Shown here: positions 1 through 64,000 of the stretch, piece by piece | Layout: every line of letters begins with the position of its first letter | How positions within the stretch are numbered: the stretch's first letter is position 1 | Notes under the pieces: generated by a model | Database searches by the model: none | Told to the model about the DNA's origin: nothing | What the model saw: only the letters and a program-made list of their open reading frames with translations | NCBI RefSeq assembly: GCF_900142915.1 | Contig: NZ_FRCM01000003.1 | Location: 372,504 to 436,503 of the forward strand | Length of the DNA stretch: 64,000 bases | Direction: 5' to 3' | DNA from: Mucilaginibacter sp. OK098 | GTDB taxonomy: Bacteria > Bacteroidota > Bacteroidia > Sphingobacteriales > Sphingobacteriaceae | Translations under genes and position numbers: made by a program

Positions 1-1
1 T

Positions 2-613
2 GGCACTTGTATAATCCGCCTGTATAATGAAACCCCAAAACACAGGGATAACTTTATCAAGCTGGTAAAAAAGGGGTTTTACAACGGAACATTGTTTCAC
101 CGGGTGATCCAAAACTTTATGATCCAGGGTGGTGATCCGGATTCGAGGGACACGACTAAGGCAAAACCCGGCGCCGAGCTTGGCAATGGGGATGTTGGCT
201 ATACTATCCCGGCCGAATTCAGGGATAGTCTTTTCCATAAACGCGGCGTATTGGCAGCAGCAAGGGATGATAACGCAGCAAAAGCATCAAGCGGGTGTCA
301 GTTTTATATTGTTGAAGGCAAACGCTTTACCGATGGCAAGATGGATACCCTGGAAAATACACGCTTAAAGGGATTTAAAATACCGGCCTGGCAAAGGGAA
401 TATTACAAGTCAGTTGGGGGCGCGCCACATCTTGATCATGGCTACACCGTTTATGGCGAAGTAGTGTCAGGCATTGATATGGTTGACAGGATAGCCGCTG
501 TTAAAAAGGACGGTAATGACCGTCCAACAGAAAACGTAGCCATGACGGTTGAATTGCTTAGTAAAAAAGAATGCAATCAATTGGATGAATTACTTTTCCC
601 CGAGGCCAAATAA
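2..613 (+). CDS. Cyclophilin-type peptidyl-prolyl cis-trans isomerase, 5' end missing
   Basis: The frame is open from the first bases of the window, so the true start lies upstream; the first ATG, at 92, is internal. The product would catalyse cis-trans isomerisation of Xaa-Pro bonds during protein folding. Cyclophilin motifs are clear: FHRVIQNFMIQGGDP carries the catalytic Arg and the Gln of the active site, SSGCQFYIV matches the usual SxGxQF(F/Y)I strand, and YGEVVSGIDMVDRI matches the C-terminal FGxVxxGxDVVDxI motif. An insert of about 45 residues between GCQFYIV and the C-terminal motif is longer than in minimal cyclophilins and is seen in many Bacteroidota members. Location cannot be judged because the N-terminus is missing. 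The family call is certain. Confidence 0.95.
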   Translation, partial: GTCIIRLYNETPKHRDNFIKLVKKGFYNGTLFHRVIQNFMIQGGDPDSRDTTKAKPGAELGNGDVGYTIPAEFRDSLFHKRGVLAAARDDNAAKASSGCQFYIVEGKRFTDGKMDTLENTRLKGFKIPAWQREYYKSVGGAPHLDHGYTVYGEVVSGIDMVDRIAAVKKDGNDRPTENVAMTVELLSKKECNQLDELLFPEAK

Positions 614-620
614 AATTTAA

Positions 621-650
621 AATCCGAAATCGAACATCCGAAATCCGAAA
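621..650. repeat. Short ATCCGAAAT direct repeats in front of exonuclease III
   Basis: The nonamer ATCCGAAAT occurs three times between 622 and 651 (starting at 622, 636 and 643), filling the 36-bp gap between the cyclophilin stop and the next ATG and running into that start codon. It replaces any recognisable ribosome-binding site. Similar ccgaaat-rich spacers are common between genes in this group; function is unknown. Confidence 0.5.
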
Positions 651-1417
651 TGAAAATCATCACCTATAACGTTAACGGCATCCGCTCGGCAATAAACAAA
701 AACTGGCTGGCATGGCTGCAGGCAACCGATGCAGATGTAGTTTGTTTGCAGGAAATTAAGGCAACGCCTGATGTACTTACCGACTTAAAATTGGTTGAAG
801 ACCTGGGTTACGAGCATTACTGGTACCCTGCCGAAAAAAAGGGATACAGCGGTACAGCCATCTTTACCAAACAAACACCAAAACACATTGAATATGGCTG
901 CGGCATCAGCGACTATGATCGCGAGGGGCGTAATATCCGGGTTGATTTTGATGAGGTATCCGTGATGAGTGTTTACTTTCCATCGGGCTCAAGCGGGGAT
1001 GACCGACAGGCTTTTAAATATCGTTTTTTAGATGAATTTGGCCGCTACCTGGAGTTGCTGCAATCACAATGCCCAAAGTTGGTTGTATCCGGCGATTATA
1101 ATATTTGCCACAGGCCAATTGACATCCATAACCCAAAATCAAACGCTAATTCATCCGGATTTTTACCAGAAGAGCGGGAATGGATGGAGAATTTTATTGA
1201 GTCGGGCTATATTGATACCTTCCGTCATATGAATAAGGAACCGCATAATTATACGTGGTGGAGCTTCCGGGCAAATTCGCGCGCTAAAAACTTAGGTTGG
1301 CGGATTGATTATAATATGGCTACCCGCACGCTGGAAGGGAATATTAAAAGAGCCGCTATATTGCCTGAAGCAAAACATTCAGACCATTGCCCGGTGCTGT
1401 TGGAGCTGGAGTTTTAG
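650..1417 (+). CDS. xth: Exodeoxyribonuclease III / AP endonuclease (Xth family)
   Basis: A 255-residue endonuclease/exonuclease/phosphatase-fold enzyme that cleaves DNA 5' to abasic sites and removes 3'-blocking groups in base excision repair. The N-terminal ITYNVNGIRSA supplies the conserved Asn, LQEIKA supplies the metal-binding Glu (residue 35), SGDYNICHRPIDIHNP is the central Asp-Asn motif, WWSFRANSRAKNLGWRIDY is the DNA-contact loop, and SDHCPVLLEL ends the protein with the catalytic Asp-His. Length is normal for single-domain ExoIII. The start at 650 gives the motif MKIITYNVNG expected at the N-terminus. It follows the cyclophilin by 36 bp on the same strand and may be co-transcribed, although the two functions are unrelated. 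Confidence 0.96.
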   Translation: MKIITYNVNGIRSAINKNWLAWLQATDADVVCLQEIKATPDVLTDLKLVEDLGYEHYWYPAEKKGYSGTAIFTKQTPKHIEYGCGISDYDREGRNIRVDFDEVSVMSVYFPSGSSGDDRQAFKYRFLDEFGRYLELLQSQCPKLVVSGDYNICHRPIDIHNPKSNANSSGFLPEEREWMENFIESGYIDTFRHMNKEPHNYTWWSFRANSRAKNLGWRIDYNMATRTLEGNIKRAAILPEAKHSDHCPVLLELEF

Positions 1418-1450
1418 CGTGAATATTCGTGCTTTTTTGAGCGTCATTGC

Positions 1451-2520
1451 TGTAAAAGTCAGATAATTTGGCAACAGAATTAGATTTGAAATATAATCTA
1501 ATAAGTTATGCCAATAAAAACAAACGACAATCGGTTTCAGCAGCGCTACCTGGATAAATATCACTTTATGATCAAAGAATATGAGTTGGTCAAATCAAAG
1601 CAGCATCCAAAGTTTAAGTTTGCGAAGGAATTTTACCATGTGCATGATACCGACCCGCGCAATTTTCTGCGGTATTATAATAGGTTTAAACAGTCGGGAA
1701 AAGAGATTGACCTGCTACCGGGTAAACGTGGCCCTAAGTACCGTACGCGCCGGCCCATCCGCTTCATAGAGAACAAGGTGCTGGAATTGCGTGAAAAGGG
1801 TAATAGCAAATTAGAGATCGTAGATATTCTTAAACCGAAATTACATAAATTCACCCCATCTGCGTCCGGGGTATATAATATCTTAAAGCGTTACCAAAAG
1901 AACCGCTTAACACCCAAACTTAAGCAGAACAAACGTAAGATCATTAAAGAACGTATGGGACAGTTAGGCCATATTGATTGCCATCATTTAAGTAAAAGTG
2001 TTATTCGGGGGCAAAACCGTAAGCTTTACCTGGCTTGCCTGTTAGATGATTATTCAAAGCTCGCCTGGGCAGAGGTAACGGAAGACATCACGGCTCTGAG
2101 TGTAATGTTTGCGGCTCTGAAATGTATGAACTACCTCAATAATGAATATAGTATTAAGTTTGAGGAGATCATATCTGATAACGGCCCCGAGTTTGGGCCT
2201 GCTCAAAGTAAAAAAAAGCATGGACATCCTTTTGAACGATTACTCATCGAACTGGATATCAAACACCGTTATACACGTCCATACAGACCACAAACCAACG
2301 GCAAGGTCGAGCGTTTCTGGCGGACTTTAAAAGAAGACTTGATTCACGAAACGGACTTTGATTCGCTTGATGAATTAAAAGACGAGTTATTGCAGTATTT
2401 AGTTTATTACAATAATGAGAGGCCACATCAGGGTATTGATGGAAAAAAACCTAGCGAAATGGCCTCCCTAAACAACAAAAAATAATACTAATTCTATTGC
2501 CAATTTATCAAACCTTTACA
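1451..2520 (+). mobile_element. Complete IS481-type insertion sequence
   Basis: A 1070-bp element bounded by 33-bp imperfect terminal inverted repeats, 1451-1483 and 2488-2520. Both begin TGTAAA when read inward and share ATAA, TTGGCAA and AGAATTAG blocks (about 28 of 33 positions identical). Both ends carry the TGT typical of IS481. The 5-bp sequence ATTGC is present directly outside each end (1446-1450 and 2521-2525) as a target-site duplication. One intact transposase gene fills the interior. Intact ends, duplication and open frame suggest a recent insertion that may still be mobile. Confidence 0.92.
1508..2485 (+). CDS. IS481-family DDE transposase
   Basis: A 325-residue integrase-like transposase. 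Residues 1-130 form a helix-turn-helix DNA-binding region; 150-320 form an RNase-H-like catalytic core. The DDE triad is visible as D157 in LGHIDCHHL, D224 in SDNGPEFG and E268 in NGKVERFWRTLK, with the usual RPYRPQTNGKVERF and YYNNERPHQGI motifs downstream. It lies between the two terminal inverted repeats of the IS, 24 bp after the left one, and ends a few bases before the right one. No frameshift is seen, unlike IS3 elements, which fits IS481. Confidence 0.93.
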   Translation: MPIKTNDNRFQQRYLDKYHFMIKEYELVKSKQHPKFKFAKEFYHVHDTDPRNFLRYYNRFKQSGKEIDLLPGKRGPKYRTRRPIRFIENKVLELREKGNSKLEIVDILKPKLHKFTPSASGVYNILKRYQKNRLTPKLKQNKRKIIKERMGQLGHIDCHHLSKSVIRGQNRKLYLACLLDDYSKLAWAEVTEDITALSVMFAALKCMNYLNNEYSIKFEEIISDNGPEFGPAQSKKKHGHPFERLLIELDIKHRYTRPYRPQTNGKVERFWRTLKEDLIHETDFDSLDELKDELLQYLVYYNNERPHQGIDGKKPSEMASLNNKK

Positions 2521-2698
2521 ATTGCGAGGTACGAAGCAACCGCTGCGAAGGACAATCAATGCACCTTAATGCTGATGGACCTTACAGCCGCTGATTGGTG
2601 GCCACATAACTAATTGCTCAATTACATGCATAGTTCAGAGATTGCTTCGAAGCCGGTTGTAAGCAACCAGCCTCGCAATGACGTTATTATTTAAAGTG

Positions 2699-3700
2699 TT
2701 ACTCCGCTACCCAAATGGCATCAGTAAACCAATGCTTACTGTCAAAAAAGTGACCAACAGGTTTAAATGAGGCTTTTACAGCCATCTGGTTAACCTGTTC
2801 AACGGTAAATTTCTGCGAGATCTCCATAAAAATGTATTCATCTTTTTCAAAATGGATAGTTTCCATGCCATTTATCCTTACATCCTGGTCAATCAGGCTA
2901 ACCAGGTAGCTTTTGCAGGCGCCTGTTTCAGGGTCATAGGTTGGATAATGCTCAAACTGGTTGATATCAAAATTGGCATTCAGCTCACGGTTTATCCGCT
3001 CTAACAAGTTAAGGTTAAATCTTTTGGTGATGCCTTCCTTATCATTATAAGCTGCTAAAACAGTTTTAGGATTCTTTTTCAAATCGACACCAATCAGCAG
3101 CATATCGCCCGGCGATAAGTGATTGCGCACATCCTGGCAAAACTTTTCAGCAACATCAACCGGCATATTACCAACGTTTGAGCCTAAAAACATAACCACC
3201 TTGCGTTTATTTGAGATAGAGGCCGCTTTTGTAAGCATATCAAAATACTCGCCGTTAAGGCCAGTCATTTGCAGGCCGGGCAGCGTTACGGGCAGGGTTA
3301 TGTTTAAGTATGATATTACGTTAGATGAGATATCAATAGGCAGGTAACTAAAATCAGCCCCTTGCTCTAAAAGATATTTTAATAAATAGGCGGATTTGGT
3401 GGCATCGCCGGCGCCTAACTCTATTAGCTCGAAGGCATCACCGGCGCCTATTATTGCATTACAGATCTCAGCAGTTTTTTCAGAAAAGATCTCCAGCTCG
3501 CAATTGGTTGGATAATACTCTTCGCAGTTCATCAGCTCCTGGAAAAGTTTATCGCCATTTGCGTCGTAAAAATACATCGAGCTCAAAAATTTAGGTGCTG
3601 AGCTTAGCCCGCATATTACATCCTCATAAAACAAGCCTGTTCTACAATTTGAAAGCCCGTTTACTTCGGCCTTTGCTAACGTTGGTTCAATGTTCTTCAT
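2699..3700 (-). CDS. egtD: L-histidine N-alpha-methyltransferase (EgtD-like)
   Basis: A 333-residue SAM-dependent methyltransferase of the EgtD family, predicted to trimethylate the alpha-amino group of L-histidine to hercynine, the first step of ergothioneine synthesis. The SAM motif is ELGAGDATK (94-102). MFLGSNVGNM and LLIGVDLKKNP are family signatures, and the C-terminal half has the typical FEKDEYIFMEISQKF segment. Length is normal for EgtD. It is the last gene of the six-gene minus-strand operon, 13 bp downstream of egtB. The pairing with a DinB/FGE protein that has no methyltransferase domain of its own supports ergothioneine rather than ovothiol, since OvoA fuses both activities. Substrate is inferred from family. 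Confidence 0.93.
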   Translation of the reverse strand: MKNIEPTLAKAEVNGLSNCRTGLFYEDVICGLSSAPKFLSSMYFYDANGDKLFQELMNCEEYYPTNCELEIFSEKTAEICNAIIGAGDAFELIELGAGDATKSAYLLKYLLEQGADFSYLPIDISSNVISYLNITLPVTLPGLQMTGLNGEYFDMLTKAASISNKRKVVMFLGSNVGNMPVDVAEKFCQDVRNHLSPGDMLLIGVDLKKNPKTVLAAYNDKEGITKRFNLNLLERINRELNANFDINQFEHYPTYDPETGACKSYLVSLIDQDVRINGMETIHFEKDEYIFMEISQKFTVEQVNQMAVKASFKPVGHFFDSKHWFTDAIWVAE

Positions 3701-3713
3701 TGGTGGTAGTTTG

Positions 3714-4865
3714 TTACTTAGCCAGCCTTATGCTGGTAAATTGCCATCTTAAATTAGTTTGAAAAAAATTACGATAGGTAATACGACTATGCCCCGGCGA
3801 TGTAACTTCCGATGCGCCCCGCAATACCTTTTGATTAACCATAAATTTGCCATTATACTCCCCTATTGCACCCGGCGCTTTGGCAAAGCCCGGGTAAGGC
3901 AGGTACGAGCTTTCTGTCCATTCCCAGCTTTTACCCCAGCTAAATTGCGGAGCGGCAGCTTCCCATTCAAACTCTGTGGGTAATCTTAAGCCCTTCCATG
4001 CGGCATAGGCATATGCCTCGAAATAGCTGATGTGGCAAACGGGTTCTTTTAAGTTTAAAGGCTCCAAACCATGATAGGTATAGTGGTGCCATTCTTCATC
4101 AATTAAATGCCAGTAAAGCGGCGCTTCAACCTTATTGGTTTTTACCCAATCCCAGCCCTCGGCATGCCAGTGGCGAAAATCGTGATAGCCGCCGTTGTTT
4201 ATAAATTCAAGGTATTCGGCATTCGTAACCAGGTTTGGGCTGATCTCAAAAGCATTCAAATAAACCTTGTGCGGGTTTAGCTCGTTATCAAAACAAAAGC
4301 CCTCGCCTTTAAAACCTATTTCGTAGATGCCTTCATCCAGCTTTATAAATTCACCACCTTCATCCTGCTTAATCTTTGGCGATACATAAGCTTTTGAATA
4401 AGCCGGGAATAGGGGATTATGACCTAAAATGTATTTAATATCGGTATACAAAAGCTCCTGGTGCTGCTCTTCGTGGTTAAAACCCAGGATCAACAACTCT
4501 TTAATATCATCGCCTGGCTCTTCGCATAAAAACTTAGCCATGGCTTCATCAACATACTCACGGTATTTGTAAATTTCAGCTACGGTTGGTCGGCTTAAAT
4601 TACCCCTGTCGGTGCGGATAACGCGGTTGCCAACGGTTTCATAATAACTGTTAAATACGTAATTGTAATCAGGGTTATATTCCTGGTAGCCCATAAAGTA
4701 AGGCTTAAGGATAAAAGTTTCGAAAAACCAGGTAACGTGGCCTATGTGCCATTTAGGAGGACTAACATCAACCACGGGCTGCACCACGTAATCCTCTGTT
4801 TGTAATGGACTACAAATTTGCTCCGTCCGCTTGCGCACTTTTATATAACAGTCGGCTATATTCAT
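3714..4865 (-). CDS. egtB: Ergothioneine biosynthesis sulfoxide synthase (EgtB-like)
   Basis: A 383-residue non-haem iron enzyme expected to join hercynine to a thiol (gamma-glutamylcysteine or cysteine) with oxygen. The N-terminal DinB-like domain has WHIGHVTWFFET (H40, H43) and NHEEQHQELL (H131, H135), which supply the three-His iron site. The formylglycine-generating-enzyme/C-type-lectin domain spans about 190-383, with PVCHISYFEAYAYAAWKG, LRLPTEFEWEAAA and the C-terminal FQTNLRWQFTSIRLAK. There is no fused methyltransferase, which separates it from OvoA. It starts 5 bp after the transporter gene. No EgtC amidohydrolase or PLP-dependent EgtE lyase lies in the window, so the last steps must be encoded elsewhere. 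Whether the sulfur donor is gamma-glutamylcysteine or cysteine cannot be decided by eye. Confidence 0.93.
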   Translation of the reverse strand: MNIADCYIKVRKRTEQICSPLQTEDYVVQPVVDVSPPKWHIGHVTWFFETFILKPYFMGYQEYNPDYNYVFNSYYETVGNRVIRTDRGNLSRPTVAEIYKYREYVDEAMAKFLCEEPGDDIKELLILGFNHEEQHQELLYTDIKYILGHNPLFPAYSKAYVSPKIKQDEGGEFIKLDEGIYEIGFKGEGFCFDNELNPHKVYLNAFEISPNLVTNAEYLEFINNGGYHDFRHWHAEGWDWVKTNKVEAPLYWHLIDEEWHHYTYHGLEPLNLKEPVCHISYFEAYAYAAWKGLRLPTEFEWEAAAPQFSWGKSWEWTESSYLPYPGFAKAPGAIGEYNGKFMVNQKVLRGASEVTSPGHSRITYRNFFQTNLRWQFTSIRLAK

Positions 4866-4870
4866 GATTG

Positions 4871-6439
4871 TTATCTATCCAAATATCGTTTAAGGTTAGA
4901 AATTGTTTTAATATTTAAACCCTTTGCTTGTTTTTTCCTCATCATTAAAGCATAGGCATTATTAAAGCCAATTGGCTTTAGCCATTTTATTTTATACTTT
5001 TTTTCAAACTCCTTTTGCACATAATTATAAGTTTCATCCTTGCTGTGCGTTAATGAATCAATTGTTTTTGGCGATGGCTGTAAAATGGCCAGCAAGCCTG
5101 TTCCCGTATATTCCGGGTAAAAATCAATCTGATCATTTGTCAAAGCGTCAAAACAAATTTTAGTTCCGCCAAGGCCGGTTTTTGTAGAAGTATCATAATT
5201 GGTATAACCTTTTATCAGCATGCTGTAAATACTTGCCAAAATATATTGCTCGCCAAATATTTTTGATCCTATCCTTACAATTCCGTCATTTCCATTACGT
5301 GCCGGCTTCCATAATTTATTAGCAACTAAAAAATCTTTTGCCACCCGCTCTGGGCTTTGGTGAAGATAATCAGTCTTATAATTTAAGGCAGTCATAGTGC
5401 TGTCATTTATTTTTCCAGCTAACAAATTTAGTATTTTTTCCAACAATGCAAATTTTTTTAGCGAATTTTCTCTCACAATTGGAGCGGCATAATAAGGCGG
5501 AAATATTTTTTTATCATCATCCAGAACCACCAGGTCATATGCTTTTAACCGGCCGTCTGTTGAATAGCCGCTAATCACATCCAGTTGTTTTTCATAAGCA
5601 GCTTTGTACATTACCGCATCATTTATAACCAGGGTTTGAATTTTTAATCCATATTTGCTGATGAGCCCGAGGTTGCCATCCTGCCTGCCCATAAACTCGG
5701 GCGTAAAGCCGGCTTTAAGCTTGGTCCCATAGGCTGACGGGATGAAGTATAAGGAAGAGAGGACGAGCAGTAGCAGCGGTAAATCAATAGTAACAGTTCT
5801 TAGTTTTTTTATATTGAGTTTATGCAATCGCGACAGCAAAAAATCAAAAATAATGGCTAGCAAAGCAGCCGGAATAGCGCCTGCCAGGATCATGTTGGTA
5901 TTGTTTAGGGAGATACCGCCGAAAATAAATTCGCCCAAACCACCAGCGGCAATGTATGATGCCAGCGTAGCCACACCAACCGTTATTACCGTAGCCGTGC
6001 GGATCCCGGCAAATATCACGGGCATTGCGAGGGGCAGCTCAACCTTAAAAAGTATTTGCCATTTGCTCATGCCCATTGCAGTGGCGGCCTCCTTAACTGC
6101 TGCATCAACCCCTGTTATTCCGGTATAGGTATTACGGATAATGGGCAGCAAGGCATAAAGCAGCAAAGCCACTATAGCAGGTTTGGCGCCAATACCCAAA
6201 AGGGGGATCATAAAGCCCAATAAGGCAATACTGGGCACTGTTTGCAGGATGCTTGCTATTCCTAAAACAGGACCAGAAAAGTTTTTTTTCCGGGTGATAA
6301 AGATTCCAAGCGGCAAACCAATCAAAACGGCAATAAATAACGATACAAACGTAAGCCCGATATGCTGCAGGGTTTGGGTAAGCAGCTTATCACTTTGCTG
6401 TTGCATAAATTCCCATAAAGTTTGCTGCTGCTCATTCAT
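4871..6439 (-). CDS. Osmoprotectant/ergothioneine-type ABC permease fused to a substrate-binding domain (binding domain permuted)
   Basis: A 522-residue fusion. Residues 20-235 are a ProW/OpuCB-like permease with about six membrane segments and the coupling-loop motif KEAATAMGMSKWQILFKVEL. Residues 239-522 are a periplasmic OpuAC/ProX-like binding domain. The halves of that domain are in unusual order: LKAGFTPEFMGRQDG to SPERVAKDFLV (241-372) normally forms the second half, while VRIGSKIFGEQYI to GFNNAYAL (388-498) normally comes first. The order looks like a circular permutation. The gene overlaps the ATPase gene by 8 bp (ATGAATGA) and is followed 5 bp later by egtB. Permease-binding-domain fusions of this type include the EgtU ergothioneine importer of Helicobacter and Streptococcus; with egtB/egtD adjacent, ergothioneine or a precursor such as betaine-like hercynine is the likely ligand. 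Confidence 0.88.
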   Translation of the reverse strand: MNEQQQTLWEFMQQQSDKLLTQTLQHIGLTFVSLFIAVLIGLPLGIFITRKKNFSGPVLGIASILQTVPSIALLGFMIPLLGIGAKPAIVALLLYALLPIIRNTYTGITGVDAAVKEAATAMGMSKWQILFKVELPLAMPVIFAGIRTATVITVGVATLASYIAAGGLGEFIFGGISLNNTNMILAGAIPAALLAIIFDFLLSRLHKLNIKKLRTVTIDLPLLLLVLSSLYFIPSAYGTKLKAGFTPEFMGRQDGNLGLISKYGLKIQTLVINDAVMYKAAYEKQLDVISGYSTDGRLKAYDLVVLDDDKKIFPPYYAAPIVRENSLKKFALLEKILNLLAGKINDSTMTALNYKTDYLHQSPERVAKDFLVANKLWKPARNGNDGIVRIGSKIFGEQYILASIYSMLIKGYTNYDTSTKTGLGGTKICFDALTNDQIDFYPEYTGTGLLAILQPSPKTIDSLTHSKDETYNYVQKEFEKKYKIKWLKPIGFNNAYALMMRKKQAKGLNIKTISNLKRYLDR

Positions 6440-7406
6440 GGAACTGCTGTTTTTTATATTGATAAAATGCCGACATCAGTTCCTCAAAGTTCGCTGACCA
6501 CGTTTCATTATTTTCCTTATCAATGACATTCAACTCATCTACCCCATCAAACTTAAAGTGTTCAAGGACACTCCAAAAGCTAACGTCTGCCGAAATATTA
6601 TTCACTTTTTGCCCCACTCCTTTTTCAGCCTCCCCTTTGAGTGGCCGGGAGAGCTGGTTTAGCTTAATGGCCTTAAACTCCAATTGTAGTTTTTGCTCCT
6701 GCAAAAACTCCTTTACAAAACTATTTTTGGGGTTGAATAAGAGATCAGCCGGTGTACCATCCTGTATTATTTTGCCTTGATCCATCAAACAAATATGGTC
6801 GCCCAGCTCAAAGGCTTCCTGCACATCGTGGGTTACCATGATAATGGTTTTTCTTTTCAGCTCGTCAAGCGCCTTAAACTCCGCATGAATTTTTGAACGG
6901 GTAACGTTATCCAGCGCACCAAAGGGTTCATCCATCAGTAACACTGCCGGATCAGCCACTAAAGCTCTTGCCAGGCCAATGCGTTGCTGTTGCCCTCCGC
7001 TTAGCTCATTGGGGTAAACGTTCAGGTAGTCTTTTGTGAGATGAAGCTTTTCAAGCAATTCGGCAACCCGCTTTTCTGTTCGTTTTTTATCCCATTTTAG
7101 TAGCTGTGGTACAATAGCAATGTTTTCGGCAACGGTATAGTGTGGAAACAACCCATTATTTTGTAAAACATACCCTATCCCCCGCCGTAATGTTTCAGGC
7201 GATTGCTCAAATATGTTCTTGCTATCAATAAAGATATTACCTGCAGAAGGTTCAATAAGGCGGTTAATCATTTTTAGCGTGGTGGTTTTACCACAGCCGC
7301 TTGTACCCAGCAAGATAAGGTTCTCATGCTCCTTAACTTCGAAAGAGATCTCATCCACAGCTTTAACCTTGCCGAAGTGCTTGCTTAGCTTTTGAACCTT
7401 TATCAT
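6432..7406 (-). CDS. ABC transporter ATP-binding protein (ProV/OpuCA/EgtV-like)
   Basis: A 324-residue ATPase that would drive the fused permease/binding protein encoded just downstream. Walker A is LGTSGCGKTT, the Q-loop region is VLQNNGLFPHYTV, the signature is LSGGQQQRIGLARAL, Walker B is VLLMDEPFGALD and the switch His is in IIMVTHDVQEA. The ABC core closely resembles quaternary-amine transporters (OpuCA/ProV). Instead of a clear pair of CBS domains, the C-terminus (about 245-324) holds a short region of low resemblance to CBS, so osmotic gating may be absent. It starts 9 bp after the reductase gene and overlaps the permease start. Specificity is inferred from the operon. Confidence 0.92.
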   Translation of the reverse strand: MIKVQKLSKHFGKVKAVDEISFEVKEHENLILLGTSGCGKTTTLKMINRLIEPSAGNIFIDSKNIFEQSPETLRRGIGYVLQNNGLFPHYTVAENIAIVPQLLKWDKKRTEKRVAELLEKLHLTKDYLNVYPNELSGGQQQRIGLARALVADPAVLLMDEPFGALDNVTRSKIHAEFKALDELKRKTIIMVTHDVQEAFELGDHICLMDQGKIIQDGTPADLLFNPKNSFVKEFLQEQKLQLEFKAIKLNQLSRPLKGEAEKGVGQKVNNISADVSFWSVLEHFKFDGVDELNVIDKENNETWSANFEELMSAFYQYKKQQFHE

Positions 7407-7415
7407 AAAAAGCAG

Positions 7416-8801
7416 TTAATCCTCCAATGCCAGGAAAAGGTTATTTAATGATTCAGCATACAGCGGGTGGGCAAAAACGCAGTAGCGGATCTGCTCATAA
7501 GTAATATTACCCATCATGGCCATTTGCAGTACGGTCATGATCTCGCCGCCTTCCTGCCCCAATACAGCTGCGCCCAGGATCTTTTTAGTATCCGGGTCAA
7601 CCACCGCTTTCATAAAGCCGCGGGTATCACCGGTTTCAATGGCACGGGCCACATGAGCCATAGGCAGCTTTGCTACTTTATACTTAATGCCCAGCTTTTT
7701 TGCTTCGTTTTCGCTCAGACCTATCCGGCCCAATTGCGGATCGGTAAACATGCAGTATGGAACCGGCCTGTCTTTTATCGTTAGTTTTTGTTTCTCTATT
7801 AAATTGCGGTAAACTATAGTGTAGTCATTATAGCTGATATGCGTAAATGCCGGCCCGGGCTTTACATCGCCCAAAGCATAAATACCTTTCACGTTGGTTT
7901 CCAGTTTATCGTTTATAATGATAAACCCCTTATCATCAACCTTAACCCCGGTTGAATCAAGGTTTAGCGATTTTGACTGCGGTGTGCGCCCAACCGCTAT
8001 CAACACATGCGAGCATTTTATCTTTTCTTCCTTACCGTCTTTGCTGATGGTGGCTACTATATTTCCACCGGTTTTCTTTTTAAACCTGGTAGCGCTGGCA
8101 TTAGTATGAATGGCGATCTTCTCATCCTTCAAAATTTTGGTTAACGCCTCTGAAATATCCTCATCCTCGCGCGATACTATCCTGCCTGATCTTTCAATAA
8201 CGGTAACCTTGCTCCCAAACCTGCGGAACATCTGCCCAAACTCCAGCCCTATGTAATTACCGCCAATCACCAATAAATGTTCCGGAATGTGATCCAGCTC
8301 CATAATTGATGTTGAATCAAGGTAACCGATATCATTTATCCCTTCAATTTCGGGCACAAAGGGTTTGGCGCCCGTATTTATAAATATCAGGTCGGCTTTA
8401 AGCTCTTTTTCCCTGCCACTGTTTAGCTTTACCGAAATGGTTTTTTCCCCGGTAAATACCGCCTCGCCAAAAAGCAGGTCGAGGTTTTGAGTTTTTTCAA
8501 TGCCCTTTTGGTTGCCCTCACGCGCTTGGTGAACAATATCGTCCTTCCGCTTTTTTATCTTCGGCATATCAACCGAAAAGTTTTTTATTTTAACGCCAAG
8601 CGGCCCGCTGTTAGCCGCCAGGTAAGCCATTTTAGCCGATGCAACCATGGTTTTGGTGGGGGTGCAGCCGTCATTAACGCAGGTGCCGCCAACCCATCGC
8701 TTTTCAATTATCGCTGTCTTTTTTCCGGCAGCAGCCAACTTTCTTGCCAGTGGCCCGCCAGCCTGTCCGGCGCCAATTATAATTGCATCGTATTGCTTCA
8801 T
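7416..8801 (-). CDS. FAD-dependent pyridine nucleotide-disulfide oxidoreductase (MerA/lipoamide dehydrogenase-like)
   Basis: A 461-residue flavoenzyme. FAD binding: IIIGAGQAGGPLARKL near the start. Redox-active disulfide: GGTCVNDGCTPTKT (C41, C46). NAD(P)H binding: LLVIGGNYIGLEFGQMF. Second FAD motif: GIYALGDVKPGPAFTH. Dimerisation domain from about 345, ending FAHPLYAESLNNL, where H445 and E450 supply the His-Glu pair needed for disulfide reduction. Databases often label such proteins mercuric reductase, but there is no heavy-metal-binding N-terminal domain and no C-terminal Cys pair, so Hg(II) reduction is unlikely. It sits inside the ergothioneine operon, 2 bp after the DUF427 gene. A role in reducing ergothioneine disulfide or a thiol intermediate is attractive but purely inferred. 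Confidence 0.9.
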   Translation of the reverse strand: MKQYDAIIIGAGQAGGPLARKLAAAGKKTAIIEKRWVGGTCVNDGCTPTKTMVASAKMAYLAANSGPLGVKIKNFSVDMPKIKKRKDDIVHQAREGNQKGIEKTQNLDLLFGEAVFTGEKTISVKLNSGREKELKADLIFINTGAKPFVPEIEGINDIGYLDSTSIMELDHIPEHLLVIGGNYIGLEFGQMFRRFGSKVTVIERSGRIVSREDEDISEALTKILKDEKIAIHTNASATRFKKKTGGNIVATISKDGKEEKIKCSHVLIAVGRTPQSKSLNLDSTGVKVDDKGFIIINDKLETNVKGIYALGDVKPGPAFTHISYNDYTIVYRNLIEKQKLTIKDRPVPYCMFTDPQLGRIGLSENEAKKLGIKYKVAKLPMAHVARAIETGDTRGFMKAVVDPDTKKILGAAVLGQEGGEIMTVLQMAMMGNITYEQIRYCVFAHPLYAESLNNLFLALED

Positions 8802-8803
8802 GT

Positions 8804-9085
8804 TTATTCGGTTATTTTAACACCTTTCCAAAACGCCACATAGCCGGTTATGTTTGCTGCTGCGGGTTTAGGCTCGGGATAATACCATGCTGCATCGGGG
8901 TTTTGCATTCCGTCAACATCCAGGCTGTAGTATGATGCCAGGCCTTTCCATGGGCAGGTAGTATGCACAGGTGAAGGCTTAAGGTATTCGACCTTTACAC
9001 TGTCTATCGGGAAATAATGATTATTTTCAACCACAACGGTATCATTGCTTTCGGCAATTACCTGGTTGTTCCATGTAGCTTTCAT
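8804..9085 (-). CDS. DUF427 domain protein
   Basis: A 93-residue protein that is all DUF427: the motifs FPIDSVKVEYLKPS, TTCPWKGLASYYSL and DAAWYYPEPKPAA are diagnostic. There is no signal peptide, so it is presumably cytoplasmic. The biochemical function of the family is not established; the conserved CPWKG and Tyr/Trp residues suggest a small beta-fold ligand or nucleotide-binding pocket. It is the first gene of the six-gene operon leading to egtD and lies only 2 bp before the reductase, so it is translationally linked. The ATG at 9083-9085 follows an AT-rich leader with TATCTTTA about 30 bp upstream, one base from the -7 consensus. Confidence 0.9.
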   Translation of the reverse strand: MKATWNNQVIAESNDTVVVENNHYFPIDSVKVEYLKPSPVHTTCPWKGLASYYSLDVDGMQNPDAAWYYPEPKPAAANITGYVAFWKGVKITE

Positions 9086-9132
9086 AATTAGTATGTATTT
9101 ATTTATAAAGATAGGTGGTTAATTTGAATTTC

Positions 9133-9278
9133 AAGTCGGAAAAGTCAGCAAAGTCCGGAAGACCGTAAAGTCAGGCCGGTAAAAAAGAAGAGACCGGAAG
9201 CCTGGAAACTGTAATGGAATTGCCACATTTTTCAGCTTAAAATGCAGCTTCTTCCGGACTTTCGGACTTTTTCGACTT
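9133..9278. repeat. Inverted repeat with 30-bp arms upstream of tRNA-Glu
   Basis: The arm 9133-9162 (AAGTCGGAAAAGTC...GTCCGGAAGA) is nearly the reverse complement of 9250-9278 (TCTTCCGGACTTTCGG...). The two share an exact TCTTCCGGACTTT/AAAGTCCGGAAGA block and are separated by about 87 bp. The internal GACCGGAAGCC repeats the same theme. Such agtccggaa spacers look like a lineage-specific intergenic repeat. The 305-bp stretch 9086-9390 holds only this repeat and the tRNA promoter. Confidence 0.55.
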
Positions 9279-9327
9279 TCGGACTAAAAAAATTTCAAAT
9301 AATATTTTTAATTTATCATTAAACGTA

Positions 9328-9335
9328 TATCTTTG
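9328..9335 (+). promoter_or_regulatory. -7 promoter box for tRNA-Glu
   Basis: TATCTTTG matches the Bacteroidota -7 consensus TAnnTTTG exactly and lies 55 bp before the first base of the tRNA. The region 20-25 bp upstream is a T-rich ATTTTTAATTT rather than a clear TTTG -33 box. Confidence 0.6.
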
Positions 9336-9390
9336 CAATCCCAAAATAAGGGTTACCAAATCCAAAATCATTGGGAAAATGCCTTAAAAA

Positions 9391-9465
9391 GGCCCGTTCG
9401 TCTAGGGGTTAGGACGTTAGATTTTCATTCTAGAAACAGGGGTTCGATTCCCCTACGGGCTACCA
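9391..9465 (+). tRNA. tRNA-Glu (anticodon TTC)
   Basis: The cloverleaf can be drawn by hand. The acceptor GGCCCGT (9391-9397) pairs with ACGGGCT (first pair G-T); the D arm is GTCT/GGAC; the anticodon stem TTAGA/TCTAG encloses loop TTTTCAT with anticodon TTC at 9424-9426; the T arm is AGGGG-TTCGATT-CCCCT. Discriminator A and an encoded CCA end at 9465. It is transcribed from the TATCTTTG box upstream and followed by an intrinsic terminator. Its 3' half is overlapped by the C-terminal codons of a serine recombinase remnant on the other strand, a sign of use as an integration site. Confidence 0.96.
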
Positions 9466-10429
9466 GAGGGGAAAGGTTATCAAAAGATAACTTTTCCCCT
9501 TTTTTTATGCTTCGTAACTGCCTGTTAATCTGCAAGATAAACTCAAGTAGTTCGCTAAGTCGAGGGGTTCGATGTGCCTTTCCGTCGAAACACAGATTTT
9601 TAGGGTACATCGAACCGATCAGTTTACGCTTTTCAACGATACCAGCAGATTTATAATGCAGCTGTATGTTGGAATATTTTTCGATAACAATATCCAATAA
9701 GCCTTCGATAGTTTTCATTCCATCGGCCTTATTAGGCATGTCTGCAAGCTTTGCTTCCAGTATCCTTAAGGCTTCGCTGCATTCTGATTTAATTGCCTTA
9801 AAGTCCTCCGCATCTATATCTTCCATCATAAACCGCTTACGGGCATCGGAGAGTATTTTCTCCTGTTCTTCAATATGCTCAGCTATAACTCTGCGTCCGT
9901 CTGATCCCGTTTTATGTTCTGATTGAAAGACATCCATTACTATTTGTTTATAGAAATCACCGATACCGGGAGCAAGCTGAAAGTTCAACAACTCGTTCTC
10001 AAAGTACTCGTTGACAGTTGCCGCCTTAAAGCGGCATTTGCACTTGCCTGTGCAATGGTAATAGTGAAAGTAATTACCATGCCTGCCTCTTGATGCGCTG
10101 CCGGTAAGCATCCGCTGGCAATCAGGGCACTCTAAAAAGCCCCGTAGCGGCAACATATCTCTCGAAACGAACTTAGTAGCCGTTTGTCTTTTATTTCCGT
10201 TCAATACGTCCTGAACCTCATAAAACAAGGCCTCAGATATAATCGGCTCATGCTGTCCCTTAACGAACTGGATTTCTTCATCTTCATATGGTGGAACAAC
10301 GATGGTTCCGCAATAAATAGGGTTACGAATGATTTTCCAAAAGTTATTTCTTTCACATTTCAAACCTTTGATACACCGCCGATTCAGAGCTATTTCCATT
10401 CGGGTAATTAGTTGGCCAGGGTAATTCAC
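9425..10429 (-). pseudogene. Truncated large serine recombinase, catalytic domain missing
   Basis: An open frame of 334 codons beginning with GTG, preceded directly by an in-frame TGA. It corresponds to the C-terminal part of a large serine recombinase: the end of the Recombinase domain (FWKIIRNPIYCGTIVVPPY, KGQHEPIIS), a zinc ribbon (LECPDCQRML ... YHCTGKCKCRF) and a coiled-coil region (EEQEKILSDARKRFMMEDID). The N-terminal resolvase domain with the catalytic Ser and Arg is absent, and the region upstream is occupied by the SnoaL-like gene, so it cannot recombine DNA. The last codons (SPLVARRGIEPLFLE) are read antisense through the terminator and the 3' part of tRNA-Glu, the usual appearance of an integrase gene adjoining its tRNA attachment site. 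Confidence 0.82.
9468..9506 (+). terminator. Intrinsic terminator after tRNA-Glu
   Basis: GGGGAAAGGTTATC (9468-9481) pairs with GATAACTTTTCCCC (9486-9499) around an AAAA loop, with one G-T pair, and is followed by seven T. It begins three bases after the tRNA CCA. Confidence 0.9.
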
Positions 10430-10455
10430 TCACTGCATCTCATCTAAACAGGGAT

Positions 10456-10986
10456 TTACGGCGTTGACAATCTTTTGTCTTCCCAATAAATAACCAGTTT
10501 TCTTTTTACAAACAGCCATAGGTTATTTTGACGGGTATAAGTATCATAATAACGAATAGCTTCTGTTTGTAATGTCCTTTTCCCGTCTTCAAAAAAGATA
10601 TGATGGGCAAGACATTGGACGGTCCCGGTTGTATCATCCCCGAATTTGATCGAGTTCTGTCCGTTAAGATGAAACGTCATATCATATTTTTTTAGGCCAT
10701 TGAACACTTCTTCTAATTGTTTGCGCCCTTTCAACACGAAAACAGGCTTACTTGTATCGGGCTCTGACCTATAAATTTCCAGCGTACCATTTTCAACAAA
10801 AAGAGCCGCCTGCCGTTGAGCATTGGTCCTGTCCGCATAATAGGCAAAACTGTCAACTAACTGGCGTATAGCCATGTAATTTCTGAATTCATTTGAATTT
10901 AGTTGCGTTACGGAATCCGGGACGGACTGCGATTTTACAGAGAAAGCCTGTGTTATAAATAACAGAATGATTGTTACATTTTTCAT
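10456..10986 (-). CDS. Exported SnoaL/NTF2-like protein
   Basis: A 176-residue protein with a signal peptide (MKNVTIILLFITQAFSVKSQS) and a SnoaL-like fold: the helix NYMAIRQLVDSFAYYADRTNAQRQAALF, then ENGTLEIYR and a strand-rich half ending TRQNNLWLFVKRKLVIYWED. Members are ligand-binding or small isomerase/dehydratase folds; no catalytic assignment is possible. It stands alone between the recombinase remnant and the SRPBCC-RibD gene on the same strand, inside the tRNA-Glu-associated accessory region. Confidence 0.8.
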   Translation of the reverse strand: MKNVTIILLFITQAFSVKSQSVPDSVTQLNSNEFRNYMAIRQLVDSFAYYADRTNAQRQAALFVENGTLEIYRSEPDTSKPVFVLKGRKQLEEVFNGLKKYDMTFHLNGQNSIKFGDDTTGTVQCLAHHIFFEDGKRTLQTEAIRYYDTYTRQNNLWLFVKRKLVIYWEDKRLSTP

Positions 10987-11126
10987 ATGGTGGATTTGAA
11001 TTTGCCGACCCTCAGCTTTTATATATCGTCCTGGATCATTAATCTATTGATGATTTGTTAAGGAAATTTTCAAAAACTTAATTCGTTAGTTTCAGTGACC
11101 GCTAACATCCTGTCAGCGGTTCGTTG

Positions 11127-12203
11127 TTATTGCCTGTCCACTGTGTAATTCAGTTCAGTTACCCCGCAAGTAAATTGTCGGGTAGTCAACAGGTTTAGTT
11201 TTATTTTGTCTTTGATGTCAGTAAACAATGGAATGCCTTGTCCAAGAATAATTGGATTAACAAATAGCCAGTAGCCATCAATTAAGTTCTGTTGAATAAG
11301 TGCATGTGTGGCTGTCGGGCTGCCAAAAAGCAGGATTTCTCCACCTGCCTGTTGTTTTATTTCGTTTATTTTATCCGAAACGTTGTCGCTGATAATTGTT
11401 GTATCAGTCAAACCCGCGTCTTTCATTGTTTTCGATAAAACAACCTTGTGAGCTTTGTTATACCACTTTGAATGTTCCATGTCGTGCTTGCTCGCATCCG
11501 GCTTGTCTCCTGCGGTGGGCCAGTAATTTTCCATCATCCGGTAAGTTACGCGTCCATATAACGCCGTATCGGTTTCGCCTATCCGCTTACCGACATGATC
11601 AAAAATTTCTTCACCAAGTTTGATCCAGTTCATCTCTCCATTCGGTCCTGCCACAAAACCGTCAAGCGATATGTGCATAAATGAAATTATCTTTCTCATA
11701 TTTTCTATTTTTTTTGGTTTATTAATGGGTTTGTTACTTGCTAATATTTTAATATAGTTTTCAAGTCGATCTAAAGTCTGCTTGGCGCCTTCAATGGCCT
11801 TAACCCTTCTGTTTAATTCTTCAATAATTGCTTTTGACTTGAACACTGACTTCATTGTCAATAATGTTTTTCCTTCAACCTCCTCAAATAAAATGGACAC
11901 TGTAAAGTTGTAATCTTCGCTTTCCCCGAAATGTTTATAAGATAAAAGGGAAGGTTTCATTACTTCCAAGTACTCAATTTTGTTATCAAAATCCTGCCCC
12001 CAACCATGCATAACAGAGTCCAAAATTTTGCCGGTTCCTACATTCATTGATCTTATAGTTAGCGAAAACCCATCCGGCCCCCACCATTCCTTGATATGTT
12101 CCGGGGTGGTCCATACTTCCCAAACCAAATCCCTTGGGGCATCGAGAATCTTTGTATGTATAAGCATGTTCTCTTCTTGTTTGAACGTATTATACTTTTC
12201 CAT
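11127..12203 (-). CDS. SRPBCC (AHSA1-type) domain fused to RibD C-terminal (dihydrofolate reductase-like) domain
   Basis: One open frame of 358 codons with two domains that are normally separate proteins. Residues 12-150 are an AHSA1/START-like SRPBCC domain (ILDAPRDLVWEVWTTPEHIKEWWGP). Residues 168-358 are a RibD_C/DHFR-like domain (ISFMHISLDGFVAGPNGEMNW, LYGRVTYRMMENYWP, GGEILLFGSPTATHALIQ, VNPIILGQGIPLF). The junction ASNKPINKPKKIENM is Lys/Pro-rich; M168 (codon at 11702-11700) could be the ancestral start of the second gene. The substrate of the reductase-like part is unknown. The gene follows arsR by 4 bp, a common ArsR-SRPBCC pairing, and is probably repressed by it. The start could also be M13. 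Confidence 0.85.
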   Translation of the reverse strand: MEKYNTFKQEENMLIHTKILDAPRDLVWEVWTTPEHIKEWWGPDGFSLTIRSMNVGTGKILDSVMHGWGQDFDNKIEYLEVMKPSLLSYKHFGESEDYNFTVSILFEEVEGKTLLTMKSVFKSKAIIEELNRRVKAIEGAKQTLDRLENYIKILASNKPINKPKKIENMRKIISFMHISLDGFVAGPNGEMNWIKLGEEIFDHVGKRIGETDTALYGRVTYRMMENYWPTAGDKPDASKHDMEHSKWYNKAHKVVLSKTMKDAGLTDTTIISDNVSDKINEIKQQAGGEILLFGSPTATHALIQQNLIDGYWLFVNPIILGQGIPLFTDIKDKIKLNLLTTRQFTCGVTELNYTVDRQ

Positions 12204-12207
12204 TTTT

Positions 12208-12534
12208 CTATTTCTTCTTTTTTTGAATTTTAGCCAGATAGCTTTCCAACGAGTCCAGTTTATTGTCCCAAAATTTTCGGTATTGATCTACCCAATCCGT
12301 GACTTCACTTAATTTTTCGAGTTTAGCTTCGCAATATCTTTCCCTGCCTTGCTTTTTGATCACAATAAGACCGCAATCATTAAGGTATTGGACATGTAAT
12401 GAAACTGCTTGCCGGGTAATATTAAACTCCTGGGCAATAGCATTAACATTGAGTGATTTCTGAGCCAGCATACCTATAATTTGTCTACGAGTCGGATCTG
12501 CTATTGCTTGAAAGATGTCTCTTGTTTGTATCAT
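12208..12534 (-). CDS. ArsR-family winged-helix repressor
   Basis: A 108-residue ArsR regulator when started at ATG 12532-12534 (MIQTRDIFQAIADPTRRQII). The frame is open 56 codons further upstream, but that part is not conserved-looking and would cover the promoter. The HTH is LNVNAIAQEFNITRQAVSLHVQYLNDCGLI, followed by the wing KQGRERYCEAKLEKL. No metal-binding Cys motif is present in the recognition helix, so it belongs to the non-metal ArsR group that usually partners SRPBCC proteins, as here. It probably represses its own two-gene operon through the TGCGCAA repeats at its promoter. Confidence 0.9.
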   Translation of the reverse strand: MIQTRDIFQAIADPTRRQIIGMLAQKSLNVNAIAQEFNITRQAVSLHVQYLNDCGLIVIKKQGRERYCEAKLEKLSEVTDWVDQYRKFWDNKLDSLESYLAKIQKKKK

Positions 12535-12536
12535 AA

Positions 12537-12586
12537 TGCGCAAGTAATTGCTTGCAAATATATGCGCAAGGCTTGACTTGCGCAAA
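12537..12586 (-). promoter_or_regulatory. arsR promoter embedded in three TGCGCAA repeats
   Basis: On the minus strand TATATTTG (12562-12555) matches the -7 consensus TAnnTTTG exactly, and TTTG (12586-12583) stands 20 bp upstream as the -33 box. Three TGCGCAA heptamers (plus-strand 12537-12543, 12563-12569 and 12579-12585) cover the -33 box, the spacer and the start region. The leader to ATG 12534 would be only about 14 nt. This is the expected layout of an autorepressed operon; binding by the adjacent ArsR is inferred. Confidence 0.65.
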
Positions 12587-12818
12587 TTTATTTTAACTAT
12601 TCCTATAAAAAATAGACCAATTATCGTTTTCGGGCTTTGAGACAATACACTATACAGGAATTTGTTCCTTTTTCTAAAACGATGCTGATGCTGCACTTCC
12701 ATTAATGCGCTTACGATTTCAAAAAATAATTGACTACCGCGTACAAAACCAAGTAATCACATAATACCGGATTCCGATTAATATTTCAGCTTGCTAAAAG
12801 CCGAAAATTTTGCAAAAA

Positions 12819-12850
12819 GGGGTTCGAAAAGCTTCCCCTAGGGGCTACGA
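12819..12850 (+). other. Degenerate copy of the tRNA-Glu 3' end (attachment-site-like)
   Basis: GGGGTTCGA, a 5-base insert AAAGC, then TTCCCCTAGGGGCTACGA: apart from the insert, this matches the tRNA-Glu tail GGGGTTCGATTCCCCTACGGGCTACCA (9439-9465) at all but two positions. Like the tRNA it is followed directly by an intrinsic terminator. It may mark the far end of an element of about 3.4 kb integrated at tRNA-Glu. It is not a complete tRNA, since no matching 5' half is found before it. Confidence 0.55.
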
Positions 12851-12880
12851 AGCCGCTTTACGAAAGTAGAGCGGCTTTTT
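12851..12880 (+). terminator. Intrinsic terminator
   Basis: AGCCGCTTTAC (12851-12861) and GTAGAGCGGCT (12866-12876) form an 11-bp stem with a GAAA tetraloop, followed by a run of T. It follows directly on the tRNA-tail-like sequence. Confidence 0.85.
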
Positions 12881-12894
12881 GCATAAATGTTATC

Positions 12895-12945
12895 GCGAGT
12901 GTGGACACTCGCAACTATTTTTCGGTTAAGCGTGGACGCTTAACC
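12895..12945. repeat. Two adjacent hairpins with TGGA loops
   Basis: GCGAGTG-TGGA-CACTCGC (12895-12912) and GGTTAAGCG-TGGA-CGCTTAACC (12924-12945) are perfect palindromes with the same loop, 11 bp apart. They look like REP-type elements of the kind mobilised by Y1 (IS200-like) transposases; none is encoded here. The rest of 12946-13228 has no recognisable feature. Confidence 0.6.
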
Positions 12946-13228
12946 GGGCGTGCGGAAATAATTTCCTGATAATCAGTAAGTTATTTTTATTTTAGGCCTT
13001 CCTTAAAAAAACCGAACCTGAATTTTTGACTATAAAATCCAAGTAAAACAGGCCATCTAAGCTCTAAAACGGACTATTTTCCAGACCTCTTAATCAAATC
13101 TTCCAAAAACACTCAAAATTAACTTGCGTCTTTACTACGTGTTTTTAATTTAGAAAGACGCCTTATTTACCTTGTAAACGATTGTAATAAAGTCATAAAC
13201 AACTTGGATTGGAGATTCTGATGAACCA

Positions 13229-13275
13229 GACCACCTGATTCCGGCACAAGCTGACCATCAATTCCGGGGCAAACT
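13229..13275. repeat. Remnant of an IS21-type terminus
   Basis: Two tandem imperfect units, GACCACCTGATTCCGG+CACAAGCT (13229-13252) and GACCATCAATTCCGG+GGCAAACT (13253-13275). GACCACC/GATTCCGG multiple repeats are typical of the ends of IS21-family elements in this phylum. No IstA/IstB gene is nearby, so this is debris. Confidence 0.45.
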
Positions 13276-13278
13276 GTT

Positions 13279-13302
13279 AAACGCTCATTGGGGCGTTTTT
13301 TT
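13279..13302 (+). terminator. Intrinsic terminator
   Basis: AAACGCTC-ATTG-GGGCGTTT, an 8-bp stem with one T-G pair, followed by T5. It insulates the YdeI gene from upstream transcription. Confidence 0.75.
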
Positions 13303-13389
13303 ATTGCTTTTGGGGCTTTCTGAATCTGATTTCAAAAACATTTCTGTAAGTTAGTATCGGCTGTCCTGCTTTAAATGGACGGAGGCTAA

Positions 13390-13977
13390 ATGAGTACTAT
13401 AGAAAACAAGAAAGATGCTCCCATCAAATCATTTGCGTCTGCAAGTACGTGGGAGGAATGGCTTGCTGCCAATCATGCAAAGTCAGACGGTATCTGGCTG
13501 CGCATTTTCAACAAAGAGTCGGGTGAAAAAACCGTTACATATGCAGAAGCACTCGACGAAGCACTCTGTTATGGTTGGATTGACGGACAAAAGAAGAAAG
13601 TTGACAGTGATTCCTGGATCCAGAAATTCACGCCGCGCCGGGCACGTAGTATATGGTCTAAACGAAACGTCGAACATATTGAACGGCTTACGGACGAAAA
13701 GAGAATGAAAGCCGCCGGATTGGAGGCCTTTGAAGACGCAAAGAAAGACGGGCGACTAGCGGCCGCATATGATTCACCTTCCAATTCGACAACCCCTGAC
13801 GATTTTCTCAAACTCCTTGAAAAAAACAAAAAGGCAAAAGCTTTTTTCAACTCGTTGAACAAAACCAACAAATATGCAATCACCTGGCGGCTTCAGACCG
13901 CCAAAAAACCGGAGACCCGCGAAAAGCGAATGAACATTATCCTGGAGATGCTGGCTAAGGGCGAGAAATTTCATTAG
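13390..13977 (+). CDS. YdeI/OmdA-family protein
   Basis: A 195-residue protein of the YdeI (bacteriocin-protection / OmpD-associated) family. WEEWLAANHAKSDGIWLRIF, YAEALDEALCYGWIDGQKKKVD, IQKFTPRRARSIWSKRN and the C-terminal helical NKTNKYAITWRLQTAKKPETREKRMNII-type segment are diagnostic. No signal peptide, so cytoplasmic. Related proteins have been linked to peptide resistance, but the molecular activity is unknown. The start has a strong Shine-Dalgarno-like GGAGG six bases before ATG, unusual in this phylum and perhaps a sign of transfer. It lies between two terminators within accessory DNA. Confidence 0.88.
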   Translation: MSTIENKKDAPIKSFASASTWEEWLAANHAKSDGIWLRIFNKESGEKTVTYAEALDEALCYGWIDGQKKKVDSDSWIQKFTPRRARSIWSKRNVEHIERLTDEKRMKAAGLEAFEDAKKDGRLAAAYDSPSNSTTPDDFLKLLEKNKKAKAFFNSLNKTNKYAITWRLQTAKKPETREKRMNIILEMLAKGEKFH

Positions 13978-14530
13978 GTAAAAGAAACAGAAAGCAGCAC
14001 CGGATTCTCTTTTACTCCTTCGTCAGCAAACCCACCTGGCAGTGATTGAGCTATATTTTAGACAAAAATCGCCTGAAGAAAGATTACTTGAGCTATATAA
14101 AAGTGTCGAGGGTATTGAGCAAAAGATACCGGAATTAATAGCTGCCATAACTAAAATAGTTCCCATTCTCGCACTCTAAGCACTACTAAAAGAGAAACCC
14201 CTCAAGTCGGAAGATTTTTTTGGAGGATTTACTACTATAGCTATGAGCGTAAAGCAACTCATGATACTTCAAACCCAACTCATTGCGTAAGGTGCCAGGA
14301 TATGTGCTACTAAGAGGGATATTCGCGGCGCTGATTATCAAAACCTTAACATTATGTTAAGTAAAAAACGCAGAAATTTGAAGCCCTGGAAAAAGAGTAC
14401 CTTGAAAACCGCACATAACACATTGAATGTCAGCGAGTAAATACTTAGGTTTGAAACCTTAAAAACTCACTAATCGTTTCAAATCTTTAAGAAAAAAGTT
14501 CGAGATTCTGCCACTCACGGCTACAAACCA
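13978..14530. other. Gene debris without an intact gene
   Basis: A GTG-started frame of 45 codons (14042-14179) reads VIELYFRQKSPEERLLELYK and continues to a hydrophobic end PILAL; it is open upstream for about 15 more codons without a start. Another short frame (14242-14289, MSVKQLMILQTQLIA) follows. Both look like relics of a degraded gene rather than functional genes. At 14498-14525 GTTCGAGATTCTGCC...CGGCTACA loosely recalls a tRNA tail. Nothing else is recognisable. Confidence 0.35.
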
Positions 14531-14532
14531 TC

Positions 14533-14580
14533 ACAAACAAGTTGCTAACAATCTCATTATTAGCAACTTGTTTGTTTTAT
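14533..14580 (+). terminator. Strong inverted repeat, probable terminator
   Basis: ACAAACAAGTTGCTAA (14533-14548) and TTAGCAACTTGTTTGT (14560-14575) are perfect 16-bp complements around an 11-base loop, followed by TTTAT. Between here and 14701 no gene is seen; a run of nine C lies at about 14592. Confidence 0.65.
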
Positions 14581-14701
14581 GACCATCTCCGTCCCCCCCC
14601 CTTCCCCAATAAGCTATAATTAATTGATAGTCAGTTAGATGGTTGAAAATTAGGATTCCAATTTCCGTATGGGCTCAATTGGAATTGTATTAGGACACCC
14701 G

Positions 14702-14869
14702 TCATTTATCCATGTTATTTTCTTCAGATAAATCGCCATCCTCTTCACTCATAATATGGTTTACAATTATTTGAGCGATCAGAGTCATTAACTTATCTTC
14801 TTCGTTATGTTTCGAAAAAAAGCTTTCATCGTTTTCTATAATTCGTTTAGTAGGCCTTTTATTTTTCAT
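14702..14869 (-). CDS. Small hypothetical protein (55 residues)
   Basis: An ATG-started frame MKNKRPTKRIIENDESFF followed by SKHNEEDKLMTLIAQIIVNHI and an acidic tail, ending in TGA. The basic N-terminus, central amphipathic helix and acidic tail are protein-like, and small proteins with a xxNEEDxLxxLIAxIIV helix occur in accessory DNA of this phylum. It is divergent to the zinc-ribbon nuclease gene (15043). A plus-strand frame over part of the same DNA (14807-15016) is less convincing. No family assignment. Confidence 0.45.
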   Translation of the reverse strand: MKNKRPTKRIIENDESFFSKHNEEDKLMTLIAQIIVNHIMSEEDGDLSEENNMDK

Positions 14870-15042
14870 TTTAAGGAGCCTATAAAATCTAAAGAAAACA
14901 ATTGGATTGATTCAACACTCGTGATTGGCATATACATTCTAAAGCTTCAGCATAAAGCAATCGCTATAAACGAGCGCAAGTTGGAGGCGTTAGTTTCTGT
15001 AAGATTGGTAAAGTAACTTTATAACTTTTACATTATCATTTT

Positions 15043-18015
15043 ATGTTATTGAACGAATTTGAGCAATTACTAGATCACAACAAAGCAACAGATTGGATGA
15101 TAGCCCCAGGGCTTTACGTCCCCGAAAGTTTAAATAATAAAGATTACATCGTTTTCAAGTGCAAAACGTGCGGTTCGATAAAAAGACATTCAGTAGGTAA
15201 CGTTAAATATTCATTACTTAATGATCCATATCATTGCCGCTGCCAGATTTGTAGGTTAAAAATAAACCAAGAACTAACTAGTTTAAGATTATTGAAAAAA
15301 GCTGAGGCAGCTATGGCTGAATCTGCCGGTTTTCCATGGTACTTAGATGGATCTAAAATAAACCATGATGTGTTCTATAATGTTAAAACACCCTTGCCAT
15401 TGCTTTGTAAAACATGTAATAATTTAAAAATGCATAGCTTTAGCAATGTGCTCACAGCCATCAAAAAGCCTGGCCATATTATTTGTCAACCTTGCTCGGA
15501 AAATCAAAGATTAAAACTTAAGCTTGAGAAATGGAGGCAAAAAGTTAACTTGATTACCTGTAATGAATATGATCTTGACACCTCAATAACAGCCAGTGGG
15601 TATAAAGTAATCCATCTGCTATGCGGGAAATTTTATTATATAAGGGTGCCTAATTCTTTAAAAAAAGGATTATGTCCATTTTGCAAACAAACTAACACAT
15701 CCATATTTCAAAGACTTAAAGATGAAAATCAACTTATTACATACATCGCTCAAAAAACAGCTGATCAATTAAAACTTCACCAGGTAAACAAGGCCGATAA
15801 GATTTTAGTAGTTTCATGTAATTTACACCCCAAGCAGGGCACTTACCCGCTGCCCTGGAGTTCTTTTGTAATTTCTCATAGAAAAAAAGGGCCGATGCTC
15901 TGCCCATTATGTAACAAACAAAGGCTCAGAAGAACAACTTATGAGCAATATAATCGGCAGCTTGAAAAGATTCAGTTAAGGATTGAAATGCCTGCAGAAA
16001 AGGAAAAGATTGATACGAAAGAGAAAGTTCTGCATTGGTGCACTGCCAGGCAAGGTCATCCTGCCTTTTATGCAAGTCCTTACCAGGTATTGTCTAAAAA
16101 TAAAAGGTGTTTGTTCTGCTATGACAAAGTTTCCTTTCATAAGAACTATGATTTTATTAAGATCTATACGGAAATGGATGACGATCGATTTTTTACACAC
16201 GCTGGAAAAAAGTTCAGGCTTTTATCTTCAAAAGCAGAAATTGAAAGCCAGATAAAGCCTTTTCAACACATTGGCCAAGTATCTATAAGACTTAACGAAT
16301 TAACATGTCACTTACACAACGAATATAATGTTACCTGGGGCAACTTTTACTATAATAATGCAGCCTGTGCCAAATGCACACGAGAGAACAATGTTTCATA
16401 TGCACACAGCTATTACCAGGCATTACTTGCCTATTTTAATTTTAATTACATTCCGGAATTCCCTATAAAGATCAATTCAAAAACGACTTACAGAATAGAT
16501 TTCAAATTATCAACGCAACCTAATTACCTGGAAATAGATAGTAGCCTTCATGTAAATAAAGGATGGGATAGAGATCAAAAAATGATCAGGGCTTATACAG
16601 AAAGAGACAGGATAAAGGATAGCAAATTAGGTGGCAATATCGAGCGCATTAAGTTGTACAATAACAAAAATCAACACCTGCCTCTAAAAACTCAAATACA
16701 AATAATTGAAACGGCTTTCTTAAATAGGGCTTTGCAAAATAATATTCCAATAATGGCAACTGATATTCAAACTGCAAAGCGGGATCCTGTTTTTTTTCGA
16801 AATGCACGTATTGTTAATTACATCAGAAAGCTTGAATATTACCATCAGGGACACATTGAATTTAAAAATAAGACCCATCTCTCTGTTTTGAATGCATTGG
16901 AAACCAATGAATCTGAGTTCTTCTGTAAAATTCATCAGCAAGCTTTTGTCAGGAACCTTTATTCTGTGGCAAAATTGGATTTTTTATGCCCAATATGCAG
17001 GAACAAAATAATACTTGGGCAGCAAAAAGACTATTATTTAAGTCAGGATAAAATTCAACAGATATCTGAATTTGTTGATGTTCGGTTTGACGGAGACTTT
17101 GCTATTGATACGGATAGATGGGCACAGGATGTGCATTTTTTCCAAACCATTGTTTTTCCTGCCCAGTGGCATTCCGAAAAAAGAACGGTTTTTATATCTA
17201 TCAGGGAATTAATTAGTTTACCTGTTGAAGATGTGTATAAAAGATTAAAGAAAACTAAATACATATCTCCTTACATAAAACATAAACGCTATTTTAATAG
17301 CTATTGTCCTGTAGAAATTAACAGTATAGAATTTACAGAGCGGCTAAACGCTAACAAGAACAGTGAGATTATGTTGAGTAGCTATCAGCATGAGGCCAAA
17401 TTAATTAACAGGTTAATGAAAAAATCAAATAAAGGAGGTTATATTGAGCAGTTGATTGATAATAATGAAAAAAAAGCCCTGCCATACACTCATAAAACCG
17501 CTGATAACGCTAAGCTTTGTTTGGCTACGTTTGACAGAAAAATAATCCCCTTTTTTGCCGATTTGTCTGATATTGAACTGTTAACCCCCAGAAAGAATTA
17601 TGCATATAATAAGCAATATTTACTTTTAAGAGATTTAAGATGTGGCCATCGCTTTTATTGCAGCTGGAACTGGATAACAGTCAGAAAAAAGATGAATAAG
17701 GGTATCCAATGCCAGCACAAAGATTGTTTTGATGTTTACTATAAGCAAGCTTATAGACCCGGCAATAAAATGGCTGACAAAAAAATACTGGAGTATTTTA
17801 GGAATTTATTTAACGCGCAATATTATCCAGTTTATCCAGACCAGATAATTAAAATAAGAGAACCTATTGAAGTTTCTCATTTGCCTACAGGTAGAAAATT
17901 TAAGACGAGCGTCGACAATTTCAGAAGAGGGAAATTTAGATGCATATTCAAGAAGCTTTCCTCAATGGAGTTATCACAACTTTTTCCGTTGCAGACAACC
18001 AATAATATCAGATAA
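15043..18015 (+). CDS. Multi-zinc-ribbon protein with embedded Vsr/DUF559-like nuclease core
   Basis: A 990-residue protein with no close named family that I recognise. Zinc-ribbon-like CxxC pairs recur: C40/C43 with C67/C70; C122/C125 with C148/C151; C211/C214; C287/C290; C356/C359; C442/C445; and a CPIC pair after the nuclease region. The modules resemble the DUF4379-type probable zinc ribbons. Residues 472-540 carry a nuclease signature: E472, D486 in YRIDFKL, E497-I-D499 with H503 in LEIDSSLH, then D522 in ERDRIKDSKLG and IERIKLY, the pattern of Vsr/DUF559 (EDxHD) endonucleases. The second glycine of the usual EIDG is Ser. The gene is strikingly AT-rich compared with its neighbours, lies alone in accessory DNA and has a TAACTTTA box about 25 bp upstream. 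Likely a DNA endonuclease, perhaps for defence or homing; function unproven. Confidence 0.75.
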   Translation: MLLNEFEQLLDHNKATDWMIAPGLYVPESLNNKDYIVFKCKTCGSIKRHSVGNVKYSLLNDPYHCRCQICRLKINQELTSLRLLKKAEAAMAESAGFPWYLDGSKINHDVFYNVKTPLPLLCKTCNNLKMHSFSNVLTAIKKPGHIICQPCSENQRLKLKLEKWRQKVNLITCNEYDLDTSITASGYKVIHLLCGKFYYIRVPNSLKKGLCPFCKQTNTSIFQRLKDENQLITYIAQKTADQLKLHQVNKADKILVVSCNLHPKQGTYPLPWSSFVISHRKKGPMLCPLCNKQRLRRTTYEQYNRQLEKIQLRIEMPAEKEKIDTKEKVLHWCTARQGHPAFYASPYQVLSKNKRCLFCYDKVSFHKNYDFIKIYTEMDDDRFFTHAGKKFRLLSSKAEIESQIKPFQHIGQVSIRLNELTCHLHNEYNVTWGNFYYNNAACAKCTRENNVSYAHSYYQALLAYFNFNYIPEFPIKINSKTTYRIDFKLSTQPNYLEIDSSLHVNKGWDRDQKMIRAYTERDRIKDSKLGGNIERIKLYNNKNQHLPLKTQIQIIETAFLNRALQNNIPIMATDIQTAKRDPVFFRNARIVNYIRKLEYYHQGHIEFKNKTHLSVLNALETNESEFFCKIHQQAFVRNLYSVAKLDFLCPICRNKIILGQQKDYYLSQDKIQQISEFVDVRFDGDFAIDTDRWAQDVHFFQTIVFPAQWHSEKRTVFISIRELISLPVEDVYKRLKKTKYISPYIKHKRYFNSYCPVEINSIEFTERLNANKNSEIMLSSYQHEAKLINRLMKKSNKGGYIEQLIDNNEKKALPYTHKTADNAKLCLATFDRKIIPFFADLSDIELLTPRKNYAYNKQYLLLRDLRCGHRFYCSWNWITVRKKMNKGIQCQHKDCFDVYYKQAYRPGNKMADKKILEYFRNLFNAQYYPVYPDQIIKIREPIEVSHLPTGRKFKTSVDNFRRGKFRCIFKKLSSMELSQLFPLQTTNNIR

Positions 18016-18140
18016 CCTCAGGCACGCACTAGTATTTAAAAATAAAGGCATAGCTTCCGTTGATTACTTCTTGATTTACAATCATTGATTTAGCGTCAAA
18101 TTACAGGAAAGGCCTATTGTACCATAAAGCAGAATTATAT

Positions 18141-18169
18141 AAAAGCAGGTAAAATCAAATCCTGCTTTT
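18141..18169. terminator. Bidirectional terminator between convergent genes
   Basis: AAAAGCAGG (18141-18149) and CCTGCTTTT (18161-18169) form a 9-bp stem between the stop of the nuclease gene (plus) and the stop of the phosphoesterase gene (minus), with A-rich and T-rich ends that serve both strands. Confidence 0.75.
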
Positions 18170-18175
18170 AGTATC

Positions 18176-20608
18176 TCAGTCATCGCCATCTTTAACCGGG
18201 GATAATTTCACAAAGGCGCTCCTCCGCGGTTCCGGCATCCGCTGCTGTGATCCTTTCACCGCTTTCCAGATAATTTCGTTTAACAACCGGTCGGGAGCGG
18301 CATCTGCTTTGGCAAAGTTAAATGATGCCGATTGTTTGGCCTCCTTATTCCAGGCGGTATTCCGTTGACTGATGTCAACAGTAGCATCATGGGCTGTGTA
18401 GGCAGTGCTATCGGGGATAGCTTGAAAACAATTCCACATGGGGGTGGCAGCGGCATCGTACTGGCTCATAGGGGGCAGCCCAAGGATCAATTCAATGGTA
18501 CGGAGCAGCCCCGAAGTGGAGTACATCGTGTGGTTAACGCTATGGCGTTTAACAAAAGGGCTGATTACCCAGGCAACGGAACGATGCGCATCTACATGAT
18601 CCGGACCGTCCTGGGCGTCATCTTCCAGGACAAAAATGGCCGATTCTTTCCAGATAGAACTATGTGATATATGCTCCACCAGCCTTCCGAGTGCCAGGTC
18701 GTTATCTGCTACCTGCGCTATTGGGCTATAAGCCCCCTTCGATAAGCCACTGGTATGATCATTAGGCAAATAGATCGTGTTAAAATGCGGAACATTTTGC
18801 TTTACCAGCAGAGAATCAAAGTCATGTTCAAAAATTTTTTCTCTGTATATATCCTGTATAGCCAGGTTCCAGCCGGGATATGCCTTGCAATAATGTTCGT
18901 CCTCCCTAAGCAGGCCAAGGGTAGGTTTACCAGTGTCCATAAACTCCCCGTAGTTTCGAAAAGAAACGCCGGCACGCTGGCAGTAATTCCATATAAACCC
19001 CAAAGGTGGGTTTGCAATCGGGCGACTGCCGTCAAAGTCATAATTACCTCCCCTGCCTGCATAATTGGAAGGCCAGTTCTTCTCCACAAAATCAGTAGCA
19101 TAGGCAGCCATCGACCAGTTGTGGCCATCGGCACTTACCTCAGCGTCTACATAAAAATTATCAAACAATACGTAGTCCTGCGCTAATTTATGGCCATTAG
19201 GCGTTATTTTCTTTCCAAAAAGACAAAGGCTGCTGTCTCCATTACCCTCCGGCATATCACCCAAAACCTGGTCGTATGTACGGTTCTCCTTCAATACATA
19301 GAATACATATTTAATTGGAGAAGTGCCACCGACTTTAACAGGAACCGGATTCCCTGTTTCGCCTGAAGGAGCGAGTTCCCGTTCTTTAGAATAGGGCGTA
19401 TTATCGTAAACCTGTTGGCTATAGTTGCTTTGGATAGCCGGGGTTGGGACAGGGATTACCGATAAGGTGCCTTTAAACATACTCCCAATATATTTTATCG
19501 GGCTGACTGGTGATTGAACACTGTTATTGCTCTTTTTATATTTTGCATCATCAAAAGATGGCTTTGCGCCAGGCTTGTACGGATTAGACATAGAGGACAT
19601 GCCTTTTCCGTTGGTAACCAGGATTTGTTTGCCCCACACACGCACACAAGTAGGATACCATCCCACAGGAATAAATCCCAGGGAACGACTATTGCCAGGA
19701 TCAGATACGTCAAATTCGGCAAGATAGTTATTATCTGCATTGGCAATATAAAGGATTTTCCCATCGGCAGACAAAGCAACACTGTTAGTAGCAGAGCCTA
19801 TTGGCGCATCAGGTGATAATGCCGTATGAAGTGTTTCAACTACTTCACGGGAGTTCAGGTTAATAACCGATACGGAATTAGAGCTGGCATTAGCAACATA
19901 TAGCCATTTACCTTTTGCATCAACTGCCAGATCTGTGGGATGTTCTCCGGTATTTACAGAATCTTTTAATATGTTTTTTTGGGTATCATATATCCATACT
20001 TTCTGACCGCCCCATGCGGAAATATACAGCTCCTTTTTTACCGGGTTCAGGATGCATGTATAGGCCTCAGCAGATAGTGCAACCTTATTCAATACCTTCA
20101 TCGTTTTAGTATCGCATACATACAAGGAGTTGTTTTCTTTAGTCACTACGTACATCCTTTCGTGTTTTTCGTCAAGGGTAAGCCCTGTAGGGCTTATCTT
20201 ATCATTAGGCCAGGGGCGGCCCAGTACAAGCGTATCTTTATTAATGAGGCTTTTTCCGGTATATTGATACCTGATAATAATATCATCATTACCACCAGAG
20301 GCGTATAAATAATGTTTACTGAAGGCAAGCCCCAACCAGGCATCATTTACATTCATAGTAGCCACTAACCTTTGTTCCTGCAAATTGATCAGATCAATTG
20401 TTGGGTGTCCGTTACCATTGTTTGTTACCGCTACATGGATGCCATCCGGCGCAATGACCATATTGAGCGGCAGATCGCTGCTTAACGGGATTGAATTTCC
20501 GGCAGGTGAAAGGAACCAGCCATTTGGAAGCTGAACCCTTTGCGCAACAAGCTGATTGCTTAGCAGCAAGAAGCCACCACAGATAAACCAAAAAAAACAA
20601 TTTCTCAT
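18176..20608 (-). CDS. Exported beta-propeller (YncE-like) / phosphoesterase fusion
   Basis: An 810-residue exported protein: signal peptide (MRNCFFWFICGGFLLLSNQLVAQ), then a YVTN/YncE-type seven-bladed propeller over about 40-340 (repeats such as WLYVANASSNSVSVINLNS and ILYIANADNNYLAEFDV), then an alkaline-phosphatase-superfamily phosphoesterase domain over about 430-740 (KYVFYVLKENRTYDQVLGD, FVLEDDAQDGPDHVDAHRS). The ENRTYDQ motif and the Asp/His-rich DDAQDGPDHVDAHR are the metal-site motifs of the phospholipase-C-like phosphoesterase family. Probably periplasmic or surface-exposed hydrolysis of a phosphoester; substrate unknown. It has its own promoter at 20720 but lies just downstream of the metallophosphoesterase. 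Confidence 0.9.
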   Translation of the reverse strand: MRNCFFWFICGGFLLLSNQLVAQRVQLPNGWFLSPAGNSIPLSSDLPLNMVIAPDGIHVAVTNNGNGHPTIDLINLQEQRLVATMNVNDAWLGLAFSKHYLYASGGNDDIIIRYQYTGKSLINKDTLVLGRPWPNDKISPTGLTLDEKHERMYVVTKENNSLYVCDTKTMKVLNKVALSAEAYTCILNPVKKELYISAWGGQKVWIYDTQKNILKDSVNTGEHPTDLAVDAKGKWLYVANASSNSVSVINLNSREVVETLHTALSPDAPIGSATNSVALSADGKILYIANADNNYLAEFDVSDPGNSRSLGFIPVGWYPTCVRVWGKQILVTNGKGMSSMSNPYKPGAKPSFDDAKYKKSNNSVQSPVSPIKYIGSMFKGTLSVIPVPTPAIQSNYSQQVYDNTPYSKERELAPSGETGNPVPVKVGGTSPIKYVFYVLKENRTYDQVLGDMPEGNGDSSLCLFGKKITPNGHKLAQDYVLFDNFYVDAEVSADGHNWSMAAYATDFVEKNWPSNYAGRGGNYDFDGSRPIANPPLGFIWNYCQRAGVSFRNYGEFMDTGKPTLGLLREDEHYCKAYPGWNLAIQDIYREKIFEHDFDSLLVKQNVPHFNTIYLPNDHTSGLSKGAYSPIAQVADNDLALGRLVEHISHSSIWKESAIFVLEDDAQDGPDHVDAHRSVAWVISPFVKRHSVNHTMYSTSGLLRTIELILGLPPMSQYDAAATPMWNCFQAIPDSTAYTAHDATVDISQRNTAWNKEAKQSASFNFAKADAAPDRLLNEIIWKAVKGSQQRMPEPRRSAFVKLSPVKDGDD

Positions 20609-20645
20609 AACTATAATATTAAGTGGCTTTTTATTTCAGTACTTT

Positions 20646-20674
20646 ACTCAAGACAAATTTAATTTGCCTTGAGT
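20646..20674. promoter_or_regulatory. 29-bp palindrome in the leader of the phosphoesterase gene
   Basis: Half-sites ACTCAAGACAAATT and AATTTGCCTTGAGT flank a central T with a single mismatch. It lies between the -7 box (20720-20713) and the start codon (20608) on the minus strand, so it could be an operator or an mRNA hairpin. It could also act as a weak terminator for the upstream gene. Confidence 0.5.
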
Positions 20675-20712
20675 ATTATACCTTATAAATGAGTATTGCC
20701 TACGTTAAAAGA

Positions 20713-20720
20713 CAAAGATA
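20713..20720 (-). promoter_or_regulatory. -7 promoter box for the phosphoesterase gene
   Basis: Minus-strand TATCTTTG matches TAnnTTTG exactly and stands 105 bp before the ATG at 20608. Confidence 0.55.
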
Positions 20721-20753
20721 CTTTGTAAAAGTAAACAGGATATTCCCTGCTTG

Positions 20754-21692
20754 TTAATAAGAATGCGGGAAGTATTCATTTTCAACGGTTCCATCATCAT
20801 AAAAATTCAATATCGCATAACCCGGCGGGGTTTCCAGGTAATAGCCGGGTCCGGCTGATTCAGCATCGCCTTTGCCCCACCAGAACCCGCTCATTGCGCC
20901 ATTACAGCAATATAAAACATCGTTATAACGGGTTTGATCGGATAAATGGTTGTGCCCGCTTAAGCAAATTTTCACTTTGTCGCGGTGTTTGTAAAACAAA
21001 TCTTTTAACTTTTTGCAATCTGAATGGCCCCCACCAACCAGCACCTGCGTAGTACCTAAAATTGGATAATGTGACATGAGCAATACAGGAGCAGACGAAG
21101 GTATTTTTTCCAGTTCACCCTGTAACCAGCTATACTGTTCCTGATCCAGCGAAATATTGCTGTTGTTACCATCAAGCACAATAAAATGCCAGTTCTTTTT
21201 GGTGAAGCTATAATACCGGTGTGGAATTTTCAATCGTTTAACCACATATTCTTTCCCGTACATTTCATCCTCTTTAGAAGGAGCCTTCCACCATGGGTCA
21301 TGATTGCCGATACAGCTATGCACCTCATATTTATCAAGTAATGCTGTGCATTCATCCCAAATGCTCCATTGCCGGATCACCTGGTCGTGCTTTACGTCAT
21401 CATAAGATGCATCATTAATAGAATCCCCTCCATTTAAGAAAAAATCGGGCTTGTGCTTTGTTATGATGTGCTTTAAGCAGCTTTTAAACCTCTCCGGTGC
21501 ATTATCCCCCTCCCTAATGTGTACATCAGTAATATGCGCCACGGTGAGCACTACCTTTTTACCTTTTTTTCCTTCGCCGTTATTTATGGAAGCCAGGGCA
21601 GGCAGCCCGCCGGTTACCACCATGCCGGTGGCCAGTCCCGCTGCCTTTAATAAAGATCTCCTGTTTAGTTTCATCATTTCATTTTGTATCAT
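20754..21692 (-). CDS. Tat-exported calcineurin-like metallophosphoesterase
   Basis: A 312-residue protein with a twin-arginine signal (KLNRRSLLKAAGLATGMVVT) and all metallophosphoesterase motifs in order: HITDVHIREG, NGGDSINDA, GNHDPW, LMSHYPI and CLSGHNHLSD. These bind a dinuclear metal centre, and Tat export fits a cofactor-loaded enzyme. Likely a periplasmic phosphomono- or diesterase; substrate unknown. It starts 23 bp after susD and is probably the third gene of the susC-susD operon. The start may be M6 or M7 rather than M1. Confidence 0.92.
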   Translation of the reverse strand: MIQNEMMKLNRRSLLKAAGLATGMVVTGGLPALASINNGEGKKGKKVVLTVAHITDVHIREGDNAPERFKSCLKHIITKHKPDFFLNGGDSINDASYDDVKHDQVIRQWSIWDECTALLDKYEVHSCIGNHDPWWKAPSKEDEMYGKEYVVKRLKIPHRYYSFTKKNWHFIVLDGNNSNISLDQEQYSWLQGELEKIPSSAPVLLMSHYPILGTTQVLVGGGHSDCKKLKDLFYKHRDKVKICLSGHNHLSDQTRYNDVLYCCNGAMSGFWWGKGDAESAGPGYYLETPPGYAILNFYDDGTVENEYFPHSY

Positions 21693-21715
21693 AAAACAGA
21701 ACTACTTACGGCCTG

Positions 21716-23503
21716 TTACCAGCCGAATATTTGTTTAAGATTTGGATTCAGTATTACCTGCTGTTGTGGTATGGGGCGATAATAGTATTTAGGTTCCTGA
21801 AAATCGCGGGTTACCGATTCGGTTACAATGAAACTCCCGGTATTAACATTTTTTAAATACACGGTAGCGTCAGAACCAATTGTACCTGTGCGGTAATAAA
21901 TTAGCGGCACCCCCAGTGAGTTCTTTTCCTTTTTGTCTTCCGCCGGGATGGTTGAAGATGCGTCTATCAAAATAATATCTTCAATGCCATCACCGGTTAA
22001 ATCGTATTTTCCCAAGCCTGCGAAATACATTCCTTCTGGGCTTTTGGCTAATAATTTTCCGGCCTTCCACCTCATCAGGTCATCATACCTTGTATTTTCA
22101 AATGCAAATTCCACTCTCCGCTCTCTTCTTATCTCTACTATCACTCCAATGTTTGATCCTATATTACCAAATTGTTGTTGTAATAATACATCGGGAGACG
22201 AATTTGCCTGTGCCATATTAAGATCGGGTAATCCAGCTCTTCTTCTGATAAGGTTCACCGATGCATCAAGTTGTTGTTGCGTTAAGGTACCCAGTTCGGC
22301 AAGCGCTTCAGCGTAGCTTAGCAACACTTCTCCATATCGGTATACAGGGAAATCCACCCCATTTACAGTACTGGCATCGGTGCTGTTCACGTATCCCTTT
22401 AATTGGTGATAACCTGTAAAATTTTTATTTAAACTCTGGATGTACGGCTGTGTATTCGGAACCCTGATCCATCCCGGATAAGCCATCGTTTGGGCAAGCC
22501 TGGAATCACGGTTCTGAAACTCATTTACAAAATTCATTTTATCATAATTTGGCTGATCTGTAAAACGGCTGCCATCTTTCATCAGGTAAGTTTGGATCAG
22601 GTCTTTAGCGGGGGCTTGCTCATAATCGCCAAAAACCACCCCATTTACATTTTGGCTCCGGCTTTTACTAAAGTCAAAAATATTGGCCAAAATAACTTCC
22701 TTATTTGCGGTCAGATCCTGGCTGTTGAACAATGCAGCATAATCCTGATCAGGTTTTCCTGTATTATAAATAGCGAAATTTCCTGAGGCCATAATATCAC
22801 CAGCTATTTTAACAGCGGTTGCAAGAAAAGTATTTGCAGAGCCTGTTAAATTTAGTTCTGAGTGATATTTACGGTAAGTGCCTTCATAAAGCGCCGTACG
22901 GGTATAAAACGCAGCTACTGCCCATTTCCCGGGTGTACCTGGCGCAACGCTTTCCCTGACATGCTGATAGGCAAAATCCAGATCAGCCATAACACTATCC
23001 ATAACCAGCGCCCTTGGGTCACGTGCCTTGTATAAAGCCTTATCACCCGGGCTCAAAGTACCTGAGTACCATGGCACATCCGAAAAGCGTTTAATTTTAT
23101 CCATGTAAAATAATGCACGGTAATATTTAGCCAATCCTACATAATGATTTTTTATGTCCGCGCTAACTTTTGCTTTATTATAGTTTTCTAAAAAGTAGTT
23201 AATATCACGTAACCTGCTCCAATCCCACCCCGTTGTAATATTTTGTGAATTGGCACTCCCTGCCATCACATTTTTCACTTCTACATTAGCGGTAGTTGCA
23301 ACGTTATCGCTGCTTTGATCATTCAGGTAGCTATTCCTGTCTGGCATTGAAAGCAGGCCATTAACGTATAACGCGAGGTCATTTTCTGTATTAAAGAAAA
23401 GATTTGGTGAGATAGCCGTTTGCGGAAAACGGTCGAGTCCACTTTTTTTGCAGGCAGTAAATGCGATTGCAATAAACAGGATATATATAGTATATTTCTT
23501 CAT
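21716..23503 (-). CDS. SusD/RagB-family nutrient-binding lipoprotein
   Basis: A 595-residue SusD homologue: lipoprotein signal (YILFIAIAFTACKKSG, lipid-modified Cys at residue 18), TPR-like helical body (GLAKYYRALFYMDKIKRFSDVPWY) and C-terminal RagB/SusD motifs (PVYRYGEVLLSYAEALAELG, ERRVEFAFENTRYDDLMRWKAG, YRPIPQQQVILNPNLKQ). It would cap the outer-membrane SusC transporter encoded 37 bp upstream and bind the ligand at the surface. The ligand is not a proven glycan; the two phosphoesterases downstream suggest a phosphorylated or organic-phosphate compound. Confidence 0.96.
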   Translation of the reverse strand: MKKYTIYILFIAIAFTACKKSGLDRFPQTAISPNLFFNTENDLALYVNGLLSMPDRNSYLNDQSSDNVATTANVEVKNVMAGSANSQNITTGWDWSRLRDINYFLENYNKAKVSADIKNHYVGLAKYYRALFYMDKIKRFSDVPWYSGTLSPGDKALYKARDPRALVMDSVMADLDFAYQHVRESVAPGTPGKWAVAAFYTRTALYEGTYRKYHSELNLTGSANTFLATAVKIAGDIMASGNFAIYNTGKPDQDYAALFNSQDLTANKEVILANIFDFSKSRSQNVNGVVFGDYEQAPAKDLIQTYLMKDGSRFTDQPNYDKMNFVNEFQNRDSRLAQTMAYPGWIRVPNTQPYIQSLNKNFTGYHQLKGYVNSTDASTVNGVDFPVYRYGEVLLSYAEALAELGTLTQQQLDASVNLIRRRAGLPDLNMAQANSSPDVLLQQQFGNIGSNIGVIVEIRRERRVEFAFENTRYDDLMRWKAGKLLAKSPEGMYFAGLGKYDLTGDGIEDIILIDASSTIPAEDKKEKNSLGVPLIYYRTGTIGSDATVYLKNVNTGSFIVTESVTRDFQEPKYYYRPIPQQQVILNPNLKQIFGW

Positions 23504-23540
23504 GACTGATTTTTTTAATAATTATTAAATCATTTAAAAA

Positions 23541-26500
23541 TTAAAGATCTAAGTTTAAGCCGATTGCATATTTTCGCTGGAATGGATAGGCCCATGCACT
23601 TGAGCCTTGATTTACCGCCTCAGGATCTATATATTTCTTTATAGCCGAGAACTCGTAAAGGTTATCGCCGGTCACAAAAATGCGAAGGCGGCTAATACCT
23701 GCTCTCTTTGTTAAATTGGCAGGTAAGGTATAACCCAATGAAACATTTTTTATCCTTAAATAAGCGCCGTTTAAAAGGTACTTTGTTTGTGGGATATCCA
23801 ATCCGGCCCCATAATTAGCATCGGCTAGCCATGATTGCAGTACAGGATAGTAAGAATTTGTATTTGCATCGGCAAGGCCTGCTGCGATATAAGATTTCGA
23901 ATCCTGAGCTCTTTGCGCAGGCGTCTCAGGTGTGGCACGGTAGAAATTAAGATTCCACGGGTATATATTGGCATAAGGCTGCTGGTAGGGCCCCCAAAAC
24001 AAATAATGGTGTGGGTAAAAATCTCTTTTTAATACGCCTTGCAGGAATACGGAAAGATCAATGCCATTCCAATTCATATTTAAATTGGCGCCAACGCTAT
24101 AATGATCGGCGCTGTTACCAATAATTTTTAAGTCTTTGGAATCATTTGAACTTAAACCTCTTTCAATTTTATGATTCCCATCCAGGTCTTTATACTGGGG
24201 CCATCCCGGAACAATACTTAAAGCACCCCAGGGTATAATACTCGATTCATCAAGCGCATTTATTTGGGCCTGATTCTGGAATAAGCCATTATTTTGCAGT
24301 CCCCATATCTCTCCAATTTTCTGACCTACGCGGTAGCTGGAAAAAAGATTCTGATCGTTCTTGAATTTCGTGATTTCAGAATCAGAATTGGAAAGGAATA
24401 TTTTGGTTGAAAAAGTAAAAGGTTTAGAAGCCAGCGTAAACCTGTCCTGATAGGTTACTGATAGTTCCCAGCCTTTTGTTCTTAAATCAGCTGCATTTTG
24501 TTGTGGCACAGCGGTTCCAAGCACGCCCGGCAATTCCTGCCCTCCAGTAAGCATCCCCCTTGTATTGCGGATATAATAATCAAATCCAACCAGAAATTTA
24601 TCATTAAGAAGGCCAATATCAGTACCTATATTAAATGTAGATACCCTTTCCCAGGTATATGTATTAGGGTCAACGGATAATCCGGGGGCGCCATTAATAA
24701 TCGGGCTTTGATTATTGCCACCTATTAAATAACCAGAAACACCTGTTTGCAATGATTGTATATAACCGAAATCGCTAACATTTTGATTGCCAAGGTTGCC
24801 GTATGATGTGCGCAATTTAAATGTAGATACCACAGGAGCCAAAGGCTTAAAAAAATCTTCAGCACTTGCTATCCATGCTGCGGATGCCGATGGGAAAAAG
24901 CCATAACGACTTTTTGTAGGGAAACGCGATGAACCATCGTACCTGCCGGTACCCTCTAAAATATAGCGCCCTTTATAAGTATAATTTACCCGGCTAAACG
25001 TGCTAGCGGTGGCATAGGCTGAATAGTTTGCATTTACTGATGGGGTACCATTTGTAAGTGTAAGATAAGGTAATGAAGATGATATAAGCCCATCCTTTGA
25101 GGCACCTATAGTTGAATAATTGTAATCTTCAGAGTTATACCCAACCATAGCGCTAAAAAAATGGTCGCCGATGGTTTTTTTATACGTAGTATATAAATTG
25201 AAAGCATTATTATACAGATAGCCGTTATTTTCGGTTACGCCACCCGTACCACCTTCTTGCCTCACATCATTTGGCCCATATCCAATATTATACGTATTTG
25301 CATCAGAGTGGTATTTCCACAATTCTCTTTTAAACGAAGCATCGCCATTTACCTGCAAATCTCCGTTTAAGAATGTAGCTGTTGCACTGGTAATATTTTG
25401 AAAACCAAACATAGTTTGAAGGTTATTTCCGCCATCAACCAACCTGGCTGCAAGCCTGCCGGCGCCTGTATTGGCCCAGGTACCATCCGGATTTTTGGCT
25501 ACATCGGTTGGTTGCAGGTAATAAATATCTGTAATGCTATTAAGCGGCTGGGCACGTTTAGTTTGATAAACATTGAGGTTATTATCTATTTTTAGCCACT
25601 TTAAAGGCGAAAACCCAAGCCTTGATCTCAAACCATACCGGTTCCAGAAATCATCTGAAAGTTTATTCAGGCCATTTTCTTTGGTATAATCTGCAGATAG
25701 ATAATAAGTTAAGGGCGTGCTATTTACATTGGCGCCTCCCGAAAGCGTTAGTGTATGATTTTGTGATAAACTGGCATCATTAAAAAAATATTTATACCAA
25801 TTGTTGCTTCCCATGTAATCCCATTTGGTTGGATCAGATGGATTTAGCCTTGTATCAGCAATAGATGGATTATCAGATCTTTCTTTGGCCCACTTGTAAT
25901 GTTCATCACTATAATTCACGTAGTCCCACGGCGTATTATTTGTAGAAGTTTCGAGCACCTTTGAGTAGATAAAAGGGTCAGTTACAGGTTGCGGCAAAAT
26001 GGTAGGTTTACCCCATGAAGACAACGCATTGTAACTAATGAGCTGATGACCTACAGAACCTTGTTTGGTTGTAATTAATATTACGCCAAAGGCGGCCCTT
26101 GCCCCGTAAATAGCCGCTGATGCGGCATCGCGTAATATGGAAATAGATGAAATATCTGAAGGGGTTAACCGCAACATATCATCATTACTTGATGCCGGGA
26201 TACCATCAATTACAATTAATGGCGAGCCACCATTAATGGAAGTAAACCCCCTGATATTGATTGTTGGAACAGTACCAGGCGCGCCACCAGGGTATGTAAT
26301 ATTCAGACCGGGGCTAAGGCCCTGCAAGCCTTGCATTACATTCGCGATAGGACGTGATTCCAGCTGTTTACCCGAAATTTGATCAATAGCGCCCGCAATA
26401 TTTATTTTCTTTTTGGCCCCAAAGCCAACAACTATAACCTCGTTGAGGTTACCGTAATCGGGAGTTAGGGTCACATTTAATTGTGTTCGCCCGTTCAGGC

Positions 26501-26747
26501 TGATCTCCTGGGGTTTATACCCCATAAAGGAAAAAACCAGAACAGCCCTGGGGTTTACATTGGCAAGAGAGTAAATACCCTGTAGGTTTGTTGGCCCTCC
26601 CTGGGTTGTTCCCTTTACCCTGACATTTACCGAAGGAAGAGGTCCTTTGGTTTCAGCATCCAAAACCTCACCGCTTACAGTGATGTTTTGAGCGAAACCC
26701 TTTGCTACAAAGAACATGAAGCAGATCAATAGTAATTTTTTTTTCAT
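23541..26747 (-). CDS. SusC/RagA-family TonB-dependent transporter
   Basis: An outer-membrane TonB-dependent receptor of about 1068 residues when started at ATG 26747, which gives a clean signal peptide (KKKLLLICFMFFVAKGFAQ); an in-frame ATG 33 bp upstream is less likely. A carboxypeptidase-D-like domain (ITVSGEVLDAETKGPLPSVN) is followed by a plug (GFTSINGGSPLIVIDGIPAS, SISILRDAASAAIYGARAAFGVILITTK) and a beta-barrel ending in aromatic residues. There is no STN domain, so it is not FecR/sigma-controlled. Regulation is instead through the shared promoter core at 26906-26946 and a TetR-like operator at 26851-26877. It forms a transporter with the SusD encoded downstream. Confidence 0.96.
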   Translation of the reverse strand: MKKKLLLICFMFFVAKGFAQNITVSGEVLDAETKGPLPSVNVRVKGTTQGGPTNLQGIYSLANVNPRAVLVFSFMGYKPQEISLNGRTQLNVTLTPDYGNLNEVIVVGFGAKKKINIAGAIDQISGKQLESRPIANVMQGLQGLSPGLNITYPGGAPGTVPTINIRGFTSINGGSPLIVIDGIPASSNDDMLRLTPSDISSISILRDAASAAIYGARAAFGVILITTKQGSVGHQLISYNALSSWGKPTILPQPVTDPFIYSKVLETSTNNTPWDYVNYSDEHYKWAKERSDNPSIADTRLNPSDPTKWDYMGSNNWYKYFFNDASLSQNHTLTLSGGANVNSTPLTYYLSADYTKENGLNKLSDDFWNRYGLRSRLGFSPLKWLKIDNNLNVYQTKRAQPLNSITDIYYLQPTDVAKNPDGTWANTGAGRLAARLVDGGNNLQTMFGFQNITSATATFLNGDLQVNGDASFKRELWKYHSDANTYNIGYGPNDVRQEGGTGGVTENNGYLYNNAFNLYTTYKKTIGDHFFSAMVGYNSEDYNYSTIGASKDGLISSSLPYLTLTNGTPSVNANYSAYATASTFSRVNYTYKGRYILEGTGRYDGSSRFPTKSRYGFFPSASAAWIASAEDFFKPLAPVVSTFKLRTSYGNLGNQNVSDFGYIQSLQTGVSGYLIGGNNQSPIINGAPGLSVDPNTYTWERVSTFNIGTDIGLLNDKFLVGFDYYIRNTRGMLTGGQELPGVLGTAVPQQNAADLRTKGWELSVTYQDRFTLASKPFTFSTKIFLSNSDSEITKFKNDQNLFSSYRVGQKIGEIWGLQNNGLFQNQAQINALDESSIIPWGALSIVPGWPQYKDLDGNHKIERGLSSNDSKDLKIIGNSADHYSVGANLNMNWNGIDLSVFLQGVLKRDFYPHHYLFWGPYQQPYANIYPWNLNFYRATPETPAQRAQDSKSYIAAGLADANTNSYYPVLQSWLADANYGAGLDIPQTKYLLNGAYLRIKNVSLGYTLPANLTKRAGISRLRIFVTGDNLYEFSAIKKYIDPEAVNQGSSAWAYPFQRKYAIGLNLDL

Positions 26748-26850
26748 AATTGGGTTAATATTTAACAGTTTAATTTTCATTTACCGCATTATCTAAAGCG
26801 CGGCTAAGGTCAAGTTCTTATGTTATCAATTGGTTATCAAAAAATTAATA

Positions 26851-26877
26851 AATTAATTGAACAACCAATCAATTTAT
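26851..26877. promoter_or_regulatory. Candidate TetR operator at the susC transcription start
   Basis: AATTAATTGAACAACCAATC followed by AATTTAT, containing the dyad ATTGA-N8-TCAAT. It recurs at 27052-27078 with one change in 27 positions. On the minus strand it begins directly after the TTTATTTG box at 26892-26884, so a bound repressor would block initiation. Confidence 0.65.
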
Positions 26878-26883
26878 AGTCGA

Positions 26884-26946
26884 CAAATAAAGCATTTATA
26901 AACAATTAAAGTTTTACGTTTTTACCCTATTATTAAGTGATATTGG
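26884..26946 (-). promoter_or_regulatory. Shared promoter core, copy A (upstream of susC)
   Basis: On the minus strand the core 26946-26906 begins CCAATATCACTTAATAAT, contains GGGTAAAAACGTAAAACTTTAA, and is followed after 13 bp by CTTTATTTG (26892-26884), a -7-like box one base off TAnnTTTG. The same arrangement occurs at 39418-39481, 48263-48326 and 54332-54394. It probably binds an activator just upstream of RNA polymerase. Confidence 0.75.
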
Positions 26947-27051
26947 GATTTACAAGCCAAAAACGTATACAAATAGGCTATCAAGCTGAATTTTAAATAT
27001 TCCTGTTCTGCAATTCTTAGTCCCATGAAATTTTCATTATTAAAATCAGTA

Positions 27052-27105
27052 AATTAATTGAACAATCAATCAATTTATAAAATTTCAGAAATAAGATTAC
27101 TTTTG
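27052..27105 (+). promoter_or_regulatory. tetR promoter with upstream operator copy
   Basis: The second copy of the ATTGA-N8-TCAAT operator occupies 27052-27078, and TACTTTTG (27098-27105) is an exact TAnnTTTG -7 box. The operator covers the expected -33 region, which fits autoregulation. Predicted initiation near 27112 puts the start codon at 27136, not at the upstream ATG at 27058. Confidence 0.65.
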
Positions 27106-27135
27106 AGTAGTTTAGTCGTTTCAGATATTATTAAC

Positions 27136-27762
27136 ATGGGTAGAAAGAGCCTTAAAGAGATAAGACAATTAGAAATTATAAAGACCTTTTACAAGGTTGC
27201 TAAAAAAGAAGGCTATGAGAATACTTCTATAGCCAAAATAGCAAAAGTGATGGATATTAATCCAAGCCTTGTCAGTCATTATTTTGAAACAAAGGAGGAT
27301 CTTACTTATGCACTGATAGATTATATACTCGAAAGATATCTGCTGATCTACACGATTAAAAATAAGGAAGAGGTTACGCTGGCAGATTTGCAAAAAACGA
27401 TTGAAATGCTTTTTTCTAAAAAATGGAATTTGCTGTTTGATGATGGCTTGTTTTATACCTTCTATGCGTTAGCATTCAGAGAAAAAAAAATTAAAACAAA
27501 ATATAAAACCATACTTGATTCTCTTCGGCTTGCACTTGCATCCATGATTGAGCAATGCAATGAAAAGCAATTAATAAACGTTCCAACTCCTAAAACTGCG
27601 GCTGATTTAATTTTTGTACTGGTAGATGGTGCTTATTTTTATCTTTCATTGGAAAATGACAAAAAGGCGTATGCAGAAAGGCTTGAATATTATAAAAACA
27701 AAGCCTATGAAATTTTGGGCATGGATCACTTAATCAGTTCCGGCAGCGCCCTGAGTTCTTAA
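27136..27762 (+). CDS. TetR/AcrR-family transcriptional regulator
   Basis: A 208-residue TetR regulator. The start at 27136 (MGRKSLKEIRQLEIIKTFYK) is chosen because the promoter box lies between it and an earlier in-frame ATG. The HTH is TSIAKIAKVMDINPSLVSHYFETKEDL; the C-terminal domain (about 60-200) is all-helical and would bind a ligand. It is divergent from the susC-susD-phosphoesterase operon, with matching palindromic sites in front of both promoters, so repression of that operon and of itself is likely. The inducer is unknown. Its 3' end overlaps the convergent membrane-protein gene by 33 bp. Confidence 0.92.
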   Translation: MGRKSLKEIRQLEIIKTFYKVAKKEGYENTSIAKIAKVMDINPSLVSHYFETKEDLTYALIDYILERYLLIYTIKNKEEVTLADLQKTIEMLFSKKWNLLFDDGLFYTFYALAFREKKIKTKYKTILDSLRLALASMIEQCNEKQLINVPTPKTAADLIFVLVDGAYFYLSLENDKKAYAERLEYYKNKAYEILGMDHLISSGSALSS

Positions 27763-27993
27763 CTGACGCCCCAAAGCATAAACTCCAATAAACATCCACA
27801 GCAGGTTAGCTACTGCATTTGGCATATCATTACTTTCAACAGCGGTGGTCACCAAACACAGCCCACCTAAAATATTCAATAACTGAAAGCTGCGCGATTC
27901 CGCCTTTATCACTTTCATACTTAATAACAAATAGCCTACAGTGCATAAAATCACTCCCAGCCATCCAATACTTGTCAATATAATTTGCCTCAT
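27730..27993 (-). CDS. Small CBU_0592-like integral membrane protein
   Basis: An 87-residue protein with three predicted membrane helices (about 7-26, 36-54, 60-77): IGWLGVILCTVGYLLLSM, FQLLNILGGLCLVTTAV and NAVANLLWMFIGVYAL. This pattern matches the CBU_0592-like domain, a family of unknown function. Convergent with tetR and overlapping its last 33 bp; both reading frames look coding, since the membrane helices are coherent. Confidence 0.75.
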   Translation of the reverse strand: MRQIILTSIGWLGVILCTVGYLLLSMKVIKAESRSFQLLNILGGLCLVTTAVESNDMPNAVANLLWMFIGVYALGRQLRTQGAAGTD

Positions 27994-28369
27994 AATTCCC
28001 GTTAATATTGCTCCTTACTGAGCTGCCTATAAATGTTTTTGTATGTAAGTAGAATATATTCAGGAACAAAGGTGATTTATTGAGAGGACATTAAAAAATT
28101 TATAACTAAACCATAAAAAGATATAATCACAACAAAAATGTAATTCACGCCGGGACAAGAATCACGGTCATAAAACGCTTGCGATTGTGTTTTTTAATGG
28201 CTATTCCAAGACTTTGCCAATAGTTATTTCATCCGTGAGAAGGTAACGTAAATGCCTTGATGATTATATGAATCCGATTAGAAAATGCCCTTTTTAATAA
28301 TTGATAAGAACCCGAAAATTTGATTACACCATTATTGACAAAGAATAATTCCCCGGGCATGTTATCTGT
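27994..28369. other. Intergenic stretch, nothing recognised
   Basis: A 376-bp AT-rich region between the membrane protein start and the aldehyde dehydrogenase stop. No open frame, hairpin terminator or repeat stands out. A CCTTTG on the minus strand near 28068 may be part of the membrane-protein promoter. Confidence 0.4.
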
Positions 28370-29770
28370 TTACATTAATTTCTTAAGCATTTTTAAGACC
28401 CAGCCCTTGTTACCATAAGGAGGATATACCAAGCTGGACATGTTTATGGCCGACTGAAATACAACCGCCCTTTCATGAGAAAATGTTTTGAAGCCGAAAA
28501 AACCGTGACAACTTCCTGTTCCGCTTTGGTTAACCCCGCCAAAAGGCAGATTAGGATTAGAGATGTGAATCAATACATCATTTATACAGGCACCGCCTGA
28601 ACTGGTGCTTTTCAGCAGGTGCTTTATATTGGGTTTGCTTTCGCTAAAGATGTACATAGCCAGCGGGTTGCTTTTCCCGTTGATGATCTCAATAGCGGCT
28701 TCCAGATCAGTATAAGGAATAACTGGCAATATTGGACCAAATATCTCTTCCTGCATAATTTTACTGTCGCCTGCCAGGTTAGTCAATACAGTTGGGTGAA
28801 TTGTTTGATCGGGTAAAACAGATTCACCTCCCCAGGTTATATCAGCTCCTTTTTGCAGGGCATCGGCAATTAAACTCATAAGCCTGTCATAGTGCCTCAG
28901 ATTGATGATCTTAGCATAAGAAGAATAATCAGGCCTTTTATCTTCATCAAGAAACATATCAGTTGCTGAGGATTTATAATACTTTATAAATTCTTCCAGT
29001 TTAGATTGATGAATTAATACATAGTCGGGGGCGATACAGGTTTGCCCTGCATTGATCAGCTTACCCCAGGCAATTTTTTTTGCCGCATTTTTAATTACAG
29101 CAGTTTCGTCAATAATTACAGGTGATTTACCTCCCAGTTCCAGCGTAACCGAACTGAGATGCTGAGCGGCCGCTTCCATAATCACTTTGCCTACTGTAGT
29201 ACTTCCAGTAAAAAAAATGTGGTCAAACGGAAATTTCAGCAAAGCTTTTGAAACCGATTCATCGCCTTCAAAACACGCTATCTCGTTCTTATCAAAGGCT
29301 TTTTCAACTATTACGGCAATTATTGAGCTTGTTGCAGAACTGTATTCAGAAGGTTTTAAAATCGCACAATTACCGGCAGCAATAGCCGAGACCAGGGGGC
29401 TCATCATTAATTGAAAAGGGTAGTTCCATGGTGAAATGATGAGGCAAACGCCTTTGGGTTCATAATAAATTCTGTTTTTGGCTAAAATATTAACAACGCT
29501 TTTACCAGCATGCCTGGGGTTCATCCAGCTATTCAAATTTTTTATGGCAAAATCTATTTCACTATAAGTAAAAATCAGCTCGGTTAATGCTGATTCAAAC
29601 TTGCTTTTTCTTAAATCGGCATGGAGCGCGGCATAGATTTCTTCTTCATGTTCTTTTATAACAAATTTCAGCTTATTCAACTTTTTGATCCGATCTTTTG
29701 CTGAACTTAACCTGAGTTTGTATTTGTTTTTTTGCTGGGCATCAAAAACCTGTGTTATTGTCTGCATCAT
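28370..29770 (-). CDS. Aldehyde dehydrogenase, ALDH3-like
   Basis: A 466-residue NAD(P)+-dependent aldehyde dehydrogenase of the shorter class-3 type. ISPWNYPFQLMMSPLVSAIAAGN binds the cofactor, FFTGSTTVGKVIMEAAA is the Rossmann turn, VTLELGGKSPVIID carries the general-base Glu, and NAGQTCIAPDYVLI carries the catalytic Cys. FGPILPVIPY and the C-terminal FGGVNQSGTGSCHG are family motifs. The hydrophobic C-terminus (SLVYPPYGNKGWVLKMLKKLM) may attach to membrane, as in fatty-aldehyde ALDH3 members. It is monocistronic and divergent to the LytTR gene. It could in principle serve lactaldehyde oxidation in fucose breakdown, but class-3 enzymes usually act on long-chain or aromatic aldehydes. Confidence 0.93.
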   Translation of the reverse strand: MMQTITQVFDAQQKNKYKLRLSSAKDRIKKLNKLKFVIKEHEEEIYAALHADLRKSKFESALTELIFTYSEIDFAIKNLNSWMNPRHAGKSVVNILAKNRIYYEPKGVCLIISPWNYPFQLMMSPLVSAIAAGNCAILKPSEYSSATSSIIAVIVEKAFDKNEIACFEGDESVSKALLKFPFDHIFFTGSTTVGKVIMEAAAQHLSSVTLELGGKSPVIIDETAVIKNAAKKIAWGKLINAGQTCIAPDYVLIHQSKLEEFIKYYKSSATDMFLDEDKRPDYSSYAKIINLRHYDRLMSLIADALQKGADITWGGESVLPDQTIHPTVLTNLAGDSKIMQEEIFGPILPVIPYTDLEAAIEIINGKSNPLAMYIFSESKPNIKHLLKSTSSGGACINDVLIHISNPNLPFGGVNQSGTGSCHGFFGFKTFSHERAVVFQSAINMSSLVYPPYGNKGWVLKMLKKLM

Positions 29771-29877
29771 TACCTTTAGGTATTAAATTGAGCGTTGAAA
29801 ATAATGTTAATATTACAAGTATGTTTTAATATGCAAAAAAATACATAAATTCATTGCCCATGTTTTAAGTGTTTGTT

Positions 29878-30783
29878 ATGGCAACGATCAGATCTTTTAT
29901 GGTTAGCTCCGGTTTAAAAAATTTGTTAACCCATCGTTTCTCTTTACTGAATACTACTTATGATAAAATTATATTTATCATAATAACCGCGGTTTTCAAT
30001 TTGCTTTTCATGGATACCTTCGTCCCTTTTAATATCAATAACTGGTATGATTTAAGTAAGCTTTCCTTATTGGATATCATCATTGCCTTTTCCTTTTGTG
30101 GAGCTTTAACCCTGCTGTTTACCCAATTCGGACTGCGGAAATGGCTGCGTCTTAAACAGCTTAGCAATGCACAGTATTTTTTGTGGGCTATTGGCGAGAT
30201 CATGCTGTTATCAATGGTGATGTTAATGATTGATTGGTTGCTGAATAAACATCCCCCAATATCTGTAGATTATTACCTGGTTACTTTTAAATATACTTTA
30301 CTTATCGCTATTCTTCCCTATATCATTTCTTTGCTGATTTTATTTGCCAGGCAGAAAGCTCAACTGGCTCAAAGGCTTTCCAGAATGAATGTAACAAAAT
30401 CAGTTGCAGGCAATTTACTAATTGAAGATGAAAACGGAAAAATCATACTAAGTCTTCATCCAAAAAACATTCTGTTCTTCAAATCGGAAGATAATTATGT
30501 AGATGTACATTATTTGCTGGGAGGCAAAATTAAAAAGGAGCTTATCCGGACTACGTTAAAAAAAATTGAATCAAAATGCAATTATTCCTCCCTCATCAGG
30601 GTGCATCGCTCATATGCCATAAACATAGAAAATGTTTCCTCATCCAGGAAAACACCTAAAGGTTATATGCTTCAGTTTGATCTTTTGCCAGATTTGCAGA
30701 TCCCGGTATCCGCCTCACATCAAAAACAATTTGAACAATACCTGGTAAATATATCCACTGATTTCCCTTTCACCCCATTATAG
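29878..30783 (+). CDS. Membrane-anchored LytTR transcriptional regulator
   Basis: A 301-residue protein started at ATG 29878; a GTG nine bases earlier is also in frame. Four hydrophobic helices span about 25-165 (IIFIIITAVFNLLFMDTFV, LLDIIIAFSFCGALTLLF, EIMLLSMVMLMIDWLL, LLIAILPYIISLLILFA). A LytTR DNA-binding domain follows at about 195-290 (ILFFKSEDNYVDVHYL, SLIRVHRSYAINIENV, IPVSASHQKQFEQYL). There is no receiver domain, so the membrane part itself may sense the signal. It lies 95 bp before the TonB receptor/beta-helix/cytochrome cluster on the same strand and is the natural candidate regulator. Confidence 0.9.
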   Translation: MATIRSFMVSSGLKNLLTHRFSLLNTTYDKIIFIIITAVFNLLFMDTFVPFNINNWYDLSKLSLLDIIIAFSFCGALTLLFTQFGLRKWLRLKQLSNAQYFLWAIGEIMLLSMVMLMIDWLLNKHPPISVDYYLVTFKYTLLIAILPYIISLLILFARQKAQLAQRLSRMNVTKSVAGNLLIEDENGKIILSLHPKNILFFKSEDNYVDVHYLLGGKIKKELIRTTLKKIESKCNYSSLIRVHRSYAINIENVSSSRKTPKGYMLQFDLLPDLQIPVSASHQKQFEQYLVNISTDFPFTPL

Positions 30784-30878
30784 CGCCACTTCATCCCAAA
30801 CCAGGCCGGACCACATTGTATTGAAGCTTACATAATTTATCATTGCGTTAACCAAACGTAATTCTAAATTATTTGAGC

Positions 30879-33632
30879 ATGAAAAAAAACGTGTTGTGCT
30901 TTCTTTCTTTCACCCTTTTCATCATTGGCAATTTACAGGCACAAGTTATAAAAGGAACCCTTAAAAACGAAGCAACTCAAGAACCAGCCTATGCGGTATC
31001 CATCCATGTAAAAAATTCAACCGAAGGAACTTATTCAGATGACCGCGGAAGATTTCAGCTAACCATAAAAGAGAAACTACCTGTAACCCTTATTGTCTCT
31101 TCAATTGGTTTTGAAACCAAAGAAGTACTTGTACAAAGCTTTTCTGCGTCAGTTAATATCATCATTACTCCCGCCCCTGTACTGGGCAAAGAAGTAGTGG
31201 TATCTGCAAGCCGCAGTGTGCAAAATAAGCTTTCATCGCCTGTTACTATTGAGCAAATCAGCAGTAAAGAGGTTGCTAATTCTCCCCAGTTAAATTATAT
31301 GGATATGATCCAGGGGTTAAAGGGAGTAGACGTAACTGTATCAAGTATTGGCTTTACAAGTATAACTACCAGGGGGTTCAATACCAGCGGAAATACCAAT
31401 TTTACTCAAATAACCGATGGAATGGATAACCAGGCTCCGGGGCTCAACTTTCCGCTTGGATCAGCCATTAGTTTAACCCAACTGGATGTAGATAATATAG
31501 AAGTTCTTTCGGGTGCATCATCTGCATTATACGGTTCAAGGGGGCTCAATGGCACCATGGTTGCGACAGGAAAAGATCCCTTCAAATACCAGGGCTTAAG
31601 CGTGCTGATAACGCAAGGTATAAACCACGTAAAGAACTCCGCAAGTAATGACCCCGTAGGGCCGTCACCTTATTACGACTGGACCATCAGGTACGCAAAA
31701 AAAATAAATGAAAAGCTGGCTTTTAAAATTAACACACAATATACGCAGGCAAAAGACTGGGTAGCCACAGATTCAACCAACAAAAGCGGCCTGGGCACAA
31801 GATATACCGATCCGAACTATAATGGCGTAAATTATTATGGCAGCGCAACATCTACAGATATCAATCCTTTTCTGCAAGGAGCATTGGCTGCAAATCCATC
31901 ACTTGCTCCTATAATAAACCCTTTGCTGGCAAAACCTAACTATGTTGCCCGAACAGGCTACCCGGAATACGGTTACCTGGATAATACAGCCAGGTTATTT
32001 AAAATAAATGCCGAATTAAGGTATAAGATAAACCCCAAATTAGAGGCAATTGTATCCGGCACTTATGGTACAGGTAATGTAGTATACACCAATGATACCA
32101 GGTACCAGATAAAGGACTTTAAAGTGGGGCAATATAGGGCGGAATTAAAGGGTGATAAATGGTTTGTACGCGCTTATACCACCCAAGAAAACTCCGGCCA
32201 AACCCTTATTGCCGGGCCTACAGCTCAACTAATTAATGAAGCCTGGAAACCAAGTTACGATCCCAACAGCGGCAATGGATGGTATCCTGATTATACTACT
32301 GGTTTGTTAACAGCCCTGGCAGGCGGGGCCAGTATTAAAGATGCCAATCTTACAGCAAGAGCATTTGCGGATCAGGGCAGAGCACAATTGGGAAGCCCTG
32401 AGTTTAATAATCTTAAAAACACCATTACCAATAAGCCCATTTCTGAAGGTGGGACCTTGTTCCTGGACCGCAGCAAATTATATAATGCCGAAACGCAATA
32501 CAACTTTTCAGATATTGTTAAATTTATGAATGTAATAGCTGGTTTTAATTGGCGGCTATACAGTTTAAACAGCAAGAACACCCTCTTTCCTGATACAAAT
32601 AAGCCCATTAATGTAAATGAATATAGTGCTTATGTCCAACTATCAAAGAAACTGGCAGATGACAAATTAAACCTTGCTACCTCATTCAGGTATGATAAAA
32701 ACACTTTGTTTTCCTCTCCTGAAGTTACTTCCAGAGCTTCCATAGTTTATGAACCGATGAAAGAGAATTTTATTAGGTTCTCGTACCAGAATGCTTATAG
32801 CTTTCCTTCGAATATACAGGCACTACAAAACACGCTTAACGGCTATAACAGTTTTTCTTCGGGCGGTTCTTCCTTATTACTTAATGATACTTATCATTTT
32901 AATAAGTATGCTCCGTATACCCTTGAAAGTGTGCAGGCTTATCAGCAATCAGGCGATGCAACAGTATTGAAGAAGTTTGAATATAGCGACATTAAGCCAC
33001 AATCAGTAAATTCTTTCGAGCTGGGTTATGCGGCCCTTATTGCAAAAAGGATCGTATTTGATGTTTTAGGTTATTTTTCTACCTGGAAGAATTTTATAGG
33101 CTATGCAAACGTAGCGAATACGCCGGGGACAAATGACGTGGCGGCATTTAAGGACCATAGTACTTATGTTCAATACAACATTGCGTTTAACGGTGGGCAA
33201 ACAGTAAACACTTACGGTTACGCAGCTAGCGCAAGTGTTGATTTATCCCATAATTTCCTGGCCAAAATCAATTACTTCTCTGATTTTCTAAAAAATAAAA
33301 ACAACAGCCAGATCAACAATTTTAATACGCCACATTATCATATAAACATGGAGTTTGGTAATAATGGTTTTGGCAAAAAACAAGTATGGTCTTTTGGAAC
33401 TACGTTACGCTACAAGCCAGGGTATTACTATGTAGTATCAGGTGGTTTAGCTGCCGGAAATGTACCGGGTTCAGCAGTAATAGATGCCCAGGTAAGTTAT
33501 AAATTGATCAAAGCCCATTCAGGGATAAGATTGGGCGGCACTAACATTACCAATAAATACTATTCAACCGGGTTAGCTAATCCAAATATCGGGGCAGTGT
33601 ATTACATAACTTATGCCTATAACATTCTTTAA
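30879..33632 (+). CDS. TonB-dependent receptor with carboxypeptidase-like N-domain
   Basis: A 917-residue outer-membrane receptor. The ATG at 30879 gives a proper signal peptide (KKNVLCFLSFTLFIIGNLQAQ); the frame is open from a TTG six bases earlier. Domains: carboxypeptidase-D-like (VIKGTLKNEATQEPAYAVSI, about 22-105), plug (EVANSPQLNYMDMIQGLKGV, NIEVLSGASSALYGSRGLNG) and a barrel ending GLANPNIGAVYYITYAYNIL. Unlike SusC it has no SusD partner; it is followed 27 bp later by a beta-helix lipoprotein and then a diheme cytochrome, suggesting import of a non-glycan substrate. The substrate is unknown. Confidence 0.93.
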   Translation: MKKNVLCFLSFTLFIIGNLQAQVIKGTLKNEATQEPAYAVSIHVKNSTEGTYSDDRGRFQLTIKEKLPVTLIVSSIGFETKEVLVQSFSASVNIIITPAPVLGKEVVVSASRSVQNKLSSPVTIEQISSKEVANSPQLNYMDMIQGLKGVDVTVSSIGFTSITTRGFNTSGNTNFTQITDGMDNQAPGLNFPLGSAISLTQLDVDNIEVLSGASSALYGSRGLNGTMVATGKDPFKYQGLSVLITQGINHVKNSASNDPVGPSPYYDWTIRYAKKINEKLAFKINTQYTQAKDWVATDSTNKSGLGTRYTDPNYNGVNYYGSATSTDINPFLQGALAANPSLAPIINPLLAKPNYVARTGYPEYGYLDNTARLFKINAELRYKINPKLEAIVSGTYGTGNVVYTNDTRYQIKDFKVGQYRAELKGDKWFVRAYTTQENSGQTLIAGPTAQLINEAWKPSYDPNSGNGWYPDYTTGLLTALAGGASIKDANLTARAFADQGRAQLGSPEFNNLKNTITNKPISEGGTLFLDRSKLYNAETQYNFSDIVKFMNVIAGFNWRLYSLNSKNTLFPDTNKPINVNEYSAYVQLSKKLADDKLNLATSFRYDKNTLFSSPEVTSRASIVYEPMKENFIRFSYQNAYSFPSNIQALQNTLNGYNSFSSGGSSLLLNDTYHFNKYAPYTLESVQAYQQSGDATVLKKFEYSDIKPQSVNSFELGYAALIAKRIVFDVLGYFSTWKNFIGYANVANTPGTNDVAAFKDHSTYVQYNIAFNGGQTVNTYGYAASASVDLSHNFLAKINYFSDFLKNKNNSQINNFNTPHYHINMEFGNNGFGKKQVWSFGTTLRYKPGYYYVVSGGLAAGNVPGSAVIDAQVSYKLIKAHSGIRLGGTNITNKYYSTGLANPNIGAVYYITYAYNIL

Positions 33633-33659
33633 AACTTAATTCTTTAAACATCTAATAAT

Positions 33660-34946
33660 ATGAAACGTCTATTTCCACTTATCTTTCTTATAGTAATGAT
33701 TGTAACAACTTTACAATTTTCCTGTTCAAACCAATCTGTTAATAAAAATGGATATAAAACAACGATAAGTTTTAAACCCGGAGATGAGAGCAAAATTATT
33801 GACGCGTTTTTATCAATAAAGGATAGTACCTGTATTATATTAAAGAGCGGCACCTATTCATTTGACAATTTAAGCATCGCCCAGGTAAAAAACATCCTGA
33901 TACAAGGTGAGGGATATGACAAGACCATTCTTGATTTTAAAAAGCAAAGCGAGGGCGGTGAGGGGATACGGGTAACCAATGTGAAGCATTTTGTAATTGA
34001 TGGTATGACCATCCGCGATTCGAAAGGTGACCTGCTTAAGATTACCAAGAGCAGTGATGTAACCATTGCCAACCTTCATGCCATATGGAGTAAAGCAGAC
34101 TCTACCAGCGGCGGATACGCTATTTACCCGGTGATGTGCAAGAATGTGCTAATAGAAAACTGCTATACCGAGGGTTCGTCAGATGCAGGTATTTATGTTG
34201 GCCAAACAGATAGTGCGATTGTGAGGAAGTGTACGGCGACCAAAAATGTGGCTGGCTGCGAAATTGAAAATACATCAAACGCACAGGTTTACGACAACGA
34301 ATTTTACAATAATACCGCAGGCTTCCTGGTTTTTGATTTGCCCGGTCTTTCAAAAAGGGGCGGACATGTAAAGGCTCATAATAATAATATTCACGATAAT
34401 AACTTCAGGAATTTTGCGAAAGCCGGAAGTTTTGGCACTTCATGGGGCGTCGGTAATGCTTCACCAGGCACTGGGGTTATCATTCTGGCTGCTTCTGATA
34501 TTGAGATTTATGATAACCGGATCATTAACAACAATTCCTCAGCCATAACCATGGCATCGGGTTTCGCTGTTGATGATAAAGCTGCAGAAAAAATAAATGC
34601 CAATTACTTTCCTATTTCCAAAAACATAAAAATCCATGGTAATAAAATAGAAATGGGGCCTGCTTTTCCTAAGCCGGCATATGAGCATCATATAGGAAAA
34701 ATGCTGGTAGCCGTGGAGCAGCAATTAAACAGGCTTGATCCTTCAAGAAAAAATAAGCGCATCCCGTTAATTATGTATGATGGTATTTCAAGCAATGTGC
34801 TCACAAAAGGAACAACGGCTAATCCTGATTCAATATGCATACAACAGGCGGGAGATAATGTATTTGTAAATGCTGACTTTTTTAATATTACCAAGCCTCA
34901 AAATTGGCATCCAACAACAAATATGGCAGCCTACACCTGTAAATAA
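33660..34946 (+). CDS. Parallel beta-helix lipoprotein
   Basis: A 428-residue lipoprotein (FLIVMIVTTLQFSCSNQS, lipid-modified Cys at about residue 22) folded as a right-handed parallel beta-helix. The repeating pattern is visible in KNILIQGEGYDKTILDF, KHFVIDGMTIRDSKGDLLKI, KNVLIENCYTEGSSDAGIYV and SAIVRKCTATKNVAGCEIEN. Beta-helix proteins of this kind are often carbohydrate-active or surface-binding, but no catalytic residues can be named. The adjacency to an SO2930-type diheme cytochrome is a recurring pair in marine and soil bacteria whose joint function is not known. Probably co-transcribed with its neighbours. Confidence 0.88.
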   Translation: MKRLFPLIFLIVMIVTTLQFSCSNQSVNKNGYKTTISFKPGDESKIIDAFLSIKDSTCIILKSGTYSFDNLSIAQVKNILIQGEGYDKTILDFKKQSEGGEGIRVTNVKHFVIDGMTIRDSKGDLLKITKSSDVTIANLHAIWSKADSTSGGYAIYPVMCKNVLIENCYTEGSSDAGIYVGQTDSAIVRKCTATKNVAGCEIENTSNAQVYDNEFYNNTAGFLVFDLPGLSKRGGHVKAHNNNIHDNNFRNFAKAGSFGTSWGVGNASPGTGVIILAASDIEIYDNRIINNNSSAITMASGFAVDDKAAEKINANYFPISKNIKIHGNKIEMGPAFPKPAYEHHIGKMLVAVEQQLNRLDPSRKNKRIPLIMYDGISSNVLTKGTTANPDSICIQQAGDNVFVNADFFNITKPQNWHPTTNMAAYTCK

Positions 34947-34990
34947 TCATTATTGAATTAAGAATAATCGTTCTAATTATACCGTATAAA

Positions 34991-36073
34991 ATGCGTAAGA
35001 CTTATCTTGTTGCTGGTTTAATCCTTTTTACTGCCCTACTTTTTATGGTAAGTGAGCAAGGCTGCAAAAACAAACCAGCTAAAAATTCACAGGTAACAGA
35101 AAAAGAAGATTTTCAATTTAAAGAAAAGCTTTCCGAGTATGGTTTTTTTAAAAACAAACTGAATGCGCTCGATCCTAAAGAAGGTGTTTTGAGTTATGAA
35201 TTAAACACCCCCCTATTTACAGACTATACCGTTAAAAACCGGTTTATTGTTTTACCTAAAGGGGGTGTTATAAAATACGTCTCTGATGGGATCCCCGCCT
35301 TTCCTGATTCAACCATTATGATTAAAAACTTTGCTTACACAAATGTTGAACATCAAAAAATAATGATTGAAACCAGGCTGTTGGTTAAAAACCCAAAAGA
35401 TAAAGCCTGGAAGGTGATGGACTATCTTTGGAATAAGGAACAAACCGATGCGGTTAAACACATTACCGGCTCAAGGAGCCCGATCACTTTATTGGATAAT
35501 GATAATAATAAAATATCTACCATTTACCAGGTGCCTAATACAAACGACTGCAAAAGGTGCCACATTAATAATGATGTGCTAACTCCGATTGGCCCCAAAA
35601 TCCGAAATTTAAATCTTACCGTTGCCGGCCAAAATACAAACCAGCTTCAGCAGTGGGTAAAAAAAGGATTATTATCCGGCCTTCAGGACATCGGCAGTGT
35701 AAAACAGCTGCCTAACTGGTCAGATAGTAAGCATTTTAGTTTAGAACAGCGGGCAAGGGCTTATTTGGATGTGAACTGTGCACATTGCCATACTAAAGGA
35801 GGCGATGCTTATAACACAGGGCTTTTTTTAGAATATCAACAAACAGATCCTAACCATGTGGGGATAAAAAAGTCGCCGGTTTCTGCCGGCGGAGGGGCCG
35901 GTGGGCTTGATTATGATATTGTGCCAGGTGATGCCGCCCATTCCATTTTGGCTTACAGAATGAGCAGCGTAGAGCCGGGAACTGTAATGCCGGAACTTGC
36001 ACGCACTGTTAACCATAAGGAAGGCGTCAAATTAATTCGGGAGTGGATAAACAGCTTGGCCAAAAATCATTAA
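34991..36073 (+). CDS. SO2930-family diheme c-type cytochrome
   Basis: A 360-residue exported protein with two CxxCH haem sites: C187-K-R-C190-H (TNDCKRCHINN) and C263-A-H-C266-H (DVNCAHCHTK). The N-terminus is hydrophobic with a Cys at residue 25, so it is perhaps a lipoprotein. The front half (YGFFKNKLNALDPKEGVLSY, LNTPLFTDYTVKNRFIVLP) and the closing AGGLDYDIVPGDAAHSILAYRM match the SO2930 family. Electron carrier or oxidoreductase subunit in the periplasm; partner unknown. Last gene of the plus-strand cluster, 44 bp after the beta-helix gene. Its stop overlaps the stop of the convergent AraC gene by 4 bp (TTAA), with no visible terminator. Confidence 0.93.
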   Translation: MRKTYLVAGLILFTALLFMVSEQGCKNKPAKNSQVTEKEDFQFKEKLSEYGFFKNKLNALDPKEGVLSYELNTPLFTDYTVKNRFIVLPKGGVIKYVSDGIPAFPDSTIMIKNFAYTNVEHQKIMIETRLLVKNPKDKAWKVMDYLWNKEQTDAVKHITGSRSPITLLDNDNNKISTIYQVPNTNDCKRCHINNDVLTPIGPKIRNLNLTVAGQNTNQLQQWVKKGLLSGLQDIGSVKQLPNWSDSKHFSLEQRARAYLDVNCAHCHTKGGDAYNTGLFLEYQQTDPNHVGIKKSPVSAGGGAGGLDYDIVPGDAAHSILAYRMSSVEPGTVMPELARTVNHKEGVKLIREWINSLAKNH

Positions 36074-36951
36074 TTCACTTGTTTGTTTTTGGCTAAAAAT
36101 TCCTTTTGATAATTTAAAGGACTTTTACCTGTAATTGACTTGAAAAATTTATGAAAACTTGCAAAGTTGTTATAGCCACACTCATAGCAAATTTGTTTAA
36201 TATTTATATTGTCTTCAATAAGTAATTTACAAGCATTGCCAATTCTTATTTCGTTTATAAACTGAGTATAGGTTTTTTTTGTTTTAGATTTAAAATACCG
36301 GCAAAAAGAATTTGGGCTGATATTGGCAATCTCTGCTATTTCTTCCAGCCTTATTTGACTTTTAAAGTTCTTTAGTGAATAATCATAAATTGCATTTATA
36401 CGGTCTTTATCAGAATCTTCAAAATTATGGTTAAATACAATAGACGATAATTGTTCATAATTACTTTGCCCTACAATAATTAAGGCCTCTATCAATAAAA
36501 TAATTTTATTTGATCTTCCCTCACTTACCAGCGCATCAAAAACGGCTCCGAAATCCTGTGGCGTATTTACTTTTACCGATACGCCTCTTTTCGAACAATC
36601 AATAATTGATTTAATTAATTTATTTTCAGGTAAGTTGATGAAATCCTTACCCCAAAAATTTTCATTGAAGTGAATAACCCGCACATCGGCAACAGCCTTG
36701 GTTTCATCTTTAAAATACACGTCATCAAACCTCCAGTAATGAGGTAAAAAGGGGCCAACCAAAACAACATCACCCGACTGAAACCGCTTTATACTATCGC
36801 CTACAAATTGAGTTCCATTCCCATTTTTAAAATAAATGAGTTCAATTTCTGAATGATAATGCCAACGATTATTTACTGATGGAACGATATCACGTCGTAC
36901 GCTAAATGAATTTACACTATTGTTATTTAGTTTTAGCAATTGCGGTTTCAT
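36070..36951 (-). CDS. AraC-family regulator 1 (cupin + HTH_18)
   Basis: A 293-residue regulator started at MKPQLLKLNNNSVNSFSV by comparison with its paralogue at 48405. The N-terminal cupin-like sensor domain (NNRWHYHSEIELIYFKNGNG, FQSGDVVLVGPFLPHYWRF) binds a sugar-type effector; the C-terminal double HTH (IRLEEIAEIANISPNSFCRYF ... ICYECGYNNFASFHKFFKS) binds DNA. It lies next to a predicted glycosidase gene that carries promoter copy B on its far side. It is a candidate activator for the shared promoter core. A CGCAAACGTTTGCG palindrome 60 bp upstream suggests outside control by a LacI-type protein. Confidence 0.92.
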   Translation of the reverse strand: MKPQLLKLNNNSVNSFSVRRDIVPSVNNRWHYHSEIELIYFKNGNGTQFVGDSIKRFQSGDVVLVGPFLPHYWRFDDVYFKDETKAVADVRVIHFNENFWGKDFINLPENKLIKSIIDCSKRGVSVKVNTPQDFGAVFDALVSEGRSNKIILLIEALIIVGQSNYEQLSSIVFNHNFEDSDKDRINAIYDYSLKNFKSQIRLEEIAEIANISPNSFCRYFKSKTKKTYTQFINEIRIGNACKLLIEDNINIKQICYECGYNNFASFHKFFKSITGKSPLNYQKEFLAKNKQVN

Positions 36952-37011
36952 ACTTAAATAATTGGTTAAGTAATTTACCACAATTCCCTAATTTATATTA
37001 ATCAAACACAG

Positions 37012-37025
37012 CGCAAACGTTTGCG
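37012..37025. promoter_or_regulatory. Perfect 14-bp palindrome upstream of AraC regulator 1
   Basis: CGCAAACGTTTGCG, of the form bound by LacI/GalR repressors, stands between the AraC start (36951) and the glycosidase stop (37073). No LacI-family gene is in the window. Confidence 0.5.
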
Positions 37026-37072
37026 TTAACGCCAGGCATTCAGATTATTACCTGTTATAAAATTTCTTTTCA

Positions 37073-39241
37073 TTACTCTATTGTCAACCATGTATAATTT
37101 TCAGGTTCAATAGTTACTGTTACTTCAATTTCATAATTCCTGCTAAGGCTATATATACTGGCTGCCTTATCTTTTTCTTTTACAGCAGCGGTAGTGCTTA
37201 GGCCGGTATAATACAATGGCAGTTTTATTTTCCTGGTAATTTTTTCTTTGGTTGGATTGAACAACATTGCAAAGCCTTTTTGTTTTAATTGAGGGTTTAC
37301 ATGAATAATACCATCCCAATCCCTCCCATCTGCGCGCCTAAGATGGATAATGTTTGAATTAAGGATCTCCCTATATTTCTTGTACCATTCTATTGTTTTT
37401 ATTACTAATTGTTTTGTTTTATCGGTATCATACAAACGTGGCCCCCTGTAACAAGCTTGTACACCAGCGCCATAATATTGCATCATTAATTGTTCATAAT
37501 CTTTCAAATGATTTCCAAGCGGCTCTAATACGGCTTCTTCACCACCACCCTGGTACCGGGTAAGCGGAACAAACCCCCAAACCATTGAGGGCATTTCTTC
37601 CCAGGTTGCATCAAAAATATTCTGACGGTTCAGTATCTTTTGCTGCTCTCGTGGCAACGAAAAATTCACCTCACGATATCCTAATGCAATTTTGTTAGTT
37701 CCGTCAAGTAAATACCAATCAGGGGCATTAACGTAAATACCATGTTCGCTGCACCAATGATATAATCCTTTTTGTAATTCAATTTGTTTCCACTGCGAAT
37801 CGCCCAAGCCCGAATGCCCCGGATGGGAGGTTGAGGCACAAAGATCGCCTGCATATGGGCCATCATTTTCGAAGATATCGAAACCTGTATTCTCCAAAAA
37901 ATATTTCAGTTTGTTGATATAGGCAAGCCCCCATTTGCTTCCCATACATGGTGCATGCCCAAATAAAGCTGCAGCATCCGGTTTACCGCTTACGGGGTCG
38001 ATTACATCATCTTCATCACTAATTTGGCGGGAGCTGAACAAGGAATAGCTGCCAATTTTTAATCCCTTTTGATGCGCCAGAATTGCCAATTGCTTCCATT
38101 TCCTGATGTTTGCAGCTGTTGTATCCTCCATGTTACAGTGACTGCCAAAGCTGAGTATCAATGCTTCATAACCGGTTAAAGCGCATTGTTCTATCGCACT
38201 TTTCACCTGTTCATCATTCCTGCTTACGAGGTGCATAAATATGGGGTTCTCAGCAGTCCAGGGGGCAACCGTAGTATACATTTTTCTAATGGCAAGCCCG
38301 CGTCTTTCCCTGTCATAACTGTCAAGCAATAGTTCATGGGTGCGAACGGAGTTAAAAACTCCGTTTGGCTGTAATTTAACATCGGTAACCTTTTCAGGAT
38401 ATACCTCCAATACGCAAGGAGTTTGATAATTATAATTTACCTGTGATGTATAAATCGAATCCGTTTTCCAATGGGTGGTTTGATCGCTCAGGTCATAGCG
38501 CATAGCATTGTTAAACGCGTAGTTTGTTTCTATATAAATGCCATGTTGTTTTTGCATTTGTTCCGGGGTTCCCACTACAGCACTTTCCTCTTCAACCAAA
38601 CCCAGTATTTCATTAATGGTCTTATTTATAACTATTGAATGATCACTGTTATTGATTACTGACAACCACTTTACAATTAAAGGGATACCATCGTACAATT
38701 CATAATGAACGGCTATATCGATACCTTTTAATGAATTCGACTGAAAATTCAACGTAAGCATCTTCCCTGTAGAGTTCTTAACGTTGCCGGCCCAAAATGC
38801 TTGCTTCCATTTAATAAAGGGTTGAATTTCGGATACAGAATAGGACTTAAACTGGAAATCATTTGCATTTGCAGTAAAAGAGTCAATCCATTCAGGCAAC
38901 AGGTAAGCATGTTCTTTTTGCCCATATAAACCGCCTACATTGATTTTTTTTTCATCAATAATTAATGCAGCTTCGGGCTTTACATCCCGTAGCAATTGTT
39001 GCCCGTTACTCAAATTTTCATAGCTGATACACGCTATATTAGGTTGTATGCGAAAAATTCTTTTCAACAACCCATTCGACAGAATAATGTCTTTTCCGGT
39101 TTCCGATTTTTTAACAGAGGCGACATAAGCTTTATTGTTGACAAGCCAATCATTTTTTTGCTTTTCATTGACTGTCTGCCCCTTACCAAACAAAGCGATA
39201 AGAATCAAAGAAAAAAAGATAACTGATTTTTTTATGTTCAT
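37073..39241 (-). CDS. Exported TIM-barrel glycoside hydrolase-like protein, family unassigned
   Basis: A 722-residue exported protein (MNIKKSVIFFSLILIALFGKGQ). An N-terminal beta-sandwich (about 30-290) precedes a TIM-barrel-like region with strands GYEALILSFGSHCNMED, GLKIGSYSLFSSRQ, FDIFENDGPYAGD and GIYVNAPDWYLLDGTNKIALG, as in clan GH-D alpha-galactosidase-type enzymes. The Asp in FENDGPY and that in NAPDWY are possible catalytic residues. I cannot assign a CAZy family. It has its own promoter of the shared type (copy B, 39418-39481), so it is probably co-induced with the fucose operon and may release fucose or another sugar. Confidence 0.7.
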   Translation of the reverse strand: MNIKKSVIFFSLILIALFGKGQTVNEKQKNDWLVNNKAYVASVKKSETGKDIILSNGLLKRIFRIQPNIACISYENLSNGQQLLRDVKPEAALIIDEKKINVGGLYGQKEHAYLLPEWIDSFTANANDFQFKSYSVSEIQPFIKWKQAFWAGNVKNSTGKMLTLNFQSNSLKGIDIAVHYELYDGIPLIVKWLSVINNSDHSIVINKTINEILGLVEEESAVVGTPEQMQKQHGIYIETNYAFNNAMRYDLSDQTTHWKTDSIYTSQVNYNYQTPCVLEVYPEKVTDVKLQPNGVFNSVRTHELLLDSYDRERRGLAIRKMYTTVAPWTAENPIFMHLVSRNDEQVKSAIEQCALTGYEALILSFGSHCNMEDTTAANIRKWKQLAILAHQKGLKIGSYSLFSSRQISDEDDVIDPVSGKPDAAALFGHAPCMGSKWGLAYINKLKYFLENTGFDIFENDGPYAGDLCASTSHPGHSGLGDSQWKQIELQKGLYHWCSEHGIYVNAPDWYLLDGTNKIALGYREVNFSLPREQQKILNRQNIFDATWEEMPSMVWGFVPLTRYQGGGEEAVLEPLGNHLKDYEQLMMQYYGAGVQACYRGPRLYDTDKTKQLVIKTIEWYKKYREILNSNIIHLRRADGRDWDGIIHVNPQLKQKGFAMLFNPTKEKITRKIKLPLYYTGLSTTAAVKEKDKAASIYSLSRNYEIEVTVTIEPENYTWLTIE

Positions 39242-39417
39242 TGTTTTAGAATCTGTTTTAAACCTGAGTTTTAAATATTAATTTTTACCGCATTAATTTA
39301 CACCTCAAAGCCTTCAATAGCGAAAAGTATTGTTTATTGTAAGATCTCCATTTTGTGACTTAAAACAAAACTGCAATTTGGGCTTTTAAAGTCGGCCTGG
39401 CACTGAAAATTGGTATA

Positions 39418-39481
39418 CAAATGAAAGAAATGTCAAAGGCTTAAAGTTTTACGTTTTTACCCAACTATTAAGCACTATTGG
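39418..39481 (-). promoter_or_regulatory. Shared promoter core, copy B
   Basis: Minus-strand core 39481-39441 (CCAATAGTGCTTAATAGTTG, then GGTAAAAACGTAAAACTTTAA), a 14-bp spacer, then CTTTCATTTGTATACC. The TTTGTATACC extension and a following TTTTCAG are shared with copies C and D but not A. It lies in the 325-bp gap before the glycosidase start at 39241; the remainder of that gap shows nothing else. Confidence 0.75.
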
Positions 39482-39566
39482 AAATTGCTAATCAAAACCT
39501 GCTTAAAGTAGGGAGAAGTAGACATGCAGGAAAAACGTTAGCTTACCGTTAAGCACCTAAATTTGT

Positions 39567-41750
39567 TTATTCAGGTTTGAATCCGATGACTTCATTGGCT
39601 ATAGTTTTGATCGTAAAACGGGAACCTCTTGCGAATTCAGCATTTTTTCCGTTACGGACTATGCGGATGGCCTTTCCGGGCCAGGGATTAGCAAAGGTAC
39701 AAGGCATCCCTTTTTCACTTACTATTTTAACATCTGAAACCACCCCATTTGTTAATCGTGCTGAAACCAAAAATGCACCCCAGGTTCTGATATTTTTAAA
39801 ACTTGCATTTTGATTTTTGGGGAAAACACTGAACAACCGGATAACATTACCTGCGCTCATGCAAAGCATTTCGTTTAGTGCATTGGCCACCGTACAACTG
39901 TTTTCTATACCATGCGGATTGTTTAATTGAAAGCCATTGGGATAGATATGTAAAGCATATTTATGTAACTCATTAATGATAACGGATGGATCATAACCAA
40001 CCCGGATACCAGCCACAAAAAAACTATTACTGGTATTTGTATCCTGCCAGCGCTGCATTTCGTCAATGGTATTGCGGGCTACTGTTAGCAATTCCTCTTT
40101 GCTGTCAAGCGTAATGGCATTGGCCGGATAAATTTGTTGAATGCCTAAGCCGTTGCCATCCCACCAATCAACACCTTCTTCGGTATAACGGAACACTTTT
40201 TTGCCATTTCGTATTTGAACCGGGAAATCACTGAGTTTACTTAAAATATCCTTCCATTTTGCCTGCCTGTTTTCATCTACTTTCAAAGTAGAGCTCAAAT
40301 CAATGATCAGGTCTAATGCATTACGAATGAGCCCAAGCGATAAAACCGGATTTTTATCCTTTCCGGAACCTTCATGAATTGCATCTCCGTAAATAACATA
40401 TCGGCCATTTTCAAACTTTAAGTAATCCTCCCAGAAATTGGCAATTGCCAAAGCATAAGGATAAATCTTTTTACCATATGCTATGTCATAGGTGCAGCGC
40501 CAATGCTGGGCCATGTTTATCAATCCATAGGATGCATTAGAACGTTGCCCGTAAAACAGACCCTCCTGTTCAATATCTCCTTTTTTTTGATAGCCCCCCA
40601 CTGCAAAGTTCCTGGTTACTTCAATTCCTAATGGGCCAATCCCTACAGGATATAAAATACCTCGTGTATTGGTTACATTTTTTGCATACCATTCACCTCT
40701 CGGTATAAAATCAATTAACGGAGCATCATGCGGTTCTCCCTGCGCCACGCGATTGGCTGCAAACAGCCCGTAAAACGGTGCCTGAAAATTATAATTTAAA
40801 TGATAGTCGCCATTCCACATGGGATTGTCAGTAGTAGTCCAGCCAAATATTCCCGGAGGAAATCTTTTATCACGGCTACAAGACGCCATTGTATAAAGTC
40901 CCTGGTAGTAGGCTTTCATCAAAACAGTGTCTTCAACAGTTACGGAAGATTTATCCCAATAGGTTTGCCACCATTTATTATGCTGTTGCATTGTTGTTTC
41001 AATAGCGTTTTTATTGAGTCTTTTTATTCGGCCCAATACGTATTCCAATGGTTCTGGCTTTTTAAACTTGCTTTCAATTGCGAGAGCAATAATCAATTTT
41101 TTGCCTGGTTGTATTACAACGGTATCGCCTGTATAATTAATAGTTTTTAAAGCTACTGCTACTTCAGTTTTGATATCTACACTATCAGCAAAAGCACGGG
41201 TGAGCCAATAAGTATCGCCTGCTTTTCCTGTTTTCAATTTCGCATATTTGTTTTCAGGTGCAGTTAAATTAATAGAAACTTTTGCCGCTTTATCTATCGC
41301 GCTCAATTCAATAAAAACCAGGTTGTCCGTTGCCGATACCCACGATTTCGTTTCTATCTTTTGATTGTTTTTATTCAATAAGCAAGTGGTAATGCCGTTG
41401 CTGATCTTTTGCTCGGCAGTAAAGGCCGCATCACTAAAATCTTCAATTTTTATATCAACAAAACCTACCATTCTTGGGCCTGATAAGCCATCCGCTTGTG
41501 ATCGTAACCGCCAAAAATCATTTTTAGATAAGTAATAGCGCAAACAGTCTCCTTTGTAACCCACACTCATTGTTACATCGCCATTCCCCATTAAGGGAGC
41601 ATCAATCGAAACATCATTTGGGATATGGGATGGCGGCTTCGTCCAGCTATTTTTATATCCTCCGGGCTGATCTATCCCAGAGATCTTTTTTTGGGCAGAA
41701 ACACCAATACAACAGAAAAGTAAGAAACAACTTAACTTGATCTTGTTCAT
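39567..41750 (-). CDS. Exported GH95-like (alpha/alpha)6 glycosidase, possible alpha-L-fucosidase
   Basis: A 727-residue exported enzyme (IKLSCFLLFCCIGVSAQ signal). The N-terminal beta-sandwich (about 25-260; APLMGNGDVTMSVGYKGD) is followed by a six-hairpin helical barrel (about 270-640) with MWNGDYHLNYNFQAPFYG, which aligns with the WHTDINLQMNYW-type motif of GH95, and NPHGIENSCTVANALNEML near the end of the barrel. The C-terminal beta domain has VVSDVKIVSEKGMPCTFANPWPG. GH95 enzymes are alpha-L-fucosidases or alpha-L-galactosidases. It is the last gene of the eight-gene fucose operon, 31 bp after the UxaA C-terminal gene, which favours a fucosidase role. The divergence from classical GH95 is considerable. 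Confidence 0.75.
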   Translation of the reverse strand: MNKIKLSCFLLFCCIGVSAQKKISGIDQPGGYKNSWTKPPSHIPNDVSIDAPLMGNGDVTMSVGYKGDCLRYYLSKNDFWRLRSQADGLSGPRMVGFVDIKIEDFSDAAFTAEQKISNGITTCLLNKNNQKIETKSWVSATDNLVFIELSAIDKAAKVSINLTAPENKYAKLKTGKAGDTYWLTRAFADSVDIKTEVAVALKTINYTGDTVVIQPGKKLIIALAIESKFKKPEPLEYVLGRIKRLNKNAIETTMQQHNKWWQTYWDKSSVTVEDTVLMKAYYQGLYTMASCSRDKRFPPGIFGWTTTDNPMWNGDYHLNYNFQAPFYGLFAANRVAQGEPHDAPLIDFIPRGEWYAKNVTNTRGILYPVGIGPLGIEVTRNFAVGGYQKKGDIEQEGLFYGQRSNASYGLINMAQHWRCTYDIAYGKKIYPYALAIANFWEDYLKFENGRYVIYGDAIHEGSGKDKNPVLSLGLIRNALDLIIDLSSTLKVDENRQAKWKDILSKLSDFPVQIRNGKKVFRYTEEGVDWWDGNGLGIQQIYPANAITLDSKEELLTVARNTIDEMQRWQDTNTSNSFFVAGIRVGYDPSVIINELHKYALHIYPNGFQLNNPHGIENSCTVANALNEMLCMSAGNVIRLFSVFPKNQNASFKNIRTWGAFLVSARLTNGVVSDVKIVSEKGMPCTFANPWPGKAIRIVRNGKNAEFARGSRFTIKTIANEVIGFKPE

Positions 41751-41781
41751 ATTTTAAAATCATTGAAAAATTTCTTTTCTA

Positions 41782-42987
41782 TTAAAATCCGGGCAGACAA
41801 GAAGGCCCAATAGGTTCAAATTTTTTATAGGTTAAAATAAATTCCTGGTGCCCCAGCTCTTCTGAACAACTTTGCCCGCCTTTTGCTACCCAAATAACTT
41901 TATTTACAATTTCATCTCCTACTTCATCAAGCGTAGCATTTCCATTTAATATTTTACCTGCATTAATATCCATATCATCGCTCAACCTATTGTAAGTTTC
42001 AGGGTTAGCACAGATCTTAATTACCGGCGAGATGGCAGAACCAACTACTGAGCCTCTTCCGGTGGTAAATAAAATGAGGTGAGATCCGCTGGCTATCATT
42101 TCCACAATCTCCGCGTTATCATTGATGTTAGGAAAACCAAATACGGGTTCACCATCAGGCACAACATCCATCAGGTACAAACCGCCCTGCGCGGGTATAT
42201 CGCCAGGTTTTATTAAACCTGTAATAAGCGAATTTCCACTTTTGGAATAAGCTCCCATTGATTTCTCTTCGATGGTAGTCAGACCACCGTCCGCGTTACC
42301 GGGGGCAAAACTACCGTGCCCCATTTTGGAATAATAGATGGCCGCTTTTTCAACAGATTTTTGCAACTCTCCGGCCAATGCAGGGGTCCTGGCCCGTGTG
42401 CTCATCATATTTTCCAGCCCTATCATTTCACCCGTTTCTTCAAATATGCATACGGCTCCTTTGGCTACAAGTGTATCAAAGGCCCGTCCTACCGCAGGGT
42501 TGGCGCTAATACCGCTGGTAGCATCACTGCCCCCGCAAATGGTGCCGATTGATAGTTCATGGAGTCCCATATCAACCTGCGGAACTGATTTAATTTTTTC
42601 CACCGTTTCACTTACCCATCTTTTTCCTTCATCAATTGTTTTGCGGGTGCCCCCTGTTTTTTGAATACCTATCAAATGAACAGGGCGACCTGATTTTTCA
42701 ATGTTATCTTTTAGTCTGTTTCTGTTAAAACTTTCGCAACCCAGCGATACCAGCAATACGGCGCCAACATTGGGGTGGGTACAAATGGAATTCATTATCC
42801 TATCAGCATATTGATTGGGGTAGCATCCCGGAAACCCGATTAAATGGACTTGCCCGCCGAAAGAAGAACTGATTTCCCTGGCCACATGGTGAGCGCATTC
42901 CACCAGGTACACTACGGCTATTACATTACGTATGCCTTTGCGCCCATCCTGGCGCTGATATCCTTTGAACGTTGAGTTATTTGTCAT
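41782..42987 (-). CDS. UxaA-family dehydratase, large (C-terminal) subunit
   Basis: A 401-residue protein equivalent to the C-terminal part of altronate/galactarate-type dehydratases (QRQDGRKGIRNVIAVVYLVECA, GFPGCYPNQYADRIM, SLGCESFNRNRL, GTICGGSDATSGISANPAVG, VFGFPNINDNAE). Fe-dependent dehydration of a sugar acid is expected. In Campylobacter jejuni's fucose locus a split UxaA pair also accompanies FucP and an SDR, so the substrate here is likely L-fuconate, giving 2-keto-3-deoxy-L-fuconate. ATG 42987 is preferred over an in-frame TTG six bases earlier; it overlaps the small-subunit gene by 11 bp, so the two are translationally coupled. Confidence 0.88.
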   Translation of the reverse strand: MTNNSTFKGYQRQDGRKGIRNVIAVVYLVECAHHVAREISSSFGGQVHLIGFPGCYPNQYADRIMNSICTHPNVGAVLLVSLGCESFNRNRLKDNIEKSGRPVHLIGIQKTGGTRKTIDEGKRWVSETVEKIKSVPQVDMGLHELSIGTICGGSDATSGISANPAVGRAFDTLVAKGAVCIFEETGEMIGLENMMSTRARTPALAGELQKSVEKAAIYYSKMGHGSFAPGNADGGLTTIEEKSMGAYSKSGNSLITGLIKPGDIPAQGGLYLMDVVPDGEPVFGFPNINDNAEIVEMIASGSHLILFTTGRGSVVGSAISPVIKICANPETYNRLSDDMDINAGKILNGNATLDEVGDEIVNKVIWVAKGGQSCSEELGHQEFILTYKKFEPIGPSCLPGF

Positions 42988-43276
42988 TACCAAATTCTTT
43001 TTCGAGTGTATAAGTGGGTAAATAGTCGCTTTTCATATTGTGCAGGTGTATGTGAGTTCCAACCGAAATATTTTCAGTGGCAGAACCAATAGAGATGCCG
43101 TACTTAATAATCTGTTCGCCCTGCTGGATATCCCTGGCTGCCACTTTATGGCCCACCTCTATTCCCTTTTTAAAAAGCAATAAATTGCCATTAATTACAA
43201 CCTGTTCGCCCGCTTCAATTGATTTACGGACGATAAGTACATTATCCAGTACATGTAATAAAATAAGTTTTTCCAT
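42977..43276 (-). CDS. UxaA-family dehydratase, small (N-terminal SAF-like) subunit
   Basis: A 99-residue protein (MEKLILLHVLDNVLIVRKSI) matching the N-terminal SAF domain of UxaA/GarD: KKGIEVGHKVAARDIQQGEQIIKYGISIGSA and VGTHIHLHNM are diagnostic. An ATG 18 bp upstream (43294) is also in frame. Works with the overlapping large subunit as one dehydratase. In many bacteria the two parts are fused; here they are separate genes, as in Campylobacter. Confidence 0.88.
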   Translation of the reverse strand: MEKLILLHVLDNVLIVRKSIEAGEQVVINGNLLLFKKGIEVGHKVAARDIQQGEQIIKYGISIGSATENISVGTHIHLHNMKSDYLPTYTLEKEFGNDK

Positions 43277-43330
43277 TTGGTTAGAGTTTCCCATACTTTA
43301 AATAGACTTTTTAAATAAACCGCCGTCCAT

Positions 43331-43915
43331 TTATTCAATAATGTAAACAGTTGCGCTTCTTGCTCCATGCGCTCCAATCACCAGCGACTGTTCGATATCC
43401 GCCGTTTTGGAAGGCCCGGCTATGAATACGCCAAATCCTTCCTGTGCAGTATCAATTTTTGCATAAGCGTGATGCATAGTTGGCACAATATCTTTTTTAT
43501 CAATCACTAATACCAGGTGCTGACAAATAAATGGCACCAGCCTGTTTAGCATCTGGCTTTCGTATATCCATACTGCACCGTTTTCAGCCACGCCGACAGT
43601 TCCTTTTATATAAGCCTTTTCCAGTTTTTCCAGTTGCGCTGCTGATAATGAAGAAACATATTCATCCACTTCGCCCAATGCCTCTATGGTATTGACAATA
43701 AATTTTCCAGTTGCTTTATCAGCGTTTACGCTTTCTTTTAATACCTGGAGGTCCTGAATGCACACTGCTTTGCCACCAATACTTTCGAGCATGGTATTAA
43801 ATTGCATACCAACATCGTTATAACTAATCACCGTGTCCTTATCTATCACCGGTAACGGCACCGCCTCGGGCTGATTGGCGGCTATGGCATTCAATATTTT
43901 TTCTCTTGCATTCAT
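43331..43915 (-). CDS. lutC: LutC/LldG-like subunit of L-lactate oxidation complex
   Basis: A 194-residue LUD-domain protein: NAREKILNAIAANQPEAVPL, GTVGVAENGAVWIYESQML and GFGVFIAGPSKTADIEQSLVIGAHGARS are typical of LutC/LldG. With LutA and LutB it oxidises L-lactate to pyruvate. Its presence in a fucose operon makes sense, because non-phosphorylative fucose breakdown ends in pyruvate plus L-lactate or lactaldehyde. It lies 28 bp after lutB on the same strand. Confidence 0.92.
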   Translation of the reverse strand: MNAREKILNAIAANQPEAVPLPVIDKDTVISYNDVGMQFNTMLESIGGKAVCIQDLQVLKESVNADKATGKFIVNTIEALGEVDEYVSSLSAAQLEKLEKAYIKGTVGVAENGAVWIYESQMLNRLVPFICQHLVLVIDKKDIVPTMHHAYAKIDTAQEGFGVFIAGPSKTADIEQSLVIGAHGARSATVYIIE

Positions 43916-43943
43916 GCTTTATATCTGCTACAGTTATTGCCTG

Positions 43944-45308
43944 TTATTTCCCCCTGTTTTTCAGATACCAATCTCTGAATGATTGTTTGGGAACTTCCGG
44001 CATTTCGCGTTGCTTGTACCAGGCATTTAATTTATTGTTTATCATAAAAGGAAATGTCCGCATTACCCATCTGCCCATTTTTCCTGCAAAGCGGTACATG
44101 CCTGGTTTTGCCAATATATAAGCCATCCCTCTCATGCCTGTTTTTTTGCTTGCATCCACATAACCTTCCGCTACAACCACCTGCCTCCATTTCCATAACT
44201 GTTCGTGTATATCAATTTTAACCGGACACACATTGCTGCAACTTCCACATAAGGTAGATGCAAATGGCAAATCAGCATTGGCTTTCATATCCATGTTCGG
44301 GTTGATAATAGAGCCAAGAGGCCCTGCCACTGCCGTATGGTAACTGTGCCCTCCACTACGCCTGTAAACCGGGCAGGTATTAAAACAAGCCGCGCAACGG
44401 ATACACTTCAATGAATTTCGAAAGTCTTTTCTGCCTAACTGTTTGCTGCGGCCATTGTCTACAATCACAATATGCATCTCCTGTCCGCGTCTTGCTTTAA
44501 GAAAATGGCTGGAATATGTAGTGATGGCTTGCCCGGTTGCACTTCGGGCCAGTAATCGCAAAAACACGGCAAGATGCTCGGCTTTCGGAATAATTTTTTC
44601 AAACCCCATACAGGCAATATGCACAGCTGCGGTATGCGCACCCATATCAGCATTGCCTTCATTGGTGCAAACCACAAAGCCACCTGTTTCAGCAACGGCG
44701 AAGTTAACCCCTGTTATAGCCAGCTCCGACTGAATGAATTTATCACGCAAATGCTGCCTGGCAGCTTCTGTTAAATATTGCGGGTCGTTATTACCTTTCT
44801 CGGTTTGCAGGTATTTGTGAAAGGTTTCGCTAACATCCTGTTTTTTTAAGTGAATAGCAGGTAACACAATATGGCTGGGCGGTTCTTTCCTAAACTGTAC
44901 AATCCGTTCACCTAAATCAGTATCCACCACTTCAATTCCCTGGTGCAGCAGGTATTCATTCAAATGGCATTCCTCTGTGAGCATACTTTTGCTCTTCACA
45001 ATTTTTTCAATATTGTGTTTGCGAATAATGTCATGAATAATTTTGTTGTGCTCGTCACCATCGGCTGCCCAATGAACAGTTATGCCGTTAGCTTTTGCCT
45101 GTTGTTCAAACTGCCTTAAATATTTTTCAAGGTTAGAAAGCGTATGATTTTTTATTTGAGACGCCAACTCCCGTAATTGCTCCCAGCCCGGCAAGCCATG
45201 CGCCGCCTTATCTCTTTTTTGCCGCACAAACCATAAGGTTTCATCGTGCCAGTCTGTTCGTGGCTCGTCGGCAATAAATTTTTCTGATAAAGCAGCATGT
45301 TTTGCCAT
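43944..45308 (-). CDS. lutB: LutB/LldF-like iron-sulfur subunit of L-lactate oxidation complex
   Basis: A 454-residue LUD-domain plus 2[4Fe-4S] ferredoxin protein. The N-terminal LUD domain carries ITVHWAADGDEHNKIIHDI and GVNFAVAETGGFVVCTNEGN; the cluster motifs are CIRCAACFNTCPVY and CGSCSNVCPVKIDI. The C-terminal helical region (YILAKPGMYRFAGKMGRW) is standard. ATG 45308 is preferred to a GTG three bases upstream. Central electron-transfer subunit between LutA and LutC. Length is normal for the family. Confidence 0.93.
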   Translation of the reverse strand: MAKHAALSEKFIADEPRTDWHDETLWFVRQKRDKAAHGLPGWEQLRELASQIKNHTLSNLEKYLRQFEQQAKANGITVHWAADGDEHNKIIHDIIRKHNIEKIVKSKSMLTEECHLNEYLLHQGIEVVDTDLGERIVQFRKEPPSHIVLPAIHLKKQDVSETFHKYLQTEKGNNDPQYLTEAARQHLRDKFIQSELAITGVNFAVAETGGFVVCTNEGNADMGAHTAAVHIACMGFEKIIPKAEHLAVFLRLLARSATGQAITTYSSHFLKARRGQEMHIVIVDNGRSKQLGRKDFRNSLKCIRCAACFNTCPVYRRSGGHSYHTAVAGPLGSIINPNMDMKANADLPFASTLCGSCSNVCPVKIDIHEQLWKWRQVVVAEGYVDASKKTGMRGMAYILAKPGMYRFAGKMGRWVMRTFPFMINNKLNAWYKQREMPEVPKQSFRDWYLKNRGK

Positions 45309-45348
45309 CACAATTTTTTCCTTTATGTACGTCTCTTATTTTCAGTAT

Positions 45349-46086
45349 TTATAATTCGCTATTCAAGATCTCCGCAATATGAATGGTCTTTACGCTACTC
45401 CCCTTGCGTTTCAATATTCCCTCCAGGTGCATTAAACAACTCACATCTCCACCAGTAATATACTCCACCGCATTCACTTCGTGTTCTTTTATCCTGTCTT
45501 TTCCCATTTTCACACTTACGGCTTCTTCGAACACGCAAAAAGTCCCCCCAAATCCACAACATTCATCACGCCGTTCCGGATTGCTCAACTGAATTCCCTT
45601 CACCATGTTCAGCAATTGCTCTGGCTTGGAAAAAGCCGGCAGCATTGTTTCCGTCATAGAAGACAGATGCAAACCTCTTTGCCCATGGCAACTGTTGTGA
45701 AAACCAACACTGTGCGGAAAACTGGCATTGATGTGCTGCACCTTTAGTATATCTGTTAAGAATTCGGTTAGCTCATAAACGTTATTGCGGATCCGTTCTG
45801 CTTCCTTTGGGTGTCCCTGATCTTCCAAATGTTCTTTTATATGCAGCACACAACTTCCGGAAGGCGCCACAACATAATCAAAACCTGAAAAATTTTTAAC
45901 AAAATTTTTGTCACATCCTTTACTTAAACCGGCAAAGCCACTGTTGGCCATAGGCTGGCCACAGCAGGTTTGCTGTAATGGGAAAGAAACGTTACAGCCC
46001 AATTTTTCGAGCAATTGCAGCGTAGCTATAGCCACCTGCGGATAAAACTGGTCGATATAACAAGGGATAAATAAACCAACTCTCAT
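45349..46086 (-). CDS. lutA: LutA/LldE-like cysteine-rich subunit of L-lactate oxidation complex
   Basis: A 245-residue protein with two CCG (cysteine-rich) domains: RVGLFIPCYIDQFYPQVAIA, QQTCCGQPMANSGF, FHNSCHGQRGLHLS and RDECCGFGGTFCVFEEAVS. These bind an unusual iron-sulfur cluster and accept electrons from lactate oxidation. Located between the SDR gene (20 bp) and lutB (40 bp) in the operon. Confidence 0.93.
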   Translation of the reverse strand: MRVGLFIPCYIDQFYPQVAIATLQLLEKLGCNVSFPLQQTCCGQPMANSGFAGLSKGCDKNFVKNFSGFDYVVAPSGSCVLHIKEHLEDQGHPKEAERIRNNVYELTEFLTDILKVQHINASFPHSVGFHNSCHGQRGLHLSSMTETMLPAFSKPEQLLNMVKGIQLSNPERRDECCGFGGTFCVFEEAVSVKMGKDRIKEHEVNAVEYITGGDVSCLMHLEGILKRKGSSVKTIHIAEILNSEL

Positions 46087-46106
46087 ATCTTGTCTTCAAT
46101 TTAGTA

Positions 46107-46889
46107 TTATGATAAAGCCCTGTCCAGATGTACATACCCTCCATCCACGTAAATAACCTGCCCGGTAGTATGACTTGATACCGGGGATAAAAGGAAGGCA
46201 GCCGTATTAGCAATCTCCTCAACTGTAGTCATTCTTTTGCCCAGGGGAATATGATTACATATTGTTTCCAATTTTTCCTCCGGGTTTGCCACAGTTTTGA
46301 TCCAGCGTTCATATAAAGGCGTCCAGCATTCAGCTACAGCGATAGCATTTACCCGGATACCGTGGGGAAGCAGCTCCACAGCCCACTCCCTGGTTAAAGC
46401 ATTCCGGCCGCCATTAGCTGCCGCATAAGCTGAAGTTCCACCTTGCCCGGTATCAGCAGTTTTTGAACTGATATTCAGGATACTACCTCTTGATTTTATC
46501 AATTCGGGTAATGCAAAATGCGTCACCATGTAATAATGAACCAAATTTTTATGCAGCGATAGCATAAATTTTTCATAATTGCCGCTTTGCAGGCCAACAC
46601 CATCATTTTCTCCGGCATTGTTAACCAAACCATCTATCCGGCCAAATTTAAGTATAACTTCATTAACAGCCCGCTCGCAAGCATCCGGACTAATAAGATC
46701 TGCTTCAACCTGGAAAGCTTTGCCGCCAAACATTTCTATTTCTTTAACAGTTTCAAGGCTTTCAGCCTCAGTCCGGCTAACAATAACGGCCGTGGCTCCT
46801 TCCCTGGCAAGGAGAGTAGCGATACCCTTTCCGATTCCCCTGGCCCCGCCGGTTACTATAATTATTTTATTTTGAAGTTGTAAATCCAT
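46107..46889 (-). CDS. SDR oxidoreductase, L-fucose dehydrogenase-like
   Basis: A 260-residue short-chain dehydrogenase started at MDLQLQNKIIIVTGGARGIG; the frame is open 8 codons earlier. Cofactor motif TGGARGIGKG, NNAGE, catalytic Ser in ILNISSK and a C-terminal SSHTTGQVIYVDGGYVHLDRA. At the usual YxxxK position the sequence reads SAYAAANGG, so the Lys is not obvious and the active site deserves checking. The overall sequence (LHKNLVHYYMVTHFALPEL, LTREWAVELLPHGIRVNA, IPLGKRMTTVEEIA) resembles the L-fucose dehydrogenases of Campylobacter (FucX) and Burkholderia, which oxidise L-fucose to L-fuconolactone. Second gene of the operon after the transporter. Confidence 0.85.
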   Translation of the reverse strand: MDLQLQNKIIIVTGGARGIGKGIATLLAREGATAVIVSRTEAESLETVKEIEMFGGKAFQVEADLISPDACERAVNEVILKFGRIDGLVNNAGENDGVGLQSGNYEKFMLSLHKNLVHYYMVTHFALPELIKSRGSILNISSKTADTGQGGTSAYAAANGGRNALTREWAVELLPHGIRVNAIAVAECWTPLYERWIKTVANPEEKLETICNHIPLGKRMTTVEEIANTAAFLLSPVSSHTTGQVIYVDGGYVHLDRALS

Positions 46890-46980
46890 ATTGAATCTAA
46901 CTTGTTTAATCAATCATTTAAATGGTACAAAATACCCTTATTGCTGAAATTTAAAACTTTAATCATCAGTGCTGAGATTG

Positions 46981-48216
46981 TTAATGTCTGAATTCAACCT
47001 TTACTGCAGATGAACTGTTCCCGTTTTTTACCCGGTAGCCTTTCCAACCATACCAGGCCACTATCAAAAAGCAAACCATTGGGATAATATAAGAAGTAGA
47101 GGTACTGTACTTATCTGCCAGCATTCCCATAGCAACCGGTACCAAAGCCCCGCCAACTATTGACATGATGATAAATGACGATGCTTTTTTAGTATGATGC
47201 CCCAGATCTTTTATCCCCAATGCAAAAATGGTGGGAAACATGATCGATTCGAAAAAGAAAATAGCCATTAAAGCATAAACCGAGATCCATTGATTATTCC
47301 ATATCACAATAGCACACAGCAACACATTTATCAGGGCATAGGCAGTGAGTAATTTATTGGGCGCAAGTATCCGCATTAATGCGGTGCCTATAAAGCGGCC
47401 GGCAGTAAATAATATAAGCCCGATTGAAAGTAAGGCGGATGCTTTGCCGTTATGGATCCCTACGCCGCTTTCTGTGCAGTAATTTATAAAGAAAGCGGCA
47501 ATACCTACCTGGGCAGCAACATAAAAAAATTGCGTAACAACCCCAAATGTGAAATTATTGTGGCTGAACAATGGTTTTTTATCAAGGGCAACAGAAGAAA
47601 CTATTTCGCTTTCATTTATCTCCGGCAGGGTAGTCCGCATAAATAAGCCGGCAATAATCAATACCACTATACCAATAATAACATAAATTATCTTAACTGA
47701 ATCAAGGTTGCCGCCTGATGTGCTTTTAGTGCCTCCAAAAAACAGATAAGCTGCAATAATGGGTCCCAGGAATGAACCAACACCGTTAAAACACTGTGCA
47801 AGATTCAACCTCGACTCGGAAGTTTCGGGGTTGCCCAATACGGTTATATAGGGATTGGCCGCTGTTTCAAGGCAGGCCAAACCTGAAGCAAGGATGAACA
47901 ATGCCAGCAAAAAGAAATTGAAACTTAACTGTTGCGCAGCCGGATAAAACAGAAAAGCACCCGTAGCATACAGAAACAAGCCCAATATGATACCTTTTTT
48001 ATAGCCATACTTCTTCATGAATAATCCGGCAGGTAATGCAATCAAAAAATAGGCGCCAAAATACGCGCCCTGTAATAGAGTCGATCTTGTTTTGGTGATA
48101 TTCAGGGTCTCCTGGAAATGTTTGTTCAAAACATCCAGTAAACCATAGGCAAATCCCCAAAGAAAAAACAAGGAGGTAACTAGTAGTAAAGGTAAAAGGT
48201 ATTTACTTTTTGGCAT
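46981..48216 (-). CDS. fucP: FucP-like L-fucose:H+ symporter (MFS)
   Basis: A 411-residue major facilitator protein with about 12 membrane helices. SLFFLWGFAYGLLDVLNKHF, GAYFGAYFLIALPAGLFMKK, GYKKGIILGLFLYATGAFLF and LETAANPYITVLGNPETSES are hallmarks of the FucP subfamily, which imports L-fucose or related 6-deoxysugars. First gene of the operon; promoter copy C lies 47-110 bp upstream in the divergent spacer with AraC regulator 2. Sugar specificity is inferred from family and from the SDR/UxaA/Lut genes that follow. Confidence 0.9.
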   Translation of the reverse strand: MPKSKYLLPLLLVTSLFFLWGFAYGLLDVLNKHFQETLNITKTRSTLLQGAYFGAYFLIALPAGLFMKKYGYKKGIILGLFLYATGAFLFYPAAQQLSFNFFLLALFILASGLACLETAANPYITVLGNPETSESRLNLAQCFNGVGSFLGPIIAAYLFFGGTKSTSGGNLDSVKIIYVIIGIVVLIIAGLFMRTTLPEINESEIVSSVALDKKPLFSHNNFTFGVVTQFFYVAAQVGIAAFFINYCTESGVGIHNGKASALLSIGLILFTAGRFIGTALMRILAPNKLLTAYALINVLLCAIVIWNNQWISVYALMAIFFFESIMFPTIFALGIKDLGHHTKKASSFIIMSIVGGALVPVAMGMLADKYSTSTSYIIPMVCFLIVAWYGWKGYRVKNGNSSSAVKVEFRH

Positions 48217-48262
48217 GAACTTTAGGTTTTTAGATCCAGGTTAACCCTGAAAAACTGGTATA

Positions 48263-48326
48263 CAAATAAAGGAGTTATTAAAAACCTAAAGTTTTATGTT
48301 TTTATCCAATTATTAAGCGATATTGG
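48263..48326 (-). promoter_or_regulatory. Shared promoter core, copy C (fucose operon)
   Basis: Minus-strand core 48326-48286 (CCAATATCGCTTAATAATTG, then GATAAAAACATAAAACTTTAG), a 14-bp spacer, then CTTTATTTGTATACC. This is the best candidate promoter for the operon running from fucP to the GH95-like gene. Confidence 0.78.
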
Positions 48327-48347
48327 AACTTATCAATTAAAAATAAA

Positions 48348-48355
48348 CAACTTTG
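48348..48355 (+). promoter_or_regulatory. -7-like box for AraC regulator 2
   Basis: CAACTTTG, one base off TAnnTTTG, 50 bp before the ATG at 48405. The end of promoter core C (TTGG, 48323-48326) lies 21 bp upstream in the -33 position, so one bound regulator could affect both directions. Confidence 0.45.
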
Positions 48356-48404
48356 GGTTATTACGTTGAATTTTTACTATTTTCAAACTACCAATTATTT
48401 CATT

Positions 48405-49280
48405 ATGAAACCTCAGTTATTAAAAGTCTCTAAAGACCTGGTAGATTCATTCAGTGCGAGACAGGATAATATGCCTGATGTAAATAACCGCTGGCATTAT
48501 CATCCGGAAGTTGAACTTGTTTATTTTAAAAAAGGTAAGGGCACACAATTTATTGGCGATAGCATTAGCCCGTTTCTGATGGGTGATATTGTATTGGTAG
48601 GTACTAACCTGCCTCATTACTGGCAGTTTGACGATTGCTTTTTCCAAAAGCACCCTGATATGACTGCTGATGTAAGTGTTATACATTTTAATGAAAACTT
48701 TTGGGGTGACTTGTTTCTCAATTTGCCTGAAAACCAGTCGATCAGGACAACACTCGAAAGATCAAGAAGAGGCCTTCATATCTGCAGGCAGTCTGGTGAA
48801 AATATTGGGTGCCTGATAGAAAAAATCATTTGTGCCGAGGGCTCCCGTAAAATCATCTTGCTGATGGAAGTATTAACAGCTATCAGCGAATGCCAGGAAA
48901 GCAATCTGCTGGCTTCCATTGGTTTTCAGAACAATTTCCAGGAGTCGGAAAAAGATCGGATCAACTCTATTTATAATTACTCTATCGCCAACTTTAAAAA
49001 GCATATATCATTGGATGAGATAGCTAAAATCGCTAATATCAGCCCTAATTCATTTTGCAAGTTCTTTAAGTCAAGGAGTCGGAAAACCTATTCCCGGTTT
49101 ATAAATGAAATACGCATAGGCCATGCATGTAAGCTTCTTATCGCAAACAAATTAAACATAAAAGAGATCTGTGATGAGAGTGGTTTTAATAACTTTTCCA
49201 GTTTCCATAAGTATTTTAAACAGATAAAAGGAAAAACTCCTTTAAGCTATCAAAAGAGCTTTTTGAGAAGCGATAAATAG
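48405..49280 (+). CDS. AraC-family regulator 2 (cupin + HTH_18)
   Basis: A 291-residue paralogue of the regulator at 36070-36951: both begin MKPQLLK and share NNRWHYHxExELxYFKxGxG, the LPHYWxFDD segment, ANISPNSFCxxFKSxxxKTY and FINEIRIGxACKLLI. The cupin domain spans about 20-90 and the double HTH about 190-285. It is divergently transcribed from fucP with promoter core C between them, so it is the prime candidate for controlling the fucose operon and perhaps all four shared promoters. The frame is open 13 codons upstream, but MKPQLLK is the conserved start. Confidence 0.93.
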   Translation: MKPQLLKVSKDLVDSFSARQDNMPDVNNRWHYHPEVELVYFKKGKGTQFIGDSISPFLMGDIVLVGTNLPHYWQFDDCFFQKHPDMTADVSVIHFNENFWGDLFLNLPENQSIRTTLERSRRGLHICRQSGENIGCLIEKIICAEGSRKIILLMEVLTAISECQESNLLASIGFQNNFQESEKDRINSIYNYSIANFKKHISLDEIAKIANISPNSFCKFFKSRSRKTYSRFINEIRIGHACKLLIANKLNIKEICDESGFNNFSSFHKYFKQIKGKTPLSYQKSFLRSDK

Positions 49281-49329
49281 CCGGTTAACGATCAATTATT
49301 AAAAATCAGATATTTCATTTTACTTTATT

Positions 49330-51671
49330 TTATAAGGATTTAATAGACTTCCCATCATTGTTAATGAGGAATAACCGGGTCATTCCTTCTTTAACTTCAA
49401 CTTTTGGCCACTTTAGAAATGCGGTGTAACCCAGCGGCTTTTTAGAATCCGCTATGGTTTCGGCAAAAACTGAAATATTCGCATCATACCTGGTCGGGTT
49501 TGTAATTGAGATAACAAGCCCCTCTTTGGTTCGCCTTAGTATCCTGGATTCAACAGCGTCATAAACATAAATTTTACCCTTATCTGTTTGCAGGTAAATA
49601 CCCGGCAACTCTAACGCCATCAGCATTCCATTGGTTTCTGTCCAGGAATTTCGGGTATTAATAAAATTACCAACGCTACCCCTACCCTCTGCATCACTGG
49701 GCTGAATCCGCTCCATCGATGAACCCACCAAATTGTTTGTCGTAATATGATTGGGGGGCATATTGACCGCTTCGGCCTGCGCATGCTGAATATCCCGTAT
49801 CAAAGCCGCATAAAGCATATTTCCGGTAGCCCGATAGAGCTTAAAGATATAATCACCTGACGAAGTGCAAATGCCGGGAGCAGCATGTTTATTCTGAATA
49901 CTCGCCCATACAGCACCCGCCATATTACACCCAAGTTTTCCAATCTGGCTATTTGGTGGAAACACAGGATCGTAAGAAAGAGTCCAGGTTGAACAAAGAG
50001 CAGCCTGTACTTCCGCCTTTTGCAACCAGGCCTTATCAGCCGTATAATCGTATAATAATACAATGCCATCAATGATTCCAGAAAACCAAAAGCAGATTCC
50101 GAATTAGCGTCCATCGATATATCGCCACAATCGCCACCGGTAAGCCCCTGCTTAACTACATCCCGTCTATAGTAGAAATTGGCTGCATCTTTGGCAACTT
50201 GTAACCATCCCGGCTGTTTAAAATAATCGGAAGCAATGGCTAACCCTGCCGGAGCGATAGCACCTGCTGTTGAATTAAATACGGCAATCTCTCCGGTTTC
50301 AGGTACAATGTACTGGCCAAAATCGCCATGCTGATGCCAAGTCCAGGCAAAAGCTGCTGCCAGTTTCTTTGCGGCAGTTTCCCATTCGGGTTTTATCATA
50401 TTACCATAACTTTGCGCCTTAAAAAGCATTAAGTGCTTCATCATCCAAAGCAATGCATCGCAATTTTTGCGAACCATAGCCTGCATAGCCGGAAAATCGG
50501 GATGCATTTTTTCCGGGAGCAGTTCGCCGTTAGCCTTTATGCCACCATAAAAATACCCGCTTTTCCCTTGCAGCTTACTCACTACAAAATCGAGTTCTGC
50601 AGCTACCCGGTTACGCTCGGTTTCGTTGTTAAGGGCAAGCATGGGGTAGCTATTCATCATACCGCTAACCCACCCTAGCTGAAAATCATCATTGTTTTCA
50701 GGTTTGTAATAACTTCCCGCCGGAACTTTTATAAAATTGTTACTGCAAATAGAAGTTCCAGCAGCCAGCAATTGACTCATGGGTAGCTGATTGCGGGGAT
50801 GATTAGGTCCTGTTAAATCTTTGCGTACCCGCATGAATTTTTTTAGCAGGTCGGGGATGCTTTTAGCATCAAACACATATAATCTCAAGTGTAAGGTCAT
50901 TTTATCCCCTGACTTCCAGTTTGGCGCCTGATCGCCACTATTGTGGAAGTCTCCAAAGCCCGCCGCCAACTTCCGAACAGCAGGCGCTGAGATAGTAAAG
51001 TTGCAACTATCCTGTTTTGCGTTTTCAGCAATGGTTAATCCGCTGTTGCCAAATTTTGTTTGCTGTGTGGTAAGCACGATAAAGCCTTTGTTTTCAGCGG
51101 GTGAAAAAAAACACATTGCAGGTGTAGCGGCATTACCTGTTTGTAACTCAACCAGCGAAGACTTATCCGTTTCAACTGAAAGCCGTGGATTGTTTGAAAT
51201 GGTTAGAGGTACACCAGGGTTGTAATACATGTCTTTGGGGTACGCTGGATTATAGCCGTCTCCAATGGAGTGATACCTGTTACCATTGTACATGCTTGCA
51301 GGCACCATAACATAGTTCTTTCTACTCCATTCGCTGAAATCAAACGAAACAGCCGGCGCAGTAGAATATGCTCTCCCTTCTTTCAGTATAAAATCTGCAT
51401 TAATGTCTATTACTTCATGGTTTACTACTGTGCGCTCATTTAATAGTATTTGCCATTGAGCACTATCTGTTTGCAAATGGTTTTGCTTAAATTCATATTT
51501 ATTGATTTGCCTGGTACCTTTGTATTGAATTACACTTACGTGCATACAACCATGCAACTGTTTTAACAGGGCTTGCGCCAACGAAGTTTGACTTACCTGT
51601 GCATTTACCTGTTGCAAGGTAGAGGCACAAATAATAAATGCCAAAGCATATTTTCTTTTATTCAGGATCAT
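49330..51671 (-). pseudogene. Exported glycosidase-like protein, frameshifted near 50050
   Basis: A predicted exported protein (MILNKRKYALAFIICASTLQQVNAQ from ATG 51671, with an AAAGGAGAG ribosome site; the longer start at 51695 is TTG). The frame is coherent to ...GFLESLMALYYY near 50055, then leaves the coding frame; the correct continuation (DYTADKAWLQKAEVQAALCS...) is in another frame and runs to 49330. The change falls in the repetitive TATTATTATACGATTATA (50045-50063). The restored protein would have about 780 residues, with an N-terminal beta-sandwich and a helical (alpha/alpha)-type barrel (DDFQLGWVSGMMNSYPML, AFAWTWHQHGDFGQYIV). Family not recognised. It follows the 51673 gene with a coupled start. 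A real frameshift or a sequencing error are both possible. Confidence 0.7.
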
Positions 51672-51672
51672 T

Positions 51673-54237
51673 TTAAATTTTCTCTCCTTTTCCAATCATG
51701 GAAACAACTAATTCAAACTTTATATTGTCATTACCACTATGTAATGCACTAACCTGGATTTGAGATTTACCATTTGGCAAAATCATTGGCTTTACAACTG
51801 GTATTTCTTCAAGTTTTTTTCTGTTTTTGTCCGCGGTATAAAGCGTCCCGTTTTTATATATAATAAACTGACCGTTAGAAAGCTTTTTATCAATCACCAG
51901 TTCGATCCCATTTTGCAGATTTATTTTAACTCCGTCAGCCTGTACATCCTTAGGCGCATAAATGCGAATAGCCAACTCCGGTGACTGAGCGGCAAATTCA
52001 TTATTCAGTTGGAACGGCTTTGTTTCGGAGGTATATGGCTGATTAGCAAAGCGATTTTCTTGTACCGAATACAGGATAAATGACTTTTCACCAGTTTGTT
52101 CCAGGTGAAATTTGTAATTCAAATCTTTTAATTTCTCTTTATTTACTTTCGTAAATACATCTGCAGCGCGTGCATTTTCCCAGGTTCGGTAAGCGTTAAA
52201 GATTGCCTCTTTTTCGGCACAGTTTTCTACTGATTGCTGGCTAAGCCCCAACATATAGGTAGCATCCCAACCTATAGATTTAGCCTGAAGGTTTTCAGCA
52301 TCATGCAAGCTCCAGTCGCTGTTTAAACTTATAATACCAAACGTAGCCGGCAAATAACTGCTTTGAAATACATAACGCATATCCTTGCCCTCTATTCCCC
52401 ATTTATTGAGCACAGGGTTAAACATATTATCTCCTCCTCCAACATTGCAAACACTCATATAATGCCAGTTACCCTCGCCTACAGCACTACCCATAACGCG
52501 CAGGTATTTACCCCCATTTTGTTGGTAGCTATCGAACAACTTTCTAAAAAAACGTTTATAAGAATATTGGCCCTGTCCCTGGTACATACAGCTTTCCAAT
52601 CCATCAAAGTCTATATAATCCATTCCGCCTTCGGTCAGCCATTTGCCATAATAGTTTGCATATACATCCTGTAGATTCATATCAGGCGCAAAACCACGGT
52701 AACAATTGGGTTGTAGTTTTACAATGGTTGTTCCTTTTTTGAAAGATCCTTTTTTAGTACCATATAAGCCTCTTTTCACATGCAAAAAAGTGTACGGTTT
52801 TGAGGTAGTAATACCATTGTACTCTATTAATTCTTTGCCAATTTTTAAAACATTGGTATGATTGCCTTCCCATCCACCAAACTCATTAAAATAAGCCTTA
52901 TCAACCACAGTAATAATCGTGTCATGCTCAGAGATCTCTTTCGTAATATTAGTACGTTGCATAATAGCAAGGCTATCACTGGGAACAGGCGCTACGTCAC
53001 TATTATTATCGGGCTGTAAAAACTCACAAAGGGTATGCAAACCATACCGGATTCCATTTTTTTTCATCAGCGCTCCGTACTCAGGTATACTCATGACATT
53101 AGATCCATTGAAACTGATTTTCTTGTTAGTCCAGCGATTAGCGGGGTTTGGATAATATTCGCCCCAACCCTCATCCTGTACAGATTTGATCCCAAGCCTG
53201 CTGGCATAGTTGATCAGGCTATCATGACCACCCCACCAGGCAATATCAGGGCGGTATGCTTTGGGATCCTTAATCCACTTCCCGTCTATTTCCGGATGCG
53301 GCAGACCTTCGGCGAGTACAATTTTTTCAATTGTATTTAAACCTAGCGAATCAGGACAGGCATATAATGCGATTGCTGATCCCATAAAGTCCGCATTTGT
53401 TGGCGTAACTAACTGATAACGGGCCGAATTAGCTTTACCATCCAGGTTGTCAGGTAAAACAGGGAAGCGGATCATCTGTTCCTTTCTGCGGTCTCTTGAA
53501 TGCATACATATTGTTGACCCAAAAGCCGGTTCCAGTGTGGCCCCATTTCCATAGTTCATCCGATAATATTCTTCCGGATGTGAATAAAAAGCCACATCAT
53601 TAATTCCGTCGCCACCTATGCTGAAATTTTGCCCTTCTTTAAGATTGGGTGGTAATGGATATTTCTTAGGGTCGGGTGAATGAATAAAATAATACAGGAA
53701 AGACATATCGCCGTCTAAAGGAGGCCCGCCTGTTGTGTTATCGTTCAATCCAAGCATTCCGATAGCAAAATCATCGCTCCTTACTACTCCAATAATGTCA
53801 CCAATTGTTTTTGAAATATTGGTTTTATAAGGCCCCCAAACTACATTGTCGACCCCATTACGATTAGTAAGTGATATTAACTGAAAACGCAAATAGGTAG
53901 ATTTTTGTTCCGCCTTAACCACAGCAACTGAGCCATTGGGGTAATGCAATAGAATCTGTTTATTGGCAGTATTGAAAGCAGCATACCTGGGCAAAATATA
54001 AGTTTTGTTTTTATACAAGCTAAGTAATGCTGATGAATCACCGCGCGGGCAATATTCTTTTTTAGATACTTTATCCTTAATGCTTTTAATATAGCCGCTT
54101 TTACTGATACCGATAGTTACATACCTGGTACTAAGTGTATAGTTCTGCGCAAAAAGCGGATGATATAAAAAAAGTAAAATGGCAGAGACTATCCAAAAGC
54201 GATAAATCTGATTTGTTTTTTTGAGTGGATTATTCAT
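51673..54237 (-). CDS. Large exported TIM-barrel glycosidase-like protein, family unassigned
   Basis: An 854-residue protein with an N-terminal signal/anchor (FWIVSAILLFLYHPLFAQ). A beta-sandwich (about 30-320) precedes a probable TIM barrel: RPDIAWWGGHDSLINYASRL, GIKSVQDEGWGEYYPNP, NGIRYGLHTLCEFLQPDN, LTEGGMDYIDFDGLESCM, GGKYLRVMGSAVGEGNWHYM. The Asp pair in DYIDFDG is in the position of clan GH-D nucleophiles. A C-terminal beta domain begins about 690. No CAZy family can be assigned with confidence. First gene of a two-gene operon driven by promoter copy D, so it is likely part of the same regulon as the fucose genes. Confidence 0.7.
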   Translation of the reverse strand: MNNPLKKTNQIYRFWIVSAILLFLYHPLFAQNYTLSTRYVTIGISKSGYIKSIKDKVSKKEYCPRGDSSALLSLYKNKTYILPRYAAFNTANKQILLHYPNGSVAVVKAEQKSTYLRFQLISLTNRNGVDNVVWGPYKTNISKTIGDIIGVVRSDDFAIGMLGLNDNTTGGPPLDGDMSFLYYFIHSPDPKKYPLPPNLKEGQNFSIGGDGINDVAFYSHPEEYYRMNYGNGATLEPAFGSTICMHSRDRRKEQMIRFPVLPDNLDGKANSARYQLVTPTNADFMGSAIALYACPDSLGLNTIEKIVLAEGLPHPEIDGKWIKDPKAYRPDIAWWGGHDSLINYASRLGIKSVQDEGWGEYYPNPANRWTNKKISFNGSNVMSIPEYGALMKKNGIRYGLHTLCEFLQPDNNSDVAPVPSDSLAIMQRTNITKEISEHDTIITVVDKAYFNEFGGWEGNHTNVLKIGKELIEYNGITTSKPYTFLHVKRGLYGTKKGSFKKGTTIVKLQPNCYRGFAPDMNLQDVYANYYGKWLTEGGMDYIDFDGLESCMYQGQGQYSYKRFFRKLFDSYQQNGGKYLRVMGSAVGEGNWHYMSVCNVGGGDNMFNPVLNKWGIEGKDMRYVFQSSYLPATFGIISLNSDWSLHDAENLQAKSIGWDATYMLGLSQQSVENCAEKEAIFNAYRTWENARAADVFTKVNKEKLKDLNYKFHLEQTGEKSFILYSVQENRFANQPYTSETKPFQLNNEFAAQSPELAIRIYAPKDVQADGVKINLQNGIELVIDKKLSNGQFIIYKNGTLYTADKNRKKLEEIPVVKPMILPNGKSQIQVSALHSGNDNIKFELVVSMIGKGEKI

Positions 54238-54331
54238 TTGAAAAAATGTAATTATAGGTCATAAAACAAAACTGCTGCATGACTCGTATTTTCTTTTTTT
54301 TTAATTCAGACTAACGCTGAAAATGGGTATA

Positions 54332-54394
54332 CAAATAAAGGAGTTGTTCCCTTCTTAAAGTATATGTTTTTACCTGGTTATTGAGTGATATTGG
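54332..54394 (-). promoter_or_regulatory. Shared promoter core, copy D
   Basis: Minus-strand core 54394-54355 (CCAATATCACTCAATAACCA, then GGTAAAAACATATACTTTAA; one base shorter than the others), a 14-bp spacer, then CTTTATTTGTATACCC. It precedes the glycosidase gene starting at 54237. Confidence 0.75.
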
Positions 54395-54456
54395 ACATAC
54401 TAATTCAACTTAGTAATTTCAACATACTTAAACTTAATACAATAAAATATAAAATA

Positions 54457-54494
54457 CCCGGAACAGGTCTTATATAATCATAAGCTGCTCCGGG
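54457..54494 (-). terminator. Terminator after the second susC-susD pair
   Basis: CCCGGAACAG (54457-54466) and CTGCTCCGGG (54485-54494) form a 10-bp stem with one mismatch; on the minus strand a T-rich TATTTTATATTTTATTG follows. The plus side has CATTCTTTTT, so it may work in both directions. It separates the SusD gene from promoter copy D. Confidence 0.7.
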
Positions 54495-54546
54495 CATTCT
54501 TTTTAATTGTTAATTAGCATTTTGGGGATCCTAATTTTTTGTACAA

Positions 54547-56391
54547 TTATTGAATTACAGGGTTAAAAGAACCATTGTCCCAACCCACATTTTGTTGTAA
54601 GTTTTTATTCTGTAATATGTATTGCGGATCAATAGGGCCGAAGTAATAAGAATCAGGGATTTGAATCTGATTAGTTGCACTTAGGTCTATCGGCTCATAT
54701 ACAAAATTAGTTATTGCTTTTAGAAAGCTATTACGATCAAACGAAGCAGGCGAGTTTACTATAATATTAGAAAGCTGGAATGCTATTCCGCTGTTACTTT
54801 GGGTAATATCAACACCATATTGGGTCGATGCTGCCGTCCTGTTTAAATAGGGACCGTAAGCATGCAGCGTACCAAAACTGTTCAACACACTAAACATCCG
54901 TCTTCTCCGCAAATCCCAGAATCGTTTCCCTTCAAAGGCAAATTCTATTTCTCTTTCTTTCATAACGGCATTCAATGTGCTTTGGTAATCTGCGCCAACA
55001 GACGTTGCTAACCCATAATTACCTGAACCAAGATCAATATGCGCCCTTTTACGAATTTGAACGATGTAGTTTTTGGCGTCGCCTGAATGGCCTGTTTCGT
55101 TTGCAGCTTCGGCAAGGTTTAACAAAACCTCAGCATACCTGATAATAGGCCAATCAAAAGCCTGATGGCTCCATCCTACTGCTCCTAATGTGGTATCTAT
55201 GCCTTTTCTGCAATAAAATCCGGTAATATTATAATTAGCAGTAGCCTTGTACGCATCATCACCTGCAATTCCGTTAAAGATCCATTGAACACGGGGTGTT
55301 ATATCAGCAAAATCATACCTTGCTCCATTATAAACAATAGCCGTATAAAAACGCGGATCCCTATTCTTCCAGAATTCTGTAGGATCGTACCCTGAATTTG
55401 GATCTGAAATATCAAGCCCATTTTTCATAGGATATTCTTTTACCATTTCCCAGGTAGGGTCGCAAGACCCAGCTGCACCTGAAGTTTCTGTCAGCGGTCT
55501 TTGCCCTTGTTGAAAGCCATTGGTTTTTTCGGGATAGTGAAAACGTACGCTTAAGATCATTTCCTTAGCAGCTCCGGCTTTATCATACCACATATTTTCG
55601 TTAGTTTTTGCGGTATTATCCGTATATAAACCATATCCATCAGCATCCAGCTCAGTTTTAGCGGAAGCCAGCGCCGTATATGCATCGTTCCAATAGCCGG
55701 TGTTTGGTGATTTGCAAAATAATGGGCTGGCTTTTAATAACAGCGCTTCGCCTTTAACTGCCATTGCAGCACCTTTGGTAACCCTACCGGTATTATCTGC
55801 ATCATAAGAAACCGGAAGTAAATTAATGGCGCTATCTAATTGTTTATTGATAAAATCAAAGCATTCAAGAGAGGTATTTCTCTTCACCAATAAGGTGTTA
55901 ATATCGGCCGTTGGATCCTGAACAACGGTAATAATAGGAACGCCGCCTAATACTTTCACCATTCTATAATACAAATAAGCCCGAAAAAAGTATGCCTGCC
56001 CTTTCAAACTTTTGTAATCAGCATCAGACAAAACCGATTTACTTTTATCAATATTGGCAAAAAAATTATTAATACCGCGTAATGATGCCCAATCCCAAAC
56101 TCTGTCAGGGTACCCGCTTTGAGTTGTATATTTGCCTGTAAGAAAGAAATTAAGGGCATTCCCTCCTGACCCACCAGAAAATGCCTCTGCAGAAATTTCC
56201 TCGTTCCGATTCCATGAAGGCAGGATATTATAAAAATTTGTTACGTATCCTTTTATAAAATCAGGATTTCCCCACTCCTGCTCAGGTGTAATCGGGCCTC
56301 CGGGATGATTAACATCAAATACTTTTTTACAAGACATTGAAAGCACAATCAATCCCAATAAAACCAATGATTTATTGAATTTAATTTTCAT
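54547..56391 (-). CDS. SusD/RagB-family nutrient-binding lipoprotein
   Basis: A 614-residue SusD homologue: lipoprotein signal (SLVLLGLIVLSMSCKKVFD), SusD-like helical body (LKGQAYFFRAYLYYRMVKVLGGVPII), RagB motifs (PIIRYAEVLLNLAEAANETG, EREIEFAFEGKRFWDLRRRR) and a C-terminal PIDPQYILQNKNLQQN. The body is glycan-type. Partner of the STN-containing SusC encoded 20 bp upstream. The likely ligand is a plant or microbial polysaccharide, given the neighbouring glycosidases. Confidence 0.96.
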   Translation of the reverse strand: MKIKFNKSLVLLGLIVLSMSCKKVFDVNHPGGPITPEQEWGNPDFIKGYVTNFYNILPSWNRNEEISAEAFSGGSGGNALNFFLTGKYTTQSGYPDRVWDWASLRGINNFFANIDKSKSVLSDADYKSLKGQAYFFRAYLYYRMVKVLGGVPIITVVQDPTADINTLLVKRNTSLECFDFINKQLDSAINLLPVSYDADNTGRVTKGAAMAVKGEALLLKASPLFCKSPNTGYWNDAYTALASAKTELDADGYGLYTDNTAKTNENMWYDKAGAAKEMILSVRFHYPEKTNGFQQGQRPLTETSGAAGSCDPTWEMVKEYPMKNGLDISDPNSGYDPTEFWKNRDPRFYTAIVYNGARYDFADITPRVQWIFNGIAGDDAYKATANYNITGFYCRKGIDTTLGAVGWSHQAFDWPIIRYAEVLLNLAEAANETGHSGDAKNYIVQIRKRAHIDLGSGNYGLATSVGADYQSTLNAVMKEREIEFAFEGKRFWDLRRRRMFSVLNSFGTLHAYGPYLNRTAASTQYGVDITQSNSGIAFQLSNIIVNSPASFDRNSFLKAITNFVYEPIDLSATNQIQIPDSYYFGPIDPQYILQNKNLQQNVGWDNGSFNPVIQ

Positions 56392-56411
56392 ACTGTAATA
56401 TTTTAATTTTT

Positions 56412-59400
56412 TTAAAATGTCGCATTTAATCCAAAAGTGAATCCCTTTAATATCGGGTACGTTCTAAAATCGCCCCCCAGTTCCGGATCCCAGTCTTTAG
56501 TATGGTTCCATTCATGCAGATTCTCGCCGCTGAAATAGAATTTAACAGCTTTAACTGTTGAGTTCTGCAACCATTTTGATGGTAAACTATAATCAACTAT
56601 AAGCGATTTTAACCTCAGAAATGCACCGTTTTTCAACCAAAAAGTCGAGCTTTCCTGGCTATTATCCGTACCCTGCCAATCATTCATAATTGCACTTGGC
56701 ATTGTGGCTGTGGCTGCGGTTTGAGGTGTCCACGCGTTTTTCCAAATGGTCAAATTATCGTTGCCTGGTAAAGGCCGCCTGTAATAGACATCTGTAGGCA
56801 TAATGTCGTAACGCCCTAAGCCTGAGAATATAGCGCTGAGGTTAACCCCTTTCCATCCCAATGTGAAGTTGAATCCATAGTTAACACGTGGTATTCCATT
56901 TTTTGAAATAACTTGTATGTCGTTCCCATCAATTTTCCCATCGGGGGTATCTGTACCTAACGGGCCCCGGACATCTTTATACATCAGCATTCCAGGCTGT
57001 GGTTTACTACCGAATATGGTGAAATTGGGGCCATTAGCCCTTAAAATATTATCCACATCCTGCTGCGTTCTGATAATCCCTTCGGATACATAACCCCATA
57101 TAACTCCACTAGTTGGAACATTATTAATTGACCCACTCAATGGTTGTCCTATCAAATTTTGGTAGTCACGAACCGATGCAGCCTGGTCAACCTTCAGATA
57201 TTTATTTCCTGAATATGCCCAGTTAGCTGACACACGATAGAAAAAATCTTTTATATGCCTTTCGTGACTAACAGATAGTTCAATACCTTTTGCTGATGCA
57301 ATTCCATAATTAACTGCCGGCAAACTTGCTCCAACCGTGCTGGGAACTGAGGCTGAACGCGCACCAAGGATATCGGTGGTTTTTTTGTACCATAAATCTA
57401 CCGAACCAGTAAGCAATTTCTTGAGTATTCCGAAATCCATCCCCAGGTTATAATTCTTATTCTTTTCCCAGGTAATATTGGGGTTAATTGTGGAACCCAG
57501 TGTTGTAGATATAGGAAGTGAAGATCCAAGATAGATCCCTGAATTTGAATTAAAATTATAGGTTTGTTGCCATTGCCATGGAGCCGTGTTGTCTGTGCCG
57601 GTTATACCGTATGAAAAGCGCAGTTTCAGGAAATCAACATAGCGTGCATAATTAGAAAAGAAAGATTCTTTAGAGATATTCCATGCTGCTGAAACAGCCG
57701 GAAAATACCCCCATCTTTTATTGGCCGGAAAAACATATGAACCATCTGCCCTAAAGGTAAAGCCAATCATATATTTTGAAGCATAATTATAATCTATTCT
57801 TCCGAGGTAAGAAGCAAATCCTGTTGGTTGATTTTCATCTCCCCTGATGTACCAATCAGTGCTTTGTGAAGAGCCTCCGTTAATTTGCTGATAATCAGGA
57901 TTACTATAATTATCATCCCAGATAGTTGAATAATGCCCACGGTATGCTGATTGCTCATATCCTGCAAAAGCGGTAATATTATGCAGCCCGAATGAACGAT
58001 CATAGTTAAGCATTAAATCAAGTTGATAATTGGAGGATTGACTGTAGGATTCCTGCAATTCTGTAGGTGCTCCAATTCCTGAAATCTGAGCCTGATCCAA
58101 TATTTTATATCCGCCCGACCGATTATAATCCAATTTATCAGTAACAATATGGTTATTAGTTCCGGCTGTTTGAAAATAATAAACATAAGGCGCATTACGC
58201 CAGGCCTTTGTATAACTATTTGTTGTATTATAGGCAAAGGTACCTTTAGCAGATAATCCTTCTATTCCCGGAATTTGATATTTTAATTGAAAAGTCGGGG
58301 TAATATTATTATTAGTCGGCCTGGTATACCCTCCATTTCCTTTTGCAAGATTAGCGGTGTTTGTGTTATCAAAATTACCAACAGGAAGGCCATTAATAAA
58401 AGACGGCCTTCCGGGAGTTACCATTAAGAGCCTGTTATAGATGTTTGACAAATTAAAGTCGCCATAATCATAAGCCCAAAAAGGACGGTCCCCGTTATCC
58501 CATTCTGTTAGAATGTTTAGGTTAAAGCTTATGCGATTGGAAATCTGGCCATCTAATTTTGCTGATAAATTGTATTTGTTAAAAGAATTAGATGTAGCTC
58601 CTTCCTGTTTGATATAGCCTGCAGATACATAGTATTTAGTTGTATTTGCCCCGCCGCTTACTGATAAATTATGAGCAGTATTCCAGGGATTTCTCCATGT
58701 ATCTTTTAACCAATCGTATGAATGTGTTTTAAAATAGGCTAATTCATCCGGCGTGTAGTAACTCGGATCAGTTGCGGGCAAGCCCTTTTGTTCATACACC
58801 TGATTTGCAAAAGTATATGCATCAAAAGCATTCATCCTTTGTGGCGTTATTTCACGCGTATTCATGGTGTAGGAGGCATTATAAGAAATATAAGTTTGAT
58901 TAGCCGTACCATGTTTAGTTGTTACTAAAACTACGCCATTACCTCCTCTAACCCCATAGATTGCTGTAGAAGCAGCATCTTTTAATATACTGATATTATC
59001 AATATCAGCCGGGTTAATTTGGGAAAATGCAGTAGCATTTCTTACAAAACCATCAATTACATACAAAGGATCCGATCCTCCCTGCCAGGTTGAGGTTTCC
59101 CTGATTTTAATGTTAGCGCTGGCCCCCGGATAGTTACCTTGTGTAGTTACTGTCATGCCTGCGGCCAATCCCTGTAATAAGTTTGCAGGCGATGTTGTAG
59201 GCCGGTCGCTTAATGATTCTGATTTAATTACACCTACGGCGCCGGTAAGATTCTCCTTCTTTTGGGTACCGTATCCAACCACTACAATTTCGTTTAGAAC
59301 TGAAGGTGCGGCTACCAGCTTTATGATACTAATATCCTCTTTTACAGAAATTTCCCGGGTAACATAACCTATAAATGAAACTGTTAAAATAGCATTATCC

Positions 59401-59936
59401 GGTACATTTTTAATTTCAAATTCGCCCTGGGCATTTGTTATAACACCCAGATTTGTACCTTTAATTTTTACAGAAGCACCTGGCAAAAGTTTTCCTTTGT
59501 CATCAACAACCGTACCTTTTATATTAATTGACAGTACGGCCTGTTCGGGAGAAGCAGTGGCCAATTGAGGTTTGATCGCGCTTTTTATAACAATTATTTT
59601 CCCGGAAAAACTGTAGGTTAAGGCTTGATCATTTAAAATCTGGTCAAGAAGAGGTATTAGCGCTCCATCCTTTACATCAATAGTAATTGCGTGTGTGTTT
59701 TTTAAGAGTGCATTTTCATAAAAGAAAGTATAGCCGCTTTGCTTCCTTATTTTTTTAAGGACCTTTTCGAGCGGTGCATTTTTCTCGGATAAAGTTATTT
59801 TCTGAGCATAAACTGCAGCATTAACCTGGAGCGAGGTGGCTATAACTAACAATAAAATTATCTTCATAATTAGCAGATATTTGCGATACAAAAACACTGG
59901 ATCATGACATTTTTTATCATGTAAATAAAATTTCAT
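56412..59936 (-). CDS. SusC/RagA TonB-dependent transporter with STN domain
   Basis: An outer-membrane transporter of about 1174 residues. The start at 59936 (MKFYLHDKKCHDPVFLYRKY) fits the usual N-terminus of STN-type SusC proteins; the frame is open 15 codons further. The STN signalling domain (KITLSEKNAPLEKVLKKIRK to SGKIIVIKSA) touches the FecR-type anti-sigma factor. Carboxypeptidase-like domain (GTVVDDKGKLLPGASVKIKG), plug (SDPLYVIDGFVRNATAF, NISILKDAASTAIYGVRGGN) and barrel follow. Expression is probably driven by the ECF sigma factor of this locus in response to ligand binding. Confidence 0.95.
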   Translation of the reverse strand: MKFYLHDKKCHDPVFLYRKYLLIMKIILLLVIATSLQVNAAVYAQKITLSEKNAPLEKVLKKIRKQSGYTFFYENALLKNTHAITIDVKDGALIPLLDQILNDQALTYSFSGKIIVIKSAIKPQLATASPEQAVLSINIKGTVVDDKGKLLPGASVKIKGTNLGVITNAQGEFEIKNVPDNAILTVSFIGYVTREISVKEDISIIKLVAAPSVLNEIVVVGYGTQKKENLTGAVGVIKSESLSDRPTTSPANLLQGLAAGMTVTTQGNYPGASANIKIRETSTWQGGSDPLYVIDGFVRNATAFSQINPADIDNISILKDAASTAIYGVRGGNGVVLVTTKHGTANQTYISYNASYTMNTREITPQRMNAFDAYTFANQVYEQKGLPATDPSYYTPDELAYFKTHSYDWLKDTWRNPWNTAHNLSVSGGANTTKYYVSAGYIKQEGATSNSFNKYNLSAKLDGQISNRISFNLNILTEWDNGDRPFWAYDYGDFNLSNIYNRLLMVTPGRPSFINGLPVGNFDNTNTANLAKGNGGYTRPTNNNITPTFQLKYQIPGIEGLSAKGTFAYNTTNSYTKAWRNAPYVYYFQTAGTNNHIVTDKLDYNRSGGYKILDQAQISGIGAPTELQESYSQSSNYQLDLMLNYDRSFGLHNITAFAGYEQSAYRGHYSTIWDDNYSNPDYQQINGGSSQSTDWYIRGDENQPTGFASYLGRIDYNYASKYMIGFTFRADGSYVFPANKRWGYFPAVSAAWNISKESFFSNYARYVDFLKLRFSYGITGTDNTAPWQWQQTYNFNSNSGIYLGSSLPISTTLGSTINPNITWEKNKNYNLGMDFGILKKLLTGSVDLWYKKTTDILGARSASVPSTVGASLPAVNYGIASAKGIELSVSHERHIKDFFYRVSANWAYSGNKYLKVDQAASVRDYQNLIGQPLSGSINNVPTSGVIWGYVSEGIIRTQQDVDNILRANGPNFTIFGSKPQPGMLMYKDVRGPLGTDTPDGKIDGNDIQVISKNGIPRVNYGFNFTLGWKGVNLSAIFSGLGRYDIMPTDVYYRRPLPGNDNLTIWKNAWTPQTAATATMPSAIMNDWQGTDNSQESSTFWLKNGAFLRLKSLIVDYSLPSKWLQNSTVKAVKFYFSGENLHEWNHTKDWDPELGGDFRTYPILKGFTFGLNATF

Positions 59937-60024
59937 ACATTTAAACTGTTTTGGGTTAATAAATTCGATGAATTGAGTCACATTTCTAAGAGTCCTAATT
60001 CAAAGCTTTCTGCGTGAGCAGACT

Positions 60025-60059
60025 ATGCCGGCCGTGTTGTAGCACTTCCGGCATTTTTT
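60025..60059. repeat. Hairpin in the susC leader region
   Basis: ATGCCGG (60025-60031) and CCGGCAT (60048-60054), followed on the plus strand by a T run. No plus-strand gene precedes it; on the minus strand it lies between fecR and the SusC start and may be a leader structure. No TAnnTTTG box is evident near it, consistent with an ECF-type promoter in this spacer. Confidence 0.45.
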
Positions 60060-60158
60060 ATGAATTAAGATTTTGGGGTGGGTTTGATGTATACTATTTC
60101 TCCATATTTTATAATTTAATGTTTACTTATTTAGTTAATTATGATTTAATTATCACTT

Positions 60159-61268
60159 TTAAGGTGATACAATAACTTTATTACCGTCTATTTTAAAATT
60201 AATATTACTTAACTCAAGTGCTTTCAGCACTTCAGAAAGACGCGAATTTCTTGGCATATCACCGGTAAACGATCTCAATTCCGATATATTCCCGGTAAAC
60301 CTTACATCAACATTATACCACCGGGCAAGTTGGCGCATAATGCTTTTTATATCAGCATTTTTAAAAGTGATAAAGCCATTTTTCCATGCAACTACATCAT
60401 CCACATCTACATCAGCCACCAGGATATTTCCATTTTCTAGCTGTGCCTGTTCACCAGGTTTAAGCATTTTATTTTTATCCCCCGATGTTACTTTTACGCG
60501 TCCCTCAAGAAGGGTGGTTTTAACCGCATTTTCATCACTATAGGCATTAATATTAAAATGTGTTCCTAAAACTTCAACCTCCTGGCCGTTAGCAATTACT
60601 CTGAATGGTTTTTCCTTATTATGCGCTACTTCAAAGTAGGCTTCTCCTGTAAGCTCTACCTTACGTTCATTGCCATTAAATGCCACGGGATATTTGATGG
60701 ATGAAGCGGCATTTAGCCAAACTTTGGTTCCATCAGCTAAAATTAACTGGTACTGGCCGCCACGTGGAGTGGTGGCTATATTGAATCCATTATTTTGTGA
60801 AGGTGAATCATTTTCCGAATCGGCATAAACAATCTGGCCATTAGTATTTTTGCTAATTACCATACTGCCCTGATTGGTTAGCTTCCCGTTCTTTGCGGCG
60901 CTTAAATCAATCGTACGCCCGTTTGTCAGGGTTAATATAGCTTTATTACCACCGGGGGCTATGTCATGCGTTTGAGCAGCTTGTTGGGTTGATTGTTTTT
61001 TGTGTATAAGGAAATAACTACCTATAGAAATACATAAGAGAATGGACGCTACAGCTGCAATGCGCGGCCAAATAGCAACAATACGCATAGGTTTAGGCAA
61101 TAAATCAAATACTTCCTGTAGATCCTGCCCAATCTCTTCCGCTGATAAAGCAGATGGTTTTTCATTAGTATTTTTAATATACCAGGTTTCGAGCAAGGCT
61201 TTTTCCTCGTCGGTTGCCTGCCCTGTGTTATATTTATCAAGTAATGCCTTTATTTCTTCTTTGTCCAT
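60159..61268 (-). CDS. FecR-family anti-sigma factor
   Basis: A 369-residue membrane regulator started at MDKEEIKALLDKYNTGQATD; the frame is open 9 codons earlier. Cytoplasmic anti-sigma segment 1-60, one membrane helix (IAAVASILLCISIGSYFLI), then a periplasmic FecR domain (TPRGGQYQLILADGTKVWLNAASSI-type motif, GEAYFEVAHNKEKPFRVIA, VLGTHFNINAYSDE) and a C-terminal STN-like secretin fold (MRQLARWYNVDVRFTGN). It relays the signal from the STN-SusC to the ECF sigma factor. Usually directly after the sigma gene; here two genes lie between. The 61269-61515 gap shows nothing recognised. Confidence 0.94.
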   Translation of the reverse strand: MDKEEIKALLDKYNTGQATDEEKALLETWYIKNTNEKPSALSAEEIGQDLQEVFDLLPKPMRIVAIWPRIAAVASILLCISIGSYFLIHKKQSTQQAAQTHDIAPGGNKAILTLTNGRTIDLSAAKNGKLTNQGSMVISKNTNGQIVYADSENDSPSQNNGFNIATTPRGGQYQLILADGTKVWLNAASSIKYPVAFNGNERKVELTGEAYFEVAHNKEKPFRVIANGQEVEVLGTHFNINAYSDENAVKTTLLEGRVKVTSGDKNKMLKPGEQAQLENGNILVADVDVDDVVAWKNGFITFKNADIKSIMRQLARWYNVDVRFTGNISELRSFTGDMPRNSRLSEVLKALELSNINFKIDGNKVIVSP

Positions 61269-61515
61269 ATATACAGTAAAGACCTGTAAGAACACTGAAG
61301 GGCGTAGATGATTTTAAAAAAATAATCAGGCATGTAAATAACACAAGCCGATGAAACAATCTCACCTTACTTAACGAGGCATAGTCTGACAATAATAATT
61401 GCCTAAACCTTTTACACAAAAAAGCGACTTACCATAAGGCAAGGGCTTACATAGTGCGTAACTAAGATCATGTAAATCTTATCGGAGGCATTATTAAATA
61501 AGCTACGTAGCGCTG

Positions 61516-62154
61516 TCAGTTTGTTTTTGCTTTCTGCCTGGGTCGGCCCAGCATCTGCAGAATGGACTCATAATACTCCTCAATTGGCCCCAGGCCAACT
61601 TCTTTTCTTCTTTTGTCTACATTTTCAGGGTCGGCCAGGTCAGGCGGATATATAATCTTGTTGTTGCTGTCGAACAGATTGCCGCTTTTATCATAGGTAG
61701 GTTGCGTGCCATAAAGCTGTTTCCCTCTTGTATTACATTGCACGCGGTCATATAGGTATGCATAATCCTTCCGGGAAATATTTGCATTTTTAGAAAGCAT
61801 GTCCAGTACTGGCAGCATTTCTACCTGGAAACGCGGATCGCTGTCCGAATGCTGGATAAGCACGAAAAAATGATGTGAAGCATCTTCACCAACCATTTTT
61901 TCCGTCGGATAACCATATTGTGCATAGATCTTCTTCGATAGAAGAAGCCCGTTCATATAGGTGGCTTTTTTTAGAGAGTCCTGCATCTTCAGGCTATCTT
62001 GAGGTGCATGCCGCTCGTACATTTCCTTCAATCTGAGCTGCACAGATTGATCAGCTTCATACAGGCTGTCAATAGTTTTAGCCAACTTATGGTTCACCTG
62101 GGCACTTGCCTGAGCGGCAAAAAGACAAAAAAGTATAAAGTAGTTTTTTTTCAT
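61516..62154 (-). CDS. DUF6624 exported protein
   Basis: A 212-residue exported protein (KKNYFILFCLFAAQASAQ signal from ATG 62154; the frame is open to 62175). The body, with LKEMYERHAPQDSLKMQDSL, YGYPTEKMVGEDASHHFFVLIQHSD and ALYDRVQCNTRGKQLYGTQ-like segments (YLYDRVQCNTRGKQLYGTQ), followed by PPDLADPENVDKRRKEVGLG, matches DUF6624, a family of unknown function common in this phylum. It lies between the AraC and fecR genes on the same strand. Confidence 0.82.
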   Translation of the reverse strand: MKKNYFILFCLFAAQASAQVNHKLAKTIDSLYEADQSVQLRLKEMYERHAPQDSLKMQDSLKKATYMNGLLLSKKIYAQYGYPTEKMVGEDASHHFFVLIQHSDSDPRFQVEMLPVLDMLSKNANISRKDYAYLYDRVQCNTRGKQLYGTQPTYDKSGNLFDSNNKIIYPPDLADPENVDKRRKEVGLGPIEEYYESILQMLGRPRQKAKTN

Positions 62155-62226
62155 TTTGAACAAATTTGTTTCCATGTTTTTGCAAATTTAGCTCTTCACG
62201 AAGCCCTTTAATTGTATAAATGGAAA

Positions 62227-63033
62227 CTACACATATAGCCAAAGATTATCTTTCCGGGCATCCACCTTGTCAAAAAACAGCTTCGGAGTGAGGGCGGTTA
62301 ATTCTTTAAAATTCTTAATAAAGTGAGATTGATCATAAAAGAAGTTGCCGAGGCCCAGCGCAGTCAAATTTCCGTAGCCGGTTTTAGCCCTGACCACGTT
62401 CCTGAAGCGATGGATCTTACGGTATGTCGCTGGCGTTTTTCCAAAATTTTTCAAAAAGAGCCGTGAAAAATATTGTCGCGAAAGATGTAAACTGTTAGCG
62501 ATTTCCGCTACAGCTTTCCCGCCTTCCATTTCATGCGCGATACGCAACAGGAGCGGCTCAGGCTCCCGCAATTTTTTTGAGATCCAATAGCCCTCCAATA
62601 AAGTAATTTGTCGTTCCCGGTCGTTAAGATGAAGGATACGCATCATCACTTCCTGAAAATCCGCGAATGGGTCGAAGTCGGTAAAATTGGCAGTCTGATT
62701 ACACCACGTAACAGCAGGAAAAAAGGCATGAAGTCCCAGGGGCTTAAAATAAATCGTCAGTTCATTGAGCTGCCCGGTATATTGTATCAGTAACGGCTCA
62801 GTATAGTTATAGGTCAGGTTAGCCTGAAAACACTGATAGGCTGCCGGGGTACAAGTTACCCGGTTTCCCTGTACAAAGATCTGCGCATTTTCGAGTACCG
62901 ACACAATTAAAAAATTATTCGGAAATGTGTAATAGCTTAATTTAGCTTCCGGTGCGGTCCCACTTAAAAAATAATAGCCCTCGATAAGATCTGAAAGTAA
63001 CGGATGGCGTGGCCGGTAAAAATGAAGTTGCAT
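62227..63033 (-). CDS. AraC-family transcriptional regulator
   Basis: A 268-residue regulator of the DUF6597-type sensor plus HTH_18 group. The N-terminal domain (HPLLSDLIEGYYFLSGTAPE, LTIYFKPLGLHAFFP) is unlike the cupin domains of the two AraC proteins near the fucose genes. The HTH is KAVAEIANSLHLSRQYFSRLF and GLGNFFYDQSHFIKNFKELT with PKLFF at the end. The expected second-HTH glycine-rich G(Y/F)xDQSHF is present. It sits between the ECF sigma gene and the DUF6624 gene, same strand; target unknown, perhaps only the DUF6624 gene. Confidence 0.9.
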   Translation of the reverse strand: MQLHFYRPRHPLLSDLIEGYYFLSGTAPEAKLSYYTFPNNFLIVSVLENAQIFVQGNRVTCTPAAYQCFQANLTYNYTEPLLIQYTGQLNELTIYFKPLGLHAFFPAVTWCNQTANFTDFDPFADFQEVMMRILHLNDRERQITLLEGYWISKKLREPEPLLLRIAHEMEGGKAVAEIANSLHLSRQYFSRLFLKNFGKTPATYRKIHRFRNVVRAKTGYGNLTALGLGNFFYDQSHFIKNFKELTALTPKLFFDKVDARKDNLWLYV

Positions 63034-63263
63034 ATCAAATCTTTTCGTACAAGTAAGAATAAGACGCCTGCAAACCGATTTTGTTGCAGCTGACCTGCAC
63101 CTACTCTTTTAGGCTTTACATCCGTAAAAAAATACAAGACTGTTGTGACCTTAAAAGGCCGAAGATAATTGCTTTATATTAATCTCAGATACCTTTTAAA
63201 GGTATAAATGGCTCAATGGCTTTGGTTAAAATGTGTCATCGTCTAAAATTATTGTGACGACAA

Positions 63264-63842
63264 CTAAAATTTAATGAAAATCAATAAGCATGTAAGTAAT
63301 CCCAGTTTGGCCCGCAGTATTTTTAAGGCATTATTAACCTGTTTTTTGGCAGTAGACTCTGTGATGCCGAGTTGCCCGGCTATTTCCCTGTGAGATAAAT
63401 GTGCTTTACGGCTTAACAGGAAAACCTCTTTCATTTTCGCTGGCAGAGATTCAATTTCATTTTCAATGATGACTGCAAGTTGATTTTGCCGGGTTAAATG
63501 ATCCGTTATGCACTCCCATTGGTTTGCATATTTCTGAATAGAGGTGATATATTGCGCTTCTACCTCTTTACTTGCTATCTGCTTAAATACCCGGTTCCTG
63601 ATCGCCGTATAAAGGTATCCGGATAGACTAGTCTCAATTTTTAATTCTTTCCGCCTATTCCAGATGTTTGCGAATAGTTCCTGTAAAATATCTTTAGCTT
63701 CTTCGCGGTTTCTTAATTTATTGTAAGCATGGAGATAAAGCATACCGCTGTATCGTTTATAAATTTCTGCATAGGCAGTATGATTGCTCTCCCTAAGCAG
63801 AGATAACAGTTCCTGATCCGCATATGAACTTATATTTTCCAT
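63264..63842 (-). CDS. ECF-type RNA polymerase sigma factor
   Basis: A 192-residue sigma-70 family protein. Region 2 (HTAYAEIYKRYSGMLYLHAYN, AKDILQELFANIWNRR) and region 4 (IENEIESLPAKMKEVFLLSR, SHREIAGQLGITESTAKKQV) are clear, as in Bacteroidota ECF factors paired with FecR/SusC systems. The C-terminus (LGLLTCLLIFIKF) is hydrophobic. It most likely directs transcription of the STN-SusC/SusD pair at 54547-59936 and is held by the FecR at 60159, although AraC and DUF6624 genes intervene. Nothing recognised in 63843-64000. Confidence 0.94.
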   Translation of the reverse strand: MENISSYADQELLSLLRESNHTAYAEIYKRYSGMLYLHAYNKLRNREEAKDILQELFANIWNRRKELKIETSLSGYLYTAIRNRVFKQIASKEVEAQYITSIQKYANQWECITDHLTRQNQLAVIIENEIESLPAKMKEVFLLSRKAHLSHREIAGQLGITESTAKKQVNNALKILRAKLGLLTCLLIFIKF

Positions 63843-64000
63843 CCTTTACAAACCATGCCTTTCCGAAAGCTAACCTATTAAAAATTGTCAAAAGATAAAA
63901 AGTAAGCCTATCAACTCACTCCAGTTGATGGGAATAAAAAAAGTGCATATAAAAGTTATCCCCTAAATAAACTCAGGAAATGATTGTTGAACAAGTAAAC

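Follow-up and report, generated by a model that had tools for sequence, protein, structure and literature searches.

Based on a computational analysis, we suggest that the 990-residue protein encoded in a 64,000-nt stretch of the genome of Mucilaginibacter sp. OK098 (hereafter, the window) is probably a giant, free-standing bacterial offshoot of a phage-type lineage of homing endonucleases that combine zinc ribbons with an EDxHD/Vsr-like nuclease, and that it is itself of the homing type. Two further copies of the gene are known, one in Sphingobacterium chuzhouense (locus L008, on the same contig as L002) and one in a Proteiniphilum MAG (L007). Although their hosts belong to different orders, i.e. 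Sphingobacteriales and Bacteroidales, respectively, these two copies share 79% DNA identity, which is confined to the gene, and both are roughly 3.2-kb single-gene inserts, located behind serine tRNA genes and absent from sister genomes. The kind of protein is already known; the size, the internal nuclease and the setting are new. Thus, the view of an earlier note on this DNA that such a system is undescribed is correct only in part, the layout being published in a smaller form (PMC12350094).

The open frame is a real gene under selection, because the window protein shares 56% identity with each of the other two copies and these two differ from each other with a dN/dS of 0.13 (at a dS of 1.0, which is near saturation). 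The gene is rare. A scan of genome_contigs (84,980 species) with two seven-residue patterns, which could miss more distant relatives, returned two loci, L008 and L007. Counting the genome of the window, a homologue is present in 2 of 399 genomes of the family; in the phylum and class sets, the latter searched with a profile of the three copies, the gene is present in 1 of 395 genomes each, in both cases the window's own. Two candidates were rejected as homologues, i.e. G232 (L003) among the family genomes, where a weak match lies beside unrelated long frames, and G722 among the phylum genomes, which has a 57-residue frame with a stop. Close relatives were found neither by tblastn among phages at E 1e-5 and plasmids at E 1 nor in scans of viral_contigs (0 of 8 and 0 of 99 stretches).

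The protein contains nine CxxC pairs (residues 40, 67, 122, 148, 211, 287, 356, 442 and 649). By chance, 1.0 would be expected on average, and none of 10,000 residue shuffles reached nine, the highest count being six. The earlier reading of a 990-residue frame with at least seven CxxC-based ribbon modules is therefore borne out, as is that of an AT-rich gene (34.5% GC versus 39.9% for the window). By eye, the CxxC pairs and their C..H or H..C partners make up about seven ribbons, six before the nuclease and one at residues 628-652, followed by an eighth (C867/H869 with C890/C895) and a degenerate ninth near residues 944-967 (Table 1). The Proteiniphilum copy keeps 30 of the 32 cysteines of the window protein, while in the S. 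chuzhouense copy an out-of-frame deletion appears by eye to have removed most of ribbon 1. The PHROGs profile phrog_559, a phage family labelled "HNH endonuclease", matches the window protein in four stretches (E 1.1e-25), the best of which covers residues 29-241; at E <= 1, it matches only two of the three copies. A ribbon profile built from 25 modules of phage proteins gave 14.0 bits for the window protein, 27.4 for the Proteiniphilum copy and 12.6 for the S. chuzhouense copy, compared with a best score of 11.2 bits when the window protein was shuffled 1000 times with its cysteines fixed (976 reported). At the sequence level, these data support an array of ~60-residue zinc-ribbon modules akin to those of the phage ribbon and EDxHD/Vsr homing endonucleases. 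Judging from their kinship to the CapR/DUF723-type zinc domains of homing endonucleases (PMC10448857), the ribbons probably bind DNA. A full-length AlphaFold2 model of the protein was poor (pLDDT 39.8) and was set aside.

Table 1. Positions of the features discussed in the text (window coordinates; residue numbers refer to the 990-residue protein)
Feature	Position	Strand	Basis or remark
tRNA-Glu	9391..9465	+	its 3' end (about 9463) is the limit of the DNA shared with relatives
Serine recombinase frame without resolvase domain	9425..10429	-	C-terminal codons overlap tRNA-Glu
Ribbon-array nuclease gene, 990 aa	15043..18015	+	homologues; phrog_559 E 1.1e-25
Ribbon 1 (C40/C43, C67/C70)	15151..15258	+	mostly missing from S. 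chuzhouense copy
Ribbon 2 (C122/C125, C148/C151)	15394..15501	+	
Ribbon 3 (H191/C194, C211/C214)	15604..15690	+	top match to phage ribbon profile, 12.1 bits
Ribbon 4 (C259/H262, C287/C290)	15808..15918	+	
Ribbon 5 (H331/C333, C356/C359)	16030..16125	+	
Ribbon 6 (C422/H425, C442/C445)	16297..16383	+	adjoins nuclease, as in phage proteins
Predicted EDxHD/Vsr-like PD-(D/E)XK nuclease domain, residues 447-565	16381..16737	+	profile, alignment, model, structure matches
Predicted active site D486, E497, D499, H503, D522, K525	16498..16617	+	alignment
Ribbon 7 (C628/H631, C649/C652)	16915..17004	+	C-terminal of nuclease
Ribbon 8 (C867/H869, C890/C895)	17632..17733	+	
Degenerate ribbon 9 (H946, C967)	17869..17949	+	

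The nuclease lies between ribbons 6 and 7. D486, E497, D499, H503 and D522, the residues that had been singled out from the sequence, are found at these positions and are kept in all three copies. Whole-protein searches against NCBIfam and PADLOC gave no match and those against Pfam gave matches below the cut-off only, as did Pfam searches with the nuclease fragment and with the other two copies; sequence searches of solved structures gave no credible relative. A profile of seven phage domains gave a non-significant match to the nuclease (probability 1.6%, E 0.03), and a profile of 49 sequences was used instead. For this profile, a motif pattern was run over 79 viral and three bacterial loci, loci without the pattern being left out, and gave 60 frames with 49 distinct domains, two of them bacterial. 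Against 15 sliding windows of the three-copy alignment, the 49-domain profile matched residues 421-551 best (probability 83%, E 8.5e-6), while the other 14 windows reached probabilities of at most 33%. The match is in register, running from the last CxxC to D486, E497, H503 and then D522. The adjoining CxxC contributes to this score, the probability being 41% for residues 438-570 and falling to 12% (E 0.0025) for residues 452-570, in which the CxxC is left out.

In an alignment of 29 rows, comprising 26 of 44 viral domain stretches and the three giant copies, D486, F487, E497, H503, D522 and K525 are invariant. The pattern used to preselect the viral rows requires the D, E and H positions, which leaves D522 and K525 as the only unforced ones there; the three giant copies were not selected in this way. 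D486, E497, H503, D522 and K525 are the putative counterpart of the EDxHD catalytic set. At D499, the viral rows have D, Q or N. All three giants have His455 in place of the helix Glu (SKGE) found in nearly all of the viral rows and, therefore, nuclease activity is not assured.

A model of residues 435-567 that was built from the 29-row alignment, viral rows included, has a pLDDT of 80.7 and a pTM of 0.73; from residue 453 onwards, a helix is followed by three strands, a second helix, a further strand and a last helix. Among 705 chains, the best VIA-align 2 match was the homing endonuclease I-Bth0305I (Z 8.9, 93 residues, 3.4 A), ahead of Vsr (Z 8.7, 115 residues, 4.0 A), a mitoribosomal protein (Z 8.6) and a second Vsr entry (8.3), in this order. 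These values are slightly above the best Z of 7 to 8 that the program states as usual for models without a clear match, and the fold and the sequence evidence are therefore to be weighed together. Foldseek gave no match at E <= 0.001, the best being AbaSI at 0.013 and Vsr at 0.63. Thus, residues 453-567 are predicted to form a PD-(D/E)XK core with I-Bth0305I and Vsr as the nearest matches, in line with the Vsr-like nuclease proposed in the earlier note, which had named a fold lacking such a core, or replacement of the motif residues in homologues, as evidence against it; both homologues keep the set from D486 to D522. Of three regions of the protein, the nuclease is the best conserved, with 68% identity between the window copy and the Proteiniphilum copy versus 54% in each of the other two.

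Kinship to phage proteins points to a homing-type enzyme. Starting from weak tblastn matches in phages (35 records, best E 0.006), we read six phage loci, whose genes are annotated as Hef-like homing endonuclease (AR9), VSR endonuclease (iF6), HNH endonuclease (Iacchus), homing endonuclease (CP30A, two genes) and hypothetical (SBSphiJ4, VL10). In all seven phage proteins that were read, several zinc ribbons in a row precede an EDxHD/Vsr-like domain. One of the six loci lies inside an RNA polymerase gene and three lie beside split terminase pieces; the annotation of the other two shows no split gene. PMC12350094 describes from phage introns a family with thousands of UniProt hits and mostly unannotated relatives, in which three to five CapR/DUF4379/DUF723-like domains of ~60 residues precede a C-terminal EDxHD/Vsr-like domain. 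Like these enzymes, the window protein has ~60-residue zinc modules in a row before the nuclease. However, it is 990 residues long, and its nuclease is internal with ~420 residues and more ribbons behind it. Moreover, unlike the phage-intron enzymes, it is encoded on a bacterial chromosome, and no intron was found, in that no Rfam intron family reached its gathering score in window positions 9000-22000, L007 or L008. Of 50 distinct ribbon and EDxHD frames collected with the motif pattern, not one contains a CxxC at a distance of over 60 residues C-terminal of the first catalytic Asp, and none of the open frames exceeds 714 residues, the length of the longest; by contrast, each of the three giants has one such CxxC. 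Because of the internal nuclease, we regard the giant protein as a variant rather than a strict member of the ribbon and EDxHD/Vsr homing endonucleases, although it would act in the same manner. The catalytic domain is alike in predicted fold to that of I-Bth0305I at 12% identity, but the DNA-binding part is far larger and the helix Glu of the phage relatives is His455; it is likewise alike in fold to the Vsr mismatch endonuclease at 11% identity, except that here the nuclease is embedded in a ribbon array.

Related genes also occur in other genomes of the same bacterial family. In the genus of the window, genome G116 has a 514-residue ribbon and EDxHD frame (L191:4146-5687, minus strand, contig 17) that is likewise a free-standing chromosomal gene; however, its nuclease is C-terminal, it is half the size of the giant, and there is no tRNA gene in the 11 kb read. 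By eye, this homing-type gene lies between ribosomal/rpoA-like and dnaK-like genes, i.e. beside highly conserved genes. At none of the six ribbon or DUF559-type loci that were read in the family besides that of the window does the stretch covered (8.5-11 kb) include a tRNA gene, while a tmRNA gene is present at one; thus, adjacency to tRNA genes is not general. Proteins of 356-448 residues at L194:4040-5383 (minus), L195:4142-5485 (minus) and L196:3516-4583 (plus) share a similar nuclease-like end and have a different N-terminal part, and one of these three loci is near a tmRNA gene. Separately, the leucyl-tRNA synthetase of the window's genome (L006:214-3180, minus strand, G000 contig 6) contains an internal DUF559 nuclease-like domain (residues 453-557, Pfam E 2.8e-31). 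Matches of phrog_559 in frames of 1018-1314 residues in other family genomes may reflect the same arrangement, and in the open-licence literature we found no paper that pairs leucyl-tRNA synthetase with DUF559.

The insertion sites of the two relatives provide the second line of evidence. In S. chuzhouense, the gene lies ~0.5 kb 3' of a tRNA-Ser(GGA). We searched 80 Sphingobacterium genomes for this locus and analysed it in four others. In G226, the tRNA-Ser is followed by the next genes with neither the giant gene nor a tail copy between them; G223 and G090 also lack the gene, and the stretch absent from G090 measures about 3.26 kb (L008 9649-12905). In the search listing, the flanks of the locus are far apart in G286, G298, G175 and G346. 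The locus as a whole (L008:9396-12905, L051) is variable, and the fourth genome, G172, holds 10 kb of other genes there. Duplications of the tRNA tail are seen in L008, G090 and G172 and, thus, older events used this tRNA-Ser site. The Proteiniphilum contig begins within the tail of a tRNA, 187 bp upstream of the gene; in the sister genome G1118, the same 28 bases end an intact tRNA-Ser(CGA), followed by 55 bp and then the same DUF3127 gene. Of the five sister loci fetched, G1118 is the only one with a tRNA-Ser at this place (one of the others has a tRNA-Leu) and, therefore, it provides the single gene-less allele. Both relatives thus have occupied and gene-less alleles of the same site; for the window copy, we found neither an adjoining tRNA-Ser nor a gene-less allele. 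In the open-licence literature, at the level of listings, we found no bacterial homing endonuclease beside tRNA-Ser.

The window copy lies in accessory DNA, as the earlier note had proposed, because the DNA shared with relatives ends at a tRNA-Glu where a serine recombinase frame is located. This frame is probably the remnant of an integrated element that landed at the tRNA-Glu and then decayed. The further statement that the gene lies behind a tRNA gene is correct in that the tRNA-Glu is upstream, but the distance is 5.6 kb with other genes between. The immediate neighbours are of the YdeI/OmdA type upstream and of the phosphoesterase type downstream. A likeness of positions 14020-14440 to a recombinase, noted by eye, was dropped after BLAST and tblastn searches upstream of the gene found no recombinase debris and no tRNA-Ser tail. 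Short stretches at 13210-13276 and 12814-12884 match several places in the genomes of relatives and are perhaps interspersed repeats. An ArsR-type HTH regulator at 12208-12702 (minus strand) matches PADLOC Csa3/CARF models through its HTH domain (best E 1.6e-13) and is probably not a defence gene.

The setting could also be read in another way. The 3' ends of tRNA genes are common island sites for other reasons, and the gene could be a passenger of tRNA-integrating islands, brought in by an integrase-bearing element that later lost the rest, with the nuclease having another role in the island. The variable Sphingobacterium locus with its tail duplications and, in G172, other genes, the right border of L008 (about 12880-12905), which by eye looks like the spacer unit next to the tRNA, as expected of a decayed repeat, and the location of the window copy in DNA starting at a tRNA-Glu with a truncated serine recombinase all fit this scenario. 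We nevertheless consider it unlikely, because both inserts with a gene-less allele consist of one long gene without an integrase, BLAST detects a copy of the tRNA tail at neither right border, and homology between the two inserts is confined to the gene (79% DNA identity over L007 203-3158, and nothing else in the compared stretches).

The earlier note had left the choice between a homing-type enzyme and a single-gene defence system. In the latter case, the ribbons would read a motif or modification on invading phage or plasmid DNA and the internal domain would cut it. Such a role, to which the large ribbon-array protein, its patchy distribution, its accessory location and the first, weak Foldseek match to AbaSI, a restriction enzyme for modified DNA, would be suited, is in our view rather improbable: the protein matches none of the PADLOC families, 9 of 10 neighbours of the three copies have no PADLOC match and the tenth is the ArsR-type regulator, and the nearest kin are homing endonucleases. 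A domesticated DNA-binding regulator with a dead nuclease, for which CapR of phage satellites, derived from DNA-binding domains of homing endonucleases, is a published precedent (PMC10448857) and to which the His in place of the helix Glu would fit, is very improbable, since D486, E497, D499, H503, D522 and K525 are all kept in a nuclease that is the best conserved region, and three scattered copies in two orders are unlike a host regulator. Thus, homing is favored over defence by the kinship to phage homing endonucleases and the single-gene insertion behind tRNA-Ser genes, and defence has found no support.

In the homing model, a long DNA target would be contacted along its length by the six N-terminal and the two or three C-terminal ribbons, which would position the internal nuclease on it. 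EDxHD enzymes use metal ions to cut, and the target on which I-Bth0305I forms a dimer is nearly 60 bp long (PMC3943268). By analogy, the nuclease would be metal-dependent and would cut alleles lacking the gene, into which repair would then introduce a copy. The likeliest target would be the 3' region of tRNA-Ser, because the one-gene insert lies 3' of a tRNA-Ser in two of the three hosts. The right flanks of the inserts differ between hosts and, therefore, plain two-sided homing cannot explain transfer between orders; such transfer would require homology at the border next to the tRNA and end joining at the opposite one.

We speculate, as a tentative possibility, that the gene is a meganuclease-like selfish gene that targets the 3' ends of serine tRNA genes and that, because the tRNA-Ser sequence is shared among orders, it invades distant hosts without an integrase, using tRNA-side homology and other-side end joining. 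If so, this would add a new mode by which one-gene elements land at tRNA genes. A 990-residue protein whose nuclease is flanked by ribbons on either side, encoded by a lone insert behind tRNA-Ser genes in two orders, would provide a natural nuclease for long targets, and it would be a simple test case for the integrase-free spread of such genes across species.
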